This document shows, piece by piece, positions 1 through 64,000 of a stretch of DNA of 64,000 nucleotides. How positions within the stretch are numbered: position 1 is the first letter of the stretch; the number at the start of each line of letters is the position of its first letter. A model generated the notes under the pieces. It saw nothing but the letters and a program-made list of their open reading frames with translations, did no database searches and was not told the DNA's origin. The stretch comes from Arenibacter sp. F20364 (GTDB lineage Bacteria; Bacteroidota; Bacteroidia; Flavobacteriales; Flavobacteriaceae), in assembly GCF_023015905.1 (NCBI RefSeq), contig NZ_JALKBD010000017.1, forward strand, positions 1 through 64,000, in the 5' to 3' direction. The translations under genes and the position numbers were made by a program.

Positions 1-146
1 CAATAACGATAAATCGGTTCCTTTGTCCATCCCTTAAATTTAAAGTGCAAAGAAATAAATTATTCACTTCAGACCCAAGTTTTGTTCTTGATCCCTTTGT
101 AAGTCGCTCATACGTTGTCTAGGACCTTGACCCCGGTTCTCGGGAT

Positions 147-1019
147 TCAACTTTTTAAAACCGACCTAAGGTATTTATTGTTCAAAACATAACTATCAAA
201 CATGTCGGCATTTTCGGGAACGGCACCCTCTATATGTATCCATCCTTCATATTTTATCTCGTCTATCGCTTTTTTGACTTCTGCAAAATCTATTCTGCCC
301 TGTCCCAATAAATAACCGTTCTCTTTGGCATGGAATTCGCAGATGTGCTTTTTGCCCAGCCATCGGATTTCGTCATAAATATTGTACCCCATTTTGTTCG
401 AATTGGCCACATCATAATATACTTGGACATTAGGTGAATTTACCGCGTTGATGATTTCCATATGTTCTTTGGCGCTTAACCAAGATTCTATACCCAAGAT
501 AATACCATTGTCTTCTGCTTTTTTGGCTACTTTTTTTAGCCTTCGAATCGTTTCCTGTGTGCCTTTTAAATCATTTTTAAGGTCTCCATTGTGGAAGAAA
601 GCCAATAGCACGACTTTGACATCCATTTTTTTTGCGACATCTATACTGTCCGATACCCAAAGTTCGGCACGTGGATCCGATTTATAGGGGATGTTGTTCA
701 TTTCCCCGATGGCTATTCCACCTATGGTCATGCCATATTCAAGGCAAGCATCTTTATATTGTTGTTGTATGTGGGCTTGCCTTAGGTGCATATCATTGGC
801 TAAGCTGCCTAGACTTATCTGAACGCCATCCAAGCCAATTTTTTTGCCCACTTGTATCGCCTTCACTTCTGACATTTTCTGAATTGACCAATCGCAGGCA
901 CCAATCTTAAATCGACTTCTTTTTTCCATGGCAAATGCCTCGTAGGCCCCAAGCATACCCAGGCCAAGTATGCCAGCGGAGGATTTTAATACTTCCCTTC
1001 TGGTTATTGCAGCACCCAT
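147..1019 (-). CDS. Tat-exported sugar phosphate isomerase/epimerase-like TIM-barrel protein
   Basis: The protein (290 aa) opens with a twin-arginine signal (TRREVLK at residues 6-12, then a hydrophobic stretch ending AFA near residue 30), so it is probably exported folded to the periplasm. The rest matches the xylose isomerase-like TIM-barrel fold. Candidate metal ligands are Glu178 (GIESW), Asp203 (YYDVAN), His230 and Glu264 (HIEG). Relatives isomerise, epimerise or cleave oxidised sugars; the exact reaction is not readable here. It starts 28 bp after the cytochrome dehydrogenase-like gene on the same strand, so the two are probably cotranscribed. The gene ends at a T TTA AAA run just before its stop; see the finding on a possible -1 frame tail. 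Fold assignment is firm, substrate is unknown. Confidence 0.8.
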   Translation of the reverse strand: MGAAITRREVLKSSAGILGLGMLGAYEAFAMEKRSRFKIGACDWSIQKMSEVKAIQVGKKIGLDGVQISLGSLANDMHLRQAHIQQQYKDACLEYGMTIGGIAIGEMNNIPYKSDPRAELWVSDSIDVAKKMDVKVVLLAFFHNGDLKNDLKGTQETIRRLKKVAKKAEDNGIILGIESWLSAKEHMEIINAVNSPNVQVYYDVANSNKMGYNIYDEIRWLGKKHICEFHAKENGYLLGQGRIDFAEVKKAIDEIKYEGWIHIEGAVPENADMFDSYVLNNKYLRSVLKS

Positions 1020-1047
1020 AATGTGGTTATTTTAATATCTGTTCAGA

Positions 1048-3966
1048 CTATAGTGTACTATTCTTTAATGTCAATAAGTAGGCCGATAAATTGGCCAGAT
1101 CTTGTTCTGTAAGGCCCAGTGCCATTGCACTGGGCATTATGCCCGTCTTCATTTTCTCTTTGCTTTCTATGTCATCGGGGGCAATCACTATCTGTTTGCC
1201 AGTCATATCCTTTAGGACAGTTGTTTCTCCTTCTGAAAGCAGAAAACCGTAAAATGCCTGACCGCTTTTTGTTCTTATCATTACGGGCTCATACCCAAAG
1301 ACAATGGAAGCGTTGGGGTTGATAATGGCATCCAATATTCCTGTTTTGTCAAATTTTTCTCCAATCGAAGATAGATCCGGGCCTATTTCGTTGCCCGTTA
1401 GTCCGTTTTTATGACAGCTAGTGCATTGGGTTAGAAATACACTTTCGCCTTTGGCGGTGTCCCCGTTGTGTTTTAGGATGCTGGGAATGGCATAGTGCTT
1501 CCCTTTGGATTTTATGAAATATTCACTGGCCAAGGTTCTTATTTCCAATGCCGGGTTGTTAAGTATTTCTTCAGAAATACCACTGATCAGTTCATCGGAT
1601 AGTTGGGTTTTAGCTGCTAGACTAATTAGCAATCGGCCGCCGATCAAACTTTTAGCCATCTGATTTCCTGCATCGATCCTTTTCTCCTTTGGGGCGTCCT
1701 TATTCAAAAGCATTTCATTTAGTAATGCAATTTTCTCCGGAATTTTAAAACTTGCCCCTCCTTCTGCTTCCCAATTCCACAATGCATACCAGTCGTTGCT
1801 CTTACGGAAATTTAGCCACCATTTGCTCATTTCCCGTACGGTACTGTCGGAACTTGATTTTTGAATATCGATCATGGCTGCGACTGCCTCCCTGTAATTA
1901 ATAAAGGCAAGTGCGTCAACCGCTTGGTGTTTGGAATTAATGGATAACCCCTCAGATATCGCCCTATCTTTTAAGGCGGTGATGGCCGATTTTGGATGTA
2001 TTCGCCAAACAAGCGAGGCAAAGGTTTCAGACCATTTTGAAGGGTCTTTGGGCTGGTCTGAAAGCAGTTCCCTATAGGTCATTTCTTCCTTGCCGTCCAT
2101 GGCCATACCCAAGGCTTCCAGATACCAGGGGTCATTGTCGTTATATCCCTTAAATAATTCCTTGATAAGGGCACTGCTTTCTTCCCAAGGTGTATCTCGA
2201 AGGGAAATGGCCACTTCTCTTCTCACTTGTGGCGAAGGATCATTGGCCGCTGTTGCGGCATATTTTAAAAAGGATTCAGCATCATCTTTCAGGGCCCTAA
2301 ACGCCACGGTCCTTAATCGGGGGTCCGGTTCGTTTTTTAATACGTTTTTTACAATGGCATTTCCTTGGTTGCCGAGTTTGGACAACAACCAGATGGCTCT
2401 TGATTGATGATAGGGATTGTCTGAATCCAATATTTTCTTGACATCTTCTACAACCTGTTCACCTTGCTCCAGTAATTTTTCAAAGCCCTGGCTTCGAACA
2501 TTTATAGCAGGATTTAGAAGGGCGTCAATTTGGCCTTCAACGGTGCTTAGGTCTATTTTGGGGATCGTTAGATTTTTTCCTTTGGGGCTAATTCTATAGA
2601 TTCGGCCATAGCCTACGGTGTCCATCATCTGGTGGCCGCCTACTACTGGATCATACCAATCGGCAATGTAGATAGCGCCGTCCGTTCCAACGGCCACGTC
2701 ACTTGGACGGAACCATTTTTGTTTGTCTTCATCTATATCGTTCCAAACATATCCTTCGGTAGATTCTGGGGTGGAGGTAATCAAATCGCGTCTATTTAGA
2801 TCAAATCCAGCACCATTTGGTGACGGTTGATAGGCAAATATAACGTTGCGGCCAGCATCGGCACTTAAGAGCATTCCACGATAGTCCTGGCCAAAGGCGT
2901 CCCCTTCGTAAACGACCACGCCAGTGGGTGATCCTGCTCCAGTGTTGTCTCCCGCCGGCATAACCCCCGGGTCGTCTTGGTGCCAATGGGCAGTAAAAAT
3001 ATCCTGTCCAGGTTTACGGTCGGCCTGCCATGTACGTTTGCCGTTTGCGTTGAAATATCCTGCGTTGCCACCTTCCATAAGCCAACTTACCCTGCAGGTG
3101 ACCACTTGATCATCGTTGTCGTTTTGCCACATATTGCCATATGAGTCCAAGGCAACTTCGTAGGAGTTTCGAAAATTGTGGCCTACCACCTCAAGGTCTT
3201 TGCCTTTATTGTTCATTCTTAAAGCCAAACCCCCGACCCAAATACGTCCGTCATCACTGACTTGTGCGGGTTCATTTTTATCGTTGTAAGGGGTTCCGCC
3301 CGAATAAACGCTACCTGAACGTAGTTGCCAACCGCCTTTGTCCGTCACTCGGTGCGGTCCGGCATTTCCAGTGTTGAAATACCATTTTCCGTCCGGACCT
3401 ACTACTAGTGAATGTAGGCTATGGTCGTGGTCAAAACCACCAAATCCCGTAAGAAAAGCTTCTTTTTTATCGGGAACGTCATCGCCATTTTCATCGGTGT
3501 AAACGAAGAGCGTAGGGGCGCAGGATACAAACACCTTATTTCCGACTACAGCTATTCCCAATGGGGCTACAAGATCTTTGTCTTGGACAAATACTTTGGA
3601 GGTATCACTAATTCCATCCCCATCCGTGTCCTCTAGAATCATGACCCGGTCTCCCTTTTCGAAATTTAGGTGATGTTTTGGGTCGTTGTTGAAATCCCTA
3701 TAATTAACGGCTTCAGTAACCCAAATTCTTCCCTTTTCGTCAACATCCATATTTGTTGGGTTGTACAGGGAGGGGGATTCTGCCCATAGGCTTATCTGCC
3801 AACCTTCCGGCACAATAAAGTCATTCTCCACATTGGTCTGATAATTAAGTACGGGGGTTTGGTAGTCCGCCATTCTGTTATCCGCGCAACATGCAAATGA
3901 GAATACCATAAGCATGATGATGCCTTTAGTTAATAAACTGCCCCCTATTTTTTTAATAAATCCCAT
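1048..3966 (-). CDS. Membrane-bound dehydrogenase-like c-type cytochrome lipoprotein (PVC type)
   Basis: A 972-aa protein counted from the ATG at 3966. The longer frame, from a TTG at 4002, would run through an operator-like site and is rejected. Residues 1-30 form a signal with a lipobox-like FSFACC, suggesting an outer-membrane or periplasmic lipoprotein. A beta-propeller-like dehydrogenase region fills the N-terminal half, with GFGGFDHDHSLHS and repeated GPDGKWYFNTGNAG-type blades. Alpha-helical HEAT-like repeats follow, and a C-terminal cytochrome c domain carries CTSCH (Cys848, Cys851, His852). This order matches the membrane-bound dehydrogenase plus heme-binding family abundant in Planctomycetes and also found in Bacteroidetes. 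Inference: it oxidises a sugar or polyol in the periplasm and passes electrons to the respiratory chain. It is the first gene of a pair with the Tat-exported TIM-barrel protein. Confidence 0.82.
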   Translation of the reverse strand: MGFIKKIGGSLLTKGIIMLMVFSFACCADNRMADYQTPVLNYQTNVENDFIVPEGWQISLWAESPSLYNPTNMDVDEKGRIWVTEAVNYRDFNNDPKHHLNFEKGDRVMILEDTDGDGISDTSKVFVQDKDLVAPLGIAVVGNKVFVSCAPTLFVYTDENGDDVPDKKEAFLTGFGGFDHDHSLHSLVVGPDGKWYFNTGNAGPHRVTDKGGWQLRSGSVYSGGTPYNDKNEPAQVSDDGRIWVGGLALRMNNKGKDLEVVGHNFRNSYEVALDSYGNMWQNDNDDQVVTCRVSWLMEGGNAGYFNANGKRTWQADRKPGQDIFTAHWHQDDPGVMPAGDNTGAGSPTGVVVYEGDAFGQDYRGMLLSADAGRNVIFAYQPSPNGAGFDLNRRDLITSTPESTEGYVWNDIDEDKQKWFRPSDVAVGTDGAIYIADWYDPVVGGHQMMDTVGYGRIYRISPKGKNLTIPKIDLSTVEGQIDALLNPAINVRSQGFEKLLEQGEQVVEDVKKILDSDNPYHQSRAIWLLSKLGNQGNAIVKNVLKNEPDPRLRTVAFRALKDDAESFLKYAATAANDPSPQVRREVAISLRDTPWEESSALIKELFKGYNDNDPWYLEALGMAMDGKEEMTYRELLSDQPKDPSKWSETFASLVWRIHPKSAITALKDRAISEGLSINSKHQAVDALAFINYREAVAAMIDIQKSSSDSTVREMSKWWLNFRKSNDWYALWNWEAEGGASFKIPEKIALLNEMLLNKDAPKEKRIDAGNQMAKSLIGGRLLISLAAKTQLSDELISGISEEILNNPALEIRTLASEYFIKSKGKHYAIPSILKHNGDTAKGESVFLTQCTSCHKNGLTGNEIGPDLSSIGEKFDKTGILDAIINPNASIVFGYEPVMIRTKSGQAFYGFLLSEGETTVLKDMTGKQIVIAPDDIESKEKMKTGIMPSAMALGLTEQDLANLSAYLLTLKNSTL

Positions 3967-3988
3967 AGAAAATGTATAATTGCTCACA

Positions 3989-4004
3989 ACATGTGCATAC
4001 AAGT
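3989..4004 (-). promoter_or_regulatory. Putative GntR operator O1 before the cytochrome gene
   Basis: The minus-strand sequence ACTTGTATGCACATGT matches 13 of 16 positions of the perfect palindrome at 11374-11389. It lies 23 bp upstream of the cytochrome gene start at 3966. Repression by the neighbouring GntR protein is inferred. Confidence 0.45.
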
Positions 4005-4308
4005 TAAAATTTAATTTTAAATAATAAGATTATTTTTCATATTTTAATATAGCAGTAGTTTCTTTTTACTGAAAAAATCCATGCTTGTGGAAGTGAAGAA
4101 GGTAGTACGGGTCTTCTTGCTGTAAAGGGATTACCAATCGGCTGTTTTCTATTTGAAGGACTATAATTCAAAGGGATACATTTATACGTTGTACCTTAAT
4201 TGATTTTACCATAGATGGTTATTTTATTGTGACAATAGTTTGGTGACCAGGCCATGCTTGCTAAGCTTTTGCGCTAAATTAGATGTTTTAATGTTTTTGC
4301 TTATTTTA

Positions 4309-4324
4309 ACTTGTCCATACAATA
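4309..4324 (+). promoter_or_regulatory. Putative GntR operator O2 before gntR (autoregulation)
   Basis: ACTTGTCCATACAATA matches 12 of 16 positions of the palindrome at 11374-11389 and lies about 92 bp upstream of the gntR start. Its TTG at 4311-4313 is followed after exactly 19 bp by TGTGTTGG (4333-4340), a weak match to the flavobacterial -7 element TAnnTTTG. The site could therefore cover the gntR promoter. Confidence 0.4.
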
Positions 4325-4416
4325 TATCTGATTGTGTTGGAAAAATTCTATTGTATAATAGTATGATAATGGATAAAAGATAATGTAAATTAGTCAGTCA
4401 TAGCTGAACTTAGAAA

Positions 4417-5127
4417 GTGAAGAAGATAAAAAAGTACCATCAGATTCAAGAGTACATAAAAAAAAGGATACAGACACAAAAGTATCCTCCAGATAGTTAT
4501 TTGCCTTCGGAGAATGAATTTTGTGTGCAATTTGGGACCACAAGAACAACGGTAAGAAAGGCATTGGAAGAACTGTTGAAAGAGGGTTTTATAGCCAAGG
4601 AACAGGGCAAGGGCAGTAAGGTGCTGGAGAGGGGAAAGTATTTAGGACTCTTGTCCGTCAAGGGTTTTTCGGGCTCAACGGATTATAAGGTAAAGACTAG
4701 AGTGACCGTGGAGCCTAAAGTTGTGGAATGGGACCCGATTATTGGTTTCCCGTTATCCGAGGACGAAAAGAGTTCTAAATGCGTCTATTTTCAAAGAGTT
4801 CGTTATATAGATGACAAACCTGTAGTTTTGGAGAATAATTGGTATGCCCTGGACGCCTTGGAGCCTATAAGGTCAGAGGAATTTGTGGAGGGATCTTTTT
4901 TTAAGACGCTTAGTCAGGAATACTTAATAGAGATTATGGGAGCGGAGCAGGAACTAAGGTCGGTGCCGGCTAGCGGGGATATTGCCAAAAAAATGGGGAT
5001 TACAGTTGGGGCCCCTATTCTGCATATATCCATTAGGTTTAGAACTAGTAGGCCCAATCTTAATTTATATGGTGATCTGTATTGCAATACTACGGATTAT
5101 CCTATTAGAAATAGTTATTTTCTGTAG
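4417..5127 (+). CDS. GntR family transcriptional regulator (HutC-type, UTRA domain)
   Basis: A 236-aa regulator. Residues about 5-70 form a GntR winged helix-turn-helix (LPSENEFCVQFGTTRTTVRKAL), and residues about 90-230 form a UTRA ligand-binding domain, which in this family usually senses a sugar phosphate or small metabolite. The start is GTG: an in-frame TAG lies two codons upstream and no internal ATG fits the domain. It sits between the left pair and the six-gene operon and converges with the latter across 20 bp. Three operator-like palindromes in the locus make it the likely local regulator of itself and both units. The ligand is unknown. Confidence 0.9.
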   Translation: MKKIKKYHQIQEYIKKRIQTQKYPPDSYLPSENEFCVQFGTTRTTVRKALEELLKEGFIAKEQGKGSKVLERGKYLGLLSVKGFSGSTDYKVKTRVTVEPKVVEWDPIIGFPLSEDEKSSKCVYFQRVRYIDDKPVVLENNWYALDALEPIRSEEFVEGSFFKTLSQEYLIEIMGAEQELRSVPASGDIAKKMGITVGAPILHISIRFRTSRPNLNLYGDLYCNTTDYPIRNSYFL

Positions 5128-5147
5128 GCTGGCCAAAGTTTAACGGC

Positions 5148-6107
5148 TTAGGTTTTGGAAAAGGCGTATAGTTTTTTAGGATTGTCAAAAAACAGTTTTT
5201 TATGGTGCTCTTCCAAGCCTTTGGATTGTAGAAATTGGGGAATGGTTTCTATAAGGTAATTTAATCCGGGACTGCCTCCATAACTTTTCCAGTAAGCATT
5301 TTTTGCCATATCCATTCCCAGTGTAATTTGATCGGGGTATAGGGGGAGTAGATTTTCCAAAAGATTTAGGGTATAATTTGGTTCTGTTTCTTTCCAGCGG
5401 AAGGCACTGTCGTACTCTAACCGAACTCCAGTATCAAGCACCGCCTTGTTATAATCTACCTCTTTGGCCCGGTCCACATGGGATAGCACTACATGTTGGA
5501 GATTTGCCCCCAATTTTTCGAACAGTTTCGCTTGTTCCAAAGCCTGTTTTCCAAAATTGGTATGTGTTAAAATGGGAGCTCCTGTTTCCAAATGTGCATT
5601 TACGACGGCCCTAAAGATTTTTTCCTGATGTTTATCAATAGGGGTATTTCCAGTAGCCAATTTAATTAGGCCTGCCTTATGCCCGGTCCTTTTTACAAAT
5701 GGTCCTGAATAATCAAATTGATCAATGCCTTTTTCAATATCATCTATAAAAAGCTCTGTCAATTGGTCTTCGGAATAGTGATATCTCCAATGGTTTTCAG
5801 GATAATATATTTCCAAATGAATTCCTGTTGGGACAATGATATTTACCCTACTTAGCTGGCTGACTTCCACCAATTTCATAATGTTGCGGCCACTATTGGC
5901 TGGCATGGTGTCCACTACGGTTCTGCCTCCAGCTTTATAAAAATTCTCAAGCTCCTCGGAAATTTTAGTTAGGTCGTTGAGCAAAAATTCGGGATGAGCG
6001 GCGGTTACATAGCTATCCTCTATAATAATATGTTCATGGGAATAGGTGAGTCCCATTTCCGAAGTTGGCATATCGCCCAAAACTGTTCTAAAAAAATCTT
6101 TAGACAT
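5148..6107 (-). CDS. Phosphotriesterase family metal-dependent hydrolase (lactonase-like)
   Basis: A 319-aa amidohydrolase-superfamily protein of the phosphotriesterase branch. The binuclear metal site is complete: HEH at residues 24-26, the bridging Lys in GLIKLATG, His in ILTHTNFG, His in VVLSHVDRA and Asp in LGMDMAK. Characterised relatives in sugar operons are often lactonases, sometimes for phosphorylated sugar lactones, so ring opening of a lactone is the best guess. The ATG at 6107 lies 5 bp after the stop of the upstream FAD gene; an ATG at 6128 would overlap that gene by 16 bp. It is the last gene of the six-gene operon. Confidence 0.85.
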   Translation of the reverse strand: MSKDFFRTVLGDMPTSEMGLTYSHEHIIIEDSYVTAAHPEFLLNDLTKISEELENFYKAGGRTVVDTMPANSGRNIMKLVEVSQLSRVNIIVPTGIHLEIYYPENHWRYHYSEDQLTELFIDDIEKGIDQFDYSGPFVKRTGHKAGLIKLATGNTPIDKHQEKIFRAVVNAHLETGAPILTHTNFGKQALEQAKLFEKLGANLQHVVLSHVDRAKEVDYNKAVLDTGVRLEYDSAFRWKETEPNYTLNLLENLLPLYPDQITLGMDMAKNAYWKSYGGSPGLNYLIETIPQFLQSKGLEEHHKKLFFDNPKKLYAFSKT

Positions 6108-6112
6108 AATCG

Positions 6113-7483
6113 TTAATTGTTTTTCCATCCATGTCTTGAAGTATCCGCAATTTTATCGGGCATTTCCAAAATAGCCCCAATGTGCGTTAATGTGTCCTGT
6201 AGTTTATAAATATCGATGTTTTTTGCGTTCTGATCGGTCTTCAAAGAGAGTGTGGCAGCCAAACCCGCTGCCTGCCCCATACTCATTGTCTGTGCCATTG
6301 AGCGGCAGGAGGCATGGGCATCATGTGTGGCCGAGAAGCAACGGCCTACGACCCAGGTATTCTGGCTTTCTTTAGGTACAATAGTACCATAAGGCACTCC
6401 ATATACTGCCCCATTGGGAACATACTGCCAAAAAGTTTCGGTTTCTCCTTCGTCCGATTTTCGATGATCCTCTATTGGGGCTCCGCAAAGAAAAATTTGG
6501 TCATCGAAGGTCTTGGCGGTCATACAGTCCTTTTTTGTAAGACGGTATTCCCCATAAACCCTTCGTGTTTCCCGTACCCCAATTTGATGAGAGAGCCCAA
6601 TGATCTTTGCATTTTGATATCCAGGGATCTCCGCCCTGAAAAAATCTTCAAATATAAAGGCTTGTCGGCGCCCTTCAATTTCCGCTTTTGTAATGCCCTC
6701 TACGTCCAAAGGGTCCAGGTCCACTACTTTTACCGCCACAGTGGAAATGCATTTGGGCTGGCACATTTCATGTGCGGATCCCTCTTTACGCGGAAGGGCA
6801 TAAGTTCCCTTTTCAAAGGCCTCCGCCATCCTTTCTTTCAACATTCTTTTTCCTCCTGCCGACTCATACTCTTGTTGTTCTACATTGGCCATACGAAAGG
6901 TGGTGGTCATACTTTGGGCGGACTCATTCTCGCCGGCACGTTCATAGGGAATAGCTGCCCAATGACAGTAATCGGCATCACCAGAAGCGTCTATGACCCG
7001 TTTTGCCGTTATGGAAAAAAAACCCATGCCTTTTTGGAAAAATATGCAGGTGGATGTTTCTCCTGTGCTTTCCACACCTACCAAGGTGGAGTGATAAAAT
7101 AATTGAATACCACTTTTTAGCAAAAGATTGTCCCAAACCTGTTTCAGTTTTTCAGGATTGTAATTCACTCCTGTTCCTGCCCCATAGGTATTGGGGCGCA
7201 GAAAAATATCACCCGATTGGTTTAGGGCGTTGACAATTTTATCGGGAATGCCCCCTACGATTTTCCTTGGGGATTCCGATGGAGTGAAAAAGCCGTAAAA
7301 AGTGTCCAGCATTTGGGTGGAGGTGCCTCCAGGAAAACCGTAGCGTTCCACAAGGGTTACTTTGTATTTTCCGTTCGATGCGGCTATAGCCGCAGTAGAA
7401 CCTGCGCTGCCACTCCCAATAATGAGGATGTCTGTGTAAAACGATTTGGAAATTACGGTTGAAAAATTCATGTTTAAGGTCAT
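6113..7483 (-). CDS. FAD-dependent oxidoreductase
   Basis: A 456-aa flavoprotein with an N-terminal dinucleotide-binding fingerprint (DILIIGSGSAGSTAA, then VTLVERYGFPGG), an internal VIDASGDADYC segment and a C-terminal WVVGRCFSATHDAHASCRSM FAD-contact region. This is the organisation of the FAD-dependent oxidoreductase family common in Bacteroidetes and Planctomycetes sugar loci (FAD_oxidored type). No signal peptide is evident, so it is probably cytoplasmic. A second ATG at 7471 is an equally acceptable start. It is fifth in the operon, 56 bp after the SIS gene. The substrate is not predictable. Confidence 0.83.
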   Translation of the reverse strand: MTLNMNFSTVISKSFYTDILIIGSGSAGSTAAIAASNGKYKVTLVERYGFPGGTSTQMLDTFYGFFTPSESPRKIVGGIPDKIVNALNQSGDIFLRPNTYGAGTGVNYNPEKLKQVWDNLLLKSGIQLFYHSTLVGVESTGETSTCIFFQKGMGFFSITAKRVIDASGDADYCHWAAIPYERAGENESAQSMTTTFRMANVEQQEYESAGGKRMLKERMAEAFEKGTYALPRKEGSAHEMCQPKCISTVAVKVVDLDPLDVEGITKAEIEGRRQAFIFEDFFRAEIPGYQNAKIIGLSHQIGVRETRRVYGEYRLTKKDCMTAKTFDDQIFLCGAPIEDHRKSDEGETETFWQYVPNGAVYGVPYGTIVPKESQNTWVVGRCFSATHDAHASCRSMAQTMSMGQAAGLAATLSLKTDQNAKNIDIYKLQDTLTHIGAILEMPDKIADTSRHGWKNN

Positions 7484-7539
7484 TTAATTACGAAAAATAG
7501 GAATCGCCAGAGAATATTTTGGTAAAGGCTGTTTTGCCA

Positions 7540-8334
7540 TTAATTTTCACCAGTTGTATTTCCCACGTTTTGATATAATTTTGCCATTAAGTGGGCGTGT
7601 TCGTCATAGGCGGATTCGAAAAGATCTACTGCCCGTTTTTCGCCTACAATTTTGCCACTGCTCAATACTTTGGGCGATTTTCCATTTTGATGTAATATCT
7701 TGGCCACCTCGGCTTTTATACAATTTATGAGGAGTACTCCTCCTAAGGTAGAACCTGGGGCAACCGGGGAATCCAGTCCGTTCAAGTATATCATGGCGTC
7801 TCCCAAGGGTGCTCCGGTGTCCAATACCAAATCGGCAAAATCGGTCAATTTTTTACCATCCGACTTTTTGGAGGTACTGCCCTCCAAGTGAAGCTTGCTT
7901 ACCAAGGCAACCACTTTTATATTTCTTTTTTGAAATTCTTCTGCCATTTCTATGGGTACTACATTACAGCCACTAGAAGAAATTACCAGGGCAGTATCCA
8001 TTGGATCAGTGTCAAAATTCCGAAGTATCCTTGCCGCCAATCCAGAGACATTTTCAAGAAACATGGCTTGGCGCTGCCCGTTGGCCCCGACCACCAAATT
8101 GTGGAAGGATAGTGAAAGTTCCACAATAGGGTTGAACCCAGGGAAGGATCCGTATCTTGGCCACATTTCTTCTACCATCATACGACTATGTCCAGATCCA
8201 AAAAGGTGCACCATACGCCCATGTAATATAGATTGGGCAAAAATATTGGCCACTTCTTGAATCTTAGATTCCTGCTTTTCTATTATGGCAATAATGTCTT
8301 TTCCTTTTCCTAGATATTCTTTTGTTAAGCTCAT
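7540..8334 (-). CDS. SIS domain protein, UPF0309-like phosphosugar-binding
   Basis: A 264-aa protein from the ATG at 8334. The SIS (sugar isomerase) fold is shown by HLFGSGHSRMMVEE near the N-terminus and LVISSSGCNVVPIEMAE mid-protein, the two phosphosugar-binding loops. SIS enzymes isomerise, deaminate or bind phosphorylated sugars and amino sugars. An upstream ATG at 8394 would overlap the kinase gene by 47 bp and adds no family-like residues. The gene follows the ROK homologue by 13 bp, consistent with acting on a sugar phosphate. Pairing of this SIS subfamily with a phosphotriesterase-like hydrolase is, from memory, a recurrent arrangement in other bacteria. Confidence 0.82.
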   Translation of the reverse strand: MSLTKEYLGKGKDIIAIIEKQESKIQEVANIFAQSILHGRMVHLFGSGHSRMMVEEMWPRYGSFPGFNPIVELSLSFHNLVVGANGQRQAMFLENVSGLAARILRNFDTDPMDTALVISSSGCNVVPIEMAEEFQKRNIKVVALVSKLHLEGSTSKKSDGKKLTDFADLVLDTGAPLGDAMIYLNGLDSPVAPGSTLGGVLLINCIKAEVAKILHQNGKSPKVLSSGKIVGEKRAVDLFESAYDEHAHLMAKLYQNVGNTTGEN

Positions 8335-8347
8335 TGTTATGTTTTGA

Positions 8348-9256
8348 TTAATTATTGTACTTGGCGAAATAGGCAGCTCCGATGGCGCCTGCATATTCTC
8401 CGTGTTTTGCAGTTATAATTTCTACCTTGTGTTCTCCCGGTCGCCATTCATATCGATCCATATAATCCTTTAGAGGCTTCATTAGTGAATCCTTGGCCCC
8501 TGCAGTGATACCTCCTCCTAAGACCATGAGTTCTGGAGCAAGTATATTGTTTAGCGAGGCGAGGGCTACAGACAGTTTCTTAACCGATTCCAACCACCAA
8601 AATCCCGCATTGTCTTCTCCCGTTTCATAAGCCTGCACTAGTTCCCGAACACTTTTAAACCTACCTTGTGTTCTTTCAAGGACTGAATAATTACCCATGG
8701 CATGTTCCAAGCTACCAGGAATTTTGGTCATGGTAGGGGTGCCATTAATGTCAATAGCCATATGGCCAACGTGACCGGCTCTTTGTAGATTCCCCTGATG
8801 CAGTTTTTTGTCAATTATGATTCCACCGCCAACCCCGGTACCCAAGGTTAGCATGAGCATGTGACGGATTCCATTGGCTTTGTGAAAACTTTCGTATTCC
8901 GCCAAACAAGCCGAATGTCCATCGTTCAATACTTTTATGTCCCTACCTAATTCTGTGGTCCAATCGAAATTTTCTATTCCCTTAAGACGCTCCGGCATAT
9001 GAAGGATTTTTCGGTTCTTTTTATCCACTAGACCTGGGGCGGAGATCCCACATTGTAGCAATCTATGGAGTCCGTTCCCATATTGTTTGGTTTTAAGGTC
9101 GATTTGAGCGGATATTTTTTGTTTCCAGAGTTCATTTTTTCCACTTTCATCTTCGGTCAAAACTTCATTGCGCTCAAGTATTTGGCCTTCTTCGTTTATA
9201 ATAACGGTTTTTATTTTTGTGCCCCCAATGTCTATCCCTAAATAGTGTTTTGTCAT
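8348..9256 (-). CDS. ROK family sugar kinase homologue lacking the zinc cysteines
   Basis: A 302-aa ROK-fold protein. The ATP and sugar motifs are present: phosphate loop DIGGTKIKT (8-17), the catalytic-base region NDGHSAC (111-117), GTGVGGG (129-135) and GHVGH (161-165). ROK kinases phosphorylate glucose, N-acetylglucosamine or similar hexoses. The normal CxCGxxGCxE zinc element is replaced by TMTKIPGSLE (175-184), so all three cysteines are gone while the final Leu-Glu is kept. Kinase activity is likely because the Asp and phosphate loops persist, but sugar specificity may differ. It is third in the six-gene operon, 12 bp after the SDR gene. Confidence 0.83.
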   Translation of the reverse strand: MTKHYLGIDIGGTKIKTVIINEEGQILERNEVLTEDESGKNELWKQKISAQIDLKTKQYGNGLHRLLQCGISAPGLVDKKNRKILHMPERLKGIENFDWTTELGRDIKVLNDGHSACLAEYESFHKANGIRHMLMLTLGTGVGGGIIIDKKLHQGNLQRAGHVGHMAIDINGTPTMTKIPGSLEHAMGNYSVLERTQGRFKSVRELVQAYETGEDNAGFWWLESVKKLSVALASLNNILAPELMVLGGGITAGAKDSLMKPLKDYMDRYEWRPGEHKVEIITAKHGEYAGAIGAAYFAKYNN

Positions 9257-9268
9257 TATCTAAAGCAC

Positions 9269-10054
9269 TTATTGATATTGCCCCTCGCTAATGGTCCATC
9301 CCCCGTCAACTGCCAAGACTTGTCCGGTTATGAATTTCGAATCGGGATGCAAGAACATTAACACGGCAGTGTTGATATCTTCCGAAAATCCCGGCCGCCC
9401 ACCGTCCAGAGGTTGTTTGGTTCTAAGGAATTCCATAATCTGGTCGTCATTTACCGCCCGTTGAGCCATGGGAGTCATAAAAAGACTCGGGGCAATGACG
9501 TTAATTCTGATATTGTTCCCGGCATAATAAGCTGCGATAGATTTTGAAAATCCAATTACAGCCGATTTTGCTGCGGCATATGCGTGGGTAGTAAAATATT
9601 TTGGGGAAGGGGAGTAGCCCAACACCGATCCCATATTCAAAATGGTTCCTGATTTTTTATGTTCCAGAAAATAATTTATTAGAGCCTGATTGGATAACAT
9701 TAGGGAAGTAAGGTTCAGTTCCATGGTCTTGTTCCATCCCTCCAAGCTTATTTTATCGAGTGGGCCATCGCCCCATTTTCGACCACTTCCACCGGCAACA
9801 TGAAATAATCCAGTAATAGATCCAAATGTTTTATGAGCCATTTGAATAGCCGTTTTAATGGTTTCTGGATCGGTGGCATCCCCTTCTAAAGAAATGCTTC
9901 CCTGGCCTAGCATTTCCTGCGCTTTTTCGCAATTATCCAAGTTTCTACCTACTACCATTATGTTGGCGCCCTTGGTTTTTAAAGCTATAGAGGCGGCAAG
10001 GCCCATTCCAGTGGTACCGCCCATTATTATATAGGTACAATTTTTAAAATCCAT
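9269..10054 (-). CDS. Short-chain dehydrogenase/reductase (SDR)
   Basis: A 261-aa classical SDR. It has the NAD(P)-binding GGTTGMGLA near the N-terminus, a VAGG variant of the NNAG motif, a Ser in NMGSVLG, and the catalytic YAAAK in HAYAAAKSA, followed by the usual PLDGGRPGFSEDINTAVLMFL and VDGGW ending. It probably oxidises or reduces a sugar hydroxyl in the cytoplasm. It is second in the operon, 20 bp after the Gfo/Idh gene and 12 bp before the kinase homologue. The substrate is not known. Confidence 0.87.
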   Translation of the reverse strand: MDFKNCTYIIMGGTTGMGLAASIALKTKGANIMVVGRNLDNCEKAQEMLGQGSISLEGDATDPETIKTAIQMAHKTFGSITGLFHVAGGSGRKWGDGPLDKISLEGWNKTMELNLTSLMLSNQALINYFLEHKKSGTILNMGSVLGYSPSPKYFTTHAYAAAKSAVIGFSKSIAAYYAGNNIRINVIAPSLFMTPMAQRAVNDDQIMEFLRTKQPLDGGRPGFSEDINTAVLMFLHPDSKFITGQVLAVDGGWTISEGQYQ

Positions 10055-10074
10055 TGGGTTATAGGAAATAGCGT

Positions 10075-11277
10075 TTAATTATTGGCATGGGTTACTTTTT
10101 GTGTTACCGTACCAGTTTTTTTGTGTTTTAATATCAACGTAATGTCGCCATTGGGAAGCACCTCTTTTTTTATAAGATAGTGGTCATCATCATAGGAATT
10201 CCAACTTTTTTGTTGTTGAAAAGGCTCATCGCCTCGCCAATCTTCCAGAACAACAGGTTCCCACAATTTACTTTCCGCTGATTTATAGGCAGCGTCCAAA
10301 ATAGCATTTACCACATAACCATCATAAAATGTTTCAAGAGGTGACCTGTTTTCTTCAATGGCCGTAAACATATCTGTAAACATATGGGGGTAACCCAGTT
10401 CGTGGGCCTCGTCCCCAACGGGAAATAGCCAACCTGTGTTCGACTCTACCTTTTCGGCCACGTAGCCTTCATCTCCTTTTCCGGTTGTGAACATTTCAAA
10501 TCCTGTACGCAAAAAGCTGTTTATCCATATAGTTCCCTCGGTACCCATAACCTCATCGCGCAGATCCATTCCTCCGCGGAAGGTCCAGCTAACTTCGAAT
10601 TGCCCTATGGCCCCATTGGCATATTTTACCAGTCCAATGGCATGATCTTCGGCGTCGATGGGATGTACTTGGGTGTCGGCCCAGCACATGACCTCCAAAG
10701 GTTTAATATCTTTACCAATAAAATTTCGACCTATTTCTACGCAGTGGCATCCCAGATCAATGATGGCACCACCTCCAGATTTTTCCTTATCCCAAAACCA
10801 ATCGCTATGGGGTCCAGGATGCGCCTCCCTCGATTTTGTCCAAAGTACTTTGCCAATTTCTCCGCGCTTAATGCTAGCCATGGATTTTAGAAATTTTGGC
10901 GTGTAGCAAAGGTCTTCAAGATATCCTCCAAAAATTCCGGCTTCTTCAACCATATCCAACATGCGCTTGGCTTCCTCGGCAGTACGGCCCAAGGGCTTTG
11001 TGCAGATGACATGTTTTTTATACTTGGTACATTCGCGAACGGCAGCCTCGTGCAAATGGTTGGGTAAGGATATAAGTACCACTTCAACCTCAGGGTGTGC
11101 TATGGCTTCTTCCATAGAGGTGGAGTAGTGTGGCAAGTTATAATCGTTTGCAAACCGTTTGGCATTTTTTTTATTACGTGAATAGACCATTACCAAATGA
11201 TCTTTGCGTCTTTGGGAATGCAGTGATTCGGCATAAAACCGGGCGATAAAGCCAGAGCCTAACATGGCTATTTTCAT
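10075..11277 (-). CDS. Gfo/Idh/MocA family oxidoreductase
   Basis: A 400-aa NAD(P)-dependent sugar dehydrogenase. The Rossmann motif is MLGSGFIARFYAESL at the N-terminus, the CTKPLG motif equals the usual EKP segment, and GGGAIIDLGCHCVEIG holds the catalytic-domain His. Members oxidise or reduce a sugar ring hydroxyl, often at C3, or act on inositols. A hydrophilic tail of about 45 residues (from WRGDEPFQQQK) is longer than in many relatives. It is the first gene of the six-gene operon; the upstream region carries a strong promoter-like element overlapped by a perfect palindrome. Confidence 0.87.
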   Translation of the reverse strand: MKIAMLGSGFIARFYAESLHSQRRKDHLVMVYSRNKKNAKRFANDYNLPHYSTSMEEAIAHPEVEVVLISLPNHLHEAAVRECTKYKKHVICTKPLGRTAEEAKRMLDMVEEAGIFGGYLEDLCYTPKFLKSMASIKRGEIGKVLWTKSREAHPGPHSDWFWDKEKSGGGAIIDLGCHCVEIGRNFIGKDIKPLEVMCWADTQVHPIDAEDHAIGLVKYANGAIGQFEVSWTFRGGMDLRDEVMGTEGTIWINSFLRTGFEMFTTGKGDEGYVAEKVESNTGWLFPVGDEAHELGYPHMFTDMFTAIEENRSPLETFYDGYVVNAILDAAYKSAESKLWEPVVLEDWRGDEPFQQQKSWNSYDDDHYLIKKEVLPNGDITLILKHKKTGTVTQKVTHANN

Positions 11278-11357
11278 AGTAGTGTTTTTAACTTCAATTT
11301 ACCTGTTTTAAATCTCCTTAAGAAAACAATAAAAGGTAACTGAAAAAAGTGACTATG

Positions 11358-11387
11358 TAAATATAAGAATTTTACTTGTACGTACAA
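11358..11387 (-). promoter_or_regulatory. Flavobacterial-type promoter of the six-gene operon
   Basis: On the minus strand TTG (11387-11385) is followed after exactly 19 bp by TATATTTA (11365-11358). Bacteroidetes primary-sigma promoters have TTG-N19-TAnnTTTG; only the last base differs. It lies about 80 bp upstream of the Gfo/Idh ATG. Confidence 0.55.
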
Positions 11388-11389
11388 GT
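11374..11389. promoter_or_regulatory. Perfect 16-bp palindrome, putative GntR operator O3
   Basis: ACTTGTACGTACAAGT is its own reverse complement. It covers the -33 TTG and part of the spacer of the predicted promoter, so a bound dimer would exclude RNA polymerase. Its form resembles operators of repressors with GntR-type DNA-binding domains, such as AraR. The likely partner is the GntR protein encoded at 4417-5127. Confidence 0.6.
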
Positions 11390-11721
11390 TTATGGATTAA
11401 GATTGATGTCATCCACTGGTTTGAATTTGAGTTTCTGAGAAGAAGTCGCTAAGTGAGAAGATTGGCCAAATTTATCGGCCTTATTTAATTAAGTCGCCTA
11501 ATGGGGGATAGTGCAACACTTGGAAAATGAACTAAACTTTGAAAAATGTTTACAATTCCTTGTGTACAATATTTGTATTGATAGTCTTGGTCCGTGTGGG
11601 AATGCCGGGTAAAAAGGGATCAAGGATGATAGTACATTAGAATTTAATCTACGGCTATTAATTTTTTAGCACTCCATGGTATATATCCGACAGGATAGCA
11701 TAGTCAGAAAGGGCTAAAAGC
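11390..11721. other. Spacer without recognisable gene
   Basis: About 330 bp of AT-rich sequence between the operator and a small minus-strand ORF. No frame looks coding and no strong hairpin was seen. A short GGCC-AATTTATCGGCC-like match to the 3' end of the cytochrome gene lies near 11464-11483 but is too short to interpret. Confidence 0.4.
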
Positions 11722-11895
11722 TTAAAATTGATTCTTTTGATCTTCGATGACTTTTCTTTTTTCCAAATTGTGAATGGAATCCATATCAAGCGAATGTGTT
11801 TTTTTGGAAAAATACATTCCATGAAGGATTAATAAAATGGCGCCTCCTGCAAAGCAAAGATTCAAAACGAGTATTATGCTTATGATCTGTGACAT
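11722..11895 (-). CDS. Small predicted membrane protein, 57 aa
   Basis: An unrecognised 57-codon ORF. The N-terminus (MSQIISIILVLNLCFAGG, then AILLILHGMYF) forms one hydrophobic segment of about 25 residues. It is followed by a charged tail with KKTHSLDMDSIHNLEKRKVIEDQKNQF spread over the last 27 residues. The profile of one transmembrane helix plus a soluble, possibly helical tail is typical of small membrane proteins. It stands alone in the spacer between the sugar operon and the betaine cluster. No function can be assigned. Overlapping plus-strand frames here have no protein-like composition. Confidence 0.4.
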   Translation of the reverse strand: MSQIISIILVLNLCFAGGAILLILHGMYFSKKTHSLDMDSIHNLEKRKVIEDQKNQF

Positions 11896-12222
11896 GATAA
11901 ATGATTTATTGAGTGTTACACAAATGTCGAAAATAGGGGAAGCTAAATGTTATATAATTAGTGTAATAGGTTGTATAATTACACTTGAATTTATATTTCA
12001 ATTGGAAAGCAGTTCAACTAATCATAGAAATATCTTCTTGGGGAATTGACTGTTGTCGCATTCTAATTTTTAATGAAGATAGGGAGTATCTGCAGTGATC
12101 TAAAAAGGAAATGTATAAATGGTAAGATTTTCTGCACGATTGGTTTGAATGAAATTAGTTGCTCCATAATTTTTCTGCATTTTGTAAAGTATTGGCTTAT
12201 TTATAAACATGAATTATTTTTA

Positions 12223-12354
12223 CTCAATAATCGAGATTAAAACCTGCCAACCCGTTCCGTTCAGGCAGGCGTCGAAATCTAAAATAAGGGTTCTTTCAAT
12301 ACTTCGCGGGCCTGCTTTTGTCGGTAGACAGGCCTGCCCCCGAGGTAGTTTACT
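12223..12354 (+). repeat. Palindromic intergenic repeat, copy 1 (about 132 bp)
   Basis: The left end CTCAATAATCGAGATT followed by AACCTGCC, an internal GCGGGCCTGC, and the right end GAGGTAGTTTACT are shared, in the same orientation, with 18340-18432. The interior contains inverted CAGGC/GCCTG stems. It looks like a flavobacterial repetitive extragenic palindrome and lies just upstream of betI. Confidence 0.7.
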
Positions 12355-12416
12355 TCGAGCTTAGGTTGGAAATAATGCTAATTATTCCTTTAATAAGGGT
12401 TGAAGCAAAAAATATT

Positions 12417-12436
12417 TTGATTGAACAAACAATCAA
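12417..12436. promoter_or_regulatory. Putative BetI operator
   Basis: Arms TTGATTG and CAATCAA form a perfect 7-bp inverted repeat with a 6-bp centre (AACAAA), ending 40 bp before the betI ATG. TetR-family regulators bind such sites. The TTG at 12421-12423 followed by TATTTTTT starting at 12441 could be the promoter, which would place the site over the -33 element. Confidence 0.5.
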
Positions 12437-12476
12437 TTTATATTTTTTGTCTTAATATTGCCTATCGTGATTGATT

Positions 12477-13094
12477 ATGGGAAGGAAAAGTCTAAAAAAA
12501 ATTCGTCAAAAAGAGATTATAGATGCTTTTTATAAAGTAGCTAAAAAAGAAGGTATTCGTAATGCCTCTCTTGCCAAGGTAGCAGCAGAAATGGGAATTA
12601 ATCCCAGTTTGGTGTCACATTATTTTGGATCAAAGAATGCCCTTATTTTTGGTCTCATCGAATTTATTTTGGAATCCTACAAGAATTTTTACTCTCTAGA
12701 TTATAGCGAGCCTAAGAATGGATCCCGCTTAAAAAACATTATCAATAATCTCTTTTCCAGGGAATGGCACAATTTGATAGATGATCAGGTGTTTTATGAC
12801 TGCTTTACTTTGGTATTCCGGAACAAAAGTATCAAGGCTGCATATAAAGAACTCCACGAACATTTGAGGCAATGGCTTACAGAAGCTATTGAGGAAGCCA
12901 AGTGCAACGGAGAGATACTGGTAGAAAACACCGAAGGAGCTGCCGATCTTATTTTTATTTTGGTGGAAGGGTCCTATTACTATCTCTCCATGTTTGACAA
13001 AGGGAAAGAATATTACGAAAAGCAGAACAGATATAAACAAGGAGCTATGGATATCTTAAAATTTAAAGAATCGGTAAAATCTAATCTTGAATAA
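12477..13094 (+). CDS. betI: TetR family regulator, BetI-like
   Basis: A 205-aa TetR-type repressor from the ATG at 12477 (a TTG two codons upstream is the alternative). Residues about 8-55 form the helix-turn-helix (KVAAEMGINPSLVSHYFGSKNAL). The rest is an all-helical ligand domain with the aromatic-rich LVEGSYYYLSMF. BetI represses choline-to-glycine-betaine genes and releases DNA with choline. The assignment rests on similarity in the DNA-binding region and on the directly following betB and betA. A perfect 7-bp inverted repeat just upstream suggests autoregulation. Confidence 0.8.
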   Translation: MGRKSLKKIRQKEIIDAFYKVAKKEGIRNASLAKVAAEMGINPSLVSHYFGSKNALIFGLIEFILESYKNFYSLDYSEPKNGSRLKNIINNLFSREWHNLIDDQVFYDCFTLVFRNKSIKAAYKELHEHLRQWLTEAIEEAKCNGEILVENTEGAADLIFILVEGSYYYLSMFDKGKEYYEKQNRYKQGAMDILKFKESVKSNLE

Positions 13095-13233
13095 TAGAAA
13101 GTATATAATTCAGCCTAATTGACCATTTCCCTAAATGATGGGGTGTAGGTTAGTTAATGCGAATCGGACAAAATTTAAATCGGGAATTAGGAGTAGAATA
13201 TAAAGTAATGGCAAATAAAACTTTAGGAAATTG

Positions 13234-14694
13234 ATGATAAAGGAAAATTCATTTTTATACTATGATGGGGCGAGGCACTCGGCTACGTCCGATCATTATT
13301 TTGACAATATTGACCCAGCTAAGGGCAAAGTCATTCATACGGTGCAGTCCGCCTCTCTTGATGATGTGGAAGTGGTTGTAAGGTCGGCAGCGGCCGGATT
13401 TCAAATCTGGTCAGCAATGTCGCCAACGGAACGGGGCCGTATCTTGCGCAAAGCGGCCGATATATTACGGGCCAGAAACGAAGAAATTGCCCGAATAGAG
13501 GTTGAGGATACAGGAAAACCTCTTTCTGAAGCCCTTTCCGTAGACATTCATTCGGGTGCCGATGCTTTGGAATACTATGGGGGAATTGCCGCTTCGCTCC
13601 ATGGGGAACATTACGATTTGGGTGGAAGCTTTGCCTATACGCGAAGGGAACCTTTGGGTATATGTGTAGGGATTGGAGCATGGAATTATCCCATACAGAT
13701 CGCCTGTTGGAAATCAGCTCCGGCTCTTGCTTGCGGCAATAGCATGATTTTTAAACCAGCGGAATTAAGTCCCCGCTCAGCCGTATTGCTGGCCGAAATA
13801 TTTACCGAAGCCGGTTTGCCAAACGGAGTATTTAATGTGGCACAAGGTAAGGCCGATGTTGGCCAGATGCTTACCCGTCATCCCGAAATCCAAAAAATTT
13901 CGCTGACTGGTGAGGTGGGAACCGGAAAAAAAGTAATGGCCGATGCCGCCAATACCCTAAAACATGTAACCTTGGAATTGGGCGGCAAGTCTCCTTTGAT
14001 CATATTTGAGGATGCCGATTTGGATGAAGCCGTAAATGGTGCCATGATTGCCAATTTTTATACTCAGGGAGAAATATGTTCCAACGGGACTCGTGTCTAT
14101 GTGGCTGAATCAGTAAAAACGGTCTTTTTAGAAAAGTTGATAGCCAAGACCAAGCTTTTAAAACTGGGTGATCCCATGGAAATGAGTACACAGGTTGGTG
14201 CCTTGATCAGTGAGGGGCATATGAAAAAAGTCCTCCAATATATTGAACAGGGCAAAAAAGAGGCTAGGCTAATAATAGGAGGGAACCAGCGTACGGATGT
14301 TGAGGGATGTTCAAAAGGTTATTTTGTAACTCCCACTATTTTTGAAGCCAAAGTGGATACGGCCAACATTGTTCAGGAGGAGATTTTTGGTCCTGTAATG
14401 ACCGTCTTGTCTTTTACGGAAGAAAAAGACGTAATAGAGCGAGCTAACAATACCGTTTATGGCTTGGCAGCGGGCGTTTTTACCCGTGACCTTGCTAGGG
14501 CTCACCGGGTGGTGAACCAGTTGGAGGCCGGGATGTGCTGGATCAATAATTACAACCTTACCCCTGTAGAAATACCCTTTGGTCCCTATAAACAATCAGG
14601 AATGGGAAAGGAGAACGGGTTGGCCACTTTGAATGCCTACAGCCAGCTAAAGACCGTTTATGTGGAAATGGATAAGATTGATAGCCCTTTTTGA
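13234..14694 (+). CDS. betB: Betaine aldehyde dehydrogenase
   Basis: A 486-aa NAD(P)-dependent aldehyde dehydrogenase converting betaine aldehyde to glycine betaine. The catalytic Cys282 lies in GEICSNGTRVYV and Glu248 in LELGGKSPL, matching the BetB pattern; length is close to the usual 490. The cofactor-binding region is IGAWNYPIQIACWKSAPAL. The ATG at 13234 is chosen over the preceding TTG because an AGGAAA stretch lies just upstream. It lies 139 bp after betI and 121 bp before betA, giving the order betI-betB-betA known from proteobacteria. Confidence 0.92.
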   Translation: MIKENSFLYYDGARHSATSDHYFDNIDPAKGKVIHTVQSASLDDVEVVVRSAAAGFQIWSAMSPTERGRILRKAADILRARNEEIARIEVEDTGKPLSEALSVDIHSGADALEYYGGIAASLHGEHYDLGGSFAYTRREPLGICVGIGAWNYPIQIACWKSAPALACGNSMIFKPAELSPRSAVLLAEIFTEAGLPNGVFNVAQGKADVGQMLTRHPEIQKISLTGEVGTGKKVMADAANTLKHVTLELGGKSPLIIFEDADLDEAVNGAMIANFYTQGEICSNGTRVYVAESVKTVFLEKLIAKTKLLKLGDPMEMSTQVGALISEGHMKKVLQYIEQGKKEARLIIGGNQRTDVEGCSKGYFVTPTIFEAKVDTANIVQEEIFGPVMTVLSFTEEKDVIERANNTVYGLAAGVFTRDLARAHRVVNQLEAGMCWINNYNLTPVEIPFGPYKQSGMGKENGLATLNAYSQLKTVYVEMDKIDSPF

Positions 14695-14815
14695 TATCAT
14701 TTAATATCCATCATTAATGCTAGCGGTATAACCTTTTTAATAGCCTGGAACCAGCCCATGGAATATAGTAACCCTTAACCATGGCGGTTCAGAACCGAGA
14801 TTTAAATTTTTTTGC

Positions 14816-16435
14816 ATGAAATATGATTATATAATAATTGGCGGAGGATCGGCGGGATCCGTGCTTGCCAATAGGTTAAGTGAAAACTCAGCCAATCAAG
14901 TTTTAGTCCTAGAAGCTGGTCGACCCGATTATCTGTTGGATTTTCGAATCCACATGCCCGCAGCACTGAGTTATTTGTTGACCGGAACCTTCTATAATTG
15001 GGGCTATTCATCAGACCCTGAGCCTTATATGAACCAGCGTAGGATCGCTCAGCCAAGAGGTAAGGTTCTGGGTGGGTCGAGCTCCATAAACGGCATGATC
15101 TGGATCCGGGGCAACAAGGGCGATTACAATAAATGGGCCAAGGGAAAAGGTTTGGAACATTGGGATTATTCGCATGTGCTTCCTTATTTTAAAAAATTGG
15201 AAACTCGTCTTATCGGTCCTGACAAATATCATGGTGATAAGGGTCCCTTAAAGCTAACAACTCCAAAAAATAAAAATCCGTTGTTCTGGGCTTTTTTCGA
15301 ATCGATCCAAGAAGCCGGATATCCCTTGACTGATGATGTCAACGGGGCACAACAGGAAGGCTTTGGCAAGTTCGACCAAACTATTTATCGAAGTAGGCGC
15401 CGCAGTGCAGCGCGCTCCTATCTACATCCCGTTAAAAAAAGGTCGAATCTTACCGTCCACACCAGGGCCATGGTTCACCGGGTACTTTTCGATAGAAAAA
15501 AGGCAGTAGGTGTGGAATATAAAAAGGGAGGAAAAATATACAGGGCCGAGGCTCAAAAAGAGGTAATTTTGTGCGGTGGAGCCATAAATTCTCCGCAATT
15601 GCTACAACTCTCTGGGATAGGTAATGCGAATCAATTAGCGGAACACGGCATACAGGTTGTCCAAAATTTGCCGGGCGTGGGCGAAAACCTGCAAGATCAT
15701 TTGGAGGTTTATATGCAATGGGCTTGTAAGGAACCCGTAAGCGAGTATCCCAATCTTAGTCCCTGGCGAGCCCCCAAAATAGGCCTGGATTGGCTTTTTA
15801 GACGCAGAGGGCCGGGTGCCACGAATCATTTTGAAGCTGGTGGGTTTATCAAAAGTAGAAAGGATAAACCTTATCCCGACCTACAATACCACTTTTTGCC
15901 CTTGGCCATCCGGTACGATGGCTCTGCTCCGGCCGAGGGCCACGGGTTTCAACTCCATGTGGGCCCAATGAATACAGATGTACGTGGCCATGTAAAGATC
16001 AAGTCCTCCGACCCCTACGATGCGCCTTCCATTCTATTCAACTACCTATCCACTGAGCAGGAGCGTGAGGATTGGGTCTCGGCCATTAGAAAGACTAGGG
16101 AGCTGATAGAAACTTCTGCAATGGAAAAGTATAGGGGAAAGGAATTGTCGCCGGGAAAATCTGTACAAACCGATAAAGAGATACTGGACTGGGTGAAAAG
16201 GGAAGGGGAAAGTGCCTATCACCCAAGTTGTACCTGTAAGATGGGCCATGATGAGATGGCAGTGGTCGATGACAAGCTCAGGGTGCACGGGGTAGAAAAC
16301 CTTAGAGTAGTGGATGCATCCGTTATGCCGTATATTACCAACGGTAATATATATGCCCCTGTAATGATGATAGCAGAAAAAGCGGCCGACCTCATTCTTG
16401 GCCATCCCACCTTGCCTCCCGAAGAGGGCGTATGA
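14816..16435 (+). CDS. betA: Choline dehydrogenase, GMC oxidoreductase
   Basis: A 539-aa FAD enzyme of the glucose-methanol-choline family that oxidises choline to betaine aldehyde at the membrane. The N-terminus has the FAD motif DYIIIGGGSAGSVLANRL. The GMC signature region RGKVLGGSSSINGMIWIRG follows. The C-terminus has the catalytic pair His469 (AYHPSCTCKMG) and Asn511 (ITNGNIYAP). Length and motifs fit BetA (about 556 aa in E. coli). Together with betB it completes the two-step osmoprotectant pathway. Other GMC alcohol dehydrogenases look similar, but the neighbours decide the assignment. Confidence 0.9.
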   Translation: MKYDYIIIGGGSAGSVLANRLSENSANQVLVLEAGRPDYLLDFRIHMPAALSYLLTGTFYNWGYSSDPEPYMNQRRIAQPRGKVLGGSSSINGMIWIRGNKGDYNKWAKGKGLEHWDYSHVLPYFKKLETRLIGPDKYHGDKGPLKLTTPKNKNPLFWAFFESIQEAGYPLTDDVNGAQQEGFGKFDQTIYRSRRRSAARSYLHPVKKRSNLTVHTRAMVHRVLFDRKKAVGVEYKKGGKIYRAEAQKEVILCGGAINSPQLLQLSGIGNANQLAEHGIQVVQNLPGVGENLQDHLEVYMQWACKEPVSEYPNLSPWRAPKIGLDWLFRRRGPGATNHFEAGGFIKSRKDKPYPDLQYHFLPLAIRYDGSAPAEGHGFQLHVGPMNTDVRGHVKIKSSDPYDAPSILFNYLSTEQEREDWVSAIRKTRELIETSAMEKYRGKELSPGKSVQTDKEILDWVKREGESAYHPSCTCKMGHDEMAVVDDKLRVHGVENLRVVDASVMPYITNGNIYAPVMMIAEKAADLILGHPTLPPEEGV

Positions 16436-16479
16436 TCAGCTTTAAAAACCATTAAATAACTAAAAGAAACCAATCCCTT

Positions 16480-18084
16480 ATGTTAGACCAAAAAACGATA
16501 AAGACGTTACGACCTACACTATACCTCATGCTCGCATTGACATTGGCCGGCGGATATCTTTATCTATTTACGGATTCTCCTGTTTTTTGGCCCGGATTTA
16601 TAGCCATGATATTTTTTTATGGGTTAATTTTCTATATGGGGACTTATGCGGCCACACAGCGCCATTCTGGTGGTGCGGACGATATATTATTGGCCGGGAG
16701 GAAGATTCCCCTGTGGATCGGCGTCTTTACTATGAGTGCCACTTGGGTGGGAGGTGGCTATATCAACGGAGCCGCCGAGTATACTTACGACAGTAATTTT
16801 GGTCTTATGTGGGTCCAGGCACCCTGGGGCTATGGACTAAGTCTAATAATTGGTGGTCTGTTCTTTGCGCGTAAAATGCGACGATTTCGTTTTAAGACCA
16901 TATTAGATCCTCTGTCACAGCGCTATGGTAAGAAAATGACGGTACTTCTATTTTTTCCTGCTCTTTTGGGAGAAATATTTTGGACCGCTGCTATCTTGAC
17001 CGCTTTAGGGGCAACATTTGCCACTATTCTCGGCCTTGATATACGCACGGCAATAGTCATTTCTTCCCTTATTGCCATCGCTTATACGGCCATAGGGGGA
17101 ATGTGGGCAGTGGCCTTGACAGATGTTGTGCAACTAGGACTGCTTATTATTGGATTGATAATGGTAATACCCTTTGCACTAGATCAGGTGGGGGGATGGG
17201 ACATGGTATGGGGTAAGTACCAAATAAATATGGGCGATATGGCCCATTTCCTGCCCACTAAAGAAGCGTTGGGCGACTACTACTACAATTGGTGGGATTT
17301 TGCCCTCCTTCTTATTTTTGGAGGTATTCCGTGGCAAGTTTACTTTCAACGGGTCCTATCTTCCAAAAATGAAAAGACCGCTGTACAATTATCCATTATC
17401 GCAGGTTTTGTTTGTATACTAGCTGCCATTCCCCCGGTAATGATCGGTGTAATTGGCCAGTCGGTTCAGTCGTGGGAGGCTTTTGGTGCTCTAGGGCCTC
17501 CTGAAAATTCAGCATTGATCCTACCTTATGTCGTACGCTATCTTACGCCAGGTGTTGTAGCTACTATTGGCTTGGGGGCCATTGCGGCCGCCGTAATGTC
17601 TTCCGTGGATTCCTCCATACTTTCGGCTTCCTCAATGACTAGTTGGAACGTTTATCGGCCTATTTTCCGACCAAAAGTATCGCACCAAGTTTTGGCCAAG
17701 GTCATTAAACGGTGTATCTGGATCATCGGAATTGCGGCCACCATATTAGCACTCAACATTACGAGTGTTTACGCACTTTGGTTCCTCTGTAGTGATTTTG
17801 TCTATGTATTGCTGTTCCCCCAACTTGTTACCGCTTTATTTTTCAAAAAGGCCAACTTCGCTGGATCCTTGGCCGGATTTATAGTGGCCTTTGTTTTACG
17901 CGTTGGTGGAGGGGACGCTACCTTGGGTATTCCCGTACTTTTGGATTATCCCATGACTCATGGGGGGGATGTTCTATTTCCATTTAGAACGCTGGCTATG
18001 GTCTCCGGATTAATTACGATAATTGTGGTTTCCTTGGTCACGCAAAAATGGTATCCCTCAACACCATTGGAGAAGGTAACCTAG
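16480..18084 (+). CDS. Sodium:solute symporter (SSS family)
   Basis: A 534-aa membrane protein with about 13 hydrophobic helices. SSS features include an ILLAGRKIPLWIGVFTMSATWVGGG segment near residues 68-92, AYTAIGGMWAVALTDVVQ, and the conserved IGLGAIAAAVMSSVDSSILSASS around residues 363-385. Eukaryotic choline transporters (CHT) belong to this family and share the last two elements. Its position 44 bp after betA makes choline or betaine uptake the likely role. This is inferred from context; related family members carry proline or other solutes. Confidence 0.85.
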   Translation: MLDQKTIKTLRPTLYLMLALTLAGGYLYLFTDSPVFWPGFIAMIFFYGLIFYMGTYAATQRHSGGADDILLAGRKIPLWIGVFTMSATWVGGGYINGAAEYTYDSNFGLMWVQAPWGYGLSLIIGGLFFARKMRRFRFKTILDPLSQRYGKKMTVLLFFPALLGEIFWTAAILTALGATFATILGLDIRTAIVISSLIAIAYTAIGGMWAVALTDVVQLGLLIIGLIMVIPFALDQVGGWDMVWGKYQINMGDMAHFLPTKEALGDYYYNWWDFALLLIFGGIPWQVYFQRVLSSKNEKTAVQLSIIAGFVCILAAIPPVMIGVIGQSVQSWEAFGALGPPENSALILPYVVRYLTPGVVATIGLGAIAAAVMSSVDSSILSASSMTSWNVYRPIFRPKVSHQVLAKVIKRCIWIIGIAATILALNITSVYALWFLCSDFVYVLLFPQLVTALFFKKANFAGSLAGFIVAFVLRVGGGDATLGIPVLLDYPMTHGGDVLFPFRTLAMVSGLITIIVVSLVTQKWYPSTPLEKVT

Positions 18085-18427
18085 ATATCTTGTTGGGGTG
18101 GATTAAACCCAAATATAGGGATCTACCTTATCCTCTCGACCTTATAAAAATACTTTGGAATAACATAATTGTGCTGATTATTGGATCCTACCTAAAATTG
18201 GGCCGGGCATGTTGACTATTTTGAGGTCATTTTTATATTGCGGAAATTCCCATGTAATTGGTGAAGCTTTAATTTTCATCTTAATTCTCGTGATGACTAT
18301 TAAATTTTTATGGAGAACATGTGATCCAATCTGAATTCCCTCGATAATCGAGATTTTAACCTGCCTACCGCAGTTGCTCCGACGCGGGCCTGCCCGTTCC
18401 ATTCAGACGGGCCTGCCCCGAGGTAGT
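18085..18427. other. Spacer between symporter and universal stress gene
   Basis: A 343-bp convergent spacer. Bases 18085-18339 show only a weak short hairpin near 18096-18112 and no coding frame. The right end is occupied by copy 2 of the palindromic repeat. Confidence 0.5.
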
Positions 18428-18432
18428 TTACT
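18340..18432 (+). repeat. Palindromic intergenic repeat, copy 2 (93 bp)
   Basis: It shares both ends and orientation with 12223-12354: CTCGATAATCGAGATT then AACCTGCC at the left, CCTGCCCCGAGG and GTAGTTTACT at the right. The centre forms a strong hairpin from CGGGCCTGCCCG and CGGGCCTGCCCC-like arms. The element contributes the stop codon (18428-18430) of the universal stress gene. Confidence 0.7.
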
Positions 18433-19288
18433 GCTTAACCACCCATAACGGCAGTGTCAAATCCTGATTAAAAAGTTCCTCGGTAACACTTCCCACGAGT
18501 AAGGAAGAAAAAGTGTTTCTGCCTTTGTCTCCAACAACAATGAGATCGACCATAGAAGCTTCGGCTTTGGTACGTAGTTTTTCGGCAACGCTGCTATCCC
18601 TTCCCGGAATAATTTCCGAAATTAAGTCGCCTTTATATCCAATCCTCTTTATAAACTTCTCATATCTTCCCTTTAAATGATTCTCTATCTTCATATCCAG
18701 ATTTTCCTTTGGAATGTAAGGAGAGAACTGAACTGGAACATTGTATACATGAACGGATTTTACGTTAGCCGCTGTTAGGCTCTGTAAATTTTCAGCCAAA
18801 TTAAAAACCTTTTTGGAAGCACTTGAAAAATCTGTTCCCACCCAGATATTGGTAATATCTGGCTTCACATTATTTGGAATAGACAGAATATCACATTTAA
18901 GCAAACGTAATAATTTTCCACTAACAACTCCGGTACCTTTAGACCTGTTTTTATTTCCGATCAAAGCGAGCTGAATCATATATTTGTTGACAATATAGTT
19001 GATCAGCGATTCAGAATAAGGATCTTCCGAAATAAGCACTTCCCATTCTGATGAAGATGTAAATTTATTTTCTACTTTTTCTTTTAGCTCATCGCCAATT
19101 ATTTCGTCAAGGTTAATGTCCTTTAATTGCTCTTCAAATAATTCCGAGATCTCAAATTTTTTAATATTATGGACAAAATACACTTTATCAACCTTTAAGG
19201 TGTCTGCAATAAATGATGCATATTCAATTAAGGTGCTATCAATGTCCGAGAGATCTAAGGCGACCAGGATGTTTTTTATTGGAGTCAT
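18428..19288 (-). CDS. Universal stress protein, two-domain
   Basis: A 286-aa protein with two tandem UspA domains. The first begins IKNILVALDLSDIDSTLIEYASFIADTL. The second begins about residue 145 with NIWVGTDFSSASKKVFNLAENL and ends with the nucleotide-binding pattern VVGDKGRNTFSSLLVGSVTEEL. Tandem Usp proteins bind ATP or related ligands and modulate stress responses. It starts 26 bp after the BCCT transporter stop on the same strand, so the two are probably cotranscribed and the Usp may regulate or sense osmotic transport. Its final codons lie inside the intergenic repeat. Confidence 0.88.
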   Translation of the reverse strand: MTPIKNILVALDLSDIDSTLIEYASFIADTLKVDKVYFVHNIKKFEISELFEEQLKDINLDEIIGDELKEKVENKFTSSSEWEVLISEDPYSESLINYIVNKYMIQLALIGNKNRSKGTGVVSGKLLRLLKCDILSIPNNVKPDITNIWVGTDFSSASKKVFNLAENLQSLTAANVKSVHVYNVPVQFSPYIPKENLDMKIENHLKGRYEKFIKRIGYKGDLISEIIPGRDSSVAEKLRTKAEASMVDLIVVGDKGRNTFSSLLVGSVTEELFNQDLTLPLWVVKQ

Positions 19289-19314
19289 TGGAAGGATTGT
19301 TTAATATTGTTTTC

Positions 19315-20922
19315 CTAATTTATATTTCGTTTTTTAACGATGGTAGAGACTATTTCCTCGTAATTTTCAAGTTCTTTCTGGGATTCCCGCTTTTTTAGTT
19401 TCCTAAGGTCCTCGTCCAAACCACTAAATAATGCAAAGCACATAATTATTAATATCACGGCGAAGGGCAATCCGGTGACTATAGTAGCTGTTTGAAGTGC
19501 CTGTAATCCACCTCCTAATAAGAGAACGGCCGCAACACTGCCTTCGGCAATGGCCCAAAAGATTCTTTGGCCGACCGGCGCATCTATTTTCCCTCCAGAG
19601 GTTAAATTATCGACCACCAAAGATCCGGAATCCGAAGAGGTTATAAAGAATCCTGCAATTAAAATTACCGCAATTATGTTAAGAATAAATGCAAAGGGAT
19701 AATCTTCCAAAAACACGAAAAGGGCTGTGGCAACATTATCATTCACTGCATTTACAATGGCATCATTCCCTAGAATGGCCTGGTGTATAGCTGTACTTCC
19801 AAAAGCTGAAATCCAAAAAAAGGTTACAATGGAGGGCACTATCAATACTCCCAAAATAAACTCTCGTACAGTTCGTCCTTTGGAAATACGGGCAATAAAC
19901 ATTCCAACAAATGGTGACCAGGCAATCCACCATCCCCAATAAAATACAGTCCAAGTATTTTGCCAATTGGAACCAGTGAAACTTTCTGTCCAAGTGGCGG
20001 CTTCAATAAAATTGGATAAATAGTTACCTGTGTTTTGTACGAAAGATTTAAATATAAAGATTGTTGGTCCCAATAGCACTATTACCAAAAGAAATAATAC
20101 TGCAGTTCTCATATTCCATTCACTTAGGATTCTCACGCCTTTATCTACGCCCAAAACAACCGAGATGGTAGCGATTAAGGTAATTCCGGCAATTAGAATA
20201 ATTTGAGTTTTTACCCCGCTACCTATATCGAATAGGTGATTTAATCCTGCGGCAATTTGCTGTACACCCATGCCCAAAGAAGTGGCTAGGCCAAATACAG
20301 TGGCGAGTACAGCGAAGATATCTATGGCATCTCCAATTTTTCCGTAAATTTTATCTCCTAAAAAGGGGTAAAAAATAGATCTAATGGTAAGTGGAAGTCC
20401 TCTGGAATAAGTAAAATATGCTAGGGACAACCCTACCAATGCATACACTGCCCAGGCGTGAAAACCCCAGTGTAAAAATGTGAATTTCATGGCTTCCTTG
20501 GCTGCTTCGGCTGTGCCGCCTTCTGCCATCGGTGGACTCAAAAAATGATAAATGGGTTCTGATATACTCCAAAACAACAATCCAATTCCCATGCCCGCAC
20601 TAAATAGCATGGCGAACCAGGATATGGTTTTAAATTCGGGTTTAGCGCTTTGTCCTCCAATCCTCAACTGCCCAAATTTACTAAAGGCCAGGTAGATCAT
20701 GAATATTAGGAAAAGATTTATGCTCAATATAAAAAACCAACCTGCCTGTTTTGCTACAAAATCCTGGGTAGCGGTAAAATATTTTTCTGCCCCATCTTTA
20801 AACATCAGGGTGAATACAATGATGATGATGATAGTAATGGCTGAGGTAAAAAAAACGGGGCCATTTACCTGCAATCCAAAGATGGATTTTTTCTCATCAC
20901 TTCTAATAATCTTCTTGGCCAT
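19315..20922 (-). CDS. BCCT family betaine/choline transporter
   Basis: A 535-aa membrane protein with 12 predicted helices. BCCT hallmarks are FSAGMGIGLLFWSISEP in helix 3, the HWGFHAWAVYALVGLSLAYF segment, and WTVFYWGWWIAWSPFVGMFIARIS in helix 8, whose tryptophans line the substrate path. The glycine-rich GMGIG form is the one seen in sodium-coupled members such as BetP. Uptake of glycine betaine or choline fits the adjacent bet genes. The ATG at 20922 is preferred over one at 20946, since the extra eight residues look non-conserved. A universal stress gene follows in the same unit. Confidence 0.92.
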   Translation of the reverse strand: MAKKIIRSDEKKSIFGLQVNGPVFFTSAITIIIIIVFTLMFKDGAEKYFTATQDFVAKQAGWFFILSINLFLIFMIYLAFSKFGQLRIGGQSAKPEFKTISWFAMLFSAGMGIGLLFWSISEPIYHFLSPPMAEGGTAEAAKEAMKFTFLHWGFHAWAVYALVGLSLAYFTYSRGLPLTIRSIFYPFLGDKIYGKIGDAIDIFAVLATVFGLATSLGMGVQQIAAGLNHLFDIGSGVKTQIILIAGITLIATISVVLGVDKGVRILSEWNMRTAVLFLLVIVLLGPTIFIFKSFVQNTGNYLSNFIEAATWTESFTGSNWQNTWTVFYWGWWIAWSPFVGMFIARISKGRTVREFILGVLIVPSIVTFFWISAFGSTAIHQAILGNDAIVNAVNDNVATALFVFLEDYPFAFILNIIAVILIAGFFITSSDSGSLVVDNLTSGGKIDAPVGQRIFWAIAEGSVAAVLLLGGGLQALQTATIVTGLPFAVILIIMCFALFSGLDEDLRKLKKRESQKELENYEEIVSTIVKKRNIN

Positions 20923-21645
20923 AAAGCGCTTGTTTTTTTGATGCAATTTAATTTCCGTTAGGATTAGAGCCTTTTGTTAGGTTTAAATCCCAAAATAGTA
21001 GTTAAAATTAATGTCAAACCTTGATTTCTATTGGCATTCAAATTTCCCTTAGAGAAATTCGTTGCCAAATTTGCGCCCAAGCAGGAATAGTTTTAGCCCA
21101 GATCGCAATTAAAGTACAAAAATGAACATCCGATAGAGATCATACCTCCATTTATATTCACTTTGAACTGGGTAAACCCAATGCCTTTTTGAATAAAAGT
21201 CAAACCAATTCACAACTACATATTCGTAACAGGCCTTAAATTTACAGGAACATTTTTAGAGAGGGCCATAGAATGAATAGAAAAACGGGATGGATCGTAA
21301 TTTCGTCTACGATCTGCAGCCATCAGTACTAGATTTGGACGTTTCACTTTAAAATTCGCTCGATTATATAAAATGAAAATTTGGGAGTAGGGCAAAAGGT
21401 ATAAAACAAAGTGATTCCATTGAACAGATTGTCCTAAGTCTGGAAAGTGAAATAAATTGAAACAATTGTTTTAATGAAGTCTATTGCCCCTCAACTAAAA
21501 CATTCCCACAATTAAGGTAGGAGGCCGTGCTATCCTCTAAATTTTGAAGATAATGTCATTGGTAAATTTATATCAATGAGTTTTCAAATTTTCAGCTCGG
21601 GACTTTTTATAATTCTCCGTATGTTTGAAATAAATAGATAAGACC
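20923..21645. other. Long spacer with possible gene relic
   Basis: This 720-bp spacer separates the BCCT gene and the sulfatase gene, so it carries both divergent promoters. A minus-strand frame at 21216-21347 encodes 43 protein-like residues without an ATG at its start and may be the 3' remnant of a lost gene, listed separately. The rest shows no coding frame. Confidence 0.5.
21216..21347 (-). pseudogene. Possible relic of a small protein gene
   Basis: The frame reads VKRPNLVLMAADRRRN, then DPSRFSIHSMALSKNVPV, then a stop. The hydrophobic strand, basic loop and xVPV ending recall the C-terminus of a universal stress protein, but the similarity is weak. Upstream the frame stays open for about 40 codons without a credible start. 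No homology can be checked here. Confidence 0.2.
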
Positions 21646-23115
21646 ATGGATTTTAAAGTCGTTTTTGCGTTAATGATTATCGTTGGGATTAATTTTTCCT
21701 CCTGTAAAATGGAAAAGAAACCCACCGCTTTGGTTGGGGCAGAAGTAGAAAAAACAATAGACTTACCAAATATTATATATATCCTTGCCGATGATCTTGG
21801 ATATGGGGATCTAGGGGTGTACGGGCAAAAGAAAATTAAGACTCCCAATATTGATAAATTGGCAGCCGAAGGCATACTCTTCACCCAACATTACTCCGGA
21901 AGTACGGTATGTGCTCCTTCCAGATCGGCACTTATGACGGGTATGCATACGGGACATACTTTGGTTAGGGGGAATTATGGGATTAAGCCAGAAGGTCAAT
22001 ATCCTATTCCCGATAGCACTCTTACCATAGCCGAAGTTTTAAAGAAGGCTGGTTATAGCACGGGTGCTTTTGGAAAATGGGGATTGGGGTTTCCTGGGTC
22101 GGCAGGGGATCCCAATAACCAAGGTTTTGATACTTTTTATGGGTATAATTGTCAAACGAGGGGACATAATTATTATCCTTATCATTTGTGGTCCAATCAA
22201 GATTCTATAGTGCTGCCAGAGAATTCGGGTAAGAAAAAGGGGGTTTATGCCCCGAATCTTATTCATGATAAGACCTTGCATTTTATTGAAGAGAATAAGG
22301 ATAGACCTTTCTTTGTGTATGTTCCGTCTATTATTCCCCATGCGGAGTTGGTGGCTCCGGAGGAGGTACACAATAGATTTAGAGGAAAATTTTTGCCGGA
22401 AAAGGTATATAACGGAATAGATGATGGGCCAAAGTATAAAATTGGCGGGTATGGCTCCCAACCGGAAAGCCATGCGGCCTTTGCGGCCATGGTGAGTATC
22501 CTGGATGAACAGGTGGGTGAAATTGTTAAGAAGGTAAACGATTTGGGAATAGCGGATAATACAATTATAATTTTCACTTCAGACAACGGCCCACATTTGG
22601 AGGGAGGGGCAGATCCGGATTTTTTTGACAGCAATGGTATTCTTAAGGGGTATAAAAGGGATTTGTACGAAGGAGGAATTCGTGTTCCTATGTTGGTTAA
22701 ATGGCCCAAAAATATCAAGCCTGGATCCACCACGGACCATGTTTCCGCATTTTGGGATGTTTTTCCTACTTTGGCAGAAATAGCGGGGATAAAGGAAACT
22801 CATGGTTTGGATGGAATTTCTTTGTTGCCCACTTTGCTGGGTAATTCCAATGAACAGAAAGAACATGAGTATCTGTATTGGGAGTTTCATGAAAAAGGGG
22901 GTAGACAAGCAGTTAGAATGGGCAACTGGAAGGCGGTAAAGTACAATGTTCTAAAGAACCCGAATGCCCAGTTAGAATTGTATGATTTGTCCAAGGATTA
23001 TGGCGAGGAGAATAATTTGGCGGCCGATTTTCCAGAGGTGGTCACTGAAATGGAAAACATTTTGCAAAAGGCTAGAACTCCTTCGGAGGTGTTTAGGTTT
23101 GGGAAATCGAAATAG
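21646..23115 (+). CDS. Type I sulfatase lipoprotein (arylsulfatase family)
   Basis: A 489-aa sulfatase. A signal peptide with lipobox NFSSC (residues 16-20) predicts a lipoprotein in the periplasm or outer membrane. Metal ligands appear in ILADDLGYGDLG and TSDNGPH. The active-site Cys89 in CAPSRSALMTG is the CxPxR motif converted to formylglycine by a maturase not found in this window. Marine flavobacteria use many such enzymes to desulfate algal polysaccharides. It is an isolated gene, with no polysaccharide-utilisation genes beside it, so its substrate cannot be inferred. Confidence 0.92.
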   Translation: MDFKVVFALMIIVGINFSSCKMEKKPTALVGAEVEKTIDLPNIIYILADDLGYGDLGVYGQKKIKTPNIDKLAAEGILFTQHYSGSTVCAPSRSALMTGMHTGHTLVRGNYGIKPEGQYPIPDSTLTIAEVLKKAGYSTGAFGKWGLGFPGSAGDPNNQGFDTFYGYNCQTRGHNYYPYHLWSNQDSIVLPENSGKKKGVYAPNLIHDKTLHFIEENKDRPFFVYVPSIIPHAELVAPEEVHNRFRGKFLPEKVYNGIDDGPKYKIGGYGSQPESHAAFAAMVSILDEQVGEIVKKVNDLGIADNTIIIFTSDNGPHLEGGADPDFFDSNGILKGYKRDLYEGGIRVPMLVKWPKNIKPGSTTDHVSAFWDVFPTLAEIAGIKETHGLDGISLLPTLLGNSNEQKEHEYLYWEFHEKGGRQAVRMGNWKAVKYNVLKNPNAQLELYDLSKDYGEENNLAADFPEVVTEMENILQKARTPSEVFRFGKSK

Positions 23116-23285
23116 GTAGGCAAGAGGGTAATGGATTTCAATCCAGCCTATTAGAGATTGATTTTATTTCTCTAGCTGGTGTAAAGACTTAAATCTGCAT
23201 AGGATGTACATAGTTTTTATTTTAAAGTTTGAAAAATCGATTTTGAATCCTCAGGAGTCAATTTATTGAAAAAAATTCTCCAAGG

Positions 23286-23318
23286 TTGTTTTAAACTCTT
23301 AAAATTGGTGTAATTTTG
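23286..23318 (+). promoter_or_regulatory. Promoter of tRNA-Val
   Basis: TAATTTTG at 23311-23318 is a perfect match to the flavobacterial -7 consensus TAnnTTTG. TTG lies at 23286-23288, 22 bp upstream. The element ends 30 bp before the tRNA. Confidence 0.55.
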
Positions 23319-23348
23319 GCGGACTATTTTTCTGTTGTTACAGAGAAT

Positions 23349-23423
23349 GGGGTATTAGCTCAGTTGGTTTAGAGCGCTGCCTTGACAGGGCAGAGGTCAC
23401 TGGTTCGAATCCAGTATGTCCCA
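23349..23423 (+). tRNA. tRNA-Val (anticodon GAC)
   Basis: A complete cloverleaf of 75 bases. The acceptor arms GGGGTAT and ATGTCCC pair with two G-U pairs, the D arm is GCTC-GAGC, the anticodon stem is CTGCC-GGCAG with loop TTGACAG (anticodon GAC, valine), and the T arm is ACTGG-CCAGT around TTCGAAT. The discriminator is A and CCA is not encoded. It reads GTC and GTT codons. Confidence 0.95.
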
Positions 23424-23446
23424 CAAAGAATACTTTGGTTTTAGGG

Positions 23447-24721
23447 TTATAACAAATCGAGTATTCTCTCCAAAGCCATGCCCCTGGATCCTTTTATCAA
23501 AATGGTGGCGTTTTTCAGAGTATTTTTATTGAGCGTTTCCTTAAGATGTTCAAAGGATTTGAATTTGTTAAAGTTGCCCCTTGTTTTGAAAAAGTTCTCA
23601 CCGATTAAAAAAATCTGGTCGAAATTCATATTTGTAACTATATTGGAAATTTCCTGATGCTCTTTTTCTGCGGTTTTGCCTAATTCGAACATATCTCCCA
23701 AGAATGCAACCTTGTAATCGGCTTTTAATTGCTGAAAGTTTTCCAAGGCGGCCTTCATGCTTGTAGGGTTGGCATTATAGGCATCCAGAATAATGTGGTG
23801 GCCATTTCTATCGATTATTTGGGAGCGATTATTTTGGGGAATGTAATTTTCAATTCCTTTTTTTATTTCGTCCAGCTCCACATTAAAGTATTTTCCAATT
23901 AATATTGCGGCACAGCAATTGGTGAAATTATAACTGCCTACAAGTTGGGTTGTAATATGGATATCTCCGACTTCTATTTTAACAAATGGGTCGGCGCCTA
24001 AAAGTTTTATTTTAAAGAATTCATTATCGTTCTGGCTAAACCCGAATTTTTTGATAACCATAGCCAATTTCTTCTTTTGAATCGGGTCGTCCGCATTGAA
24101 GAAAATGGATTTACCATGGCTAGTTAAAAAGTCGTATAATTCACTTTTTCCTATTATGACCCCTTCTTCACTTCCAAAGCCTTCCAGATGCGCCTTTCCA
24201 AAGTTGGTAATATATCCGTAATCCGGCATGGCCAACTTACATAAGAACTCAATTTCTTTAAGGTGGTTGGCGCCCATCTCTACAACGGCCATTTCAGTAT
24301 CAGGAGTTATTGAAAGCAGTGTTAATGGTACTCCTATATGATTGTTTAAATTGCCCTTTGTGGCAATAGTTTTGTATTTTCTTGACAGCACTGCGGTAAT
24401 TAGTTCCTTGGTGGTGGTTTTGCCGTTGCTTCCCGTAAGGCCAATTACTTTTGCTCTGCAATAATTCCGGTGAAACAGAGCTAACTCTTGGAGTGTTGAA
24501 AGTGCATTTTCCACCAGGATGGTCTTATGGCCTGTGGCAAATTCCTTTTCATCAACAATGGCGTATGACGCGCCCTTCTCCAGAGCTTGGTCGGCATAGG
24601 AATTACCATTAAAATTATCTCCTTTTAAGGCGAAAAAAATGCAATTTGGGCTTATTTTTCTAGTGTCCGTGCAGACTTGGGGAAACTCTAAAAAGAGTTG
24701 GTGCAATTCTTTTATTGTCAT
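23447..24721 (-). CDS. murF: UDP-N-acetylmuramoyl-tripeptide--D-alanyl-D-alanine ligase
   Basis: A 424-aa Mur ligase that adds D-Ala-D-Ala to the peptidoglycan precursor in the cytoplasm. The ATP-binding loop is TGSNGKTTT (96-104), followed by the Mur pattern KGNLNNHIGVPLTLL and VVEMGANHLKEIEFL. The C-terminal domain carries LDAYNANPTSMKAALENF and FLGDMFELG, which are MurF-specific. Length is normal. It lies downstream of gldJ on the same strand, separated by a strong terminator, so it probably has its own promoter or depends on read-through. Confidence 0.95.
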   Translation of the reverse strand: MTIKELHQLFLEFPQVCTDTRKISPNCIFFALKGDNFNGNSYADQALEKGASYAIVDEKEFATGHKTILVENALSTLQELALFHRNYCRAKVIGLTGSNGKTTTKELITAVLSRKYKTIATKGNLNNHIGVPLTLLSITPDTEMAVVEMGANHLKEIEFLCKLAMPDYGYITNFGKAHLEGFGSEEGVIIGKSELYDFLTSHGKSIFFNADDPIQKKKLAMVIKKFGFSQNDNEFFKIKLLGADPFVKIEVGDIHITTQLVGSYNFTNCCAAILIGKYFNVELDEIKKGIENYIPQNNRSQIIDRNGHHIILDAYNANPTSMKAALENFQQLKADYKVAFLGDMFELGKTAEKEHQEISNIVTNMNFDQIFLIGENFFKTRGNFNKFKSFEHLKETLNKNTLKNATILIKGSRGMALERILDLL

Positions 24722-24732
24722 AAATCTAAGAT

Positions 24733-24763
24733 ATAAAAAAAGCCCTTTTTAAAAAGGGCTTCT
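24733..24763 (-). terminator. Intrinsic terminator after gldJ
   Basis: AAGCCCTTTTT and its exact complement form a perfect 22-bp palindrome (24740-24761). On the minus strand it is followed by a run of seven T, giving a classical rho-independent terminator between gldJ and murF. Confidence 0.85.
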
Positions 24764-24795
24764 TCATATTTTTTTAGTGGTTAAACCTATTCGGC

Positions 24796-26451
24796 CTACC
24801 TGCTTCTAGGGGTTTTGTTTTTCGTTTTGGATTTGGATCCTACTCTAGACATGGCACATCTAAATCCTATATAATCTGTTGCCATATACTGTGGTAGATA
24901 TCTTCTCTGCGCAGGGTCTAACCAATAGGCCCTATCTCTCCAAGAACCTCCTTTGAAGACCCTTACTTCATCATTGATCAATGAGGTTCTGTTATTGGAT
25001 TTGTCATAAGCTCTCAGAATATTTCCAGTGGAGTCTACCTGTACCTTGCTCACTGGGGAGTCGTACATTTTCCTTTTATTAATTTCATCTTCGTCCTCAT
25101 CGCTAAATCTATCGTAAAATCTGGTAGATCCCGGTTCACCATCCCTGTATCCGCGATTGTCACTGGATGAGAAGTTGGTCCTTAAGAAGGTTTCTTCTTC
25201 ATCTACGGGTACCATTTTTATTTCTCCAGGTAAATTCACCGCTACAACTTTTCCGTTAGGCAAGGTGTCATACACTATGGAATCACGAATTACATTTACT
25301 TTTCCGTCTTTTCCAATAGCCGTTTTCATATAAACGTTTCCTCGGAAATAGTTGAAGTCACTTACTTCGTCGTCAACTATTGGTCTGTAGACATCCGCAA
25401 CCCATTCGGCCACGTTTCCTGCCATATCATATAATCCAAAATCATTGGGTTTGTAGGATTTAACTTCTGCGGTAATATCCGCACCGTCATCAGACCATCC
25501 GGCTATTCCGCCGTAATCTCCTTTTCCTTGCTTAAAGTTGGCCAATTGATCACCTCTACCCACTCTTTGACCATTTCTGGTATAGTCTCCTTCCCAAGGA
25601 TATTTTTTTCTACCCCTGTAGTTGTTGTATTCCCTACTTCCTATCTGTGCCTGGGCTGCGTATTCCCATTCCGTCTCCGTTGGTAGTCTATATTCAGGTA
25701 AAATAACTCCGGAACTTCTTTTGGCAAAGGCGGAAACTGAATCTTTTTTCATTTTTCCTTGTAAGGAATCTATCTGGCCGTTGTATACGGATTCCGGTCT
25801 ATTTAAATAAGCCTCCGTGCTAAAGCCACCTTCTGCCTCACCATTAATTACTTTGTATTTTGCCTCTTCAGAAAGATAGCCTTCCCTTTCCAGCATTACC
25901 TCATTTACACGGTCTGTTCTCCATTCTGCAAATTGGGTGGCTTGGATCCAATTGACACCAACTACAGGATATTCCGCATAAGCTGGGTGACGTAGATAGT
26001 TATTGGTCATTGTTTCGTTGAATCCCAATCTGTTTCTCCAAACCAATGTATCTGGCAAAGCGCCTGTATAAATATGTACATATTTAGGGTCTTCTGGAGG
26101 GTAAACACTCTTCAGATAATCCAAATATTCCAAATACATAACGTTGGTAACCTCGGTCTCATCCATATAGAAAGACTGCACATGCTGTGATGTAGGAGTA
26201 TTGTTCCATTCGTGCATTACATCATCTTGAACCTGACCTTTTGTAAAGGTTCCGCCCTCTACAAACACTAAACCTGGTGCAGTTTCCTGCTCTTTAAAGT
26301 CTGAATTGTACTGAAATCCACCTTCCTTGGCGTTAATATTCCAGCCTGTAGCCCTTGAAACATTTTTAGAGGATGATGAGTTTTTACAGCTTGAAAAACC
26401 ACCAGCTACAATAGCGCAAGAGAGTACAACTTTGATGAATTGTTTTTTCAT
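24796..26451 (-). CDS. gldJ: Gliding motility lipoprotein GldJ
   Basis: A 551-aa lipoprotein (lipobox GGFSSC near residues 17-22) with a formylglycine-generating-enzyme/sulfatase-modifying-factor fold. That fold is seen as GLVFVEGGTFTKG, FYMDETEVTNVMYLEYLDYL, YRLPTETEWEYAAQA, GLYDMAGNVAEWVADVYRP and VFKGGSWRDRAYW. Overall length and the insertions match GldJ of gliding Bacteroidetes, which is needed for gliding and stabilises the GldK-N/type IX secretion machinery. The FGE-like fold is structural and no activation role is expected. It is transcribed divergently from porV with a 442-bp spacer. Confidence 0.94.
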   Translation of the reverse strand: MKKQFIKVVLSCAIVAGGFSSCKNSSSSKNVSRATGWNINAKEGGFQYNSDFKEQETAPGLVFVEGGTFTKGQVQDDVMHEWNNTPTSQHVQSFYMDETEVTNVMYLEYLDYLKSVYPPEDPKYVHIYTGALPDTLVWRNRLGFNETMTNNYLRHPAYAEYPVVGVNWIQATQFAEWRTDRVNEVMLEREGYLSEEAKYKVINGEAEGGFSTEAYLNRPESVYNGQIDSLQGKMKKDSVSAFAKRSSGVILPEYRLPTETEWEYAAQAQIGSREYNNYRGRKKYPWEGDYTRNGQRVGRGDQLANFKQGKGDYGGIAGWSDDGADITAEVKSYKPNDFGLYDMAGNVAEWVADVYRPIVDDEVSDFNYFRGNVYMKTAIGKDGKVNVIRDSIVYDTLPNGKVVAVNLPGEIKMVPVDEEETFLRTNFSSSDNRGYRDGEPGSTRFYDRFSDEDEDEINKRKMYDSPVSKVQVDSTGNILRAYDKSNNRTSLINDEVRVFKGGSWRDRAYWLDPAQRRYLPQYMATDYIGFRCAMSRVGSKSKTKNKTPRSR

Positions 26452-26893
26452 AATTAGGACTTGAGTTCAAAAGACAAACTTCTTTTTAAAGGAGTTTGCG
26501 ATTCATATTTTATTAATATTTTGTGTCGCTTTCGGCATATAAAACGATGATTAAGACATAATATTTTGTTAAATGAAAAAAAATTAATCAATTAATTCAT
26601 CATGCAAAGAGCATCGCTTAACATGAATAACGACTTAAAATTTAATATAGTATGGCTACCTGATAATTCTTTATAGAATATCAAGTAAAATCAATACTTA
26701 TAAAACAATTTTTTATACGGAATATTCCTATATATAGTGTGTTATTGTCAAATGAATATAAAGGAGGTTATTTTTTTTGTGGTTTATATAAGATATTCGG
26801 AAAAAGGACGTTTGACTATAATGAACCGAGATAACTTTATTTAGGTTCATTTGGATAACTATGGAAACCAAATCTTAATTATAACAAGTAAAA
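26452..26893. other. Divergent gldJ/porV spacer, no porU
   Basis: This 442-bp, very AT-rich spacer contains no gene. In other flavobacteria the sortase gene porU commonly lies next to porV, but no trace of it is seen here. A promoter-like element with flanking inverted repeats precedes porV and is listed separately. Confidence 0.6.
26812..26851 (+). promoter_or_regulatory. porV promoter with flanking inverted repeat
   Basis: TTG (26812-26814), 17 bp, then TAACTTTA (26832-26839) resembles the flavobacterial promoter. AATGAACC (26820-26827) and GGTTCATT (26844-26851) form an 8-bp inverted repeat around the -7 element, suggesting an operator. Confidence 0.35.
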
Positions 26894-28039
26894 ATGAAAA
26901 AATTATCAATACTTTTCTTGCTTTTCTTGGTGTGTAAACTTTCTGCGCAGGAGAATAGGGTGATTACTACCGCAGTGCCTTTTTTGACCATTGCCGCAGA
27001 TGCTAGGGCATCAGGAATGGGGGATATGGGGGTGGCGACTTCTACAGACGCTTTTTCCCAACAATGGAATCCTGCAAAATTTGCCTTCGCCGAAAGAGAA
27101 ATGGGCATCGGACTTAGTTATACGCCGTATTTGGAAAGTATAATTACCGATATAGCGCTATTGAGTGCCAATTTTCATAAGAAGATCAATGACAGAAGTG
27201 CATTCGCCCTTAGTATAAGGTACTTTACCTTGGGGGAAATAGAACTTAGACAATTTGCAGGGGATCAAGCCAGATTGGCCAAGCCTAACGAAGTTGCGTT
27301 TGACGGTTCCTATTCCTTAAAGCTAAGTGAAACTTTTTCTATGGCTGTTGCCGGTAGGTATATTAGTTCCAATCTTAAATTACCTGATAATGGTAGCGAA
27401 GACTCCAAGGCGGCGAGTTCATTTGCTGTGGATGTTTCCGGGTATTATCGCTCACGGGAAATTGCCTATAATAGTTTTGATGGTAGATGGAGGGCTGGCT
27501 TCAATATTTCAAATTTAGGTGGTAAAATAAAGTATGACGATGCCGGTCAAGAGAATTTTCTTCCGACCAATTTGAAAGCAGGTTTAGGTTTTGATCTTAT
27601 TTTGGATCAGGATAATGTCCTTGGGCTTACCACAGAGTTTAATAAATTGTTGGTGCCCACTCCACAAGATTATAATGATGACGGGGTAATTGATGGGACG
27701 GATAACGACGAGTATCAGCAAACTACTTTTTTTGAAGGGGTTTTTAAATCGTTTGGCGATGCACCCGATGGTTTTAGCGAGGAGTTAAAGGAATTTACAT
27801 GGGCACTTGGTGCGGAATATAGCTACCAAAATGCTTTTATGTTAAGGACAGGGTATTTCAATGAAAGTGATTTAAAGGGGTCAAGAAAATTCTTTACTTT
27901 GGGTGCGGGGTTTAGATTTAAATCGGCCCAGGTGGATCTTTCCTATTTGTTCTCTACTTCGCAAGTAAGAAATCCTTTGGAGAATACACTAAGGTTCTCA
28001 CTGACATTCAATTTGGGAGAAGAATTTTTGAATGATTAA
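26894..28039 (+). CDS. porV: Type IX secretion outer-membrane protein PorV
   Basis: A 381-aa beta-barrel protein of the PorV/LptO family. It has a signal peptide (cleavage near LSAQ-EN), then ITTAVPFLTIAADARASGMGDMGVATSTDAFSQQWNPAK broken over residues about 23-62, which is characteristic of PorV. The C-terminal half alternates amphipathic strands and ends in LRFSLTFNLG. PorV carries cargo from the type IX translocon to the PorU sortase at the cell surface. The partner porU is not adjacent. A terminator follows directly. Confidence 0.94.
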   Translation: MKKLSILFLLFLVCKLSAQENRVITTAVPFLTIAADARASGMGDMGVATSTDAFSQQWNPAKFAFAEREMGIGLSYTPYLESIITDIALLSANFHKKINDRSAFALSIRYFTLGEIELRQFAGDQARLAKPNEVAFDGSYSLKLSETFSMAVAGRYISSNLKLPDNGSEDSKAASSFAVDVSGYYRSREIAYNSFDGRWRAGFNISNLGGKIKYDDAGQENFLPTNLKAGLGFDLILDQDNVLGLTTEFNKLLVPTPQDYNDDGVIDGTDNDEYQQTTFFEGVFKSFGDAPDGFSEELKEFTWALGAEYSYQNAFMLRTGYFNESDLKGSRKFFTLGAGFRFKSAQVDLSYLFSTSQVRNPLENTLRFSLTFNLGEEFLND

Positions 28040-28065
28040 TCTGCCAAAACATATATGACTAAGTT

Positions 28066-28098
28066 ACAAAACCTGCTTACAAGCAGGTTTTGTTTATT
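28066..28098 (+). terminator. Intrinsic terminator after porV
   Basis: AAACCTGCTT (28069-28078) pairs perfectly with AAGCAGGTTT (28081-28090) around a two-base loop, followed by TGTTTATTTTT. It lies between the porV stop and the cdd start. Confidence 0.8.
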
Positions 28099-28128
28099 TT
28101 TGCCAAAATAGTATAACGTTAATCGACT

Positions 28129-28614
28129 ATGAGACTACGAAGGGTAGTGTTTGATCTATTGGTTTATGAATCTGTAGATGAGCTGGAACAGGAGGATCAC
28201 ATATTAATGAATGAAGCAGTGAAGGCAAGAAAAAATGCCTATTCCCCTTATTCCAAATTTAATGTTGGAGCGGCCGTATTATTGGATAATGGTGAAATTG
28301 TAATTGGCAATAATCAAGAAAACGCCTCCTATCCCTCAGGTTTGTGTGCAGAAAGAGTGGCTATATTTTACGCTTCTGCAAAATTTCCAGGTGTGGGCAT
28401 CAAGACCATTGCCATTAACGCCACTTCCAAAAATTTCGTAGTGAATAAACCTGCCGCCCCTTGTGGAAATTGTAGGCAGTCCATTTCCGAGTATGAAATA
28501 AAGCAACGGAGGCCAATATCTATTATTATGTCTGGGGAAACTGGAGAGGTTCTAAAATGTAACTCTGTGTCCGACATTCTTCCTTTAGCCTTTAATAGTA
28601 CTTTCCTCGGTTAG
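28129..28614 (+). CDS. cdd: Cytidine deaminase
   Basis: A 161-aa zinc enzyme deaminating cytidine and deoxycytidine to uridine forms in pyrimidine salvage. The catalytic site is complete: Cys73 and Glu75 in GLCAERVA and Cys112/Cys115 in APCGNCRQ. The substrate-binding SPYSKFNVGAAVLLDNG lies at about residues 41-57. An N-terminal extension of about 25 residues (RLRRVVFDLLVYESVDELEQ) precedes the fold, as in other Bacteroidetes forms. It lies between porV and the pyruvate dehydrogenase genes; the link is positional only. Confidence 0.95.
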   Translation: MRLRRVVFDLLVYESVDELEQEDHILMNEAVKARKNAYSPYSKFNVGAAVLLDNGEIVIGNNQENASYPSGLCAERVAIFYASAKFPGVGIKTIAINATSKNFVVNKPAAPCGNCRQSISEYEIKQRRPISIIMSGETGEVLKCNSVSDILPLAFNSTFLG

Positions 28615-28805
28615 GGCGTAAGGGTATTGTATTTTTAGGTTTTATGTATTTCTCAACTATTCTCTATTTTGTTTTATATAATCGCTTTGTGCGAAGCTTT
28701 TGATTTAAATTTTTTTCCTATTGATTTATATATGTATTTTTGTTTTCCGTTTATGTCTTAAACTTGTTTTTGATTAAAGCGAAATACTACATAAATTATC
28801 AATTA

Positions 28806-29804
28806 ATGGAAAAAATAACCAAAGAGGTCTACCTTAAGTGGTATGAGGACATGTTGTTCTGGAGAAAGTTTGAAGATAAACTTGCCGCAGTATACATTCA
28901 ACAAAAAGTTCGTGGATTTTTACATCTTTACAATGGACAGGAAGCTGTTCTTGCAGGTGCATTGCATGCAATGGATCTTACCAAGGATAGAATGATTACT
29001 GCCTATAGGAATCACGTTCAGCCGATAGGTATGGGAGTTGATCCCAAAAAAGTTATGGCGGAGCTCTATGGTAAAGTTACCGGGACTTCCAAAGGAATGG
29101 GTGGGTCTATGCATATTTTTTCCAAAGAGCATCGTTTCTATGGAGGCCATGGAATAGTTGGTGGCCAGATCCCTTTAGGGGCCGGATTGGCATTTGCGGA
29201 CAAATATTTCAAGAGAGATTCTGTAACCCTTTGTTATATGGGTGATGGAGCAGTAAGACAGGGGTCGCTGCACGAAAGTTTTAACTTGGCAATGCTTTGG
29301 CGATTGCCGGTTGTCTTTGTTTGTGAGAACAATGGTTATGCCATGGGAACATCGGTAGCTAGAACCTCGCATTCTACTGAAATTTGGAAACTGGGATTGG
29401 GATATGAAATGCCTTGTGGACCGGTAGATGGAATGGATCCCGTTACGGTTGCCAAGGAAATGAGCAAGGCCATTGAGCGTGCCAGGTCAGGAGGCGGTCC
29501 AACTTTTCTGGAAATGAAGACTTATAGGTACAGAGGTCATTCCATGTCGGATGCCCAGCATTATAGAACTAAGGAAGAGGTGGAAGAGTACAAGAAAATC
29601 GACCCAATATCCCAAGTTTTGGCAACCATAAAGGAAAATAAGTATGCTTCGGATGCCCAAATAAAGGAAATTGATGCTAGGGTTAAAAAGTTGGTTTCCG
29701 AGTGTGAGAAATTTGCTGAGGACTCGGATTATCCACCTATAAATCAATTATATGATATGGTATACGATCAAGAGGATTATCCATTTGTACAACATAAAAT
29801 ATAA
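28806..29804 (+). CDS. pdhA: Pyruvate dehydrogenase E1 component, alpha subunit
   Basis: A 332-aa thiamine-diphosphate enzyme subunit from the ATG at 28806. The 22 codons before it are AT-rich and non-conserved. The thiamine-binding motif runs from MGDGAVRQGSLHESFNLA to CENN (near residues 152-175), and the phosphorylation-loop region YRYRGHSMSDAQHYR is present. It decarboxylates pyruvate with an E1 beta subunit, which is not encoded next to it. pdhC follows after 4 bp, so the two are cotranscribed. A possible -7 element, TATTTTTG, lies at 28735-28742. Confidence 0.94.
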   Translation: MEKITKEVYLKWYEDMLFWRKFEDKLAAVYIQQKVRGFLHLYNGQEAVLAGALHAMDLTKDRMITAYRNHVQPIGMGVDPKKVMAELYGKVTGTSKGMGGSMHIFSKEHRFYGGHGIVGGQIPLGAGLAFADKYFKRDSVTLCYMGDGAVRQGSLHESFNLAMLWRLPVVFVCENNGYAMGTSVARTSHSTEIWKLGLGYEMPCGPVDGMDPVTVAKEMSKAIERARSGGGPTFLEMKTYRYRGHSMSDAQHYRTKEEVEEYKKIDPISQVLATIKENKYASDAQIKEIDARVKKLVSECEKFAEDSDYPPINQLYDMVYDQEDYPFVQHKI

Positions 29805-29808
29805 GTAA

Positions 29809-31443
29809 ATGGCAGAAGTAATAAATATGCCAAGACTTAGCGATACCATGGAAGAAGGGACCGTTGCTAAGTGGCTAAAGCAAGTAGGCGACAAGATTGA
29901 AGAAGGTGATATATTGGCGGAAATTGAAACCGATAAGGCTACAATGGAGTTCGAGTCTTTCAATGAGGGAACTCTTTTATATATAGGTATAAAAGAAGGG
30001 GATACAGCTCCAGTGGATTCTCTTTTGGCCATAATCGGTGAAAAGGGAGAGGATGTTTCTGGGTTGATCAACGGCTCATCTTCAGATGCCCAAGCGGAAG
30101 AAAAAACAGAATCCCCAGCCAAGAAGGAGGAAAAAGAAGCACCAAAAGCAACAGCAGCAGCTATCCCTGACGGGGTAGAGATTGTAAAGATGCCCCGCCT
30201 TAGTGATACTATGGAAGAAGGAACCGTAGCGACCTGGTTGAAAAAAGTTGGGGATGAGGTGGAAGAAGGTGACATTCTTGCCGAAATCGAGACCGATAAG
30301 GCTACAATGGAGTTTGAATCATTCTATTCCGGTACCCTGTTATATGTTGGCATCAATGAAGGGGAAACAGCGCCGGTAGATGCTGTTCTTGCCGTTATAG
30401 GTCCTAAAGGTACAGATGTTGACGCCGTATTGAGTGCAGGATCTGGTTCCGCTACTGAAGAAGAAAGCGCTCCGGAAGAAACAACGAAGGCCGAAACTAC
30501 TTCCAAAAATGGCCAGGAATCCTCGGCTGTCGCAACCCATGATGGTCAAAGGATTTTTGCATCTCCATTGGCTAAGAAGATTGCCCAAGATAAGGGAATA
30601 GATTTAGGAGATGTTAAAGGAAGCGGTGATCATGGTAGGATTATAAAGAAAGATGTTGAGGAATATAAGCCAAAGCAAAAAGCTGCCGACAAAGCCGGTG
30701 CTGCCCAAGAAAAGACTGCCTCGCCACAAGCTGCTGCCCCAATCAATTTGCCGGTAGGACAAGAGGGAACAGAGGAAGTAAAGAATTCACAAATGCGAAA
30801 GGTTATTGCCAAGCGTTTGGGCGAATCCAAGTTTTCTGCACCACATTATTATTTGACCATAGAGGTGGATATGGATTATGCCAAGATTTCAAGGGAACAG
30901 ATCAATGGCTTGCCCGATACTAAGGTGTCCTTTAACGATATGGTGGTTAAGGCTTGTGCCATGGCGCTAAAAAAGCATCCACAGGTAAATACCTCTTGGA
31001 ACAATGACACTACCAGATACAATCATCATATACATATCGGAGTTGCTGTTGCCGTTGATGAAGGCCTTTTGGTCCCAGTGCTAAAATTTGCGGACCAAAT
31101 GACATTGACTCAAATAGGGTCTTCGGTGAAGGATTTGGCAGGCAAGGCAAGAAATAAGAAAATCAGTCCAGCGGAAATGGAAGGTAGTACCTTTACCGTC
31201 TCCAACCTTGGGATGTTTGGAATTTCTGAATTTACCTCCATCATCAATCAACCTAATTCTGCAATACTATCTGTAGGAGCAATAGTCCAAAAGCCAGTTG
31301 TTAAAAATGGACAAATCGTTGTTGGTAATACCATGAAGGTTACCTTGGCCTGCGATCACAGAACAGTGGATGGAGCCACTGGAGCCCAATTTTTGCAAAC
31401 ACTAAGGGCATATTTGGAGAATCCGGTTACTATGCTGGCTTAA
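29809..31443 (+). CDS. pdhC: Dihydrolipoamide acetyltransferase (E2 of pyruvate dehydrogenase)
   Basis: A 544-aa protein with two N-terminal lipoyl domains. The modified lysines are Lys43 and Lys164, both in ETDKATMEFES, and the two domains are nearly identical in protein sequence. Ala/Glu/Lys-rich linkers separate them. A peripheral subunit-binding domain follows (FASPLAKKIAQDKGIDL, GSGDHGRIIKKDVE, about residues 248-285). The catalytic acyltransferase domain ends in DHRTVDGATGAQFL, with His517 and Asp521. It forms the core of the pyruvate dehydrogenase complex. A strong terminator follows. Confidence 0.96.
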   Translation: MAEVINMPRLSDTMEEGTVAKWLKQVGDKIEEGDILAEIETDKATMEFESFNEGTLLYIGIKEGDTAPVDSLLAIIGEKGEDVSGLINGSSSDAQAEEKTESPAKKEEKEAPKATAAAIPDGVEIVKMPRLSDTMEEGTVATWLKKVGDEVEEGDILAEIETDKATMEFESFYSGTLLYVGINEGETAPVDAVLAVIGPKGTDVDAVLSAGSGSATEEESAPEETTKAETTSKNGQESSAVATHDGQRIFASPLAKKIAQDKGIDLGDVKGSGDHGRIIKKDVEEYKPKQKAADKAGAAQEKTASPQAAAPINLPVGQEGTEEVKNSQMRKVIAKRLGESKFSAPHYYLTIEVDMDYAKISREQINGLPDTKVSFNDMVVKACAMALKKHPQVNTSWNNDTTRYNHHIHIGVAVAVDEGLLVPVLKFADQMTLTQIGSSVKDLAGKARNKKISPAEMEGSTFTVSNLGMFGISEFTSIINQPNSAILSVGAIVQKPVVKNGQIVVGNTMKVTLACDHRTVDGATGAQFLQTLRAYLENPVTMLA

Positions 31444-31465
31444 ACCAAATAGTTCAAATTATTAT

Positions 31466-31500
31466 ATAAAAAGCATCCTGATTTTCAGGATGCTTTTTTA
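31466..31500 (+). terminator. Intrinsic terminator after pdhC
   Basis: AAAAAGCATCCTG (31468-31480) pairs with CAGGATGCTTTTT (31486-31498) around ATTTT, ending in a T run. It closes the pdhA-pdhC unit. Confidence 0.88.
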
Positions 31501-31629
31501 ACTTTAAGTCCTATCCAGTTCCTGTTGGCCCAATTGATGTTGGTATGGGATTGACGATACATTTTGGTCAGCATAAGAAGAATGCTTTAAAATTTATAAT
31601 ACGGTTTTATGACAAACACAAATCAATTT

Positions 31630-32661
31630 ATGAGAAATATTATTAGTCTAGCCTTATTATCTGTTGCCTTAGGCTGTGGCGGTGCTAAAATAGATGAGTC
31701 GGTTGGCTTGGCGCACGGGACCAATGGCTCTGGTGTAATTGCCAAGGACGCTGCAGTACAACAGGGGAGCTCGGAGGCTTCCCAAATAAGTTCTGAATTT
31801 TCCACTGAAATAGGGGTTGGTGGAATAATTACTTATTTGGCTTCCGATGAACTGCAGGGCAGGGAAGCCGGTAGCGAAGGAATAGAATTGGCTGCGGAAT
31901 ATATAGAAGGGATTTTTGAAAGTAGCGGGGTAAAGCCCTATTTTAAAACCTATAGGGATACGTTGACCAATTTTGAAAAACCGGCCTACAATGTAGTGGG
32001 TTTTATTGAAGGAACGGATAAAGCTCTGAAAAATGAGTTTGTTATAATTGGGGCCCATTATGATCATATAGGCTCTGCCGACCCGGTGTCTGATGATTAT
32101 ATTGCCAATGGAGCCAATGATAATGCCTCCGGAACTACTGCGGTCCTCGAGTTTGCCCGTTATTTTGGTAAGTTTAAAAATAATAAACGGAGCATAATTT
32201 TTGCGTTGTTCAGTGCCGAGGAAAAGGGTCTTTTAGGGTCGAAACACTTGGCTGCAAAATTGAAAGAACAAAATTTGAATCTTTATTCCATGCTGAATTT
32301 TGAGATGGTTGGCGTTCCTTTGGTAGGGAAAGATTATTTTATGTACGTAACAGGATATGAAGAATCTAATTTAGCGGATGTCTGCAATACTTATGCCGAG
32401 GAGAATTTGGTTGGATTTCTCCCAACTGCAAAGGAATACAATCTGTTTAAAAGATCGGATAATTATCCTTTTCATTTAGAGTTTGGGGTTCCTTCCCAAA
32501 CCTTTTGTACCTTCGATTTTACCAATTTCGATCACTACCATAAGGTGGGCGATGAAGTTTCCATAATGGATTTCGACCATATGGCCTTATTGGTAAATAA
32601 AACCCTTCCAGTTTTGGAAGATATTATAAATGCCCCGGTAAGGGAAATAGAATACAGATAA
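31630..32661 (+). CDS. M28 family metallopeptidase lipoprotein
   Basis: A 343-aa lipoprotein. The ATG at 31630 gives a clean signal (MRNIISLALLSVALGCGG, lipid Cys near residue 16); an ATG at 31609 adds seven residues. The M28 zinc site is visible: His and Asp in IGAHYDHIGSAD, Asp in NGANDNASGT, and Glu-Glu in ALFSAEEKGLLGS. A further His lies in NFDHYHKVGD near the C-terminus. Family members are aminopeptidases or glutaminyl-cyclase-like enzymes, here probably periplasmic. Its stop overlaps the start of the next SDR gene (TAATG), indicating translational coupling. Confidence 0.9.
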   Translation: MRNIISLALLSVALGCGGAKIDESVGLAHGTNGSGVIAKDAAVQQGSSEASQISSEFSTEIGVGGIITYLASDELQGREAGSEGIELAAEYIEGIFESSGVKPYFKTYRDTLTNFEKPAYNVVGFIEGTDKALKNEFVIIGAHYDHIGSADPVSDDYIANGANDNASGTTAVLEFARYFGKFKNNKRSIIFALFSAEEKGLLGSKHLAAKLKEQNLNLYSMLNFEMVGVPLVGKDYFMYVTGYEESNLADVCNTYAEENLVGFLPTAKEYNLFKRSDNYPFHLEFGVPSQTFCTFDFTNFDHYHKVGDEVSIMDFDHMALLVNKTLPVLEDIINAPVREIEYR

Positions 32662-33341
32662 TGGCGAATATCGTAATTACGGGAAGTAGTAGGGGGATTG
32701 GCTTTCAATTGGCACAGTTGTTTGCTAATGACGGACATAAAGTACTGGCTCTATCCAGGAATAATGCCCCTATTGCTGCATTAAGTCACGAAAATATATC
32801 CAGTTTTTCATTTGATCTGGCCAATGAGTCGGACTACGACCAATTGGATGAATTTATGAAAAATAATTGGAAACAGGTTGATGTGCTCATAAACAATGCG
32901 GGTAAATTACTGAACAAACCTTTTTTGGAAACTTCTATGGAAGCATTTGAGGAGGTGTACAAAGTGAATGTTTTTGGAGTTGCAAATATTACCAAAAGAA
33001 TAATTCCCTTAATGCCCCAGACTGGTCATGTGGTAACCATAAGTTCTATGGGTGGCGTTCAGGGTAGTATGAAGTTTGCTGGCTTATCTGCCTATAGTTC
33101 CAGTAAAGGGGCCGTGATTACCATGACAGAATTGTGGGCGGAAGAATTCAAGGAGTCGGGACCTTCATTTAATGTATTGGCCCTGGGGGCCGTACAGACC
33201 GAAATGCTGGAAGAGGCTTTCCCGGGTTATCAGGCACCTATCACTGCTTTGGAAATGGCAACCTATATCAAAGATTTTGCACTTACCGGCCATAAACTCT
33301 ACAATGGTAAATTACTTCAGGTATCCAACTCAACCCCTTGA
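32661..33341 (+). CDS. Short-chain dehydrogenase/reductase
   Basis: A 226-aa SDR with cofactor motif GSSRGIGFQLA at the N-terminus, INNAG, the catalytic Ser in VTISSMGG and YSSSK in AYSSSKGAVI. It is somewhat shorter than classical SDRs and lacks the usual xDGG C-terminus. The substrate is unknown. It overlaps the M28 peptidase stop by one base and is followed 18 bp later by a HAD phosphatase gene, suggesting a three-gene unit. Confidence 0.88.
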   Translation: MANIVITGSSRGIGFQLAQLFANDGHKVLALSRNNAPIAALSHENISSFSFDLANESDYDQLDEFMKNNWKQVDVLINNAGKLLNKPFLETSMEAFEEVYKVNVFGVANITKRIIPLMPQTGHVVTISSMGGVQGSMKFAGLSAYSSSKGAVITMTELWAEEFKESGPSFNVLALGAVQTEMLEEAFPGYQAPITALEMATYIKDFALTGHKLYNGKLLQVSNSTP

Positions 33342-33359
33342 TTTTTTTAAAAAAAACCG

Positions 33360-34001
33360 ATGAAAGAATACAGCTGTGTTATTTTTGATTGTGATGGGGT
33401 GTTGGTAGATAGTGAGGTGCTGGGGAATCAGGTATTTGTGGATATGGCCAATGAATATGGAGCTGGAATAGATATTTCCTATGCCATGGAGCATTTCAAA
33501 GGTGGGTTTTTAAATGATAGTATAAGACAAGTAGAGGCAATTATACAAAGACAATTGCCTTCGGGATTTGAAAGTGAATATCGCCAAAGGTCCTACGAAG
33601 TGTTTTCAACACATCTTAAGCCAGTACACGGTATTGAAAAGGTACTTCGGAAATTGGCAGTACCATTTTGCGTAGCCTCCAGTGGGCCACAGGAAAAAAT
33701 AAAAAGGAATTTGGCAACAGCTGGTCTGTCGTCATTTTTTAAAAACAATATCTTCAGTTGTTATGATATTGGAAAATGGAAACCCGATCCGGCTATTTAC
33801 TTACATGCCTCCAAAAGCATGGGCTATTCTCCAAATGAATGCTTGGTAATAGAGGATTCATTTAAGGGGGCAAGGGCGGCTACCTCTGGTGGGTTTGATG
33901 TATACGGCTATACCCAGCTAAACGAGGATCCTGATTTTGAAAAGGAAGTTACCAGGACTTTCGAGCAAATGAACGAATTGATCTCCTTGCTTAAATTATA
34001 A
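33360..34001 (+). CDS. HAD superfamily hydrolase (phosphoglucomutase-like)
   Basis: A 213-aa HAD subfamily I hydrolase. Motif I is IFDCDGVLVDSE (8-19), motif II lies in CVASSGPQEKI, Lys of motif III is in YDIGKWKPDP, and motif IV is VIEDSFKGARAA. An alpha-helical cap follows motif I. This group includes beta-phosphoglucomutase-like and sugar-phosphate phosphatases; the substrate is not specified. It is the last gene of the M28-SDR-HAD run and converges with the AI-2E family gene across 19 bp. Confidence 0.9.
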   Translation: MKEYSCVIFDCDGVLVDSEVLGNQVFVDMANEYGAGIDISYAMEHFKGGFLNDSIRQVEAIIQRQLPSGFESEYRQRSYEVFSTHLKPVHGIEKVLRKLAVPFCVASSGPQEKIKRNLATAGLSSFFKNNIFSCYDIGKWKPDPAIYLHASKSMGYSPNECLVIEDSFKGARAATSGGFDVYGYTQLNEDPDFEKEVTRTFEQMNELISLLKL

Positions 34002-34020
34002 CCAACTACCTTTCTTGTGG

Positions 34021-35064
34021 TTATGGTTTTAAGGGTTGGTTGCCTGAAATTAGACTCGCTATTATTTTCGTTTGTGGGAATTGTTCCAGGATAATCTTGA
34101 TAAAAACGGTAATTGGTATTGCCATGATCAATCCAGGTACGCCCCAAATATATCCCCATAGCATCAACATTACCAATACGGTAATAATATTAATGGAAAA
34201 AGATTTGCCCATAAATACGGGTTCCAATATGGATCCGAACAAAACCTGTACCCCGGTAATGGACAGGACAAAGAACAAAAGCGTGCTGGATGTCTCCAAT
34301 TCTACAAACGCAAATAACGCTAGTAGTACTACTGAAATAATGGAACCTACCATTTGAACAAAATTTATAGCAAATGCGAACAATCCCCAGAAAATTGGGA
34401 AGCTTACCTCAAAGAACACGCAGGCCAGCCCAATTCCGATTCCCGTAAAAAGACTCACTAGAAACTTGACCTTTATAAATTTGATTAGATCCTTTTCAAC
34501 TTTTACAAACGTTTTAACCGAGGTGTGCTTTTGTTTTAAAATAGTATTGTTCATTAATTTCTGAACGTTTATTGATTCCGCCAGCCAAAGCACAACAAAA
34601 AATACCGTCATCAAAATCATAGTAACCGTATTTCCAATAAAATCCAGGGTGTTCCCAAAGTTGGCCATCATACTTTCTTTGGGGATAAAATTATTAATGA
34701 TGTTTTCTTCCTTGGAATAAGGTATTCCAAGATAATCTTCCATGCCTATCAATAAGGCTTCCAATTTGTTCTCCGCTTTTTCGAAAAAAGCATTGTCTGC
34801 AGAAAGTATTTCCTTGCTGGTAAGTTGTATCAGTTCTCCCCCTATTTTTAAGGCACCAATGAATATTAGTATAACAATAAAAATACTGACGGGTTTGGAT
34901 ACCTTCTTTTTATTGAGCCAGCGCATAATGGGGAGGAACAATAAAGCTATGAACATAGAGAAGATAAGTGGAATAAAAATAAACGACAGAAGCTTTAGTA
35001 AGTAAAACACTAAGGGGATTACTATAATAAGCAATAACTTATTGGTGGTTCTTAACTCGTTCAT
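34021..35064 (-). CDS. AI-2E family transporter
   Basis: A 347-aa membrane protein with about eight helices, beginning LLLIIVIPLVFYLLKLLSFIFIPLIFSMFIALLF in its first two helices. The C-terminal family signature is the GYIWGVPGLIMAIPITVFIKIILE region near residues 305-330. The family (also called UPF0118) includes the reported autoinducer-2 exporter TqsA and sodium/proton antiporters, so a specific substrate is not inferred. It stands alone, converging with the HAD gene and diverging from the SprT-like gene. Confidence 0.9.
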   Translation of the reverse strand: MNELRTTNKLLLIIVIPLVFYLLKLLSFIFIPLIFSMFIALLFLPIMRWLNKKKVSKPVSIFIVILIFIGALKIGGELIQLTSKEILSADNAFFEKAENKLEALLIGMEDYLGIPYSKEENIINNFIPKESMMANFGNTLDFIGNTVTMILMTVFFVVLWLAESINVQKLMNNTILKQKHTSVKTFVKVEKDLIKFIKVKFLVSLFTGIGIGLACVFFEVSFPIFWGLFAFAINFVQMVGSIISVVLLALFAFVELETSSTLLFFVLSITGVQVLFGSILEPVFMGKSFSINIITVLVMLMLWGYIWGVPGLIMAIPITVFIKIILEQFPQTKIIASLISGNQPLKP

Positions 35065-35255
35065 AATTATAATAATAGTTTGTTTTTCGTTGTTTTCAAC
35101 GGGAATGCAAAGTTAGTGGAAAGAAGTCGTCTTTAATCGTTAATAAAAATGTAAATATTCCTTCATTTACATTTTTTTTGGCATCCATAATTGTATTTTG
35201 GATAAAATTTCCTCTTAAGGCAATATCGAATCTTAAAATTTCTAATTTTGTTAGT

Positions 35256-35858
35256 ATGCAGGACACTTTGGAAAAGTATCTTCCTGAAAGGGCGGTAAGT
35301 TTAAGTCTGGAACTTATAAAGGAAAATGGTGTGCATCTTAAGATTGTAAATCAACGGGTTACCCGTCATGGAGATTATAGAAGGATGCCCAACGGGTCCC
35401 ATCAGATTACCGTGAACGCCACTCTAAATAAATATCGATTCTTGATTACTTTGGTTCATGAAATAGCACACCTGGTTGCTTTTGAAAAATATGGACGGAA
35501 AATAAAACCGCACGGATTGGAGTGGAAAAGGACATTTCAATATCTAATGTTGCCATTTTTAAGACCAGAGGTTTTTCCGGCCAACCTTTTACCTATGTTG
35601 GCCAGGCACTTTAGAAATCCAAAAGCCAGTAGTGATACGGACGCTGGCCTATCTGTGGCCTTGAAAAAGTATGATATCCAGGATAAGGAGAAATCTTATA
35701 TTTTTGAATTGCCACATGGAAGCGTTTTCAGGATATACAATGGAAAGCTTTTTAAAAAGCAAAATAAAAGGGTAAAGCGATACGAGTGTGTTGAAGTGGC
35801 TACAGGTAAGGTGTATCTTTTTCAGCCCAATGCCGAAGTGGAATTAATAAAGGATTAA
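35256..35858 (+). CDS. SprT-like zinc metallopeptidase domain protein
   Basis: A 200-aa protein from the ATG at 35256. The longer frame from 35178 crosses the promoter-like spacer and is rejected. The zinc motif is HEIAH (His68, Glu69, His72) in LITLVHEIAHLVAF, with a third His in KPHGLEWKR. SprT/Spartan-type domains cleave DNA-protein crosslinks in eukaryotes; bacterial roles are poorly known. A C-terminal half with basic KKQNKRVKRYECVE may bind nucleic acid or a second metal-free ribbon. It is followed 11 bp later by manC. Confidence 0.85.
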   Translation: MQDTLEKYLPERAVSLSLELIKENGVHLKIVNQRVTRHGDYRRMPNGSHQITVNATLNKYRFLITLVHEIAHLVAFEKYGRKIKPHGLEWKRTFQYLMLPFLRPEVFPANLLPMLARHFRNPKASSDTDAGLSVALKKYDIQDKEKSYIFELPHGSVFRIYNGKLFKKQNKRVKRYECVEVATGKVYLFQPNAEVELIKD

Positions 35859-35869
35859 AGCAAGAAACT

Positions 35870-36949
35870 ATGAATAAAAATTATTATGCAGTTTTAATGG
35901 CAGGTGGTGTTGGGTCTAGATTTTGGCCAATAAGTACAACTGCTTATCCAAAGCAATTCCATGATATGTTGGGTACAGGGGATACCTTGATACAAAAGAC
36001 CTTTAAAAGGTTGGCCAAGTTTGTGCCTATGGAAAATATTTTGATCTTGACCAATGAAAGATATAATGAACTTGTCTTGGAGCAATTGCCAGACGTTAAG
36101 CAAGAGCAAGTAGTCTTGGAGCCCGCTATGCGTAATACGGCTCCTTGTATATTATATGCAGCTTTGAAAATACAGAAAAAAAACCCGGATGCCGTTATGA
36201 TCGTGGCTCCCAGTGATCATTGGATAGAGGATGAGGAAGCATTTGCGAAGGACGTTATAAGCTGTTTTGATAAGTGTGAAAAGGAAAATGTGCTCTGCAC
36301 CTTGGGCATAAAGCCTACTTTTCCCAATACTGGTTTTGGCTATATAGAGTTTGAAAAGAAAGATAACGAACCCTTGAAAAGTGTTCGTCAGTTTAGGGAA
36401 AAACCTGATTATGAAACTGCCAAGGATTTTATAAAGCAAGGAAATTTTTTGTGGAATGCCGGTATTTTTATGTGGAGTGTGAAAACTATAGTAAATGCTT
36501 TTAAAGAATATCAACCGGAACAGTATAATTTATTTCTTAGTGGATTGGAATACTATAATACAGGAAAGGAAAGGGCTTTCATAAATGAGAATTACCCTAA
36601 GGCAGAGAATGTTTCCATAGACTATGCCATTCTAGAACCGTCCAATAATATTTTTGTCCTACCGGCCACTATTGATTGGAACGATCTTGGTACCTGGGGA
36701 TCTTTATACGATAAATTGGAAAAGGACGATAATGACAATGCCTTGGTGAATTGTCAAGTTTTAGCGGAGGATGCCCAGGGGAACATGATTCGTTCCCCCA
36801 AAGGAAAAATTATCGTTATTGATGGATTAAAAGATTATATTGTCGTAGACAAGGAGGAGGTTTTGCTTATATATCCCAAATCCAAGGAGCAGGATATTAA
36901 AAAAGTACTTGTAAAAATTAAGGATAAATTTGGAGATCAGCTGTCGTAA
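35870..36949 (+). CDS. manC: Mannose-1-phosphate guanylyltransferase
   Basis: A 359-aa nucleotidyltransferase making GDP-mannose from mannose 1-phosphate and GTP. The nucleotide-binding signature is VLMAGGVGSRFWPIS, followed by PKQFHDMLG. FREKPDYETAKDFI and FLWNAGIFMW are conserved in the sugar-binding region. It lacks the C-terminal isomerase domain of bifunctional ManC/AlgA, as expected for a 360-aa form. It lies between the SprT-like gene and the DUF389 gene with 2-11 bp gaps, so the three are probably cotranscribed. Confidence 0.92.
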   Translation: MNKNYYAVLMAGGVGSRFWPISTTAYPKQFHDMLGTGDTLIQKTFKRLAKFVPMENILILTNERYNELVLEQLPDVKQEQVVLEPAMRNTAPCILYAALKIQKKNPDAVMIVAPSDHWIEDEEAFAKDVISCFDKCEKENVLCTLGIKPTFPNTGFGYIEFEKKDNEPLKSVRQFREKPDYETAKDFIKQGNFLWNAGIFMWSVKTIVNAFKEYQPEQYNLFLSGLEYYNTGKERAFINENYPKAENVSIDYAILEPSNNIFVLPATIDWNDLGTWGSLYDKLEKDDNDNALVNCQVLAEDAQGNMIRSPKGKIIVIDGLKDYIVVDKEEVLLIYPKSKEQDIKKVLVKIKDKFGDQLS

Positions 36950-36951
36950 TT

Positions 36952-38412
36952 ATGGAGGAAAATTTAAATAAAGATCAGAATCAGGATTTTCCTGAGGGCA
37001 GTGGGCAGGACATTAAGAAGGATTTTACTGGTCTTTTACATGGTATTAAATTATTTCTGGCCGATTTATTGGATATTCGGAATAATACCGATCCGGAGGC
37101 TACCAAAGAGTCGATTATCGCTGATATTCCGTTCAAGGGCCATACATCTTGGATTTTAATATGCTCCATTTTTATTGCATCTGTTGGACTTAATGCCAAT
37201 TCCACGGCAGTAGTTATCGGTGCCATGTTAATATCACCTTTAATGGGCCCTATTTTGGGTATTGGACTGTCTTTGGCCATTAATGATATCGATACCTTGA
37301 GACGGTCCCTCAAGAATTTTACCGTTATGGTAGGTTTAAGTGTTATTACCGCCTTTTTATTCTTTTATTTATTCCCATTGAGAGATGAATCATCGGAGTT
37401 GCTGGCCAGGACGGCGCCGGACATTAGAGATGTGCTAATTGCATTTTTTGGCGGTTTGGCATTGGTAATTGCCCGAGCCAAAAAAGGGACCATTGCCAGC
37501 GTAATTTATGGGGTGGCTATTGCAACAGCTCTGATGCCGCCTTTGTGTACGGTTGGTTTTGGATTGGCCATTGGCAATTTTGGTTACGCCACTGGTGCCA
37601 TGTACCTTTTTACGATAAACACTATTTTTATTGCCTTGGCCACTTTCTTGGTTTTAAAGCTATTGCGTTTTCCAATGGTGCGCTATGCCAATTCACGGCG
37701 CAGAAGGTTTATCGCAAGAATGGCTTCCACGGTAGCTATTTTGGTGATGATTCCTGCCGGATTTACCTTTTACGATGTGTTTCAGGAATCATTGTTTAGA
37801 AAACAGGCCAATCAATTCATTGCCAACCATATTGTGCCCTACAAATTGCCCGGAGAGGGCAGGTATTTGGAGAATTTGACCGATATTCAATTCAAGCACG
37901 GTGAAAATGGTTTTATTGAACTGGTCTTCATGGGAAACGAAACCATTCCGGACAATGTTGTAGCCACTTGGACCACCCAAAAAAATACCTTCGATAAGCT
38001 TAAAAATGTAGAATTGAAAATTGTGCAGGGATCCAAGAATTTAGAAGTGGATCAGATGAAATATGTTAACGAATTGTACGAAGCCAAAAAGGCGGAATTA
38101 CTGAGTAAGGAACAGCAGATTCAGGTATTAAAGGAGGAGGTCGGAAAAATGAGCAAGATTGTTGAGCAGCAGATACCTTTTCAGGATATAAGTGCGGAAG
38201 CTAAGGCCAACTACGAGAATTTGACCAATTTAGGCTTTTCCTATACTATTACAACGGATTTTAATAAACTGGATACCGTCCCAGTATTTAATGTACAATG
38301 GAAAAAAGGATTACCTGCCCAGCAAATAAAAACCGATTCCCAAAAATTAGCGGATTGGTTGCGCTTAAGACTAAAGAATTCTAAGATTCAAGTTAGGGAA
38401 ATGCAGAGTTAA
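36952..38412 (+). CDS. DUF389 domain membrane protein
   Basis: A 486-aa protein with a DUF389 core. Six or so helices cover residues about 60-270, including VVIGAMLISPLMGPILGIGLSLAIND and VIYGVAIATALMPPLCTVGFGLAIGNFGYATGAMYLF, both strongly conserved. The C-terminal soluble half contains a coiled coil (EAKKAELLSKEQQIQVLKEEVGKMSKIVEQQ over about 31 residues). The family function is unknown. It starts 2 bp after manC and overlaps the convergent ABC gene by four bases. Confidence 0.88.
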   Translation: MEENLNKDQNQDFPEGSGQDIKKDFTGLLHGIKLFLADLLDIRNNTDPEATKESIIADIPFKGHTSWILICSIFIASVGLNANSTAVVIGAMLISPLMGPILGIGLSLAINDIDTLRRSLKNFTVMVGLSVITAFLFFYLFPLRDESSELLARTAPDIRDVLIAFFGGLALVIARAKKGTIASVIYGVAIATALMPPLCTVGFGLAIGNFGYATGAMYLFTINTIFIALATFLVLKLLRFPMVRYANSRRRRFIARMASTVAILVMIPAGFTFYDVFQESLFRKQANQFIANHIVPYKLPGEGRYLENLTDIQFKHGENGFIELVFMGNETIPDNVVATWTTQKNTFDKLKNVELKIVQGSKNLEVDQMKYVNELYEAKKAELLSKEQQIQVLKEEVGKMSKIVEQQIPFQDISAEAKANYENLTNLGFSYTITTDFNKLDTVPVFNVQWKKGLPAQQIKTDSQKLADWLRLRLKNSKIQVREMQS

Positions 38413-39176
38413 TTCCGCTCCTCTAAATACATCTGACGTACCTTCTTAAATAATTCCGATGAATAAACAAAGTCGGTCACAGCTTCATTTTCAGTCTTAA
38501 AAATTTCTTTATTACTGCCTTCCCATTCCTTTAGACCATTTTTTAGGAAAATGATCTTCTCGCCAATTTCCATAACAGAATTCATGTCATGGGTATTGAT
38601 TACCGTTGTAATATCGTATTCTTGGGTAATTTCATGGATTAGATTGTCAATAAGGATAGCTGTTTTTGGATCCAATCCCGAATTGGGTTCATCACAAAAT
38701 AGGTATTTTGGATTCATAACAATAGCCCTTGCAATGGCAACCCGCTTTTGCATTCCGCCGGATATTTCTGAAGGAAATTTATTGTGGGCATCAACTAGGT
38801 TTACACGCTTAAGTACAAAATCTACCCGATCTTGCATTTCTGATTTGGATTGTTTGGTGAACATGCCCAAGGGAAACATAACATTGCCCTGTACCGTCAT
38901 GGAATCGAAGAGGGCGCTACCCTGAAATACCATTCCCATTTCTTGTCTTAGGTTTCGTTGTTCACTTGCGGATAGTTTGGAATAGACTTTTCCGTCGTAA
39001 CTAATACTGCCCTCATCGGGCGTAAAGAGGCCCAAGAGACATTTTAAAAAGACCGTTTTTCCGGAACCGCTTTGTCCAATAATTAGATTGGTCTTGCCTT
39101 TTTCAAAGTGGGCAGTGATACCTTTTAATACATGGCTTTCCCCAAAAGATTTATGTATGTTGTCTACTTCTATCAT
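38409..39176 (-). CDS. ABC transporter ATP-binding protein, MlaF-like
   Basis: A 255-aa ATPase from the ATG at 39176, which overlaps the permease stop by one base (TAATG) and so is translationally coupled. It has Walker A GQSGSGKTVF, the signature ISGGMQKRVAIARAI, Walker B YLFCDEPNSGLDP and the H-loop VINTHDMNS. ISGGMQKR is typical of the MlaF/Mkl group that powers phospholipid or lipid transport between membranes. It is paired with a MlaE-type permease. Confidence 0.9.
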   Translation of the reverse strand: MIEVDNIHKSFGESHVLKGITAHFEKGKTNLIIGQSGSGKTVFLKCLLGLFTPDEGSISYDGKVYSKLSASEQRNLRQEMGMVFQGSALFDSMTVQGNVMFPLGMFTKQSKSEMQDRVDFVLKRVNLVDAHNKFPSEISGGMQKRVAIARAIVMNPKYLFCDEPNSGLDPKTAILIDNLIHEITQEYDITTVINTHDMNSVMEIGEKIIFLKNGLKEWEGSNKEIFKTENEAVTDFVYSSELFKKVRQMYLEERN

Positions 39177-39913
39177 TAGCCCAAAAGTAATTGTGTTAGG
39201 ATATAATTTATAATAATGATCACAACACTTGTCCAAACAAAGGCCGTGGTGCTGGCCTTGCCAACTTCCAAAGCCCCGCCTTTCATATAGTATCCGTGAA
39301 ATGAAGGTATGGTAGCGATAATTAGTGCAAAGACTATCGATTTTATAAAGGAATATGTAACGTGAAACGGAATAAAGTCCAATTGCAGGCCTTCAACAAA
39401 GTCGGCACTGGAACTAAATCCTCCAAAAACACCTGCAGTCCACCCTCCAAAGATGCCCACATACATAGCTATGGCAATGACAAAAGGATAGAACAACATC
39501 GCTATTATTTTAGGAAAAACTAGATAGTTCAAAGAATTTACCCCCATGATTTCCAATGCATCAATTTGTTCGGTTACCCGCATGGTACCTATACTCGAGG
39601 TTATGTAAGAGCCAACTTTACCGGCCATAATGATAGAAGTGAACGTTGGTGCAAATTCGAGTATTACCGATTGCCTTGTGGCAAACCCAATTAGATTTCG
39701 AGGTATAAGTGGATTGGTAATGTTCAAGGCGGTCTGTATGGAAACTACGCCCCCTATAAAGAAGGAAATGAAAATAATTATTCCCATGGAACCATATACG
39801 AGTTCGTCAATTTCCTTTAATATTAGGGTTTTCATTATGGACCATTTGGTGGGTTTTTTGAAAACCTCCTTGATCATTATAAAATAGCTGCCGATTGATG
39901 CTAGGTAATTCAT
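39176..39913 (-). CDS. ABC transporter permease, MlaE-like
   Basis: A 245-aa inner-membrane permease of the MlaE/YrbE family with five to six helices. It shows IIIFISFFIGGVVSIQTALNI, the family-typical REQ-like RVTEQIDALEIMGVNSLNYLVFPKIIAMLFYPF, and a C-terminal GVLILINYILTQLLLG-like helix. With MlaF it would move lipids across the envelope. The substrate-binding MCE/MlaD partner is not adjacent and must lie elsewhere if present. Confidence 0.9.
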   Translation of the reverse strand: MNYLASIGSYFIMIKEVFKKPTKWSIMKTLILKEIDELVYGSMGIIIFISFFIGGVVSIQTALNITNPLIPRNLIGFATRQSVILEFAPTFTSIIMAGKVGSYITSSIGTMRVTEQIDALEIMGVNSLNYLVFPKIIAMLFYPFVIAIAMYVGIFGGWTAGVFGGFSSSADFVEGLQLDFIPFHVTYSFIKSIVFALIIATIPSFHGYYMKGGALEVGKASTTAFVWTSVVIIIINYILTQLLLG

Positions 39914-40029
39914 TCAATATAAAATATTGCTTAGGTACGTAAAAATAACAATATTAAGAATCATTTAACTTCCAATTAAAATTTAAAGGTTTTATTTCTA
40001 TATTTTTGTTGCTATAAAAAGAATAAAGA

Positions 40030-41733
40030 ATGCAAAGTAACAGTCTATTATTACTGCTTTTAATGCTTGTAACAGGATTTAACCCCATTGGGGCAGATGC
40101 CCAAAGGAAATCTAAAAAAGGGAGGGTTGAGGCCATAAAAAATACGGAAATTGTTGCCAATCCAAATATTGCTGCCACTCCCAAATTAGTGGTCGGAATT
40201 GTGGTAGATCAGATGCGGTACGATTATTTGACCCGTTTTTGGGATCAATATGGTGATGGTGGATTTAAGCGTTTGGTCAATGAAGGATTTAATTGTAAAA
40301 ACAATCATTTTAATTATGCCCCGACGGTGACCGGAGCGGGACATGCCTCGGTTTATACTGGAACTACCCCATCTGTCCATGGTATAATTGGTAACGATTG
40401 GTATGATAAATATGCGGATGAAAGTGTTTACTGCGCAGGAGACCCCAATGCCAACTCAGTTGGAACATCTTCCGATGCGGGAAAAATGTCCCCCCACAGA
40501 ATTCAAACCACCACCATAACGGACCAAGTAAGGTTGCATACCCAAATGCGCGGAAAAGTAATTGCTGTTGCTATAAAAGATAGAGGCGCCGTTCTGCCCG
40601 GTGGTCATACGGCCAATGCCGCATATTGGTTTGATGGCGGAGCCGAAGGCAATTGGATTAGCAGTTCTTATTATATGGACGAATTGCCTGCATGGGTCAT
40701 TGATTTTAATACGCAAAAAAGTGTAGCTAAATACAAAAAGCCATGGACCACCCTTAAGGATATCAATAGCTATATAGAAAGTGGTGTTGATGATAATAAT
40801 TACGAGGGTCTTTTTGATGGTCAATCCGCTCCAACCTTTCCTCACGATTTAGTTAGCTTGTGGGATAAGAATGGCAAATATAGCATCCTAAAAAGCACCC
40901 CATATGGCAATAGTCTAACCGCTGATTTTGCTTTGGAAGCTGTGGATAAGGAGTCCCTTGGAACTGATAGGTTTACGGACTTTCTGGCAATAAGCTTTTC
41001 AAGTACGGATTATGTGGGTCATAAATGGGGGGTGAATTCAAAGGAGATAGAGGATACCTATCTGCGTTTGGACCAAGATTTAAAACGTCTTTTTGATTCC
41101 TTGGACAAAAAAGTGGGAACAGGTGAATATACCGTTTTTCTAACTGCAGATCATGCAGCTATTAATGTCCCGGCTTTTTTAAGGGATCAGAAGCTTCCCG
41201 GTGGAGTGGTGGAATCAAAAAAAATGGACGATCGACTAACAGAATATTTGAAATATACTTATGGGACCACGGATATTGTGAAGAAGACATCCAACAATCA
41301 GTTGTTTTTGGATTATAAGGTGATCAAGAGTTTGGATTTGGACATGGATGATGTGGAGGAAGAATTGGCTTTGGAGCTAATTCAATATGACGGTATTTAT
41401 AAGGTTTTTACCGCCAACCAGATGTGGCAGAACCAATATACCAGCGGAATACCTTACATAGTTCAGAACGGATTTAATCAAAAACGTTCAGGAGATGTGC
41501 TTTTTGTTTTCGATCCGGGAAGTGGAAAATACGGTGATACAGGTTCAACACATGGGTCCCCATGGAACTACGATACACACGCACCCTTGTTATTTTATGG
41601 GAAAGGTATCAAGAAGGGGAGTACGGTAAGTAGAACTGAAATTCCGGACATAGCTCCTACAATAGCCGCCTTAATGGGCATGAACGCTCCTTCTGGAACT
41701 ACGGGAGAGCCGATTGAAGCGGTAATAGAATAA
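40030..41733 (+). CDS. pafA: PafA-type alkaline phosphatase
   Basis: A 567-aa secreted phosphatase of the alkaline phosphatase superfamily with a signal peptide (LLLLLLMLVTGFNPIGADAQ, cleavage near residue 25). Metal and active-site elements are VVDQMRYDY, the probable nucleophile Thr101 in PTVTGAGHA, Asn in IIGNDWYD, Lys and Arg in IKDRGAVLPGG, FSSTDYVGHKWG and LTADHAA. The Lys-Arg pair in place of the classical Arg is the PafA hallmark. It releases phosphate from diverse monoesters. It is an isolated gene with a following hairpin terminator. Confidence 0.93.
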   Translation: MQSNSLLLLLLMLVTGFNPIGADAQRKSKKGRVEAIKNTEIVANPNIAATPKLVVGIVVDQMRYDYLTRFWDQYGDGGFKRLVNEGFNCKNNHFNYAPTVTGAGHASVYTGTTPSVHGIIGNDWYDKYADESVYCAGDPNANSVGTSSDAGKMSPHRIQTTTITDQVRLHTQMRGKVIAVAIKDRGAVLPGGHTANAAYWFDGGAEGNWISSSYYMDELPAWVIDFNTQKSVAKYKKPWTTLKDINSYIESGVDDNNYEGLFDGQSAPTFPHDLVSLWDKNGKYSILKSTPYGNSLTADFALEAVDKESLGTDRFTDFLAISFSSTDYVGHKWGVNSKEIEDTYLRLDQDLKRLFDSLDKKVGTGEYTVFLTADHAAINVPAFLRDQKLPGGVVESKKMDDRLTEYLKYTYGTTDIVKKTSNNQLFLDYKVIKSLDLDMDDVEEELALELIQYDGIYKVFTANQMWQNQYTSGIPYIVQNGFNQKRSGDVLFVFDPGSGKYGDTGSTHGSPWNYDTHAPLLFYGKGIKKGSTVSRTEIPDIAPTIAALMGMNAPSGTTGEPIEAVIE

Positions 41734-41756
41734 AAGCAAGTTTTCTTGTAAAATCG

Positions 41757-41801
41757 AAAAAAGCCAGGCTTTTCTTATGGGAAGAGTTTGGCTTTTATTT
41801 T
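41757..41801 (+). terminator. Terminator after pafA, overlapping glycosyltransferase 3' end
   Basis: AAAAGCCA (41759-41766) pairs with TGGCTTTT (41789-41796), and the GGCTTTTC/GGGAAGAGTT interior extends the stem; ATTTTT follows. The right arm lies inside the last codons of the convergent glycosyltransferase gene. Confidence 0.65.
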
Positions 41802-42629
41802 TCTCCATCGCAGCTGGCGAATAAACTTGCCCTCTACTGGGTTTACGAGAAAATCCAATTTTTCTTTCCTGGCCAAAAAATATCCTTGAAGATTATCTAA
41901 AAATGCCCTAGGTTTTTTTTGTTTCAAGGCCATTTTTATAGAAGCAATAAGGGTAATTGGAAACCCATATCTCAAGGTGTACATGGCCTTACCTTGAAGT
42001 AATTTGGCTTTTTTGTTATAAGCATCTCCCATGGGTCTCAAATGTTTGGCCTTCAAGTTGCTATCGGTGTAGATATTAAAACCGTTGTATTGGGCAAGTA
42101 GCTCATCTACTGTGTCCCAACCCATGGCGGTTTTAAGGCCGCCAATGGCTTTAAAGCATCTTTTGCTGTATGCCTTAAAGGCACCGCGCACATGGTCTTT
42201 GTCCATGGGGTGATTTAATTTCCATTCACCGTTCTTGTCCAATTCATAGGCAAATCCGCCAGCAATTCCAATTTTTGCATCTTTTGAAAATATCTTGGTT
42301 ATTTTTTCAAAATAGGAATCAGGGAGAATTATGTCGGCATCCAACTTAACTATAAAGTCATAGTCTTCATTCAACTGTTCCAAGCCTTTGTTGAAGGCAT
42401 TAATGACCTTGCTACCTGGCATATGGGCGGTGGAGGATTTTGTATTGATTTTTGAAATAAAATCATATTTGGTAGAAAAGTCATCTATTATATTCTCAGT
42501 ATTATCAGATGAGTTATCATTTACAACAATAACTTGTTTTGGAAGAATGGTTTGTTTAACCACAGATTGTAAGACATCCCTTAAGAATTGGCTTTCGTTA
42601 TGTGCTGGGATGATAATATAGTATTCCAC
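41775..42629 (-). CDS. Glycosyltransferase family 2 protein
   Basis: A 284-aa GT-A-fold glycosyltransferase. The nucleotide-sugar site is shown by YYIIIPAHNESQFLRDVLQ, VIVVNDNSSDNT and the DxD-type FIVKLDADIILP near residue 98. An acidic GWDTVDELLA motif about residues 165-175 is the likely catalytic base. The C-terminus is basic and may touch the membrane. It probably acts in envelope polysaccharide or lipid-carrier assembly. Neighbours are a methyltransferase-like gene and a KAS III-like gene on the same strand. Confidence 0.88.
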   Translation of the reverse strand: MEYYIIIPAHNESQFLRDVLQSVVKQTILPKQVIVVNDNSSDNTENIIDDFSTKYDFISKINTKSSTAHMPGSKVINAFNKGLEQLNEDYDFIVKLDADIILPDSYFEKITKIFSKDAKIGIAGGFAYELDKNGEWKLNHPMDKDHVRGAFKAYSKRCFKAIGGLKTAMGWDTVDELLAQYNGFNIYTDSNLKAKHLRPMGDAYNKKAKLLQGKAMYTLRYGFPITLIASIKMALKQKKPRAFLDNLQGYFLARKEKLDFLVNPVEGKFIRQLRWRKIKAKLFP

Positions 42630-42754
42630 GGATAAAAAGTTATTTGTTTTTAGAGGTCTGGCCAGTTCCCTTTCTTTCTGTCCTAGCCAGATGTCGTCAA
42701 CATTTCTACAGGTATACGCTTTATTTTGATTAGGGTGTAATTAAGTGATCGACT

Positions 42755-43312
42755 TTACTTTTTGGTCTTGGCAGAGTTTAATTCCGGTCTATTTTTTCTT
42801 TCTGCATACACAATGTAATATCTCGGAGTAATACTCCGTAACAATGGCCTTATCCCTATTTTTTTTACAGGGTTGGTCCATTTTGCACTGTCTTTTATTT
42901 CCCATCCGGCCTTTTCCAATAGCCAATCAAACTGCCAGTCTTCAAACTCGTGATAGTGTCTGTCCCAAGGATCGGTTTTGCTCCTATAGGCAGGTGAAAA
43001 CCATAATCTTAATGGGATGCTGGCCACCAATTTCTCTGTTTTTATTTGCCTAAGAATATTAAATGGGGCCAATAAATGTTCAAAGATTTCAAAAGCAGTG
43101 GTAACTTCTGCCGTTGTGGACACGGCCGAGGAGAAATCAAGATCCAAATCTTCGCCTTTTGTGTTTTCCACTTGGTAGCCATTTTCCTTCATGATCTTTG
43201 AAAAGGGATTTTCTACCCCTAAATCTATGATGGATTGGTCTGTAGAAATGTGTTTTTGCAGAAAAGCAAGGGTATGTTTAAAACGTTTGTTCGGGAAGGT
43301 TCTTTCGTACAT
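42755..43312 (-). CDS. Methyltransferase-like protein
   Basis: A 185-aa protein from the ATG at 43312; the frame extends to 43375 but those codons are basic and non-conserved. It has the outline of a class I SAM-dependent methyltransferase: IIDLGVENPFSKIMKENGY at the motif I position, then FEIFEHLLAPFNIL (motif III-like) and LVASIPLRLWF. However, motif I lacks the usual GxGxG, reading DLGVENP, so SAM binding is uncertain. Many Bacteroidetes genomes place such proteins near glycosyltransferases. Function unproven. Confidence 0.65.
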   Translation of the reverse strand: MYERTFPNKRFKHTLAFLQKHISTDQSIIDLGVENPFSKIMKENGYQVENTKGEDLDLDFSSAVSTTAEVTTAFEIFEHLLAPFNILRQIKTEKLVASIPLRLWFSPAYRSKTDPWDRHYHEFEDWQFDWLLEKAGWEIKDSAKWTNPVKKIGIRPLLRSITPRYYIVYAERKNRPELNSAKTKK

Positions 43313-43408
43313 CAGCAATGATCTGGTTTGTTGTTTAACATGTTTTTTACGGCTTAATCCTATAACCAGAAACAAAGATATTTGAAAAAGCGATTAGTGG
43401 TCTATAGA

Positions 43409-44467
43409 TTAAACTCTATAGACAATAGCGTTTATGTTCATGCCTGCACCAACACTCGCAAATATAACAACATCTCCCTTTTTTATCGATTGATTTTCCA
43501 TTTTTCCATTTTTCACCATATCAAATAAGGTGGGAATGGTAGCTACGGAGCTATTTCCCAATTTTTCAATGCTCATGGGCATAATTCCATGGGGCATTTC
43601 CATGTTGTAAAGTTTGTAAAAACGTTTTACTATGGCCTCATCCATTTTTTCATTGGCCTGATGAATAAATATTTTTTTCACCTCGGTGATAGGTATTCCA
43701 CTTTTATCCAAACTGTCTTTCATGGCTTGTGGAACATAGGTTACCGCAAATTCATATATTTTTCTGCCATACATTTTTATGTATCGTGTCCCGTCTTGAG
43801 CAGTTTTGGAGTAGGATTCACCATAATATAGAAAATAAGCCTCCTCATCGGCATAGGTTGCGCTGTTGTGTGAGAGTATTTGCCCCACATTTTCCCCAGC
43901 TTCAACAATGGTTGCCCCAGCGCCGTCCGAATAGATCATAGAGTCCCGATCGTGCTTGTCCACAATCCTGGATAAGGTTTCTGCGCCTATGACAAGACAT
44001 TTATTTGCAATACCACTTTTAATAAATGCATGGGCTTGTATTACTCCCTCTATCCAACCTGGGCAACCAAATAGAAGGTCGTAGGCAACGCACCTGGGAT
44101 TCTTAATTTGTAATTGGTGTTTTACCCTTGTGGCTAAACTTGGCAAGGTGTCCCCTTGGATTTTGCCAACCGACACATCACCAAAATTATGGGCAAAGAT
44201 TATATAATCCAATTCCTCTTTGTCAATTTTGGCATCGGCTATTGCCTTTTCTGCCGCAAAAAATGCAAGTTGGGAAGTATTTAATTTATCCTCGGCATAG
44301 CGTCTTTCCCTAATTCCTGTTATACTTTGGAATTTTTGAATGATCACCTCATTTTGATGTTTAAAGGGAGTTCCATCTTCATTTAAGAATTCATGATTTT
44401 TAAAATCTGAATTCTTTGTTACTACGGATGGTAAATAGGAACCAGTGCCAGTAATGCCAATGTTCAT
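43409..44467 (-). CDS. 3-oxoacyl-ACP synthase III family protein
   Basis: A 352-aa thiolase-fold enzyme related to FabH. The catalytic triad is present: Cys135 in LFGCPGWIEG, His in IFIHQANEKM and Asn in LGNSSVATIP. It is slightly longer than housekeeping FabH (about 320-335 aa) and the Cys surroundings (FGCPG) differ from FabH (AACAG), so it may act in a specialised lipid or secondary pathway rather than in fatty acid initiation. It lies downstream of gcvP behind a terminator and upstream of the methyltransferase-like gene. Confidence 0.87.
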   Translation of the reverse strand: MNIGITGTGSYLPSVVTKNSDFKNHEFLNEDGTPFKHQNEVIIQKFQSITGIRERRYAEDKLNTSQLAFFAAEKAIADAKIDKEELDYIIFAHNFGDVSVGKIQGDTLPSLATRVKHQLQIKNPRCVAYDLLFGCPGWIEGVIQAHAFIKSGIANKCLVIGAETLSRIVDKHDRDSMIYSDGAGATIVEAGENVGQILSHNSATYADEEAYFLYYGESYSKTAQDGTRYIKMYGRKIYEFAVTYVPQAMKDSLDKSGIPITEVKKIFIHQANEKMDEAIVKRFYKLYNMEMPHGIMPMSIEKLGNSSVATIPTLFDMVKNGKMENQSIKKGDVVIFASVGAGMNINAIVYRV

Positions 44468-44575
44468 AATAATCTAGAAATTTAATAGTATAAATATAAA
44501 ACAATTGGTACGCCGTAATTTGTGTGCCTAGGGTTAGATATGATGTCCAAGATTATTCCACTTATAAATTTGCCA

Positions 44576-44613
44576 AAGAAAAAGCCTTTCACAATTAATG
44601 GAAAGGCTTTTAA
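44576..44613 (-). terminator. Intrinsic terminator after gcvP
   Basis: AAAAGCCTTTC (44580-44590) and GAAAGGCTTTT (44601-44611) form an 11-bp perfect stem. On the minus strand it is followed by TTTTTCTTT. It lies between the gcvP stop and the KAS III-like start. Confidence 0.82.
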
Positions 44614-44635
44614 ATGCTTGTCTTTATTAGGGTTG

Positions 44636-47485
44636 TCAGGCTTCAACATAGGCTTCGATCGGAGCGCAGGTACATATTAAATTACGGTCTCCATATGTAT
44701 CATCCACTCTCCTTACGCTAGGCCAAAACTTGTTTTCCATTAGATATGGTAATGGGAAGGCGGCCTGTTGTCTACTGTAAGGAAAATCCCATTGATCATT
44801 GGTGATCATTTCCAAGGTGTGGGGAGAATTTTTTAGGGCATTGTTGGTGTCCTCAGCAGATGCTACATCAATTTCTTCACGAATGGATAGCATAGCATTG
44901 CAGAATTTGTCCAATTCTGCCAAGCTTTCGCTCTCCGTAGGTTCTATCATAAGGGTTCCGGCAACTGGAAATGAAACCGTTGGTGCGTGAAAACCATAGT
45001 CCATAAGTCTTTTAGCGATATCCGTAACTTCTATCCCGTTTTCTTTAAAAGGTCTACAGTCGATAATCATTTCGTGGGCGGCTCTTCCTCTTTCCCCGGT
45101 GTATAGCACCTCAAATTTTCCGCTAAGCTTGTTTTTAATATAGTTAGCATTTAGGATAGCGGTCTTTGTAGACTGGGTCAATCCATTTTCCCCTAACATT
45201 TTTATATATCCATAGGAGATCAAACATACCAAAGAACTTCCCCAAGGTGCTGCGGATATGGCTGTAATGGCCTTGTTTCCTCCTGTTTGAATTACGGGGT
45301 TTCCTGGTAGAAATGGCACCAATTGTTCCGCCACGCAAATGGGGCCAACTCCTGGGCCACCACCACCGTGTGGAATGGCGAATGTTTTATGGAGGTTTAA
45401 GTGACAGACATCTGCACCAATGGTGGCCGGGTTGGTCAACCCCACCTGGGCGTTCATATTTGCCCCATCCATATAGACTTGCCCTCCGTTGTCATGAATC
45501 AATTTGGTAATTTCTTTAATGGAAGATTCGAATACACCGTGGGTAGACGGGTATGTTACCATTAGGGCGGATAGATTATCCTTGTACAAATTGGCTTTTT
45601 CCGCTAGATCGGTCACATCTATATTCCCATTTTCGTCGGTTTTTGTAACTACTACCTTCATGCCCGCCATAACGGCCGAAGCAGGATTGGTGCCATGTGC
45701 GGAGGCTGGTATTAGGCAAATATTTCTATGGCCTTCCCCTCTGGACTCCTGATAGGCCCTAATGACCATTAGACCGGCAAATTCTCCTTGTGCCCCTGAA
45801 TTTGGCTGTAAAGAAGTTCCTGCAAATCCAGTGATGATATTGAGATCTTTTTCTAATTCCTTCAATATAATTTGATAACCTTCGGCTTGATCTATGGGGA
45901 CAAAAGGGTGGATATTTCCCCAACGCGCCAAGCTCAGTGGAAGCATTTCTGAGGCCGCGTTCAATTTCATGGTGCAGGAACCCAATGAAATCATGGAATG
46001 GTTCAAAGCCAAATCCTTGCGTTCCAATTTTTTTATGTAGCGCATCAATTCGGTTTCGGAGTGATAGGAGTTGAATACGCTATTTTTCAAAAATTTTGAG
46101 GTACGCCCAAGCTTGTTTTCAAGAAGGGAATTTGGTAAAAGCGATTTGATTGTAATTGTTTCTTTTCCAATGGCCTCCGCGAATATATTTACTATTGATT
46201 GTAGATCTTTCAGGGAGGTGGCTTCGTTCAACGCAATCGATACGGTATCTTTGTCAACGTAAAGGAAATTAACCTCATGCTTTTCGGCGATAGGCCTTAT
46301 TTTGGAGGAATCTGCCTTTATACATATAGTGTCAAAATAAGATGTGTTGGTTTGGTACAGCCCTAATTTTTCAAGACTGTCAACTAGGGTAACCGCAGAG
46401 GAATGGACTTTATTTGCGATATATTTAAGTCCTTTAGGACCGTGATATACGGCGTACATTCCTGCCATTACAGCCAGCAGTACCTGTGCAGTGCAGATGT
46501 TGGACGTAGCTTTATCCCGTTTTATGTGCTGCTCCCTGGTCTGCAAGGCCATTCTTAAGGCCGGCTTGCCATCGGTGTCCTTTGTAAGCCCGATTATTCT
46601 ACCTGGGATACTCCTTTTGTACTCTTCTCTTGTGGCAAAAAAGGCGGCATGTGGCCCGCCGTAGCCTAAAGGGATTCCGAATCGTTGAGTGGTTCCCACC
46701 ACCACATCGGCTCCAAATTCACCCGGAGGCGTCAGTAAAGCCAGGCTCAAAATATCTGCAGCAACGGCAACTTTTATATTTTTCTCACTGGCGTTGGCTA
46801 CGAATGATGCATAGTCATGTATTTGGCCATGTTTCCCGGGATATTGCAGCAAGGCGCCAAAATAATCATCACCAAACGCAAAACTTTCGTGCTTGCCAAT
46901 GACCAGTTCTATTTCAAGAGGTGCTGACCTCGTTTTTAAAAGCGACAACGTTTGGGGCAATATCTCGTCGGAGACGAAGAATTTTAAAACCTTATTCTTC
47001 TTTTGATCCCGACTTCGTACATCAAAGAGCATAGTCATGGCTTCTGCGGCTGCAGTACTTTCGTCCAAAAGGGAGGCATTGGCCAATTCCATTCCAGTGA
47101 GCTCGGCAATTACAGTCTGGAAATTGAATAAAGCCTCCAAACGCCCTTGGGCAATTTCAGCTTGGTAAGGCGTGTAGGCCGTATACCAACCGGCATTTTC
47201 CAAAATGTTTCTTTTTATAACCGAAGGCGTTATACTTTCATGATAACCTAAACCAATATAGGATTTAAAAACCTTATTCTTCTCGGATAAATTCTGGATA
47301 TGTGATAAATACTCGTGTTCACTCATTGGGGTGTCCAAAGCCAAGGGTTTTGCGAGGCGTATATCATCAGGAATGGTTTCGGTGATCAACTGGTCTACTG
47401 AGTTGACGTCAATGGTTTTCAACATCTGTGGAAGGTCTTCTTCTCTAATGCCGATATGGCGCAAGGCAAATACATCTGTCCTCAT
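44636..47485 (-). CDS. gcvP: Glycine dehydrogenase (decarboxylating), P protein
   Basis: A 949-aa pyridoxal-phosphate enzyme of the glycine cleavage system, counted from the ATG at 47485 (MRTDVFALRHIG, the usual P-protein start). Codons up to 47533 are not family-like. Both halves of the fused P1-P2 form are present. The cofactor lysine is Lys700 in LNLHKTFAIPHGGGGPG, and the N-terminal half carries YTPYQAEIAQGRLEALFNFQT. It decarboxylates glycine and transfers the aminomethyl group to the H protein. No other gcv gene is adjacent, and no glycine riboswitch is evident in the short upstream spacer. Confidence 0.96.
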   Translation of the reverse strand: MRTDVFALRHIGIREEDLPQMLKTIDVNSVDQLITETIPDDIRLAKPLALDTPMSEHEYLSHIQNLSEKNKVFKSYIGLGYHESITPSVIKRNILENAGWYTAYTPYQAEIAQGRLEALFNFQTVIAELTGMELANASLLDESTAAAEAMTMLFDVRSRDQKKNKVLKFFVSDEILPQTLSLLKTRSAPLEIELVIGKHESFAFGDDYFGALLQYPGKHGQIHDYASFVANASEKNIKVAVAADILSLALLTPPGEFGADVVVGTTQRFGIPLGYGGPHAAFFATREEYKRSIPGRIIGLTKDTDGKPALRMALQTREQHIKRDKATSNICTAQVLLAVMAGMYAVYHGPKGLKYIANKVHSSAVTLVDSLEKLGLYQTNTSYFDTICIKADSSKIRPIAEKHEVNFLYVDKDTVSIALNEATSLKDLQSIVNIFAEAIGKETITIKSLLPNSLLENKLGRTSKFLKNSVFNSYHSETELMRYIKKLERKDLALNHSMISLGSCTMKLNAASEMLPLSLARWGNIHPFVPIDQAEGYQIILKELEKDLNIITGFAGTSLQPNSGAQGEFAGLMVIRAYQESRGEGHRNICLIPASAHGTNPASAVMAGMKVVVTKTDENGNIDVTDLAEKANLYKDNLSALMVTYPSTHGVFESSIKEITKLIHDNGGQVYMDGANMNAQVGLTNPATIGADVCHLNLHKTFAIPHGGGGPGVGPICVAEQLVPFLPGNPVIQTGGNKAITAISAAPWGSSLVCLISYGYIKMLGENGLTQSTKTAILNANYIKNKLSGKFEVLYTGERGRAAHEMIIDCRPFKENGIEVTDIAKRLMDYGFHAPTVSFPVAGTLMIEPTESESLAELDKFCNAMLSIREEIDVASAEDTNNALKNSPHTLEMITNDQWDFPYSRQQAAFPLPYLMENKFWPSVRRVDDTYGDRNLICTCAPIEAYVEA

Positions 47486-47626
47486 AAATTCAAGCTGTTT
47501 TAATCTAAAATATGGGTGAGCAAAAATACTCATTATTTATGTTTAATTTGCAGCTTTTAGCTCCAACTCTTTTCAAAGTTTTTAACTAAAATAAGGGGTT
47601 ATGAACACTTTGGTTATTTTTGATTT

Positions 47627-48457
47627 ATGAACTGGCCTAGATACTTATTTCATTTTTACCTGGATGCCAGTATACATGTAGCATTATCGGTTTTTGCATT
47701 TATTGAGATAACCTGTGTTTTTTTTGGCTTGTCCCGGGACAACCATATATCGTATCTTGTATTTTTCGGAACAATTGCGTGCTATAATTTTGTGAAGTAT
47801 GGGGTGGAGGCCAAAAAGTATTTTTTAGTGTCCAACACTTATCACAAGAATATTCAGGTGGTCAGTTTTATTGCAGGAGCCTTTGCCCTTTATCATTCTT
47901 TTTTTTTGTCCTTGGAAGCTTGGATCGGAATTGCAGTTTTGTTGATTTTGACGAGTTTATATGCTGTTCCCTTATTGCACAATGCAAAAAATCTTAGGAG
48001 TTTGGGGGGACTCAAAATTTTTATTGTGGCCTTGGTTTGGGCGGGTACAACCGTGGTTTTGCCGGCTATAGCGGCAAATTTGACAGTGGATTGGGATATT
48101 GGGGTGGAGTTGGTACAGAGATTTTTAATGGTCCTGATCCTAATGCTGCCTTTTGAAATTAGGGATTTGGATTATGATGATCCGGCCCTAAGAACTTTGC
48201 CCCAACGATATGGTTACCAAAAGACTAAAGTTATGGGGGTTGTAGGTGTTGTTGTTTTTTTCTTTTTGACTTTTATGAAAGATCAGCTGACGTATTTGGA
48301 GATATTGAGTAAAGGCCTGGTTTTCATTGTTTTAGGAATGTTGATTTTGATGACCAAAAGAAATCAATCCAAATATTTTTCTTCGTTTTGGGTGGAGTCC
48401 ATTCCAATTTTTTGGTGTGCCTGTATTTTGGTATTGGAAGCTTTTTTAAGTCCGTGA
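47627..48457 (+). CDS. Membrane protein, degenerate UbiA prenyltransferase-like
   Basis: A 276-aa protein with seven to eight predicted helices. Its EIRDLDYDDPALRTLPQRYG loop (about residues 183-202) resembles the second Asp-rich motif of UbiA-family prenyltransferases. The position of the first motif reads YNFVKYGVEAKKY and lacks the NDxxD acids, so normal prenyl-diphosphate binding is doubtful. Similar proteins occur in Bacteroidetes without known function. It is divergent from gcvP and overlaps the 3' end of the small zinc-motif gene by 12 bp. Confidence 0.6.
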   Translation: MNWPRYLFHFYLDASIHVALSVFAFIEITCVFFGLSRDNHISYLVFFGTIACYNFVKYGVEAKKYFLVSNTYHKNIQVVSFIAGAFALYHSFFLSLEAWIGIAVLLILTSLYAVPLLHNAKNLRSLGGLKIFIVALVWAGTTVVLPAIAANLTVDWDIGVELVQRFLMVLILMLPFEIRDLDYDDPALRTLPQRYGYQKTKVMGVVGVVVFFFLTFMKDQLTYLEILSKGLVFIVLGMLILMTKRNQSKYFSSFWVESIPIFWCACILVLEAFLSP

Positions 48458-48673
48458 TTTTAACTCATCTTTCATCTTTTCCTTATCTTCATTTGGAAGC
48501 GTCTTAATGTTGGCTTTGGAACATAGGGAAGTTAGTTCTGTATTTTTTTTGGAAAATTTTTGGCAGGTTTTACAAAACAATACGTGAATTCTGATCTTGA
48601 TTTTATCCAACAAGGTAGCTTCGTTGTACTGAATTTTAGTGCAAATTATTTCAACGTCCTTACAGCTTTTCAT
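48446..48673 (-). CDS. Short zinc-motif protein, putative anti-sigma factor
   Basis: A 75-aa soluble protein from the ATG at 48673, which overlaps the sigma-factor stop as ATGA, so translation is coupled. It carries HVLFCKTC (His30, Cys34, Cys37), exactly the Hx3Cx2C of zinc-containing anti-sigma factors, with Cys4 and Cys11 as possible fourth ligands. There is no transmembrane helix. By position and motif it probably binds the adjacent ECF sigma factor, possibly redox-responsively. It is much shorter than typical membrane-bound anti-sigma proteins. Confidence 0.65.
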   Translation of the reverse strand: MKSCKDVEIICTKIQYNEATLLDKIKIRIHVLFCKTCQKFSKKNTELTSLCSKANIKTLPNEDKEKMKDELKSRT

Positions 48674-49230
48674 ATCTTGAACCAATTGTTGTTTAGGCAA
48701 TCCATAAGAACAGTCCTTGCTCTATGAAGAATAACCCAAAGATTAGACGGATTGATATTTAGCTCCTTACACACCTCTTCCGTACTAAGTCCGTTTATGG
48801 TCTTTAGTGTAAATGCCAAAGCGTGTTTTTTTGGAAGCTTGGCGATACAGTCCTGGATGGCCGTGCCCAATTCTTCGTTTTCTATTTGGCTATTTTCCAA
48901 TAGACTCATTGGATCCGCTACTTGCTCCTCCAAAAAATTACTATCGGCTTCACTATTTGGGTTTTGGGTAATGCGGACCATAGATTTGGCCTTTTTGGAA
49001 TTTATTTTCCGATAATGATCTATCACCTTTCTTTTTAGGATGGAGATCAGCCAAGTGCGTTCGGCAGCCTCCCCCTTAAAATTTTTGGCAGATTTTAATC
49101 CAGCAAAAAAAGTTTCCTGTACCAAATCTTTGGCAATTTCGGAATCGCTTACCCGACTTACCGCATAGTTGAATAGGTAATCGGAGTAACTATCGACCCA
49201 TATGTCCGGATTTAATGCTTGTTTTGCCAT
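48670..49230 (-). CDS. ECF RNA polymerase sigma factor
   Basis: A 186-aa sigma-70 family protein from the ATG at 49230 (another six codons lie upstream). Region 2 includes LFNYAVSRVSDSEIAKDLVQETFFAGLKSAKNFKGEA, broken over residues about 18-55, and RTWLISILKRKVIDHYRK. Region 4 is LPKKHALAFTLKTINGLSTEEVCKELNINPSNLWVILHRAR near the C-terminus. It recruits RNA polymerase to a stress or envelope regulon. A short zinc-motif protein overlaps its stop, the usual sigma/anti-sigma pairing. The trigger is unknown. Confidence 0.92.
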   Translation of the reverse strand: MAKQALNPDIWVDSYSDYLFNYAVSRVSDSEIAKDLVQETFFAGLKSAKNFKGEAAERTWLISILKRKVIDHYRKINSKKAKSMVRITQNPNSEADSNFLEEQVADPMSLLENSQIENEELGTAIQDCIAKLPKKHALAFTLKTINGLSTEEVCKELNINPSNLWVILHRARTVLMDCLNNNWFKI

Positions 49231-49304
49231 ACCTGTTTGTCGATTCAAAAATAAGTGATTTTTTTTTGAAGAAGAATTCTTATTTTTGAATAAGTAAATA
49301 AATT

Positions 49305-49664
49305 ATGAGAGCAATATTTCTTTTTTTGGTAATACTTGTGCTACAAACGGGCTGTTCACAGGATAATAAGGGCAAAATGTCGATAACCGACTTTAAGCAA
49401 GAATTACTGGATGATGCTATTTTGGTAGATGTCCGTACCCCAGAGGAATTTAGTGCCGGGCACTTGGAGAATGCCGAAAATATAAATTTGTACGACCCTA
49501 ATTTTACAGATAAGTTTAAGGCTGTCGACAAAGACAAAACTATTTACCTCTATTGTAAGATGGGCGGACGTAGTGCAAAGGCTCAGGAGAAATTAAAATC
49601 CTTGGGCTTTAGCCATGTAGTTAACCTGGAAGGAGGATATGATGCTGTTAGGGCGAATAATTAA
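49305..49664 (+). CDS. Rhodanese-like domain lipoprotein
   Basis: A 119-aa protein with a short lipoprotein signal (LVLQTGCSQ, lipid Cys near residue 17) and a single rhodanese domain. The domain shows VDVRTPEEFSAGHLENAENINL and the active-site loop YCKMGGRSAKA, whose Cys would carry persulfide sulfur. It ends with the usual LEGGYDAV pattern. It probably handles sulfur or redox chemistry in the periplasm. It is transcribed divergently from the ECF sigma gene. Confidence 0.9.
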   Translation: MRAIFLFLVILVLQTGCSQDNKGKMSITDFKQELLDDAILVDVRTPEEFSAGHLENAENINLYDPNFTDKFKAVDKDKTIYLYCKMGGRSAKAQEKLKSLGFSHVVNLEGGYDAVRANN

Positions 49665-49731
49665 ATCTAGGGCATAAGCTGGACTGTAACCGCCTTACTC
49701 AGTTTACATGGTTTCGGGCAATATGGTGGGT

Positions 49732-50142
49732 ATGGTAAAATATAAGTCGAAAATTGCATGGATCCTGATACTGTTAATCTTCCTTCTATTGCTAGCTCCT
49801 TTGTACCAGATGTTGAAACATTCCGTAAGTGTTGGCTCCCTATTTTTGTTATTGCCCCCAATTTTTATTGGCTACATATTTATAACTACCTATTACGAGA
49901 TTGGGAACGGGATTTTAAGGGTCAAAAGTGGGTTTCTCCTCAACCGTTGTATACAAATAAAGGATATTACTAAAATTGAAGCCACATATAATCCTATCAG
50001 TGCCCCGGCCACTTCGTTCGATAGGCTGGAGGTTTTTTACAATAAATATGAAAGCGTTATCATCTCGCCTAAAAAGAAACAGGCTTTTATAGCCCATTTA
50101 ATACAGCTAAATCCCAAAATTCAGGATAATACGGGCTTGTAA
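49732..50142 (+). CDS. Bacterial PH domain membrane protein
   Basis: A 136-aa protein. The ATG at 49732 is preferred; ATGs at 49708 and 49723 are possible. Two helices (IAWILILLIFLLLLAPLYQM and FLLLPPIFIGYIFITTYYEI) precede a PH-like beta domain: GILRVKSGFLLNRCIQIKDITKIE, SFDRLEVFYN and VIISPKKKQAFIAHL. This matches the short bPH/DUF1200-type proteins. Function is unknown, perhaps membrane stress related. It follows the rhodanese gene by 67 bp. Confidence 0.72.
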   Translation: MVKYKSKIAWILILLIFLLLLAPLYQMLKHSVSVGSLFLLLPPIFIGYIFITTYYEIGNGILRVKSGFLLNRCIQIKDITKIEATYNPISAPATSFDRLEVFYNKYESVIISPKKKQAFIAHLIQLNPKIQDNTGL

Positions 50143-50227
50143 ATTGTATACTCCGGTTCAGGATAAAATGCACATATTAATACATTCCGGTAGCGGATTA
50201 GATTATTGTCATTATCGAATTTTGTAA

Positions 50228-52258
50228 CTAATTGGTAGTCTCAGCTAATAAACCTGCTCTTTTTAACAGGGCCTCGATCTTTGGTTCGCTGCCTCTAAAA
50301 CGCTTGTACAATTCCATGGGCTTTTCAGTACCGCCTTTAGAGAGTACATTGTCCTTAAACTTAGCGGCTACTTCTTGATTAAAAATCCCCTCTTCCTTAA
50401 AATAGGCAAAGGCATCCGCGTCCAATACTTCTGCCCACTTGTAGCTGTAATACCCAGAGGAGTATCCTCCTTGGAATATATGGGAAAATGAAGTGCTCAT
50501 ACAGGTTTCTGGACATTCTGGATACAGATCGGTTTCTTTGAATGCTAATTTTTCCTGCGCCTTTACATTGGTGATCGCCGATGGATCGGTACCGTGCCAG
50601 GACATGTCCAACAATCCAAAACTAATTTGTCTTAAGGTGGCCATTCCTTCTTGGAAGGTAGCCGAGTCTTTTATTTTTTGCACCAATTCCATAGGAATTA
50701 CTTCACCCGTTTGGTAATGTGTGGCAAATAATTCCAAGGCCTCTTTTTCATAGCACCAGTTTTCCATTATTTGGCTAGGCAGTTCCACAAAATCCCAATA
50801 GACAGAGGTGCCAGACAGGCCGGGATAAACTGTATTTGCCAACATGCCATGTAGTCCGTGTCCAAACTCATGAAACAAGGTGGTAACTTCATTGAAAGTT
50901 AGTAATGATGGTTTGCTGGCGGTAGGTTTGGTGAAATTACAGACATTGGAAATGTGCGGCCGGACATTAATTCCGTTTTGTACATATTGGGCTTTGTAGG
51001 AAGTCATCCAAGCTCCGCCACGTTTTCCTGGTCTTGGATGAAAATCTGCGTAAAATAAGGAAACTAGATTTTTGTCCTTGTCGTATATACGATAGGTCTT
51101 CACATCGGGATGATATTTGTCTATATCAAAAACTTCTTCAAATTGCAGACCGAATAATTTTTCTGCCACTTTAAATACTCCGGCAATAACATTTTCAAGT
51201 TTAAAATAGGGTTTGAGTTTTTCATCGTCCAGATCGAAGAGTTTTTGTTTCAATTTCTCTGAGTAATAGGCCCCGTCCCATTTCTCCAAGCCGTCTATGT
51301 TATCCAATTCCTTGGCAAAATTTTCCAAGTCGGAAAATTCCCGCTCAGCTGCTGGTTTTGCCTTTTCCAATAATTCCTTAAGAAATTGATGGACCTTTTC
51401 CGGGGTTTCTGCCATTCGTTCCTCCAATACATAGTGGGCATGGCTCTTATATCCCAATAATTGGGCCCTTTCATACCGCAGGTTGGCAATGGCTATTATA
51501 TTTTTCTGATTGTCCAATTCGTCATTATGAAAGCCTTTGCTTCCAAAAGCGATGGATAGCTCCTTTCGTAATTTTCTATTACTGGAATATTTCATAAAAG
51601 GAATATAGCTAGGATAATCCAAGGTAATCAACCAACCTTCTTTGTCCTTTGATTTTGCCAATTGTGCAGCTGCCTCCTTTTCGCCTTCCGGAAGTCCGTC
51701 CATGTCGGCCTCGTTGGTAAGGTGCATTTGATACTTGTTGGTCTCGGCCAAAACATTTTCCCCGAATTGAAGTTTAAGTTTGGACAGTTCGGCATCTATT
51801 TCCCGTAGCCGTTTCTTTTTTTCCGTGGGCAAATTGGCGCCGTTCCTGCTAAAACTTTTGTACTTTTTGTCGAGCAGGGTTTGTTCTTCAGTGGTCAATT
51901 CCAGATCATTCCTTTGGTCGTATACTGCTTTGACCCGTTTGAACAAATCCTCGTTCAGGGTGATATCATTGCTGAATTCCGACAATAGGGGAGATACCTC
52001 CTGGGCTATTTTCTGAATTTCTGGATTGGTCTCTGCTGAATTTAAGTTAAAAAAGACACTGGATACCCTATCCAATTGTTGTCCTGCAAAATCCAAGGCA
52101 GCAATGGTGTTCTCAAAAGTAGGGGTCCCTTTATTGTTGGCAATGGCATCGATTTCTGCTCTGGCATCCTCAATGGCCTGCAAAAATGCGGGTTTAAAAT
52201 GTTCATTGTTTATTTTGGAGAATGGCGCTGTATCAAATGGGGTCAATAATGGATTCAT
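50228..52258 (-). CDS. M3 family metallopeptidase (oligopeptidase/dipeptidyl carboxypeptidase)
   Basis: A 676-aa zinc peptidase with HEFGHGLH at His463-Glu464-His467 and the downstream acidic VELPSQIMENW. No signal peptide is present, so it is probably cytoplasmic and degrades short peptides. The start MNPLLTPFDTAPFSKI is the usual family start. Length is normal for peptidyl-dipeptidase Dcp and oligopeptidase A, which cannot be separated here. It lies 74 bp downstream of purE on the same strand; a heptanucleotide repeat lies at the junction. Confidence 0.93.
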   Translation of the reverse strand: MNPLLTPFDTAPFSKINNEHFKPAFLQAIEDARAEIDAIANNKGTPTFENTIAALDFAGQQLDRVSSVFFNLNSAETNPEIQKIAQEVSPLLSEFSNDITLNEDLFKRVKAVYDQRNDLELTTEEQTLLDKKYKSFSRNGANLPTEKKKRLREIDAELSKLKLQFGENVLAETNKYQMHLTNEADMDGLPEGEKEAAAQLAKSKDKEGWLITLDYPSYIPFMKYSSNRKLRKELSIAFGSKGFHNDELDNQKNIIAIANLRYERAQLLGYKSHAHYVLEERMAETPEKVHQFLKELLEKAKPAAEREFSDLENFAKELDNIDGLEKWDGAYYSEKLKQKLFDLDDEKLKPYFKLENVIAGVFKVAEKLFGLQFEEVFDIDKYHPDVKTYRIYDKDKNLVSLFYADFHPRPGKRGGAWMTSYKAQYVQNGINVRPHISNVCNFTKPTASKPSLLTFNEVTTLFHEFGHGLHGMLANTVYPGLSGTSVYWDFVELPSQIMENWCYEKEALELFATHYQTGEVIPMELVQKIKDSATFQEGMATLRQISFGLLDMSWHGTDPSAITNVKAQEKLAFKETDLYPECPETCMSTSFSHIFQGGYSSGYYSYKWAEVLDADAFAYFKEEGIFNQEVAAKFKDNVLSKGGTEKPMELYKRFRGSEPKIEALLKRAGLLAETTN

Positions 52259-52315
52259 ATAGGGGTATTATATTTTTAATTCGATATTTGGTTTCAAGGG
52301 GGCAGGACTATTTTT

Positions 52316-52350
52316 TGTTCACTGTGCACTGCTCATTGTCCACTGTTCAC
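52316..52350. repeat. Heptanucleotide tandem repeat, 5 units
   Basis: Five consecutive 7-bp units, TGTTCAC, TGTGCAC, TGCTCAT, TGTCCAC and TGTTCAC, cover 52316-52350. The repeat runs across the purE stop codon (52333-52335) and its last codons. Confidence 0.75.
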
Positions 52351-52833
52351 TTTTTTCATTTCCTCCGCTCCTTCAATGACCTTTTGCTTAAGGCCTTCTT
52401 TGTAAAAGATAATCTTGTCCAGGACGCATTTGTCCGAGCTTCCGATTATCTGGGCCGCCAAAATTCCAGCATTTTTTGCGCCGTTGAGCGCTACTGTTGC
52501 AACAGGAACACCGCCTGGCATTTGGAGAATGGACAGGATGGAATCCCACCCATCAATGGAATTGCTACTTTTTACGGGAACACCTATTACGGGCAGTGGG
52601 GACATGGACGCTACCATTCCGGGCAAATGTGCAGCTCCACCGGCACCGGCAATAATTACTGAATATCCATTTTTATGGGCATTCTTACTAAAATCGAACA
52701 ATTTTTCCGGGGTACGGTGGGCAGAAACAATATCAACGTCTACCTCAATATCAAAACCTTTTAATATATCAATGGCTTCTTGCATTACTGGAAGGTCGCT
52801 GGTACTTCCCATAACTATGGCTACTTTACTCAT
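52333..52833 (-). CDS. purE: N5-carboxyaminoimidazole ribonucleotide mutase
   Basis: A 166-aa PurE (class I) converting N5-CAIR to CAIR in purine synthesis. The nucleotide-binding GSTSDLPVMQEA, the SAHRTPEK loop and IAGAGGAAHLPGMVAS are all conserved. The C-terminal residues after KGLIEGAEEMKK-like are specified by a heptanucleotide tandem repeat that also supplies the stop. It lies 15 bp after purK, forming the usual purK-purE pair. Confidence 0.96.
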   Translation of the reverse strand: MSKVAIVMGSTSDLPVMQEAIDILKGFDIEVDVDIVSAHRTPEKLFDFSKNAHKNGYSVIIAGAGGAAHLPGMVASMSPLPVIGVPVKSSNSIDGWDSILSILQMPGGVPVATVALNGAKNAGILAAQIIGSSDKCVLDKIIFYKEGLKQKVIEGAEEMKKVNSGQ

Positions 52834-52848
52834 ATCATTGAAAATTTC

Positions 52849-54003
52849 TTATTCGCTAATCACTTTTATAGTATTCTTGACTTGTTCGGCTATTTCTCTG
52901 GCTTCCTTAATGTCGTTGTTCACAATGGTTACATGGCCCATTTTTCTGAAGGGCCGGGTCTGTTTTTTACCGTAAATATGGGGTGTAACACCGTCCAGGC
53001 TCAAAATTTCCTCCATATTTTCATAAACAACATTTCCTGTATGGCCTTCTGCACCGACCAAATTCACCATAATACCCGCTACTTTGCTGGCGGTATTTCC
53101 TAAAGGAAGGTCCAAAATGGCACGGATATGCTGTTCAAATTGGTTGGTGTAGCTTGCCTCAATACTGTAATGGCCACTATTGTGGGGTCTTGGAGCAACC
53201 TCGTTTACCAAAATTTCGTCCTCCTGGGTCTGGAACATCTCCACGGCCAAAAGTCCTACATGTTTTATTTTATTGGATAGTTGCAGTGCTATTTCCTGGG
53301 CTTTTTCGGCAACTTTGGAGCCTATTCTTGCTGGGCAAAGTACATACTCCACCTGATTGGCTTCGGGGTGGAATTCCATTTCTACGACAGGGTAGGTTTT
53401 TACTTCTCCACTGGCGCTCCGTGCCACGATCACCGCTAGTTCATTTTTAAAATTCACCATTTCTTCAGTGATGCATTCTCCCGCAGGTAGACCGTTCAGA
53501 TCTTCCAGTTTGCGGACTACCTTGACCCCTTGCCCGTCATATCCAAATTGGGTAGCCTTCCAGATAAAAGGGAATTTTAAACCTCCGTTGGCAATACTGT
53601 CTTCAATCTCGCTCTTATAGGCAAAACGCTGAAAATCTGCCGTGGGAATGCCATTGTCAATATAGAATAGTTTTTGCTTGGCCTTGTTCTGTATAATGCG
53701 CAGGGCCCGAGTGGGAGGAAATACCTTCAAACCTTCGTATTCCAATTTTTCCAGGGCATCCAGGTTTACGTTCTCGATTTCTATGGTCAACACATCTACT
53801 TTTTTGCCAAGTTTGTAAACCGCATCAAAATCCATTAAATCCCCCTTAAAAAATTCATTGCAGGCTATTTTGCAAGGAGCTTCGTCAGAAGGATCCAATA
53901 CCTTGGTATGGATGTCAAATTTTCTTGTTTCGTACAAAAGCATTTTACCTAATTGACCGCCTCCTAGTATTCCTAGTTTAAATTCAGAAGAAAAATAGTT
54001 CAT
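52849..54003 (-). CDS. purK: N5-carboxyaminoimidazole ribonucleotide synthase
   Basis: A 384-aa ATP-grasp enzyme that carboxylates AIR with ATP and bicarbonate to N5-CAIR, the substrate of PurE. The N-terminus has LGILGGGQLGKMLLYE. The ATP-grasp region includes FIWKATQFGYDGQGVKVV, and VNEVAPRPHNSGHYSIEASYTNQFEQHIRAILDLPLG is the PurK signature near residues 263-300. It is translated ahead of purE with a 15-bp gap. Confidence 0.96.
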   Translation of the reverse strand: MNYFSSEFKLGILGGGQLGKMLLYETRKFDIHTKVLDPSDEAPCKIACNEFFKGDLMDFDAVYKLGKKVDVLTIEIENVNLDALEKLEYEGLKVFPPTRALRIIQNKAKQKLFYIDNGIPTADFQRFAYKSEIEDSIANGGLKFPFIWKATQFGYDGQGVKVVRKLEDLNGLPAGECITEEMVNFKNELAVIVARSASGEVKTYPVVEMEFHPEANQVEYVLCPARIGSKVAEKAQEIALQLSNKIKHVGLLAVEMFQTQEDEILVNEVAPRPHNSGHYSIEASYTNQFEQHIRAILDLPLGNTASKVAGIMVNLVGAEGHTGNVVYENMEEILSLDGVTPHIYGKKQTRPFRKMGHVTIVNNDIKEAREIAEQVKNTIKVISE

Positions 54004-54147
54004 TGGAAATGATTCGCTTGTATTAAAGTAGATTGTATATTAGGGACAAAAATACAGCTAAATCTTAGAAACTAGGCCTGGACCTTTAAAAAAGAGAAAT
54101 CAAAGTGCTATATTTGGCATCTTGAATTTATTATAAAAACATTAGTC

Positions 54148-55263
54148 TTGATTAAGCTACACGACAAATATTTTAAGCCTTTTATAAGTGAAGGCGAGAT
54201 TATGGCTGCGATTAAAAAGATTGCGGACCAGGTCGCTGTGGATTACAAGAAGGAAAAGCCCATTTTTGTGGGTGTCCTGAACGGGGCCTTTATGTTCGTA
54301 TCCGACTTTTTAAAAGCGTATCAATACCCTTGCGAGGTTTCCTTTGTGCGTTTAAGCTCTTATCAGGGACTTACCTCTACGGGAATTGTGGAAACGCTCT
54401 TGGATGTTCCGGAGAATATTGAGGGCAGAAGTGTTATTATCCTAGAGGATATTATTGATACAGGTAGGACCGTTAAAAAATTGATCGACCTGTTCTCCAA
54501 CACCAAGGTCAAGGAATTTAAAATTGCCACCTTGTTTTACAAAGCTGACGTGTATAACGGGGAGTACAATATAGACTACTTTGGAATGAAAATCGAAGAT
54601 AAGTTTATAGTAGGTTATGGATTGGATTATAATGAATTGGGAAGAAATTTAAGAGAAGTATATCAACTAAACCAAAAGCATATGATAAACCTAGTTTTGT
54701 TTGGAAAACCTGGTGCGGGGAAAGGCACGCAGGCTTCATTTTTAAAGGAAAAATATAATTTAAAGCATATTTCTACCGGAGATGTCTTTCGTTATAATAT
54801 TAAGAATGGTACCGAACTGGGAACCTTGGCAAAATCATATATAGACAAAGGGGAGTTGGTGCCGGATGAGGTTACCATCAAGATGCTACAGGATGAGGTG
54901 GAGAAAAATCCCGACGCCAGTGGATTTATCTTTGACGGTTTCCCCAGAACAACGGCGCAGGCCAAAGCATTGGATAATTTTTTGGTGAGCAAGGAGATGA
55001 GGATCGATGCTACCATAGCCTTGGAGGCCAATGATGAAGTGTTGATACAAAGATTATTGGAACGTGGTAAAGTTAGCGGTAGATCCGATGACCAGGACGA
55101 AGAAATGATCCGTAATCGTTTTGATGAATACAATGAAAAAACAGCTCCCTTAAAGGATTACTATGATGATCAGGGGAAATTCCATAGTGTGAACGGAATA
55201 GGTTCCATAGAAGATATTACAAGCCGCTTGGCAAAAGTAATCGAGGAGTTACAGGCAGTCTAA
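54148..55263 (+). CDS. Fused hypoxanthine phosphoribosyltransferase-adenylate kinase
   Basis: A 371-aa fusion. Residues 1-178 form a hypoxanthine/guanine phosphoribosyltransferase with the PRPP-binding EDIIDTGRT (100-108). Residues 179-371 form a short-lid adenylate kinase with P-loop GKPGAGKGT (186-194), DGFPRT and RGKVSGRSDD. The reading frame is continuous across the join, where the kinase would otherwise begin at Met179. The start is TTG at 54148, because IKLHDKYFKPFISEGEI matches the normal Hpt N-terminus and the next ATG is 19 codons in. Salvage and AMP/ADP balance are thus joined. As I recall, similar adenylate kinases of about 370 residues occur in other flavobacteria. Confidence 0.9.
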   Translation: MIKLHDKYFKPFISEGEIMAAIKKIADQVAVDYKKEKPIFVGVLNGAFMFVSDFLKAYQYPCEVSFVRLSSYQGLTSTGIVETLLDVPENIEGRSVIILEDIIDTGRTVKKLIDLFSNTKVKEFKIATLFYKADVYNGEYNIDYFGMKIEDKFIVGYGLDYNELGRNLREVYQLNQKHMINLVLFGKPGAGKGTQASFLKEKYNLKHISTGDVFRYNIKNGTELGTLAKSYIDKGELVPDEVTIKMLQDEVEKNPDASGFIFDGFPRTTAQAKALDNFLVSKEMRIDATIALEANDEVLIQRLLERGKVSGRSDDQDEEMIRNRFDEYNEKTAPLKDYYDDQGKFHSVNGIGSIEDITSRLAKVIEELQAV

Positions 55264-55426
55264 GCTAGGAGTGTACTGTGATTGATGCTCCCAGTTTAGA
55301 GGAATTAACTTTTAATATGCCTCGGGGGTTCTAATGTTGGCCACCCATAATTTCTTGGTTTAAAAGTTGAACTATAAAAATTTTGTGGTCCTACTTTGAT
55401 AGAACTCGGAACAATAAACTAAAAAA

Positions 55427-56428
55427 ATGACGGAAGGAAATTTTGTGGATTATGTAAAAGTGCACCTGGAATCCGGTAACGGGGGAAAAGGCTCCGTGCA
55501 CTTGCATAGGGAGAAGTTTATAACAAAAGGTGGACCAGATGGTGGTGATGGGGGTCGCGGCGGACACATAATTGTCCGTGGCAATAAGAATTTATGGACC
55601 CTTTTGGGTTTTAAGTTTACCAGAACTTTTAGGGCGGGTCACGGTGAGCATGGCAGTAAGAACAGAAGTAGTGGTGCAGACGGACAGGATGTCTATTTGG
55701 AGGTGCCCTTGGGGACCGTTATCAAAGACGCTGAAACGCTAGAAGTTTTATTGGAAATTACAGAGGATCAGGAGGAAAAAATTCTTTTGGAAGGTGGTAT
55801 GGGAGGTCGTGGTAACTGGCATTTTAGAACAGCTACCAATCAGACGCCAAGATACGCCCAACCCGGAAAAAGTGGCCAGGAATTGGACCTTATTTTGGAA
55901 TTGAAAGTATTGGCCGACGTAGGCTTGGTGGGTTTTCCAAATGCGGGTAAATCTACTCTTCTATCCGTACTAACCTCTGCCCAGCCCAAGATAGCTGACT
56001 ATGAATTTACGACCCTAAAACCCAATTTAGGGATAGTGGAATACAGGGATTTTAAAAGTTTTGTTATTGCGGATATTCCCGGTATCATTGAAGGGGCAGC
56101 CGAAGGAAAGGGACTTGGACATTATTTTTTAAGGCATATAGAGCGTAATTCCACTTTGTTGTTCCTGATTCCTGCCGACAGTAAGGATATTTCCAAGGAG
56201 TATGAAATTTTGTTGGACGAGCTGCGCAGATATAATCCAGAACTGTTGGACAAGGACCGATTGATAGCCATCTCCAAAACCGATATGTTGGACGAGGAGC
56301 TTATTGCAGAAATGAGAAATGAGCTGGACAAAGATTTCAAGGATGTGCCTTATATGTTTATATCCTCAGTGGCCCAGATTGGCCTGGTAGAGCTTAAGGA
56401 CAGATTATGGGCCATGTTGAATAAATAG
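55427..56428 (+). CDS. obgE: GTPase Obg (CgtA)
   Basis: A 333-aa GTPase for 50S ribosome maturation and stress signalling. The glycine-rich Obg fold occupies residues 1-158 ([34 protein letters not shown]). The G domain follows with G1 GFPNAGKST (169-177), switch [10 protein letters not shown]3 [20 protein letters not shown] and G4 SKTD. It lacks the C-terminal OCT extension, as in many Bacteroidetes. It is 163 bp downstream of the hpt-adk gene. Confidence 0.96.
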
Positions 56429-56599
56429 TCCCATTTGTTTATTGAATATATGTGTCTGTTTTTATTGGTTATAATGTCCTGCGTTTTAACGAATACTTAC
56501 CCTCATAAAAAACGCCATTAATAATTTTCACTATTTTAGAGTCTATTTAGGAGATTGCAATCACAATTTCTTAAACAGGGTCTTATAAAAATTGGAATA

Positions 56600-57127
56600 A
56601 TGAAAAGTATAATCCCATTCTTGCTCTTGCTCTTTTTAGTTTCCTGTAGTGCCATTCGTGTAAATTATGACTATGATAGGGACACTGATTATTCTAAATA
56701 TACCACCTATAACTACTATTCGGACATGGATACCGGCTTAAGTGAATTGGATAGCCGGCGATTATTGAGGGCTATTGATTCCACTATGCGGGCTAAGGGC
56801 TTTTTGTTGTCCGAAGAGCCTGAATTCTTAATAAATATTTTGAGCAGGTCTTTTCAGGCTCCTAGAAACAATTCAGTAGGGGTTGGTATAGGGGGTACAG
56901 GGAGAAATGTTGGTGGTGGAGTGTCTATTGGAATTCCTGTGGGAGCAACGAATGTGGAGCGGGAGATTCAGTTCGATTTTGTGGATAGCCAAAAGGATGA
57001 ACTTTTTTGGCAGGCTATTACAGTAAGTAGTCTAAGGGAAAATAGCTCCCCTAATGAAAGGGAAGATAGAATACAGGCGTTGGTGACCAAAACTTTAGAA
57101 AAATACCCGCCGAAAAGTAGAAAATAA
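56600..57127 (+). CDS. DUF4136 domain lipoprotein
   Basis: A 175-aa lipoprotein from the ATG at 56600, which starts the signal MKSIIPFLLLLFLVSC (lipid Cys16); an upstream ATG at 56555 would add 15 residues before it. DUF4136 features are the YDYDRDTDYSKYTTYNYY strand region and AIDSTMRAKGF, followed by a glycine-rich middle with GVGIGGTGRNVGGGVSIG. The family is outer-membrane associated with unknown role. A strong bidirectional hairpin follows. Confidence 0.87.
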   Translation: MKSIIPFLLLLFLVSCSAIRVNYDYDRDTDYSKYTTYNYYSDMDTGLSELDSRRLLRAIDSTMRAKGFLLSEEPEFLINILSRSFQAPRNNSVGVGIGGTGRNVGGGVSIGIPVGATNVEREIQFDFVDSQKDELFWQAITVSSLRENSSPNEREDRIQALVTKTLEKYPPKSRK

Positions 57128-57171
57128 TCCAAATTCCTTGTTGTAAGGGTCTAGAAAATGGTTAAAATATT

Positions 57172-57217
57172 ATAAACAAGAAGCGGGACCACCTTTGGGT
57201 ACCGCTTCTTGTTTTGA
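57172..57217. terminator. Bidirectional intrinsic terminator
   Basis: AAACAAGAAGCGG (57174-57186) pairs with CCGCTTCTTGTTT (57202-57214), a 13-bp perfect stem. T-rich flanks on both strands suit the two convergent genes, DUF4136 and DoxX. Confidence 0.82.
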
Positions 57218-57236
57218 TAAATTAGTTTTATTGATA

Positions 57237-57611
57237 CTATGGTCTAAGTATATCTTTGTATCTGTCTTTGTATGCGTATAGCATTACAACATTAAGAATA
57301 AGCAACACTAAAGTTAGGCCAATGGAACCTGGTTCCAAAAATGCATTGAACAATAAAGCATTCACGGAAACAGTCATTAAGATAATCATCATTAATGCAC
57401 CAAATTTATTGATCAATAATGAAAGTCCAGAAAGAATTTCTACTATGGCAACCACATAAAGGGTATTGGTGCTCGTTAATGCTGAAAAATAGTTCATAGC
57501 CGCTTCGGACATTTGTCCTGCCGGCATAAAATGTAAGAATTTATTCGCCCCGAAGACGATAAGAAAAATTCCAAAAACAAAGCGTAACGCAATAAAGAAG
57601 GTAGAGTTCAT
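57237..57611 (-). CDS. DoxX family membrane protein
   Basis: A 124-aa protein with four predicted helices: FIALRFVFGIFLIVFGANKF, LYVVAIVEILSGLSLLI, FGALMMIILMTVSVNALLF and GLTLVLLILNVVMLYAY. This is the DoxX/DUF4870-like short membrane fold; members are often linked to redox or respiratory functions, but no specific role is known. It is a single gene between the terminator and the macroglobulin gene, downstream of the latter with 77 bp between. Confidence 0.82.
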   Translation of the reverse strand: MNSTFFIALRFVFGIFLIVFGANKFLHFMPAGQMSEAAMNYFSALTSTNTLYVVAIVEILSGLSLLINKFGALMMIILMTVSVNALLFNAFLEPGSIGLTLVLLILNVVMLYAYKDRYKDILRP

Positions 57612-57688
57612 AATTCTTTGATTTTATGTTAGTTATTTATGAATTTATGAAAAAAAGCAATACCTTTTTAACAATATTTTATTTTTTG

Positions 57689-60600
57689 TTATTCAACATG
57701 AATCCGTACCCCTTCGCTATGACTACTAAATTCCGGGGCGTACATACTCTGAATGGTAGAAATTCCGTTGCTGAAATCCCCGGCATTGTTAACTCTTAGG
57801 TCATATTCAAAGACATATACCCCCTTGGGCAAATAGTCGAAAAAGAAATTGGTACTGGCATCTTTTGTGCTTTCATAATATCCTAGACCATCTTGCCATT
57901 TATAGCTGGACAGCACATTGATGGGTTCCATCCCCGCTGCCCTCATATCCTTCATATGCACATATTCCATTTGCCTATCTGCCCTTAATTCGATTCTTAT
58001 GCGAACCAGATCACCAACATGTAAAGGTGTTTTGCCATTAATTTCTGATAATACCTCACCGGTATCCGTGTTATTTTTTAGGAAGACTTTCTTTTTTAAT
58101 TTCAAAGGTGTATCGGCAGGGGTTATTTTGTCCAAATCTTCAAAATATTGCCAGTACAGAGCTCCCCAGGCAATGCCATCTCCTTTTTTCTTAAGCTGTA
58201 CCTCTGCCATTTTTGGATTTATTTCGTTTTTGGTCCAAGTGGTTTTGTAATATCCGGTTCCTGCTTCCACTTGTATGTTTTCCAGTTTTGAGGGTTCAAT
58301 TTTTTCACCTCCAACCAATACGTCCAAAGCTTCCGTTACGGATAACCACTCACTTCCTTGTAGCAGTAGGGCATATACTGCATCTGTGGTTGCCTTTGTG
58401 GTTTTCCATCGATTGGTCTGCTTGTTTTTTAGCAACCATATTTTTAGGTTATCTACTAATTTATCGTCATCCTTAATTTCGGAAAAAGCTTCTATTAGTA
58501 GTGACTGGGTCTCAATTGGTGCTTGGTACCAATACCAGGAATTGTTGTTTTCTTTCCAGTACATTCCCAATTCATCACTCAAAATACTATTTTCCTCCAA
58601 GGACTTAATTATTTTATTGGCGGTAGCTGTACTTCCGTTTCTAAAGAGAACTAGGGAAAGAAGCCCTTTTGAATACAGATCCCTTTTTGCCCAGTATTTT
58701 TGTGCCTGCTTGTTGTAGTAATCTATAATTTCGGCTACTTTTTTGGAAACCTTTATTTCTGGATAATAACTGCGCATGTACAAATAATGTATTTGGGTAT
58801 GGCTCAAATGGTCTTCGTTAAGGTCCGTGGCGTATTTTTTCATTTGCTCGTATTCCTTCACAAACTCATCGTCCAAATAGGCAACCGCATTTTTTATTAC
58901 CTGCTGTTCCTTGGTATTAACGCTCTTTCCAATCCCCGATTTTTCCTCACCTCCACTGGACGATGTTAATTTGTGTAGATGGCCTAAACCGGTGATAATA
59001 TGTTGGGTAATAAATCGGTTTTCGGGACCTCCCTTAAACCAAGCCCAAGCACCGGACGACATTTGATTCTGTTGTAGTTTATTGAAGGCATTGTCCTGAT
59101 CATTTTTCAACTTGTTGAGATCAAAGATTAGTGCTATACGTTTCTTTTGTTCGGTTTCTGATTGGGCATCCCTTAACCACGGAGTTTCCTGAATTAGAAT
59201 CGATTTCAATTCCTCGTTTTTTTCAAGATTGCTCAGTAGGGCACCGGAACTTGCCCATTGGTCAAATACCTGTTGTATCCTAGGATTTGAATTGGCGATG
59301 TATCCCCCAAGGGTGTTGGCATAGTATCTAGAAAATATCTGCTCGTTACAGTCATAAGGGTATTCCATTAAATAAGGTAGGGCCTGAACGGCATACCAGG
59401 CTGGATTGGAGGTTATTTCCAGGCTAAGCTTGTGTTGTTTTAAGGTGGCGGAGTTGGTATTCTTTAATTTGTCCAACGTAAAGGTCTTGGTTTCATTGCC
59501 GCGCACCCACATTGGCATGGTTTCGGTTACCAACATGCGGTTTGTGAGTACCGGGAGTACATTTTGTTCCCCATCACTAAAATTGCCTGCTTTGGCCATT
59601 ATCTTATACTGTACCGCTCCAATTCCCTCAGGTACTTTAAGGTTCCATGACACTTGAGTATTTCCCTTGGCATCTACAGTAAAAGTACTTTCGGGCATAA
59701 CGATTCCTGAAGAGGTGTTGCTTATCAGTAATTCATCGGTGACCTCTCTTCCGCTAAAGGCATCCACCAATTCTAACCTAGCTTCGCCTTCTAACGATTT
59801 GTTCGTTAGATTCGCGATTTTGGTACTGATGACTATTCTATCGTCCTCCCGTAAAAAACGGGGTGCATTTGGGGTAACCATCAATTCCTTTTGGGTAAGG
59901 GTTTGCATGGTGGAGGTAGCGCTTTCCAAGGTCTTGGTATGTGCCAGTAGCTGTAGTTTCCATTTGGTCAAAGCCTCGGGAGTAGTAAAACTAAAGGAAA
60001 CATTTCCGTCTTTATCGGTTAACAGCTGGGGAAAGAAAAAGGCAGTTTCCTGAAGGTTTTTCCTGATTTGGATGTCATCAAAGCCACTTTGGCTGTCTGT
60101 TGCTGTAGGGGGGACTTGGTTGTTGTCCCCATTGTTTTCAAGAGCCGGTGCCGCACTTTCGGTTACTATCATTTCTTCCAAGTCTTCTCCATCAGCTGAA
60201 GAGTCCATCATAGCTAGCGGGGCTCGACTCTTCATCATCATTCTGTTCCGCAGTCCATATCCAAAATGGAAACCAAACCAATCAAAGGAGTCATAATATT
60301 GAGGTTTATAAGTAAAACTATCCTCAAAATTTAAGTAGGAATTAAAGGTGGCAATCCCATAGCTTTTAAAGGCATTGAGATAGCTGTTGGAGTAATATTG
60401 ACCCTTGTAGTTAGGGGAGAAACTCCAATGGTGATCTTTGAAGGCGTCCAGTGAGGCATCGTACATACTGGCCAGCAGTTCTGCGCTAACCTTATCGCCT
60501 TTGGGGCCTTTTATTTTAAAGGACCAAGTTTCTTCCTTACCAGGTTGGAGCTTATCCCGAAAAGTTACGGTTTCAATTGTTAGGTTGGTACTGGGGTAGG

Positions 60601-63600
60601 GAACAGCAATGGAAAGGCTGCCAGATTGAAAGGAATTGTAGACAGAGAAACTATAATTTATGGCAAATCCTCCCAGGTCATCCACTGTAACAGGAATTTC
60701 AATGGTCTTGGAGTTATTGTGCAATTCAGTTAGTTGTGTAGCCACAATTTTACGATCTTTTTCAATGAATAAAGATACCGTAAGGTTTTCCGCGCTGGAG
60801 AGCAAAGTAAGTTTTACTTTTTCTCCCGTGTTATAGAAATTTTTATCGGTCTTTATCTGAAAAAGCTGGTTGTCCGCTAAGATCTTGTCGTTGTTGCTAT
60901 AAAAAGTAGTTTGCGTTATATCCTTTACCAGTTGTCCAAATTTATCCTTTGTTTCCAGTTCGATGACATATTTTCCGGACAACCATTTTTTTACGTTGCC
61001 CAAGTCAATTTGATTGGATTCTCCTGTGTCAAAATTGGATTCCCATACCAATTCCCCTTTTTTCCAAAAGGCGGGATTATCTTCCTTGCCAAAGGCATCA
61101 TGAGGAAATAGTTCCTTGAATTTGGTTTTTCCAAAACCATCATAATCCGGTGCCGCCCAAGGTCTTGGTCTCAGAACATTGCTTGGGGCCTGCAATTTGT
61201 ACATTTTTAAGCTTCCTTGGGCCGGGACAAACTGGCCGTTCAAGTTGTTGGTGGAGATGGTTATCTTGGCATTTTTATTGTCCTTATTCAGTGGGTCATC
61301 AATTTGGATATCGGCGGTAAGTGCATGATAGCCAACGTTGACCATGGTAGTAGCACTGTGGGTCTCGCCATTAAGGTCCGTAACGTCAGCTGTAACCTCA
61401 TAGTTGAAGGTGGGAAGATTTTCCTTGGCGATACTTAGATCTGGTATTGCCTCAAAATTGATGGTGTATTTACCATTGGCATCCGTAACCGCTTCGCCAT
61501 GGGCAATTTCTTGGGGAGTGCCGTCAAAATAAGGCAAATGCCAATAGTACCATTTAGGGTAATACACTACTCGGCGAACGGTATAGACTACCTTGGCATT
61601 GGTAATAAGACTACCTGAATAGGCATTGGCATTTCCCTGAACGGATATAGTATCGTTGACCCTGTAGGTTTCGGTTATGGGCTCTAGGGAAGTTTCAAAT
61701 TTTGGGCGCTTGTATTCCTCGACGGAAAAATAACTAGTACCTTCAATATCTACTTGATCGGAATCTATTTCCAGATAATAATTTCCTGTGAGTCCATTAT
61801 TGGGTAACATAAATTCTCCAGAAAAGGAGCCATATTCGTTGGTCCTGAATTCCCGTTGGGCAACTTTTTGATGATTTACATCTATTAGGCTTGCGGTAAC
61901 TAAAGTATTGCTGAGCACAGATGACGCATCATCTTTTCGTATCATCGCTATCCCTTTAAAATATAGGGCTTGTCCCGGCCTGTAAATGCTACGGTCCGTG
62001 AATAGAAAACAGGAATAGTTGAGGTCTTCCCGCTCTTGGTCATACTTTGCGCCAACATAAAAATCTTCAAAGTGGGCCTCTTCACTTTTAGTGCTGACCA
62101 TAATATCTACATTGTTCCAGCGCTCGCTGGACAGGGGAAGGGTTATCATCCCTTTTTCATTAGAAATCAAAGTCTTGGTTAGGATGGGCCTTTCGTGGTT
62201 TTGTTGATAGGAAAATTTTAGGGTAGCTCCCGATATTGGTTTTCCGCTGTTGCGATCAATTACTTGAAAGTTGTGGTCGGTACTGGTTTGTCCTTCCACC
62301 AATGCCAAATTGGTGACTTGGATAGGACTATAGGTAAAGCTGTTGCCGGAATTTGAATAGGGGGTGGCCAATATAATGTAGGACCCGTTACTTAATTCTG
62401 GCAATAAGATTTCTATTTTGTGGGATTGATAATCATTTTCATTGATAAGGTTGGCATCCCAACTTTTAACTTCCGCAAGTTTTTTAATAAAGGCCAATTT
62501 TTTCTCCTCTGGATAGAGGTTGTTAAGTTGTCCTATCTCCTTATGGGAAATCTTACGAGCTGATAGGTGAAGTGTATTGAGATTTTTGTATTCCAATAAT
62601 AAACGGGAAGGTAGGTTCACCGGTATATGTCTTTCCGCGGTCAATTGAAGGTCTTTGGATAAAATCTCTGATTTTAGTGCCTTGCATTTTTCTGCGCCCC
62701 TACTTTTTGGAAATTGATCTATTGCAGATTCACATACCGCCATAGCCTCTTTCTGCTTCCATCTGTACTCATCCCTTATGTTGGGGTGATAACTGTTGCC
62801 CAATTCGCGGTACAACACAGCAATTTCATAGTGGTATAATGCCGAGTTATTATTGTTTTTAATAGATTCGGCGGAATTCTGTAAAACCTCCAGATAGTGT
62901 TGGTCCTTGTTGGGGAATACGGCATTTTCCTTAAGATACTTTAATCGCTCTATATCAACATCCACATAAGCTTCGCCGGAAGGTTTCCTGGAATGGAAAT
63001 CCAAGAGTTGCTGATAAAGCTTTATAGCCTTGGTTTGCAATGAAGTATTGTCCCTGGTGCTAATTTGTTGTTCAACAAATAGTTTTCCCTCGCATAATAT
63101 TTCTGGGTTGTCCAATTCAAATTTATCTGCCGGACGTGCAATGCTATTTTCACTGGTTCTATAAAAATCCAATGCCGAATGGGCCAATATATCAAATAGG
63201 GTTGGGCGATAGGCCTCGGACCCTTTTTGTTTATTAAGGATTACTTTGAACGAATCCACTTTTAGCTGTTGTAGTTCTAACGGCTTTTGTAATGAGGCCT
63301 CAAAATGTACGCTGATTTCATGGAAAATAGTGTTAAGGTCCCATGTTCTAAAATCAATGCTATCTACTTTTTCCACTGTTGTTGTGCGGTCGTAGAACCG
63401 ATATCTGTTTTGTTGAAAATATTGCCAATACATATTTGCCAAATAACTTTCCAGGATATTGGAGGTAGGGAATTCGCTTTGGGCAATTTCCTGTTTAAAG
63501 TCCTGTACTATTTTTAATTGGGCATCTTCCTCCAGGGTTAGGACGTATTTGGAGGTGAATAATAGCGATTTTACAATTTCAACGGAATTCTGCTCTTTTT

Positions 63601-63769
63601 TAGCCTTTTTGGAAATTAGGGCTACTATCTCCAAGGCCGATTTGGTCATGGCCTCATTTTCTAATTTTTGCACCCTTTCCCATAACGAGGAGTAAGAATC
63701 TTTGGTAGATTGGGATTGCACCATTTGGGAGAATAGGATTAAGGTAAATATTGTTGCTATCTTTTTCAT
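57689..63769 (-). CDS. Alpha-2-macroglobulin family protein with thioester motif
   Basis: A 2026-aa secreted protein with a cleavable signal (cleavage near SQMVQSQS) and no lipobox. The first about 500 residues are largely helical and unlike typical macroglobulins. MG-type beta domains begin near residue 505 (FQVIDRNSGKPISGATLKFSY), with the family-typical FTDRSIYRPGQALYFKG near residue 595 and FFFPQLLTDKDGNVSFSFTTPEALTKW near residue 1240. The thioester motif is Cys1474-Asn-Glu-Gln1477 in YPYDCNEQIFSRYYA. Such proteins trap or inhibit attacking proteases in the periplasm or at the surface. An acidic, Met/Ala-rich stretch around residues 1170-1220 may act as a bait-like region. Confidence 0.9.
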   Translation of the reverse strand: MKKIATIFTLILFSQMVQSQSTKDSYSSLWERVQKLENEAMTKSALEIVALISKKAKKEQNSVEIVKSLLFTSKYVLTLEEDAQLKIVQDFKQEIAQSEFPTSNILESYLANMYWQYFQQNRYRFYDRTTTVEKVDSIDFRTWDLNTIFHEISVHFEASLQKPLELQQLKVDSFKVILNKQKGSEAYRPTLFDILAHSALDFYRTSENSIARPADKFELDNPEILCEGKLFVEQQISTRDNTSLQTKAIKLYQQLLDFHSRKPSGEAYVDVDIERLKYLKENAVFPNKDQHYLEVLQNSAESIKNNNNSALYHYEIAVLYRELGNSYHPNIRDEYRWKQKEAMAVCESAIDQFPKSRGAEKCKALKSEILSKDLQLTAERHIPVNLPSRLLLEYKNLNTLHLSARKISHKEIGQLNNLYPEEKKLAFIKKLAEVKSWDANLINENDYQSHKIEILLPELSNGSYIILATPYSNSGNSFTYSPIQVTNLALVEGQTSTDHNFQVIDRNSGKPISGATLKFSYQQNHERPILTKTLISNEKGMITLPLSSERWNNVDIMVSTKSEEAHFEDFYVGAKYDQEREDLNYSCFLFTDRSIYRPGQALYFKGIAMIRKDDASSVLSNTLVTASLIDVNHQKVAQREFRTNEYGSFSGEFMLPNNGLTGNYYLEIDSDQVDIEGTSYFSVEEYKRPKFETSLEPITETYRVNDTISVQGNANAYSGSLITNAKVVYTVRRVVYYPKWYYWHLPYFDGTPQEIAHGEAVTDANGKYTINFEAIPDLSIAKENLPTFNYEVTADVTDLNGETHSATTMVNVGYHALTADIQIDDPLNKDNKNAKITISTNNLNGQFVPAQGSLKMYKLQAPSNVLRPRPWAAPDYDGFGKTKFKELFPHDAFGKEDNPAFWKKGELVWESNFDTGESNQIDLGNVKKWLSGKYVIELETKDKFGQLVKDITQTTFYSNNDKILADNQLFQIKTDKNFYNTGEKVKLTLLSSAENLTVSLFIEKDRKIVATQLTELHNNSKTIEIPVTVDDLGGFAINYSFSVYNSFQSGSLSIAVPYPSTNLTIETVTFRDKLQPGKEETWSFKIKGPKGDKVSAELLASMYDASLDAFKDHHWSFSPNYKGQYYSNSYLNAFKSYGIATFNSYLNFEDSFTYKPQYYDSFDWFGFHFGYGLRNRMMMKSRAPLAMMDSSADGEDLEEMIVTESAAPALENNGDNNQVPPTATDSQSGFDDIQIRKNLQETAFFFPQLLTDKDGNVSFSFTTPEALTKWKLQLLAHTKTLESATSTMQTLTQKELMVTPNAPRFLREDDRIVISTKIANLTNKSLEGEARLELVDAFSGREVTDELLISNTSSGIVMPESTFTVDAKGNTQVSWNLKVPEGIGAVQYKIMAKAGNFSDGEQNVLPVLTNRMLVTETMPMWVRGNETKTFTLDKLKNTNSATLKQHKLSLEITSNPAWYAVQALPYLMEYPYDCNEQIFSRYYANTLGGYIANSNPRIQQVFDQWASSGALLSNLEKNEELKSILIQETPWLRDAQSETEQKKRIALIFDLNKLKNDQDNAFNKLQQNQMSSGAWAWFKGGPENRFITQHIITGLGHLHKLTSSSGGEEKSGIGKSVNTKEQQVIKNAVAYLDDEFVKEYEQMKKYATDLNEDHLSHTQIHYLYMRSYYPEIKVSKKVAEIIDYYNKQAQKYWAKRDLYSKGLLSLVLFRNGSTATANKIIKSLEENSILSDELGMYWKENNNSWYWYQAPIETQSLLIEAFSEIKDDDKLVDNLKIWLLKNKQTNRWKTTKATTDAVYALLLQGSEWLSVTEALDVLVGGEKIEPSKLENIQVEAGTGYYKTTWTKNEINPKMAEVQLKKKGDGIAWGALYWQYFEDLDKITPADTPLKLKKKVFLKNNTDTGEVLSEINGKTPLHVGDLVRIRIELRADRQMEYVHMKDMRAAGMEPINVLSSYKWQDGLGYYESTKDASTNFFFDYLPKGVYVFEYDLRVNNAGDFSNGISTIQSMYAPEFSSHSEGVRIHVE

Positions 63770-64000
63770 CTAAATTAATGTATAAAACAAAACTGGCCTT
63801 TATTTCAATGGTTTGCAATCCTCAATGAGTGAAAGACTCTTTTAAGTGAGTAAACACACCATAAAGTGACTAGATGCAAAAAGAATACCAACGTTGCTTT
63901 TATAGTGGCTGGATTTTTTTGTAGGATCCATGGAATCATTAGTACCTAAGGCTTGCGCTTAAACTTTTGGTCCAAGGTTAAATCGATTTAAGCAAACCGC

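Follow-up and report, generated by a model that had tools for sequence, protein, structure and literature searches.

In the marine flavobacterium Arenibacter sp. F20364, one 16-letter candidate operator precedes three neighbouring transcription units, and a HutC-type GntR repressor encoded at the locus (4417-5127) very probably controls it through this 16-bp palindrome and weaker copies, as judged from the DNA and its relatives. The regulon is well supported, of an ordinary type for sugar genes, and neat in its promoter layout. In the window, i.e. the whole 64-kb stretch of DNA analysed, the genes are arranged as the preliminary description had reported: a six-gene minus-strand run (5148-11277) with overlaps or intergenic gaps of no more than 56 bp, gntR, and a unit of a cytochrome-type and a TIM-barrel gene (147 to about 3966, minus strand). 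Spacing suggests that each gene run is a single transcript. The genes and candidate operators are as follows.

147..1019, minus strand: xylose-isomerase-like TIM-barrel enzyme, downstream of the cytochrome gene
1048..3966, minus strand: PVC-type heme-binding cytochrome protein (DUF7133, HEAT, cytochrome c); start codon uncertain
3989..4004: operator 1 (candidate), ACATGTGCATACAAGT, 13/16, before the cytochrome gene
4309..4324: operator 2 (candidate), ACTTGTCCATACAATA, 12/16, before gntR
4417..5127, plus strand: gntR, HutC-type regulator with GntR HTH and UTRA domain; GTG start
5148..6128, minus strand: phosphotriesterase-family enzyme; nearest NCBIfam model is phospho-furanose lactonase, with a score under its cut-off
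6113..7483, minus strand: FAD-dependent oxidoreductase (PF12831)
7540..8394, minus strand: SIS-domain phosphosugar enzyme, related to NagS (SCO4393)
8348..9256, minus strand: ROK-family sugar kinase
9269..10054, minus strand: short-chain dehydrogenase
10075..11277, minus strand: Gfo/Idh/MocA oxidoreductase, operon gene 1
11374..11389: operator 3 (candidate), ACTTGTACGTACAAGT, an exact palindrome, before the six-gene operon

The three candidate operators in the window

A mismatch scan of the window recovered the sites that had been described, namely the exact palindrome before the six-gene operon and the 13/16 and 12/16 copies at 3989 and 4309. With up to three mismatches allowed, the 64 kb hold two matches only, at 11374 (0 mismatches) and 3989 (3 mismatches), against 0.11 expected from shuffles, and 4309 is the sole addition at up to four mismatches. 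Dinucleotide shuffling of the 450-bp divergent region (3967-4416) yielded one site with ≤3 mismatches plus another with ≤4 just once in 20000 trials. Perfect palindromy was rejected as proof of an operator; the window holds 4 perfect 16-bp palindromes, and palindromy by itself is thus weak evidence.

Alignment of seven Arenibacter loci reveals the sites as conserved stretches within otherwise diverged intergenic DNA, with a mean conservation of 0.99 for site 1, 0.93 for the site 2 core and 0.72 for the whole region. Operator 1 matches at 13/16 or better in 7/7 loci, while operator 2 keeps its core ACTTGTnnnnACAA alone, again in all seven. Against this, 14/499 windows of the own-locus alignment match site 1 in conservation and 29/501 match site 2, counts that include overlapping windows and coding edges.

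Conservation beside orthologous gntR genes

Sixteen gntR loci were gathered and scanned with patterns rather than a matrix; L020 (22% identity) was left out, giving 15 loci. The preliminary description had named as support the conservation of the sites at orthologous loci and their absence elsewhere. In 13 of the 15 loci the structural operon has the site at its head (12 exact, L015 with one mismatch), and the remaining two (L018 and L019), whose structural operon has no full site, carry an exact copy in the metE-like/gntR divergent region. Among 397 genomes of the window's family, 14 encode this gntR and 11 contain the exact 16-mer, all 11 being among the 14; the copies number 12, every one at the gntR locus, and the 383 family genomes that lack this gntR (at E≤1e-40) have none. 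The hypergeometric probability of this co-occurrence is 4e-19, or 8e-11 after removal of 8 gntR genomes that had already been seen, both values being uncorrected for relatedness. The site tracks the operon head: where an AP_endonuc_2 gene is placed ahead of the Gfo gene (eight loci: L014, L074, L075, L076, L147, L149, L150 and L151), the exact site is located before the AP_endonuc_2 gene.

The pattern ACTTGTRYRYACAAGT, at ≤1 mismatch, finds the two locus sites only in the F20364 genome (row G000; control 0). A search for a wider regulon in this genome with looser patterns did not yield clearly more places than the reversed control did (13 vs 20, 195 vs 306 and 7 vs 6); the 13 places at ≤3 mismatches against 20 in the control mark loose matches as noise. 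In 15 related genomes, 32 places were found at ≤1 mismatch (control 0), comprising 24 at the gntR/operon locus and 8 off-locus, and one-mismatch matches also occur, about as often as for the reversed control, in genomes without gntR. Two of the off-locus sites, both in Pareuzebyella, are possible extra targets. The one at L070 stands before a PSCyt/DUF1501 unit and has TATTTTTG at spacer 20; that at L068 precedes a 3-keto-disaccharide-hydrolase/PVC-type unit, with no -7 box at spacer 20. Sites L069, L079 and L080 fall within long ORFs, and the other three (L071, L072 and L073) are of the ACTTGTATATACAAAT type.

Promoter geometry and proposed mechanism

Two promoter-like elements flank the candidate operators of the window.

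4006..4013, minus strand: TAAATTTT, immediately ahead of operator 1 as read on the cytochrome strand; kept in 6/7 Arenibacter loci (by eye)
11358..11365, minus strand: TATATTTA, candidate -7 element for the operon promoter, at a spacer of 19 nt past the operator-arm TTG

The Bacteroidetes -7 box, TAnnTTTG, was counted when 5 or 6 of its 6 fixed positions agreed. By this measure, a box resembling that of the Bacteroidetes primary sigma factor is present at a spacer of 19-20 nt in 13/14 operon heads (7/8 when Arenibacter is counted once) and in 9/10 divergent directions (gntR side 4/5, metE side 5/5). Of the 13 heads that have it, 12 end the box in A, where the consensus has G. In each test 0/5000 shuffles were equally good, values that overstate the case for spacing because 19-20 nt was picked after the sites had been seen; a fairer check is provided by loci fetched afterwards, which display the box at this spacer in 10/11 directions. 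Neither site 1 nor site 2 of the window is followed at 19-20 nt by a -7 box with 5 of 6 positions, and TAAATTTT is a possible -7 box. When a -33 box, TTTG, was looked for, CTTG was found in its place, fixed by the palindrome; as the palindrome itself includes the TTG, a -33 role is not separable from the operator role. The portion of a Flavobacterium johnsoniae study drawn on here reports that a -33 motif was not identifiable (PMC7366714).

The fixed spacing between operator and -7 box fits a HutC-type repressor placed over the -33 region. In the proposed mechanism, a GntR dimer would bind ACTTGTACGTACAAGT ahead of the six-gene operon as well as the weaker copies that precede the cytochrome unit and gntR. 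In the operon promoter, one operator arm would provide TTG at about -33, with a TAnnTTTA -7 box 19-20 nt further on, so that bound repressor would exclude RNA polymerase. Release would follow the binding of an effector to the UTRA domain, gene content pointing most likely to a pathway sugar or sugar phosphate. We give about an even chance to a further proposal, in which one 16-bp palindrome would act as operator and -33 element for promoters in both directions, the TTG of each arm serving its own -7 box at 19-20 nt and one dimer shutting two back-to-back promoters. Under such a double role the operator could not drift without harming the promoter, and this overlap would explain a letter-perfect 16-mer despite a regulator at 50% identity and a changed gene set. 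The geometry also offers a direct test of -33 element use in flavobacterial promoters.

Alternative explanations

It is unlikely that the site at 11374 is the sole working operator, with 3989 and 4309 as chance matches or decayed remnants and a regulon smaller than nine genes. The 3 and 4 mismatches of these copies, their lack of a -7 box at the usual spacing and the missing or doubtful gntR-proximal site in seven other loci (L016, L017, L147, L149, L150, L151 and L012, the last with 12/16 only) would agree with such a reduced regulon, but site 1 and the core of site 2 are conserved in Arenibacter well above the surrounding region, and both arms are complete in the same region of six loci outside the genus (L011, L013, L014, L018, L019 and L148). 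The nine genes had been predicted to form one regulon, which in Arenibacter is well supported. The autoregulation of gntR included in that prediction is the weaker part and is not general, because of the seven loci without a convincing site; in Arenibacter the operator 2 core persists in every aligned locus.

Repression, as proposed above, has also to be weighed against activation. A GntR that binds the palindrome but activates (or does both), aiding RNA polymerase from the -33 region, would likewise have its operator at a constant distance ahead of the -7 box; this is improbable, since the nearest solved relatives by sequence, YvoA and DasR, are named repressors, and where a divergent region has a single site, -7-like boxes lie to either side of that palindrome, an arrangement that fits occlusion of the two promoters. 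It is very improbable that the palindrome belongs to another regulator, the GntR gene being a bystander in the cluster. Enzyme operon, gntR and site do occur together in most genomes, and co-occurrence alone therefore cannot name the binding protein. In genome G310, however, where the GntR shares 50% identity, two exact sites adjoin other genes (an AraC-type gene plus a melibiase/apiosidase/kinase/transporter/aldolase group), G271 has a 37%-identical paralogue with ACTTGTATAGACAGGT and, at spacer 20, TATATTTG before neighbouring genes, and GT-N4-AC is the HutC pattern according to the section used of the subfamily survey (PMC4494728).

Predicted function of the cluster

Judged by their domains, the encoded enzymes may oxidise and phosphorylate a sugar, isomerise or dehydrate it, and hydrolyse a lactone, and the nine genes may constitute one catabolic pathway. 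A literature search for a comparable catabolic cluster found none. The SIS protein aligns with NagS SCO4393 over query residues 27-251. NagS is a GlcNAc-6-phosphate dehydratase in which, according to the sections consulted, H53, R64, E94 and D179 are essential and S91 and N228 important (PMC12680351). The alignment, counted by eye, reveals that the SIS protein keeps all four essential residues together with S54, S119 and S121, while S91 and N228 are replaced by Met and Lys. Its substrate and reaction may differ from those of NagS, because the abstract describes the NagS reaction as limited to Streptomycetaceae (PMC12680351).

The site provides a handle on the cluster and predicts which genes are induced together, a set that includes a planctomycete-type cytochrome not linkable to the sugar enzymes by annotation alone. 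A full-text search of the literature for the 16-mer found no paper, and none of the parts of papers reached by literature searches describes such a regulon.

Comparison with known regulators

The gntR product comprises an N-terminal GntR HTH (PF00392; 56 bits against a cut-off of 27) and a C-terminal UTRA domain (PF07702; 65.7 bits against 23.8). No named NCBIfam GntR equivalog (24 families, including TreR, HutC, PhnF and PhnR) reached its cut-off, the best being TreR with 104 bits against 212. The solved structures nearest by sequence are YvoA/NagR from Bacillus subtilis (E 4e-17) and DasR from Streptomyces (E 4e-12), both named repressors, although the similarity is remote and the gene set is another one. 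YvoA/NagR and DasR govern amino-sugar genes, and the aligned RVR residues have a role in effector binding.

FucR and ManR of Bacteroides thetaiotaomicron are, as here, GntR-family sugar regulators in a Bacteroidetes species; the part of the source used lists them for fucose and mannose pathways, and the comparison made here is one of family and pathway (PMC3878776). A further parallel is with HutC-subfamily regulators, which, in the sections of the survey by Suvorova et al. 2015 that were drawn on, share the GntR HTH and UTRA domains and a palindrome in which 4 nt separate GT from AC (PMC4494728), as in ACTTGT-ACGT-ACAAGT. In contrast to the window GntR, only one of the 389 HutC regulators given there is from Bacteroidetes, where regulons of this type are thus thinly charted. 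The same sections describe single divergent-region sites that serve both operons as well as double sites, each near its own operon (PMC4494728).

Candidate operators and genes of the locus

The gntR gene (4417-5127, plus strand) lies between a six-gene operon, transcribed in the order Gfo/Idh/MocA oxidoreductase, short-chain dehydrogenase (SDR), ROK kinase, SIS-domain enzyme, FAD oxidoreductase and phosphotriesterase-family enzyme, and a second unit comprising a PVC-type cytochrome protein and a TIM-barrel enzyme. The preliminary description placed versions of one 16-bp palindrome before these three units, and this was borne out:

11374-11389, site 3, operon head, exact palindrome with 0 mismatches
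3989-4004, site 1, before the cytochrome gene, 3 mismatches to the 16-mer
4309-4324, site 2, before gntR, 4 mismatches to the 16-mer

No further match with four or fewer mismatches was found in the 64-kb window. The window holds four perfect 16-bp palindromes, and palindromy alone is thus no proof. Another perfect palindrome, CCCTTTTTAAAAAGGG (24743-24758), is intergenic, flanked by two minus-strand ORFs. The pairing of sites 1 and 2 within the 450-bp divergent region was reached by 1 of 20000 shuffles. Over the whole genome, loose matches to the 16-mer (up to three mismatches) were not enriched (13 versus 20 in the reversed control), and ACTTGTRYRYACAAGT with at most one mismatch matched only at the gntR locus.

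Both a GntR and a UTRA domain are present in the regulator, which scores below every NCBIfam cut-off and is closest in sequence, among solved structures, to YvoA and DasR. Aligned with NagS, the SIS protein retains the residues that are reportedly essential, though not S91 and N228, making a phosphorylated sugar plausible as pathway intermediate and effector. The ROK kinase gene (8348-9256) is retained in the window and L005 and absent from the operon in five of the six other Arenibacter loci (L006-L010; tblastn gave no match there at 1e-20, and no more than 33-90 bp separate the SIS and SDR matches).

Conservation of the operon-head site

The search for related gntR genes returned 16 loci, the closest named ones being Arenibacter (88-93% GntR identity); L020 (22% identity) was left out as non-orthologous. 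The operon-head site is present in 13 of the 15 loci used, exact in 12 and with one mismatch in L015. The heads of L012, L013 and L016 lie outside the first locus and were fetched separately as L075, L074 and L076, that of L013 residing on a different contig of the same genome. In L018 and L019 the structural operon carries no full site, and an exact one lies in the metE-like/gntR divergent region. Where an AP_endonuc_2 gene lies upstream of the Gfo gene, the exact site precedes AP_endonuc_2 (L014, L074, L075 and L076, and also L147, L149, L150 and L151). Site position tracks the operon head.

In alignments of seven Arenibacter loci, window included, mean conservation of site 3 is 1.00, a value reached by 8/251 windows, versus 0.63. 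Against 0.72 for the divergent region, site 1 has 0.99 and the site 2 core 0.93, values reached by 14/499 and 29/501 windows, respectively, with overlapping windows and coding edges counted in.

In the L018 and L019 genomes (operons L077 and L078), the full palindrome is lost and a -7-like box retained some 100-130 bases ahead of the Gfo gene. By eye, neither operon has the far arm any longer, and L077 keeps the arm adjoining the box. This loss perhaps reflects escape from control.

Co-occurrence of site, regulator and operon

Among 397 genomes drawn from the family, this gntR (E<=1e-40) occurs in 14 and the exact 16-mer in 11, all belonging to the 14; all 12 exact copies lie on the gntR contig, within about 10 kb of the gene. 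Two of the three gntR genomes lacking the exact 16-mer (G035, G301) have one-mismatch sites; in the third (G010), a SusC/SusD-type pair lies opposite a 73% GntR and two weaker sites are present. Within the genus (18 genomes, own included), the exact site, gntR at >=88% and the SIS gene at >=90% are found in the same seven. Site, regulator and operon thus travel together. Together with conservation at related operon heads, this co-occurrence supports the earlier proposal that the nine genes form one predicted regulon.

The 73% GntR and the SusC/SusD-type pair that it faces (L122:819-6813), separated by the two weak sites, belong to an Arenibacter-genus genome without the close SIS gene. In G310, a GntR of 50% identity accompanies two exact palindromes (L152:1164, L152:5787) neighboured by AraC-type, melibiase, apiosidase, PfkB kinase, permease/transporter and aldolase genes. 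The same operator with a different sugar gene set helps to separate site and regulator from the enzyme operon.

Pareuzebyella presents two further 15/16 sites. One, before a 3-keto-disaccharide-hydrolase/PVC-type unit (L068:5108-5123), has no -7 box at the usual spacing; the other, before a PSCyt/DUF1501 unit (L070:4956-4971), does. In this genus the regulon may have extended to further planctomycete-type cytochrome genes. Three genomes share sites of the ACTTGTATATACAAAT type (L071:5154, L072:5025, L073:4966), the ORF layout being mirror-like around the first two and a YceI-like gene lying close to the L071 site.

Proposed autoregulation

Autoregulation of gntR is the weaker part of the proposal. 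In the seven Arenibacter loci the interval separating gntR from its divergent neighbour contains a site, with just the core kept before gntR. Six others (L011, L013, L014, L018, L019, L148) have a site there whose two arms are complete; L015 has a 14/16 gntR-proximal site. Seven loci have no convincing one: none was found in L016, L017, L147, L149, L150 and L151, and L012 has only 12/16. Since neither a cytochrome nor a MetE-like gene was seen adjoining gntR in these seven (the L016 and L017 loci reveal little or were searched with a smaller protein set), autoregulation seems to accompany the divergent cytochrome/metE-like unit and not to be general. Genes for a MetE-like protein and a metallo-beta-lactamase-fold protein separate gntR from the cytochrome gene in L011 (6982-8852), L013, L014, L018, L019 and L148; the window and L005-L010 do not have this arrangement.

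Promoter geometry and proposed mechanism

In 13 of 14 heads, the exception being L017, the operator-arm TTG is followed at 19 or 20 nt by the start of a TAnnTTTA/G-like box that matches 5 or 6 of 6 fixed positions; the count is 7 of 8 with Arenibacter taken once. In single-site divergent regions the box occurs at this spacing in 4/5 gntR-side and 5/5 metE-side directions; none of 5000 shuffles matched any of these counts. The spacing was picked after the sites were inspected; loci fetched later, which therefore provide a fairer test, show it in 10 of 11 directions and miss it on the AraC side of L152. The window's sites 1 and 2 lack this layout. By eye, TAAATTTT lies on the upstream side of site 1 in 6/7 Arenibacter loci, so site 1 may, as a guess, lie at the transcription start instead of the -33 region.

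The promoter consensus described in PMC2483708 and PMC7366714 is TAnnTTTG, with TTTG at -33; the latter states that the -33 motif could not be identified in Flavobacterium johnsoniae. GntR would most likely repress by occluding the -33 region, with a sugar of the pathway, or its phosphate, most likely providing relief. The predicted operator/promoter overlap is a worthwhile feature to test. Genomic comparison supports the locus as a predicted new regulon within a known kind of system, its novelty being modest.
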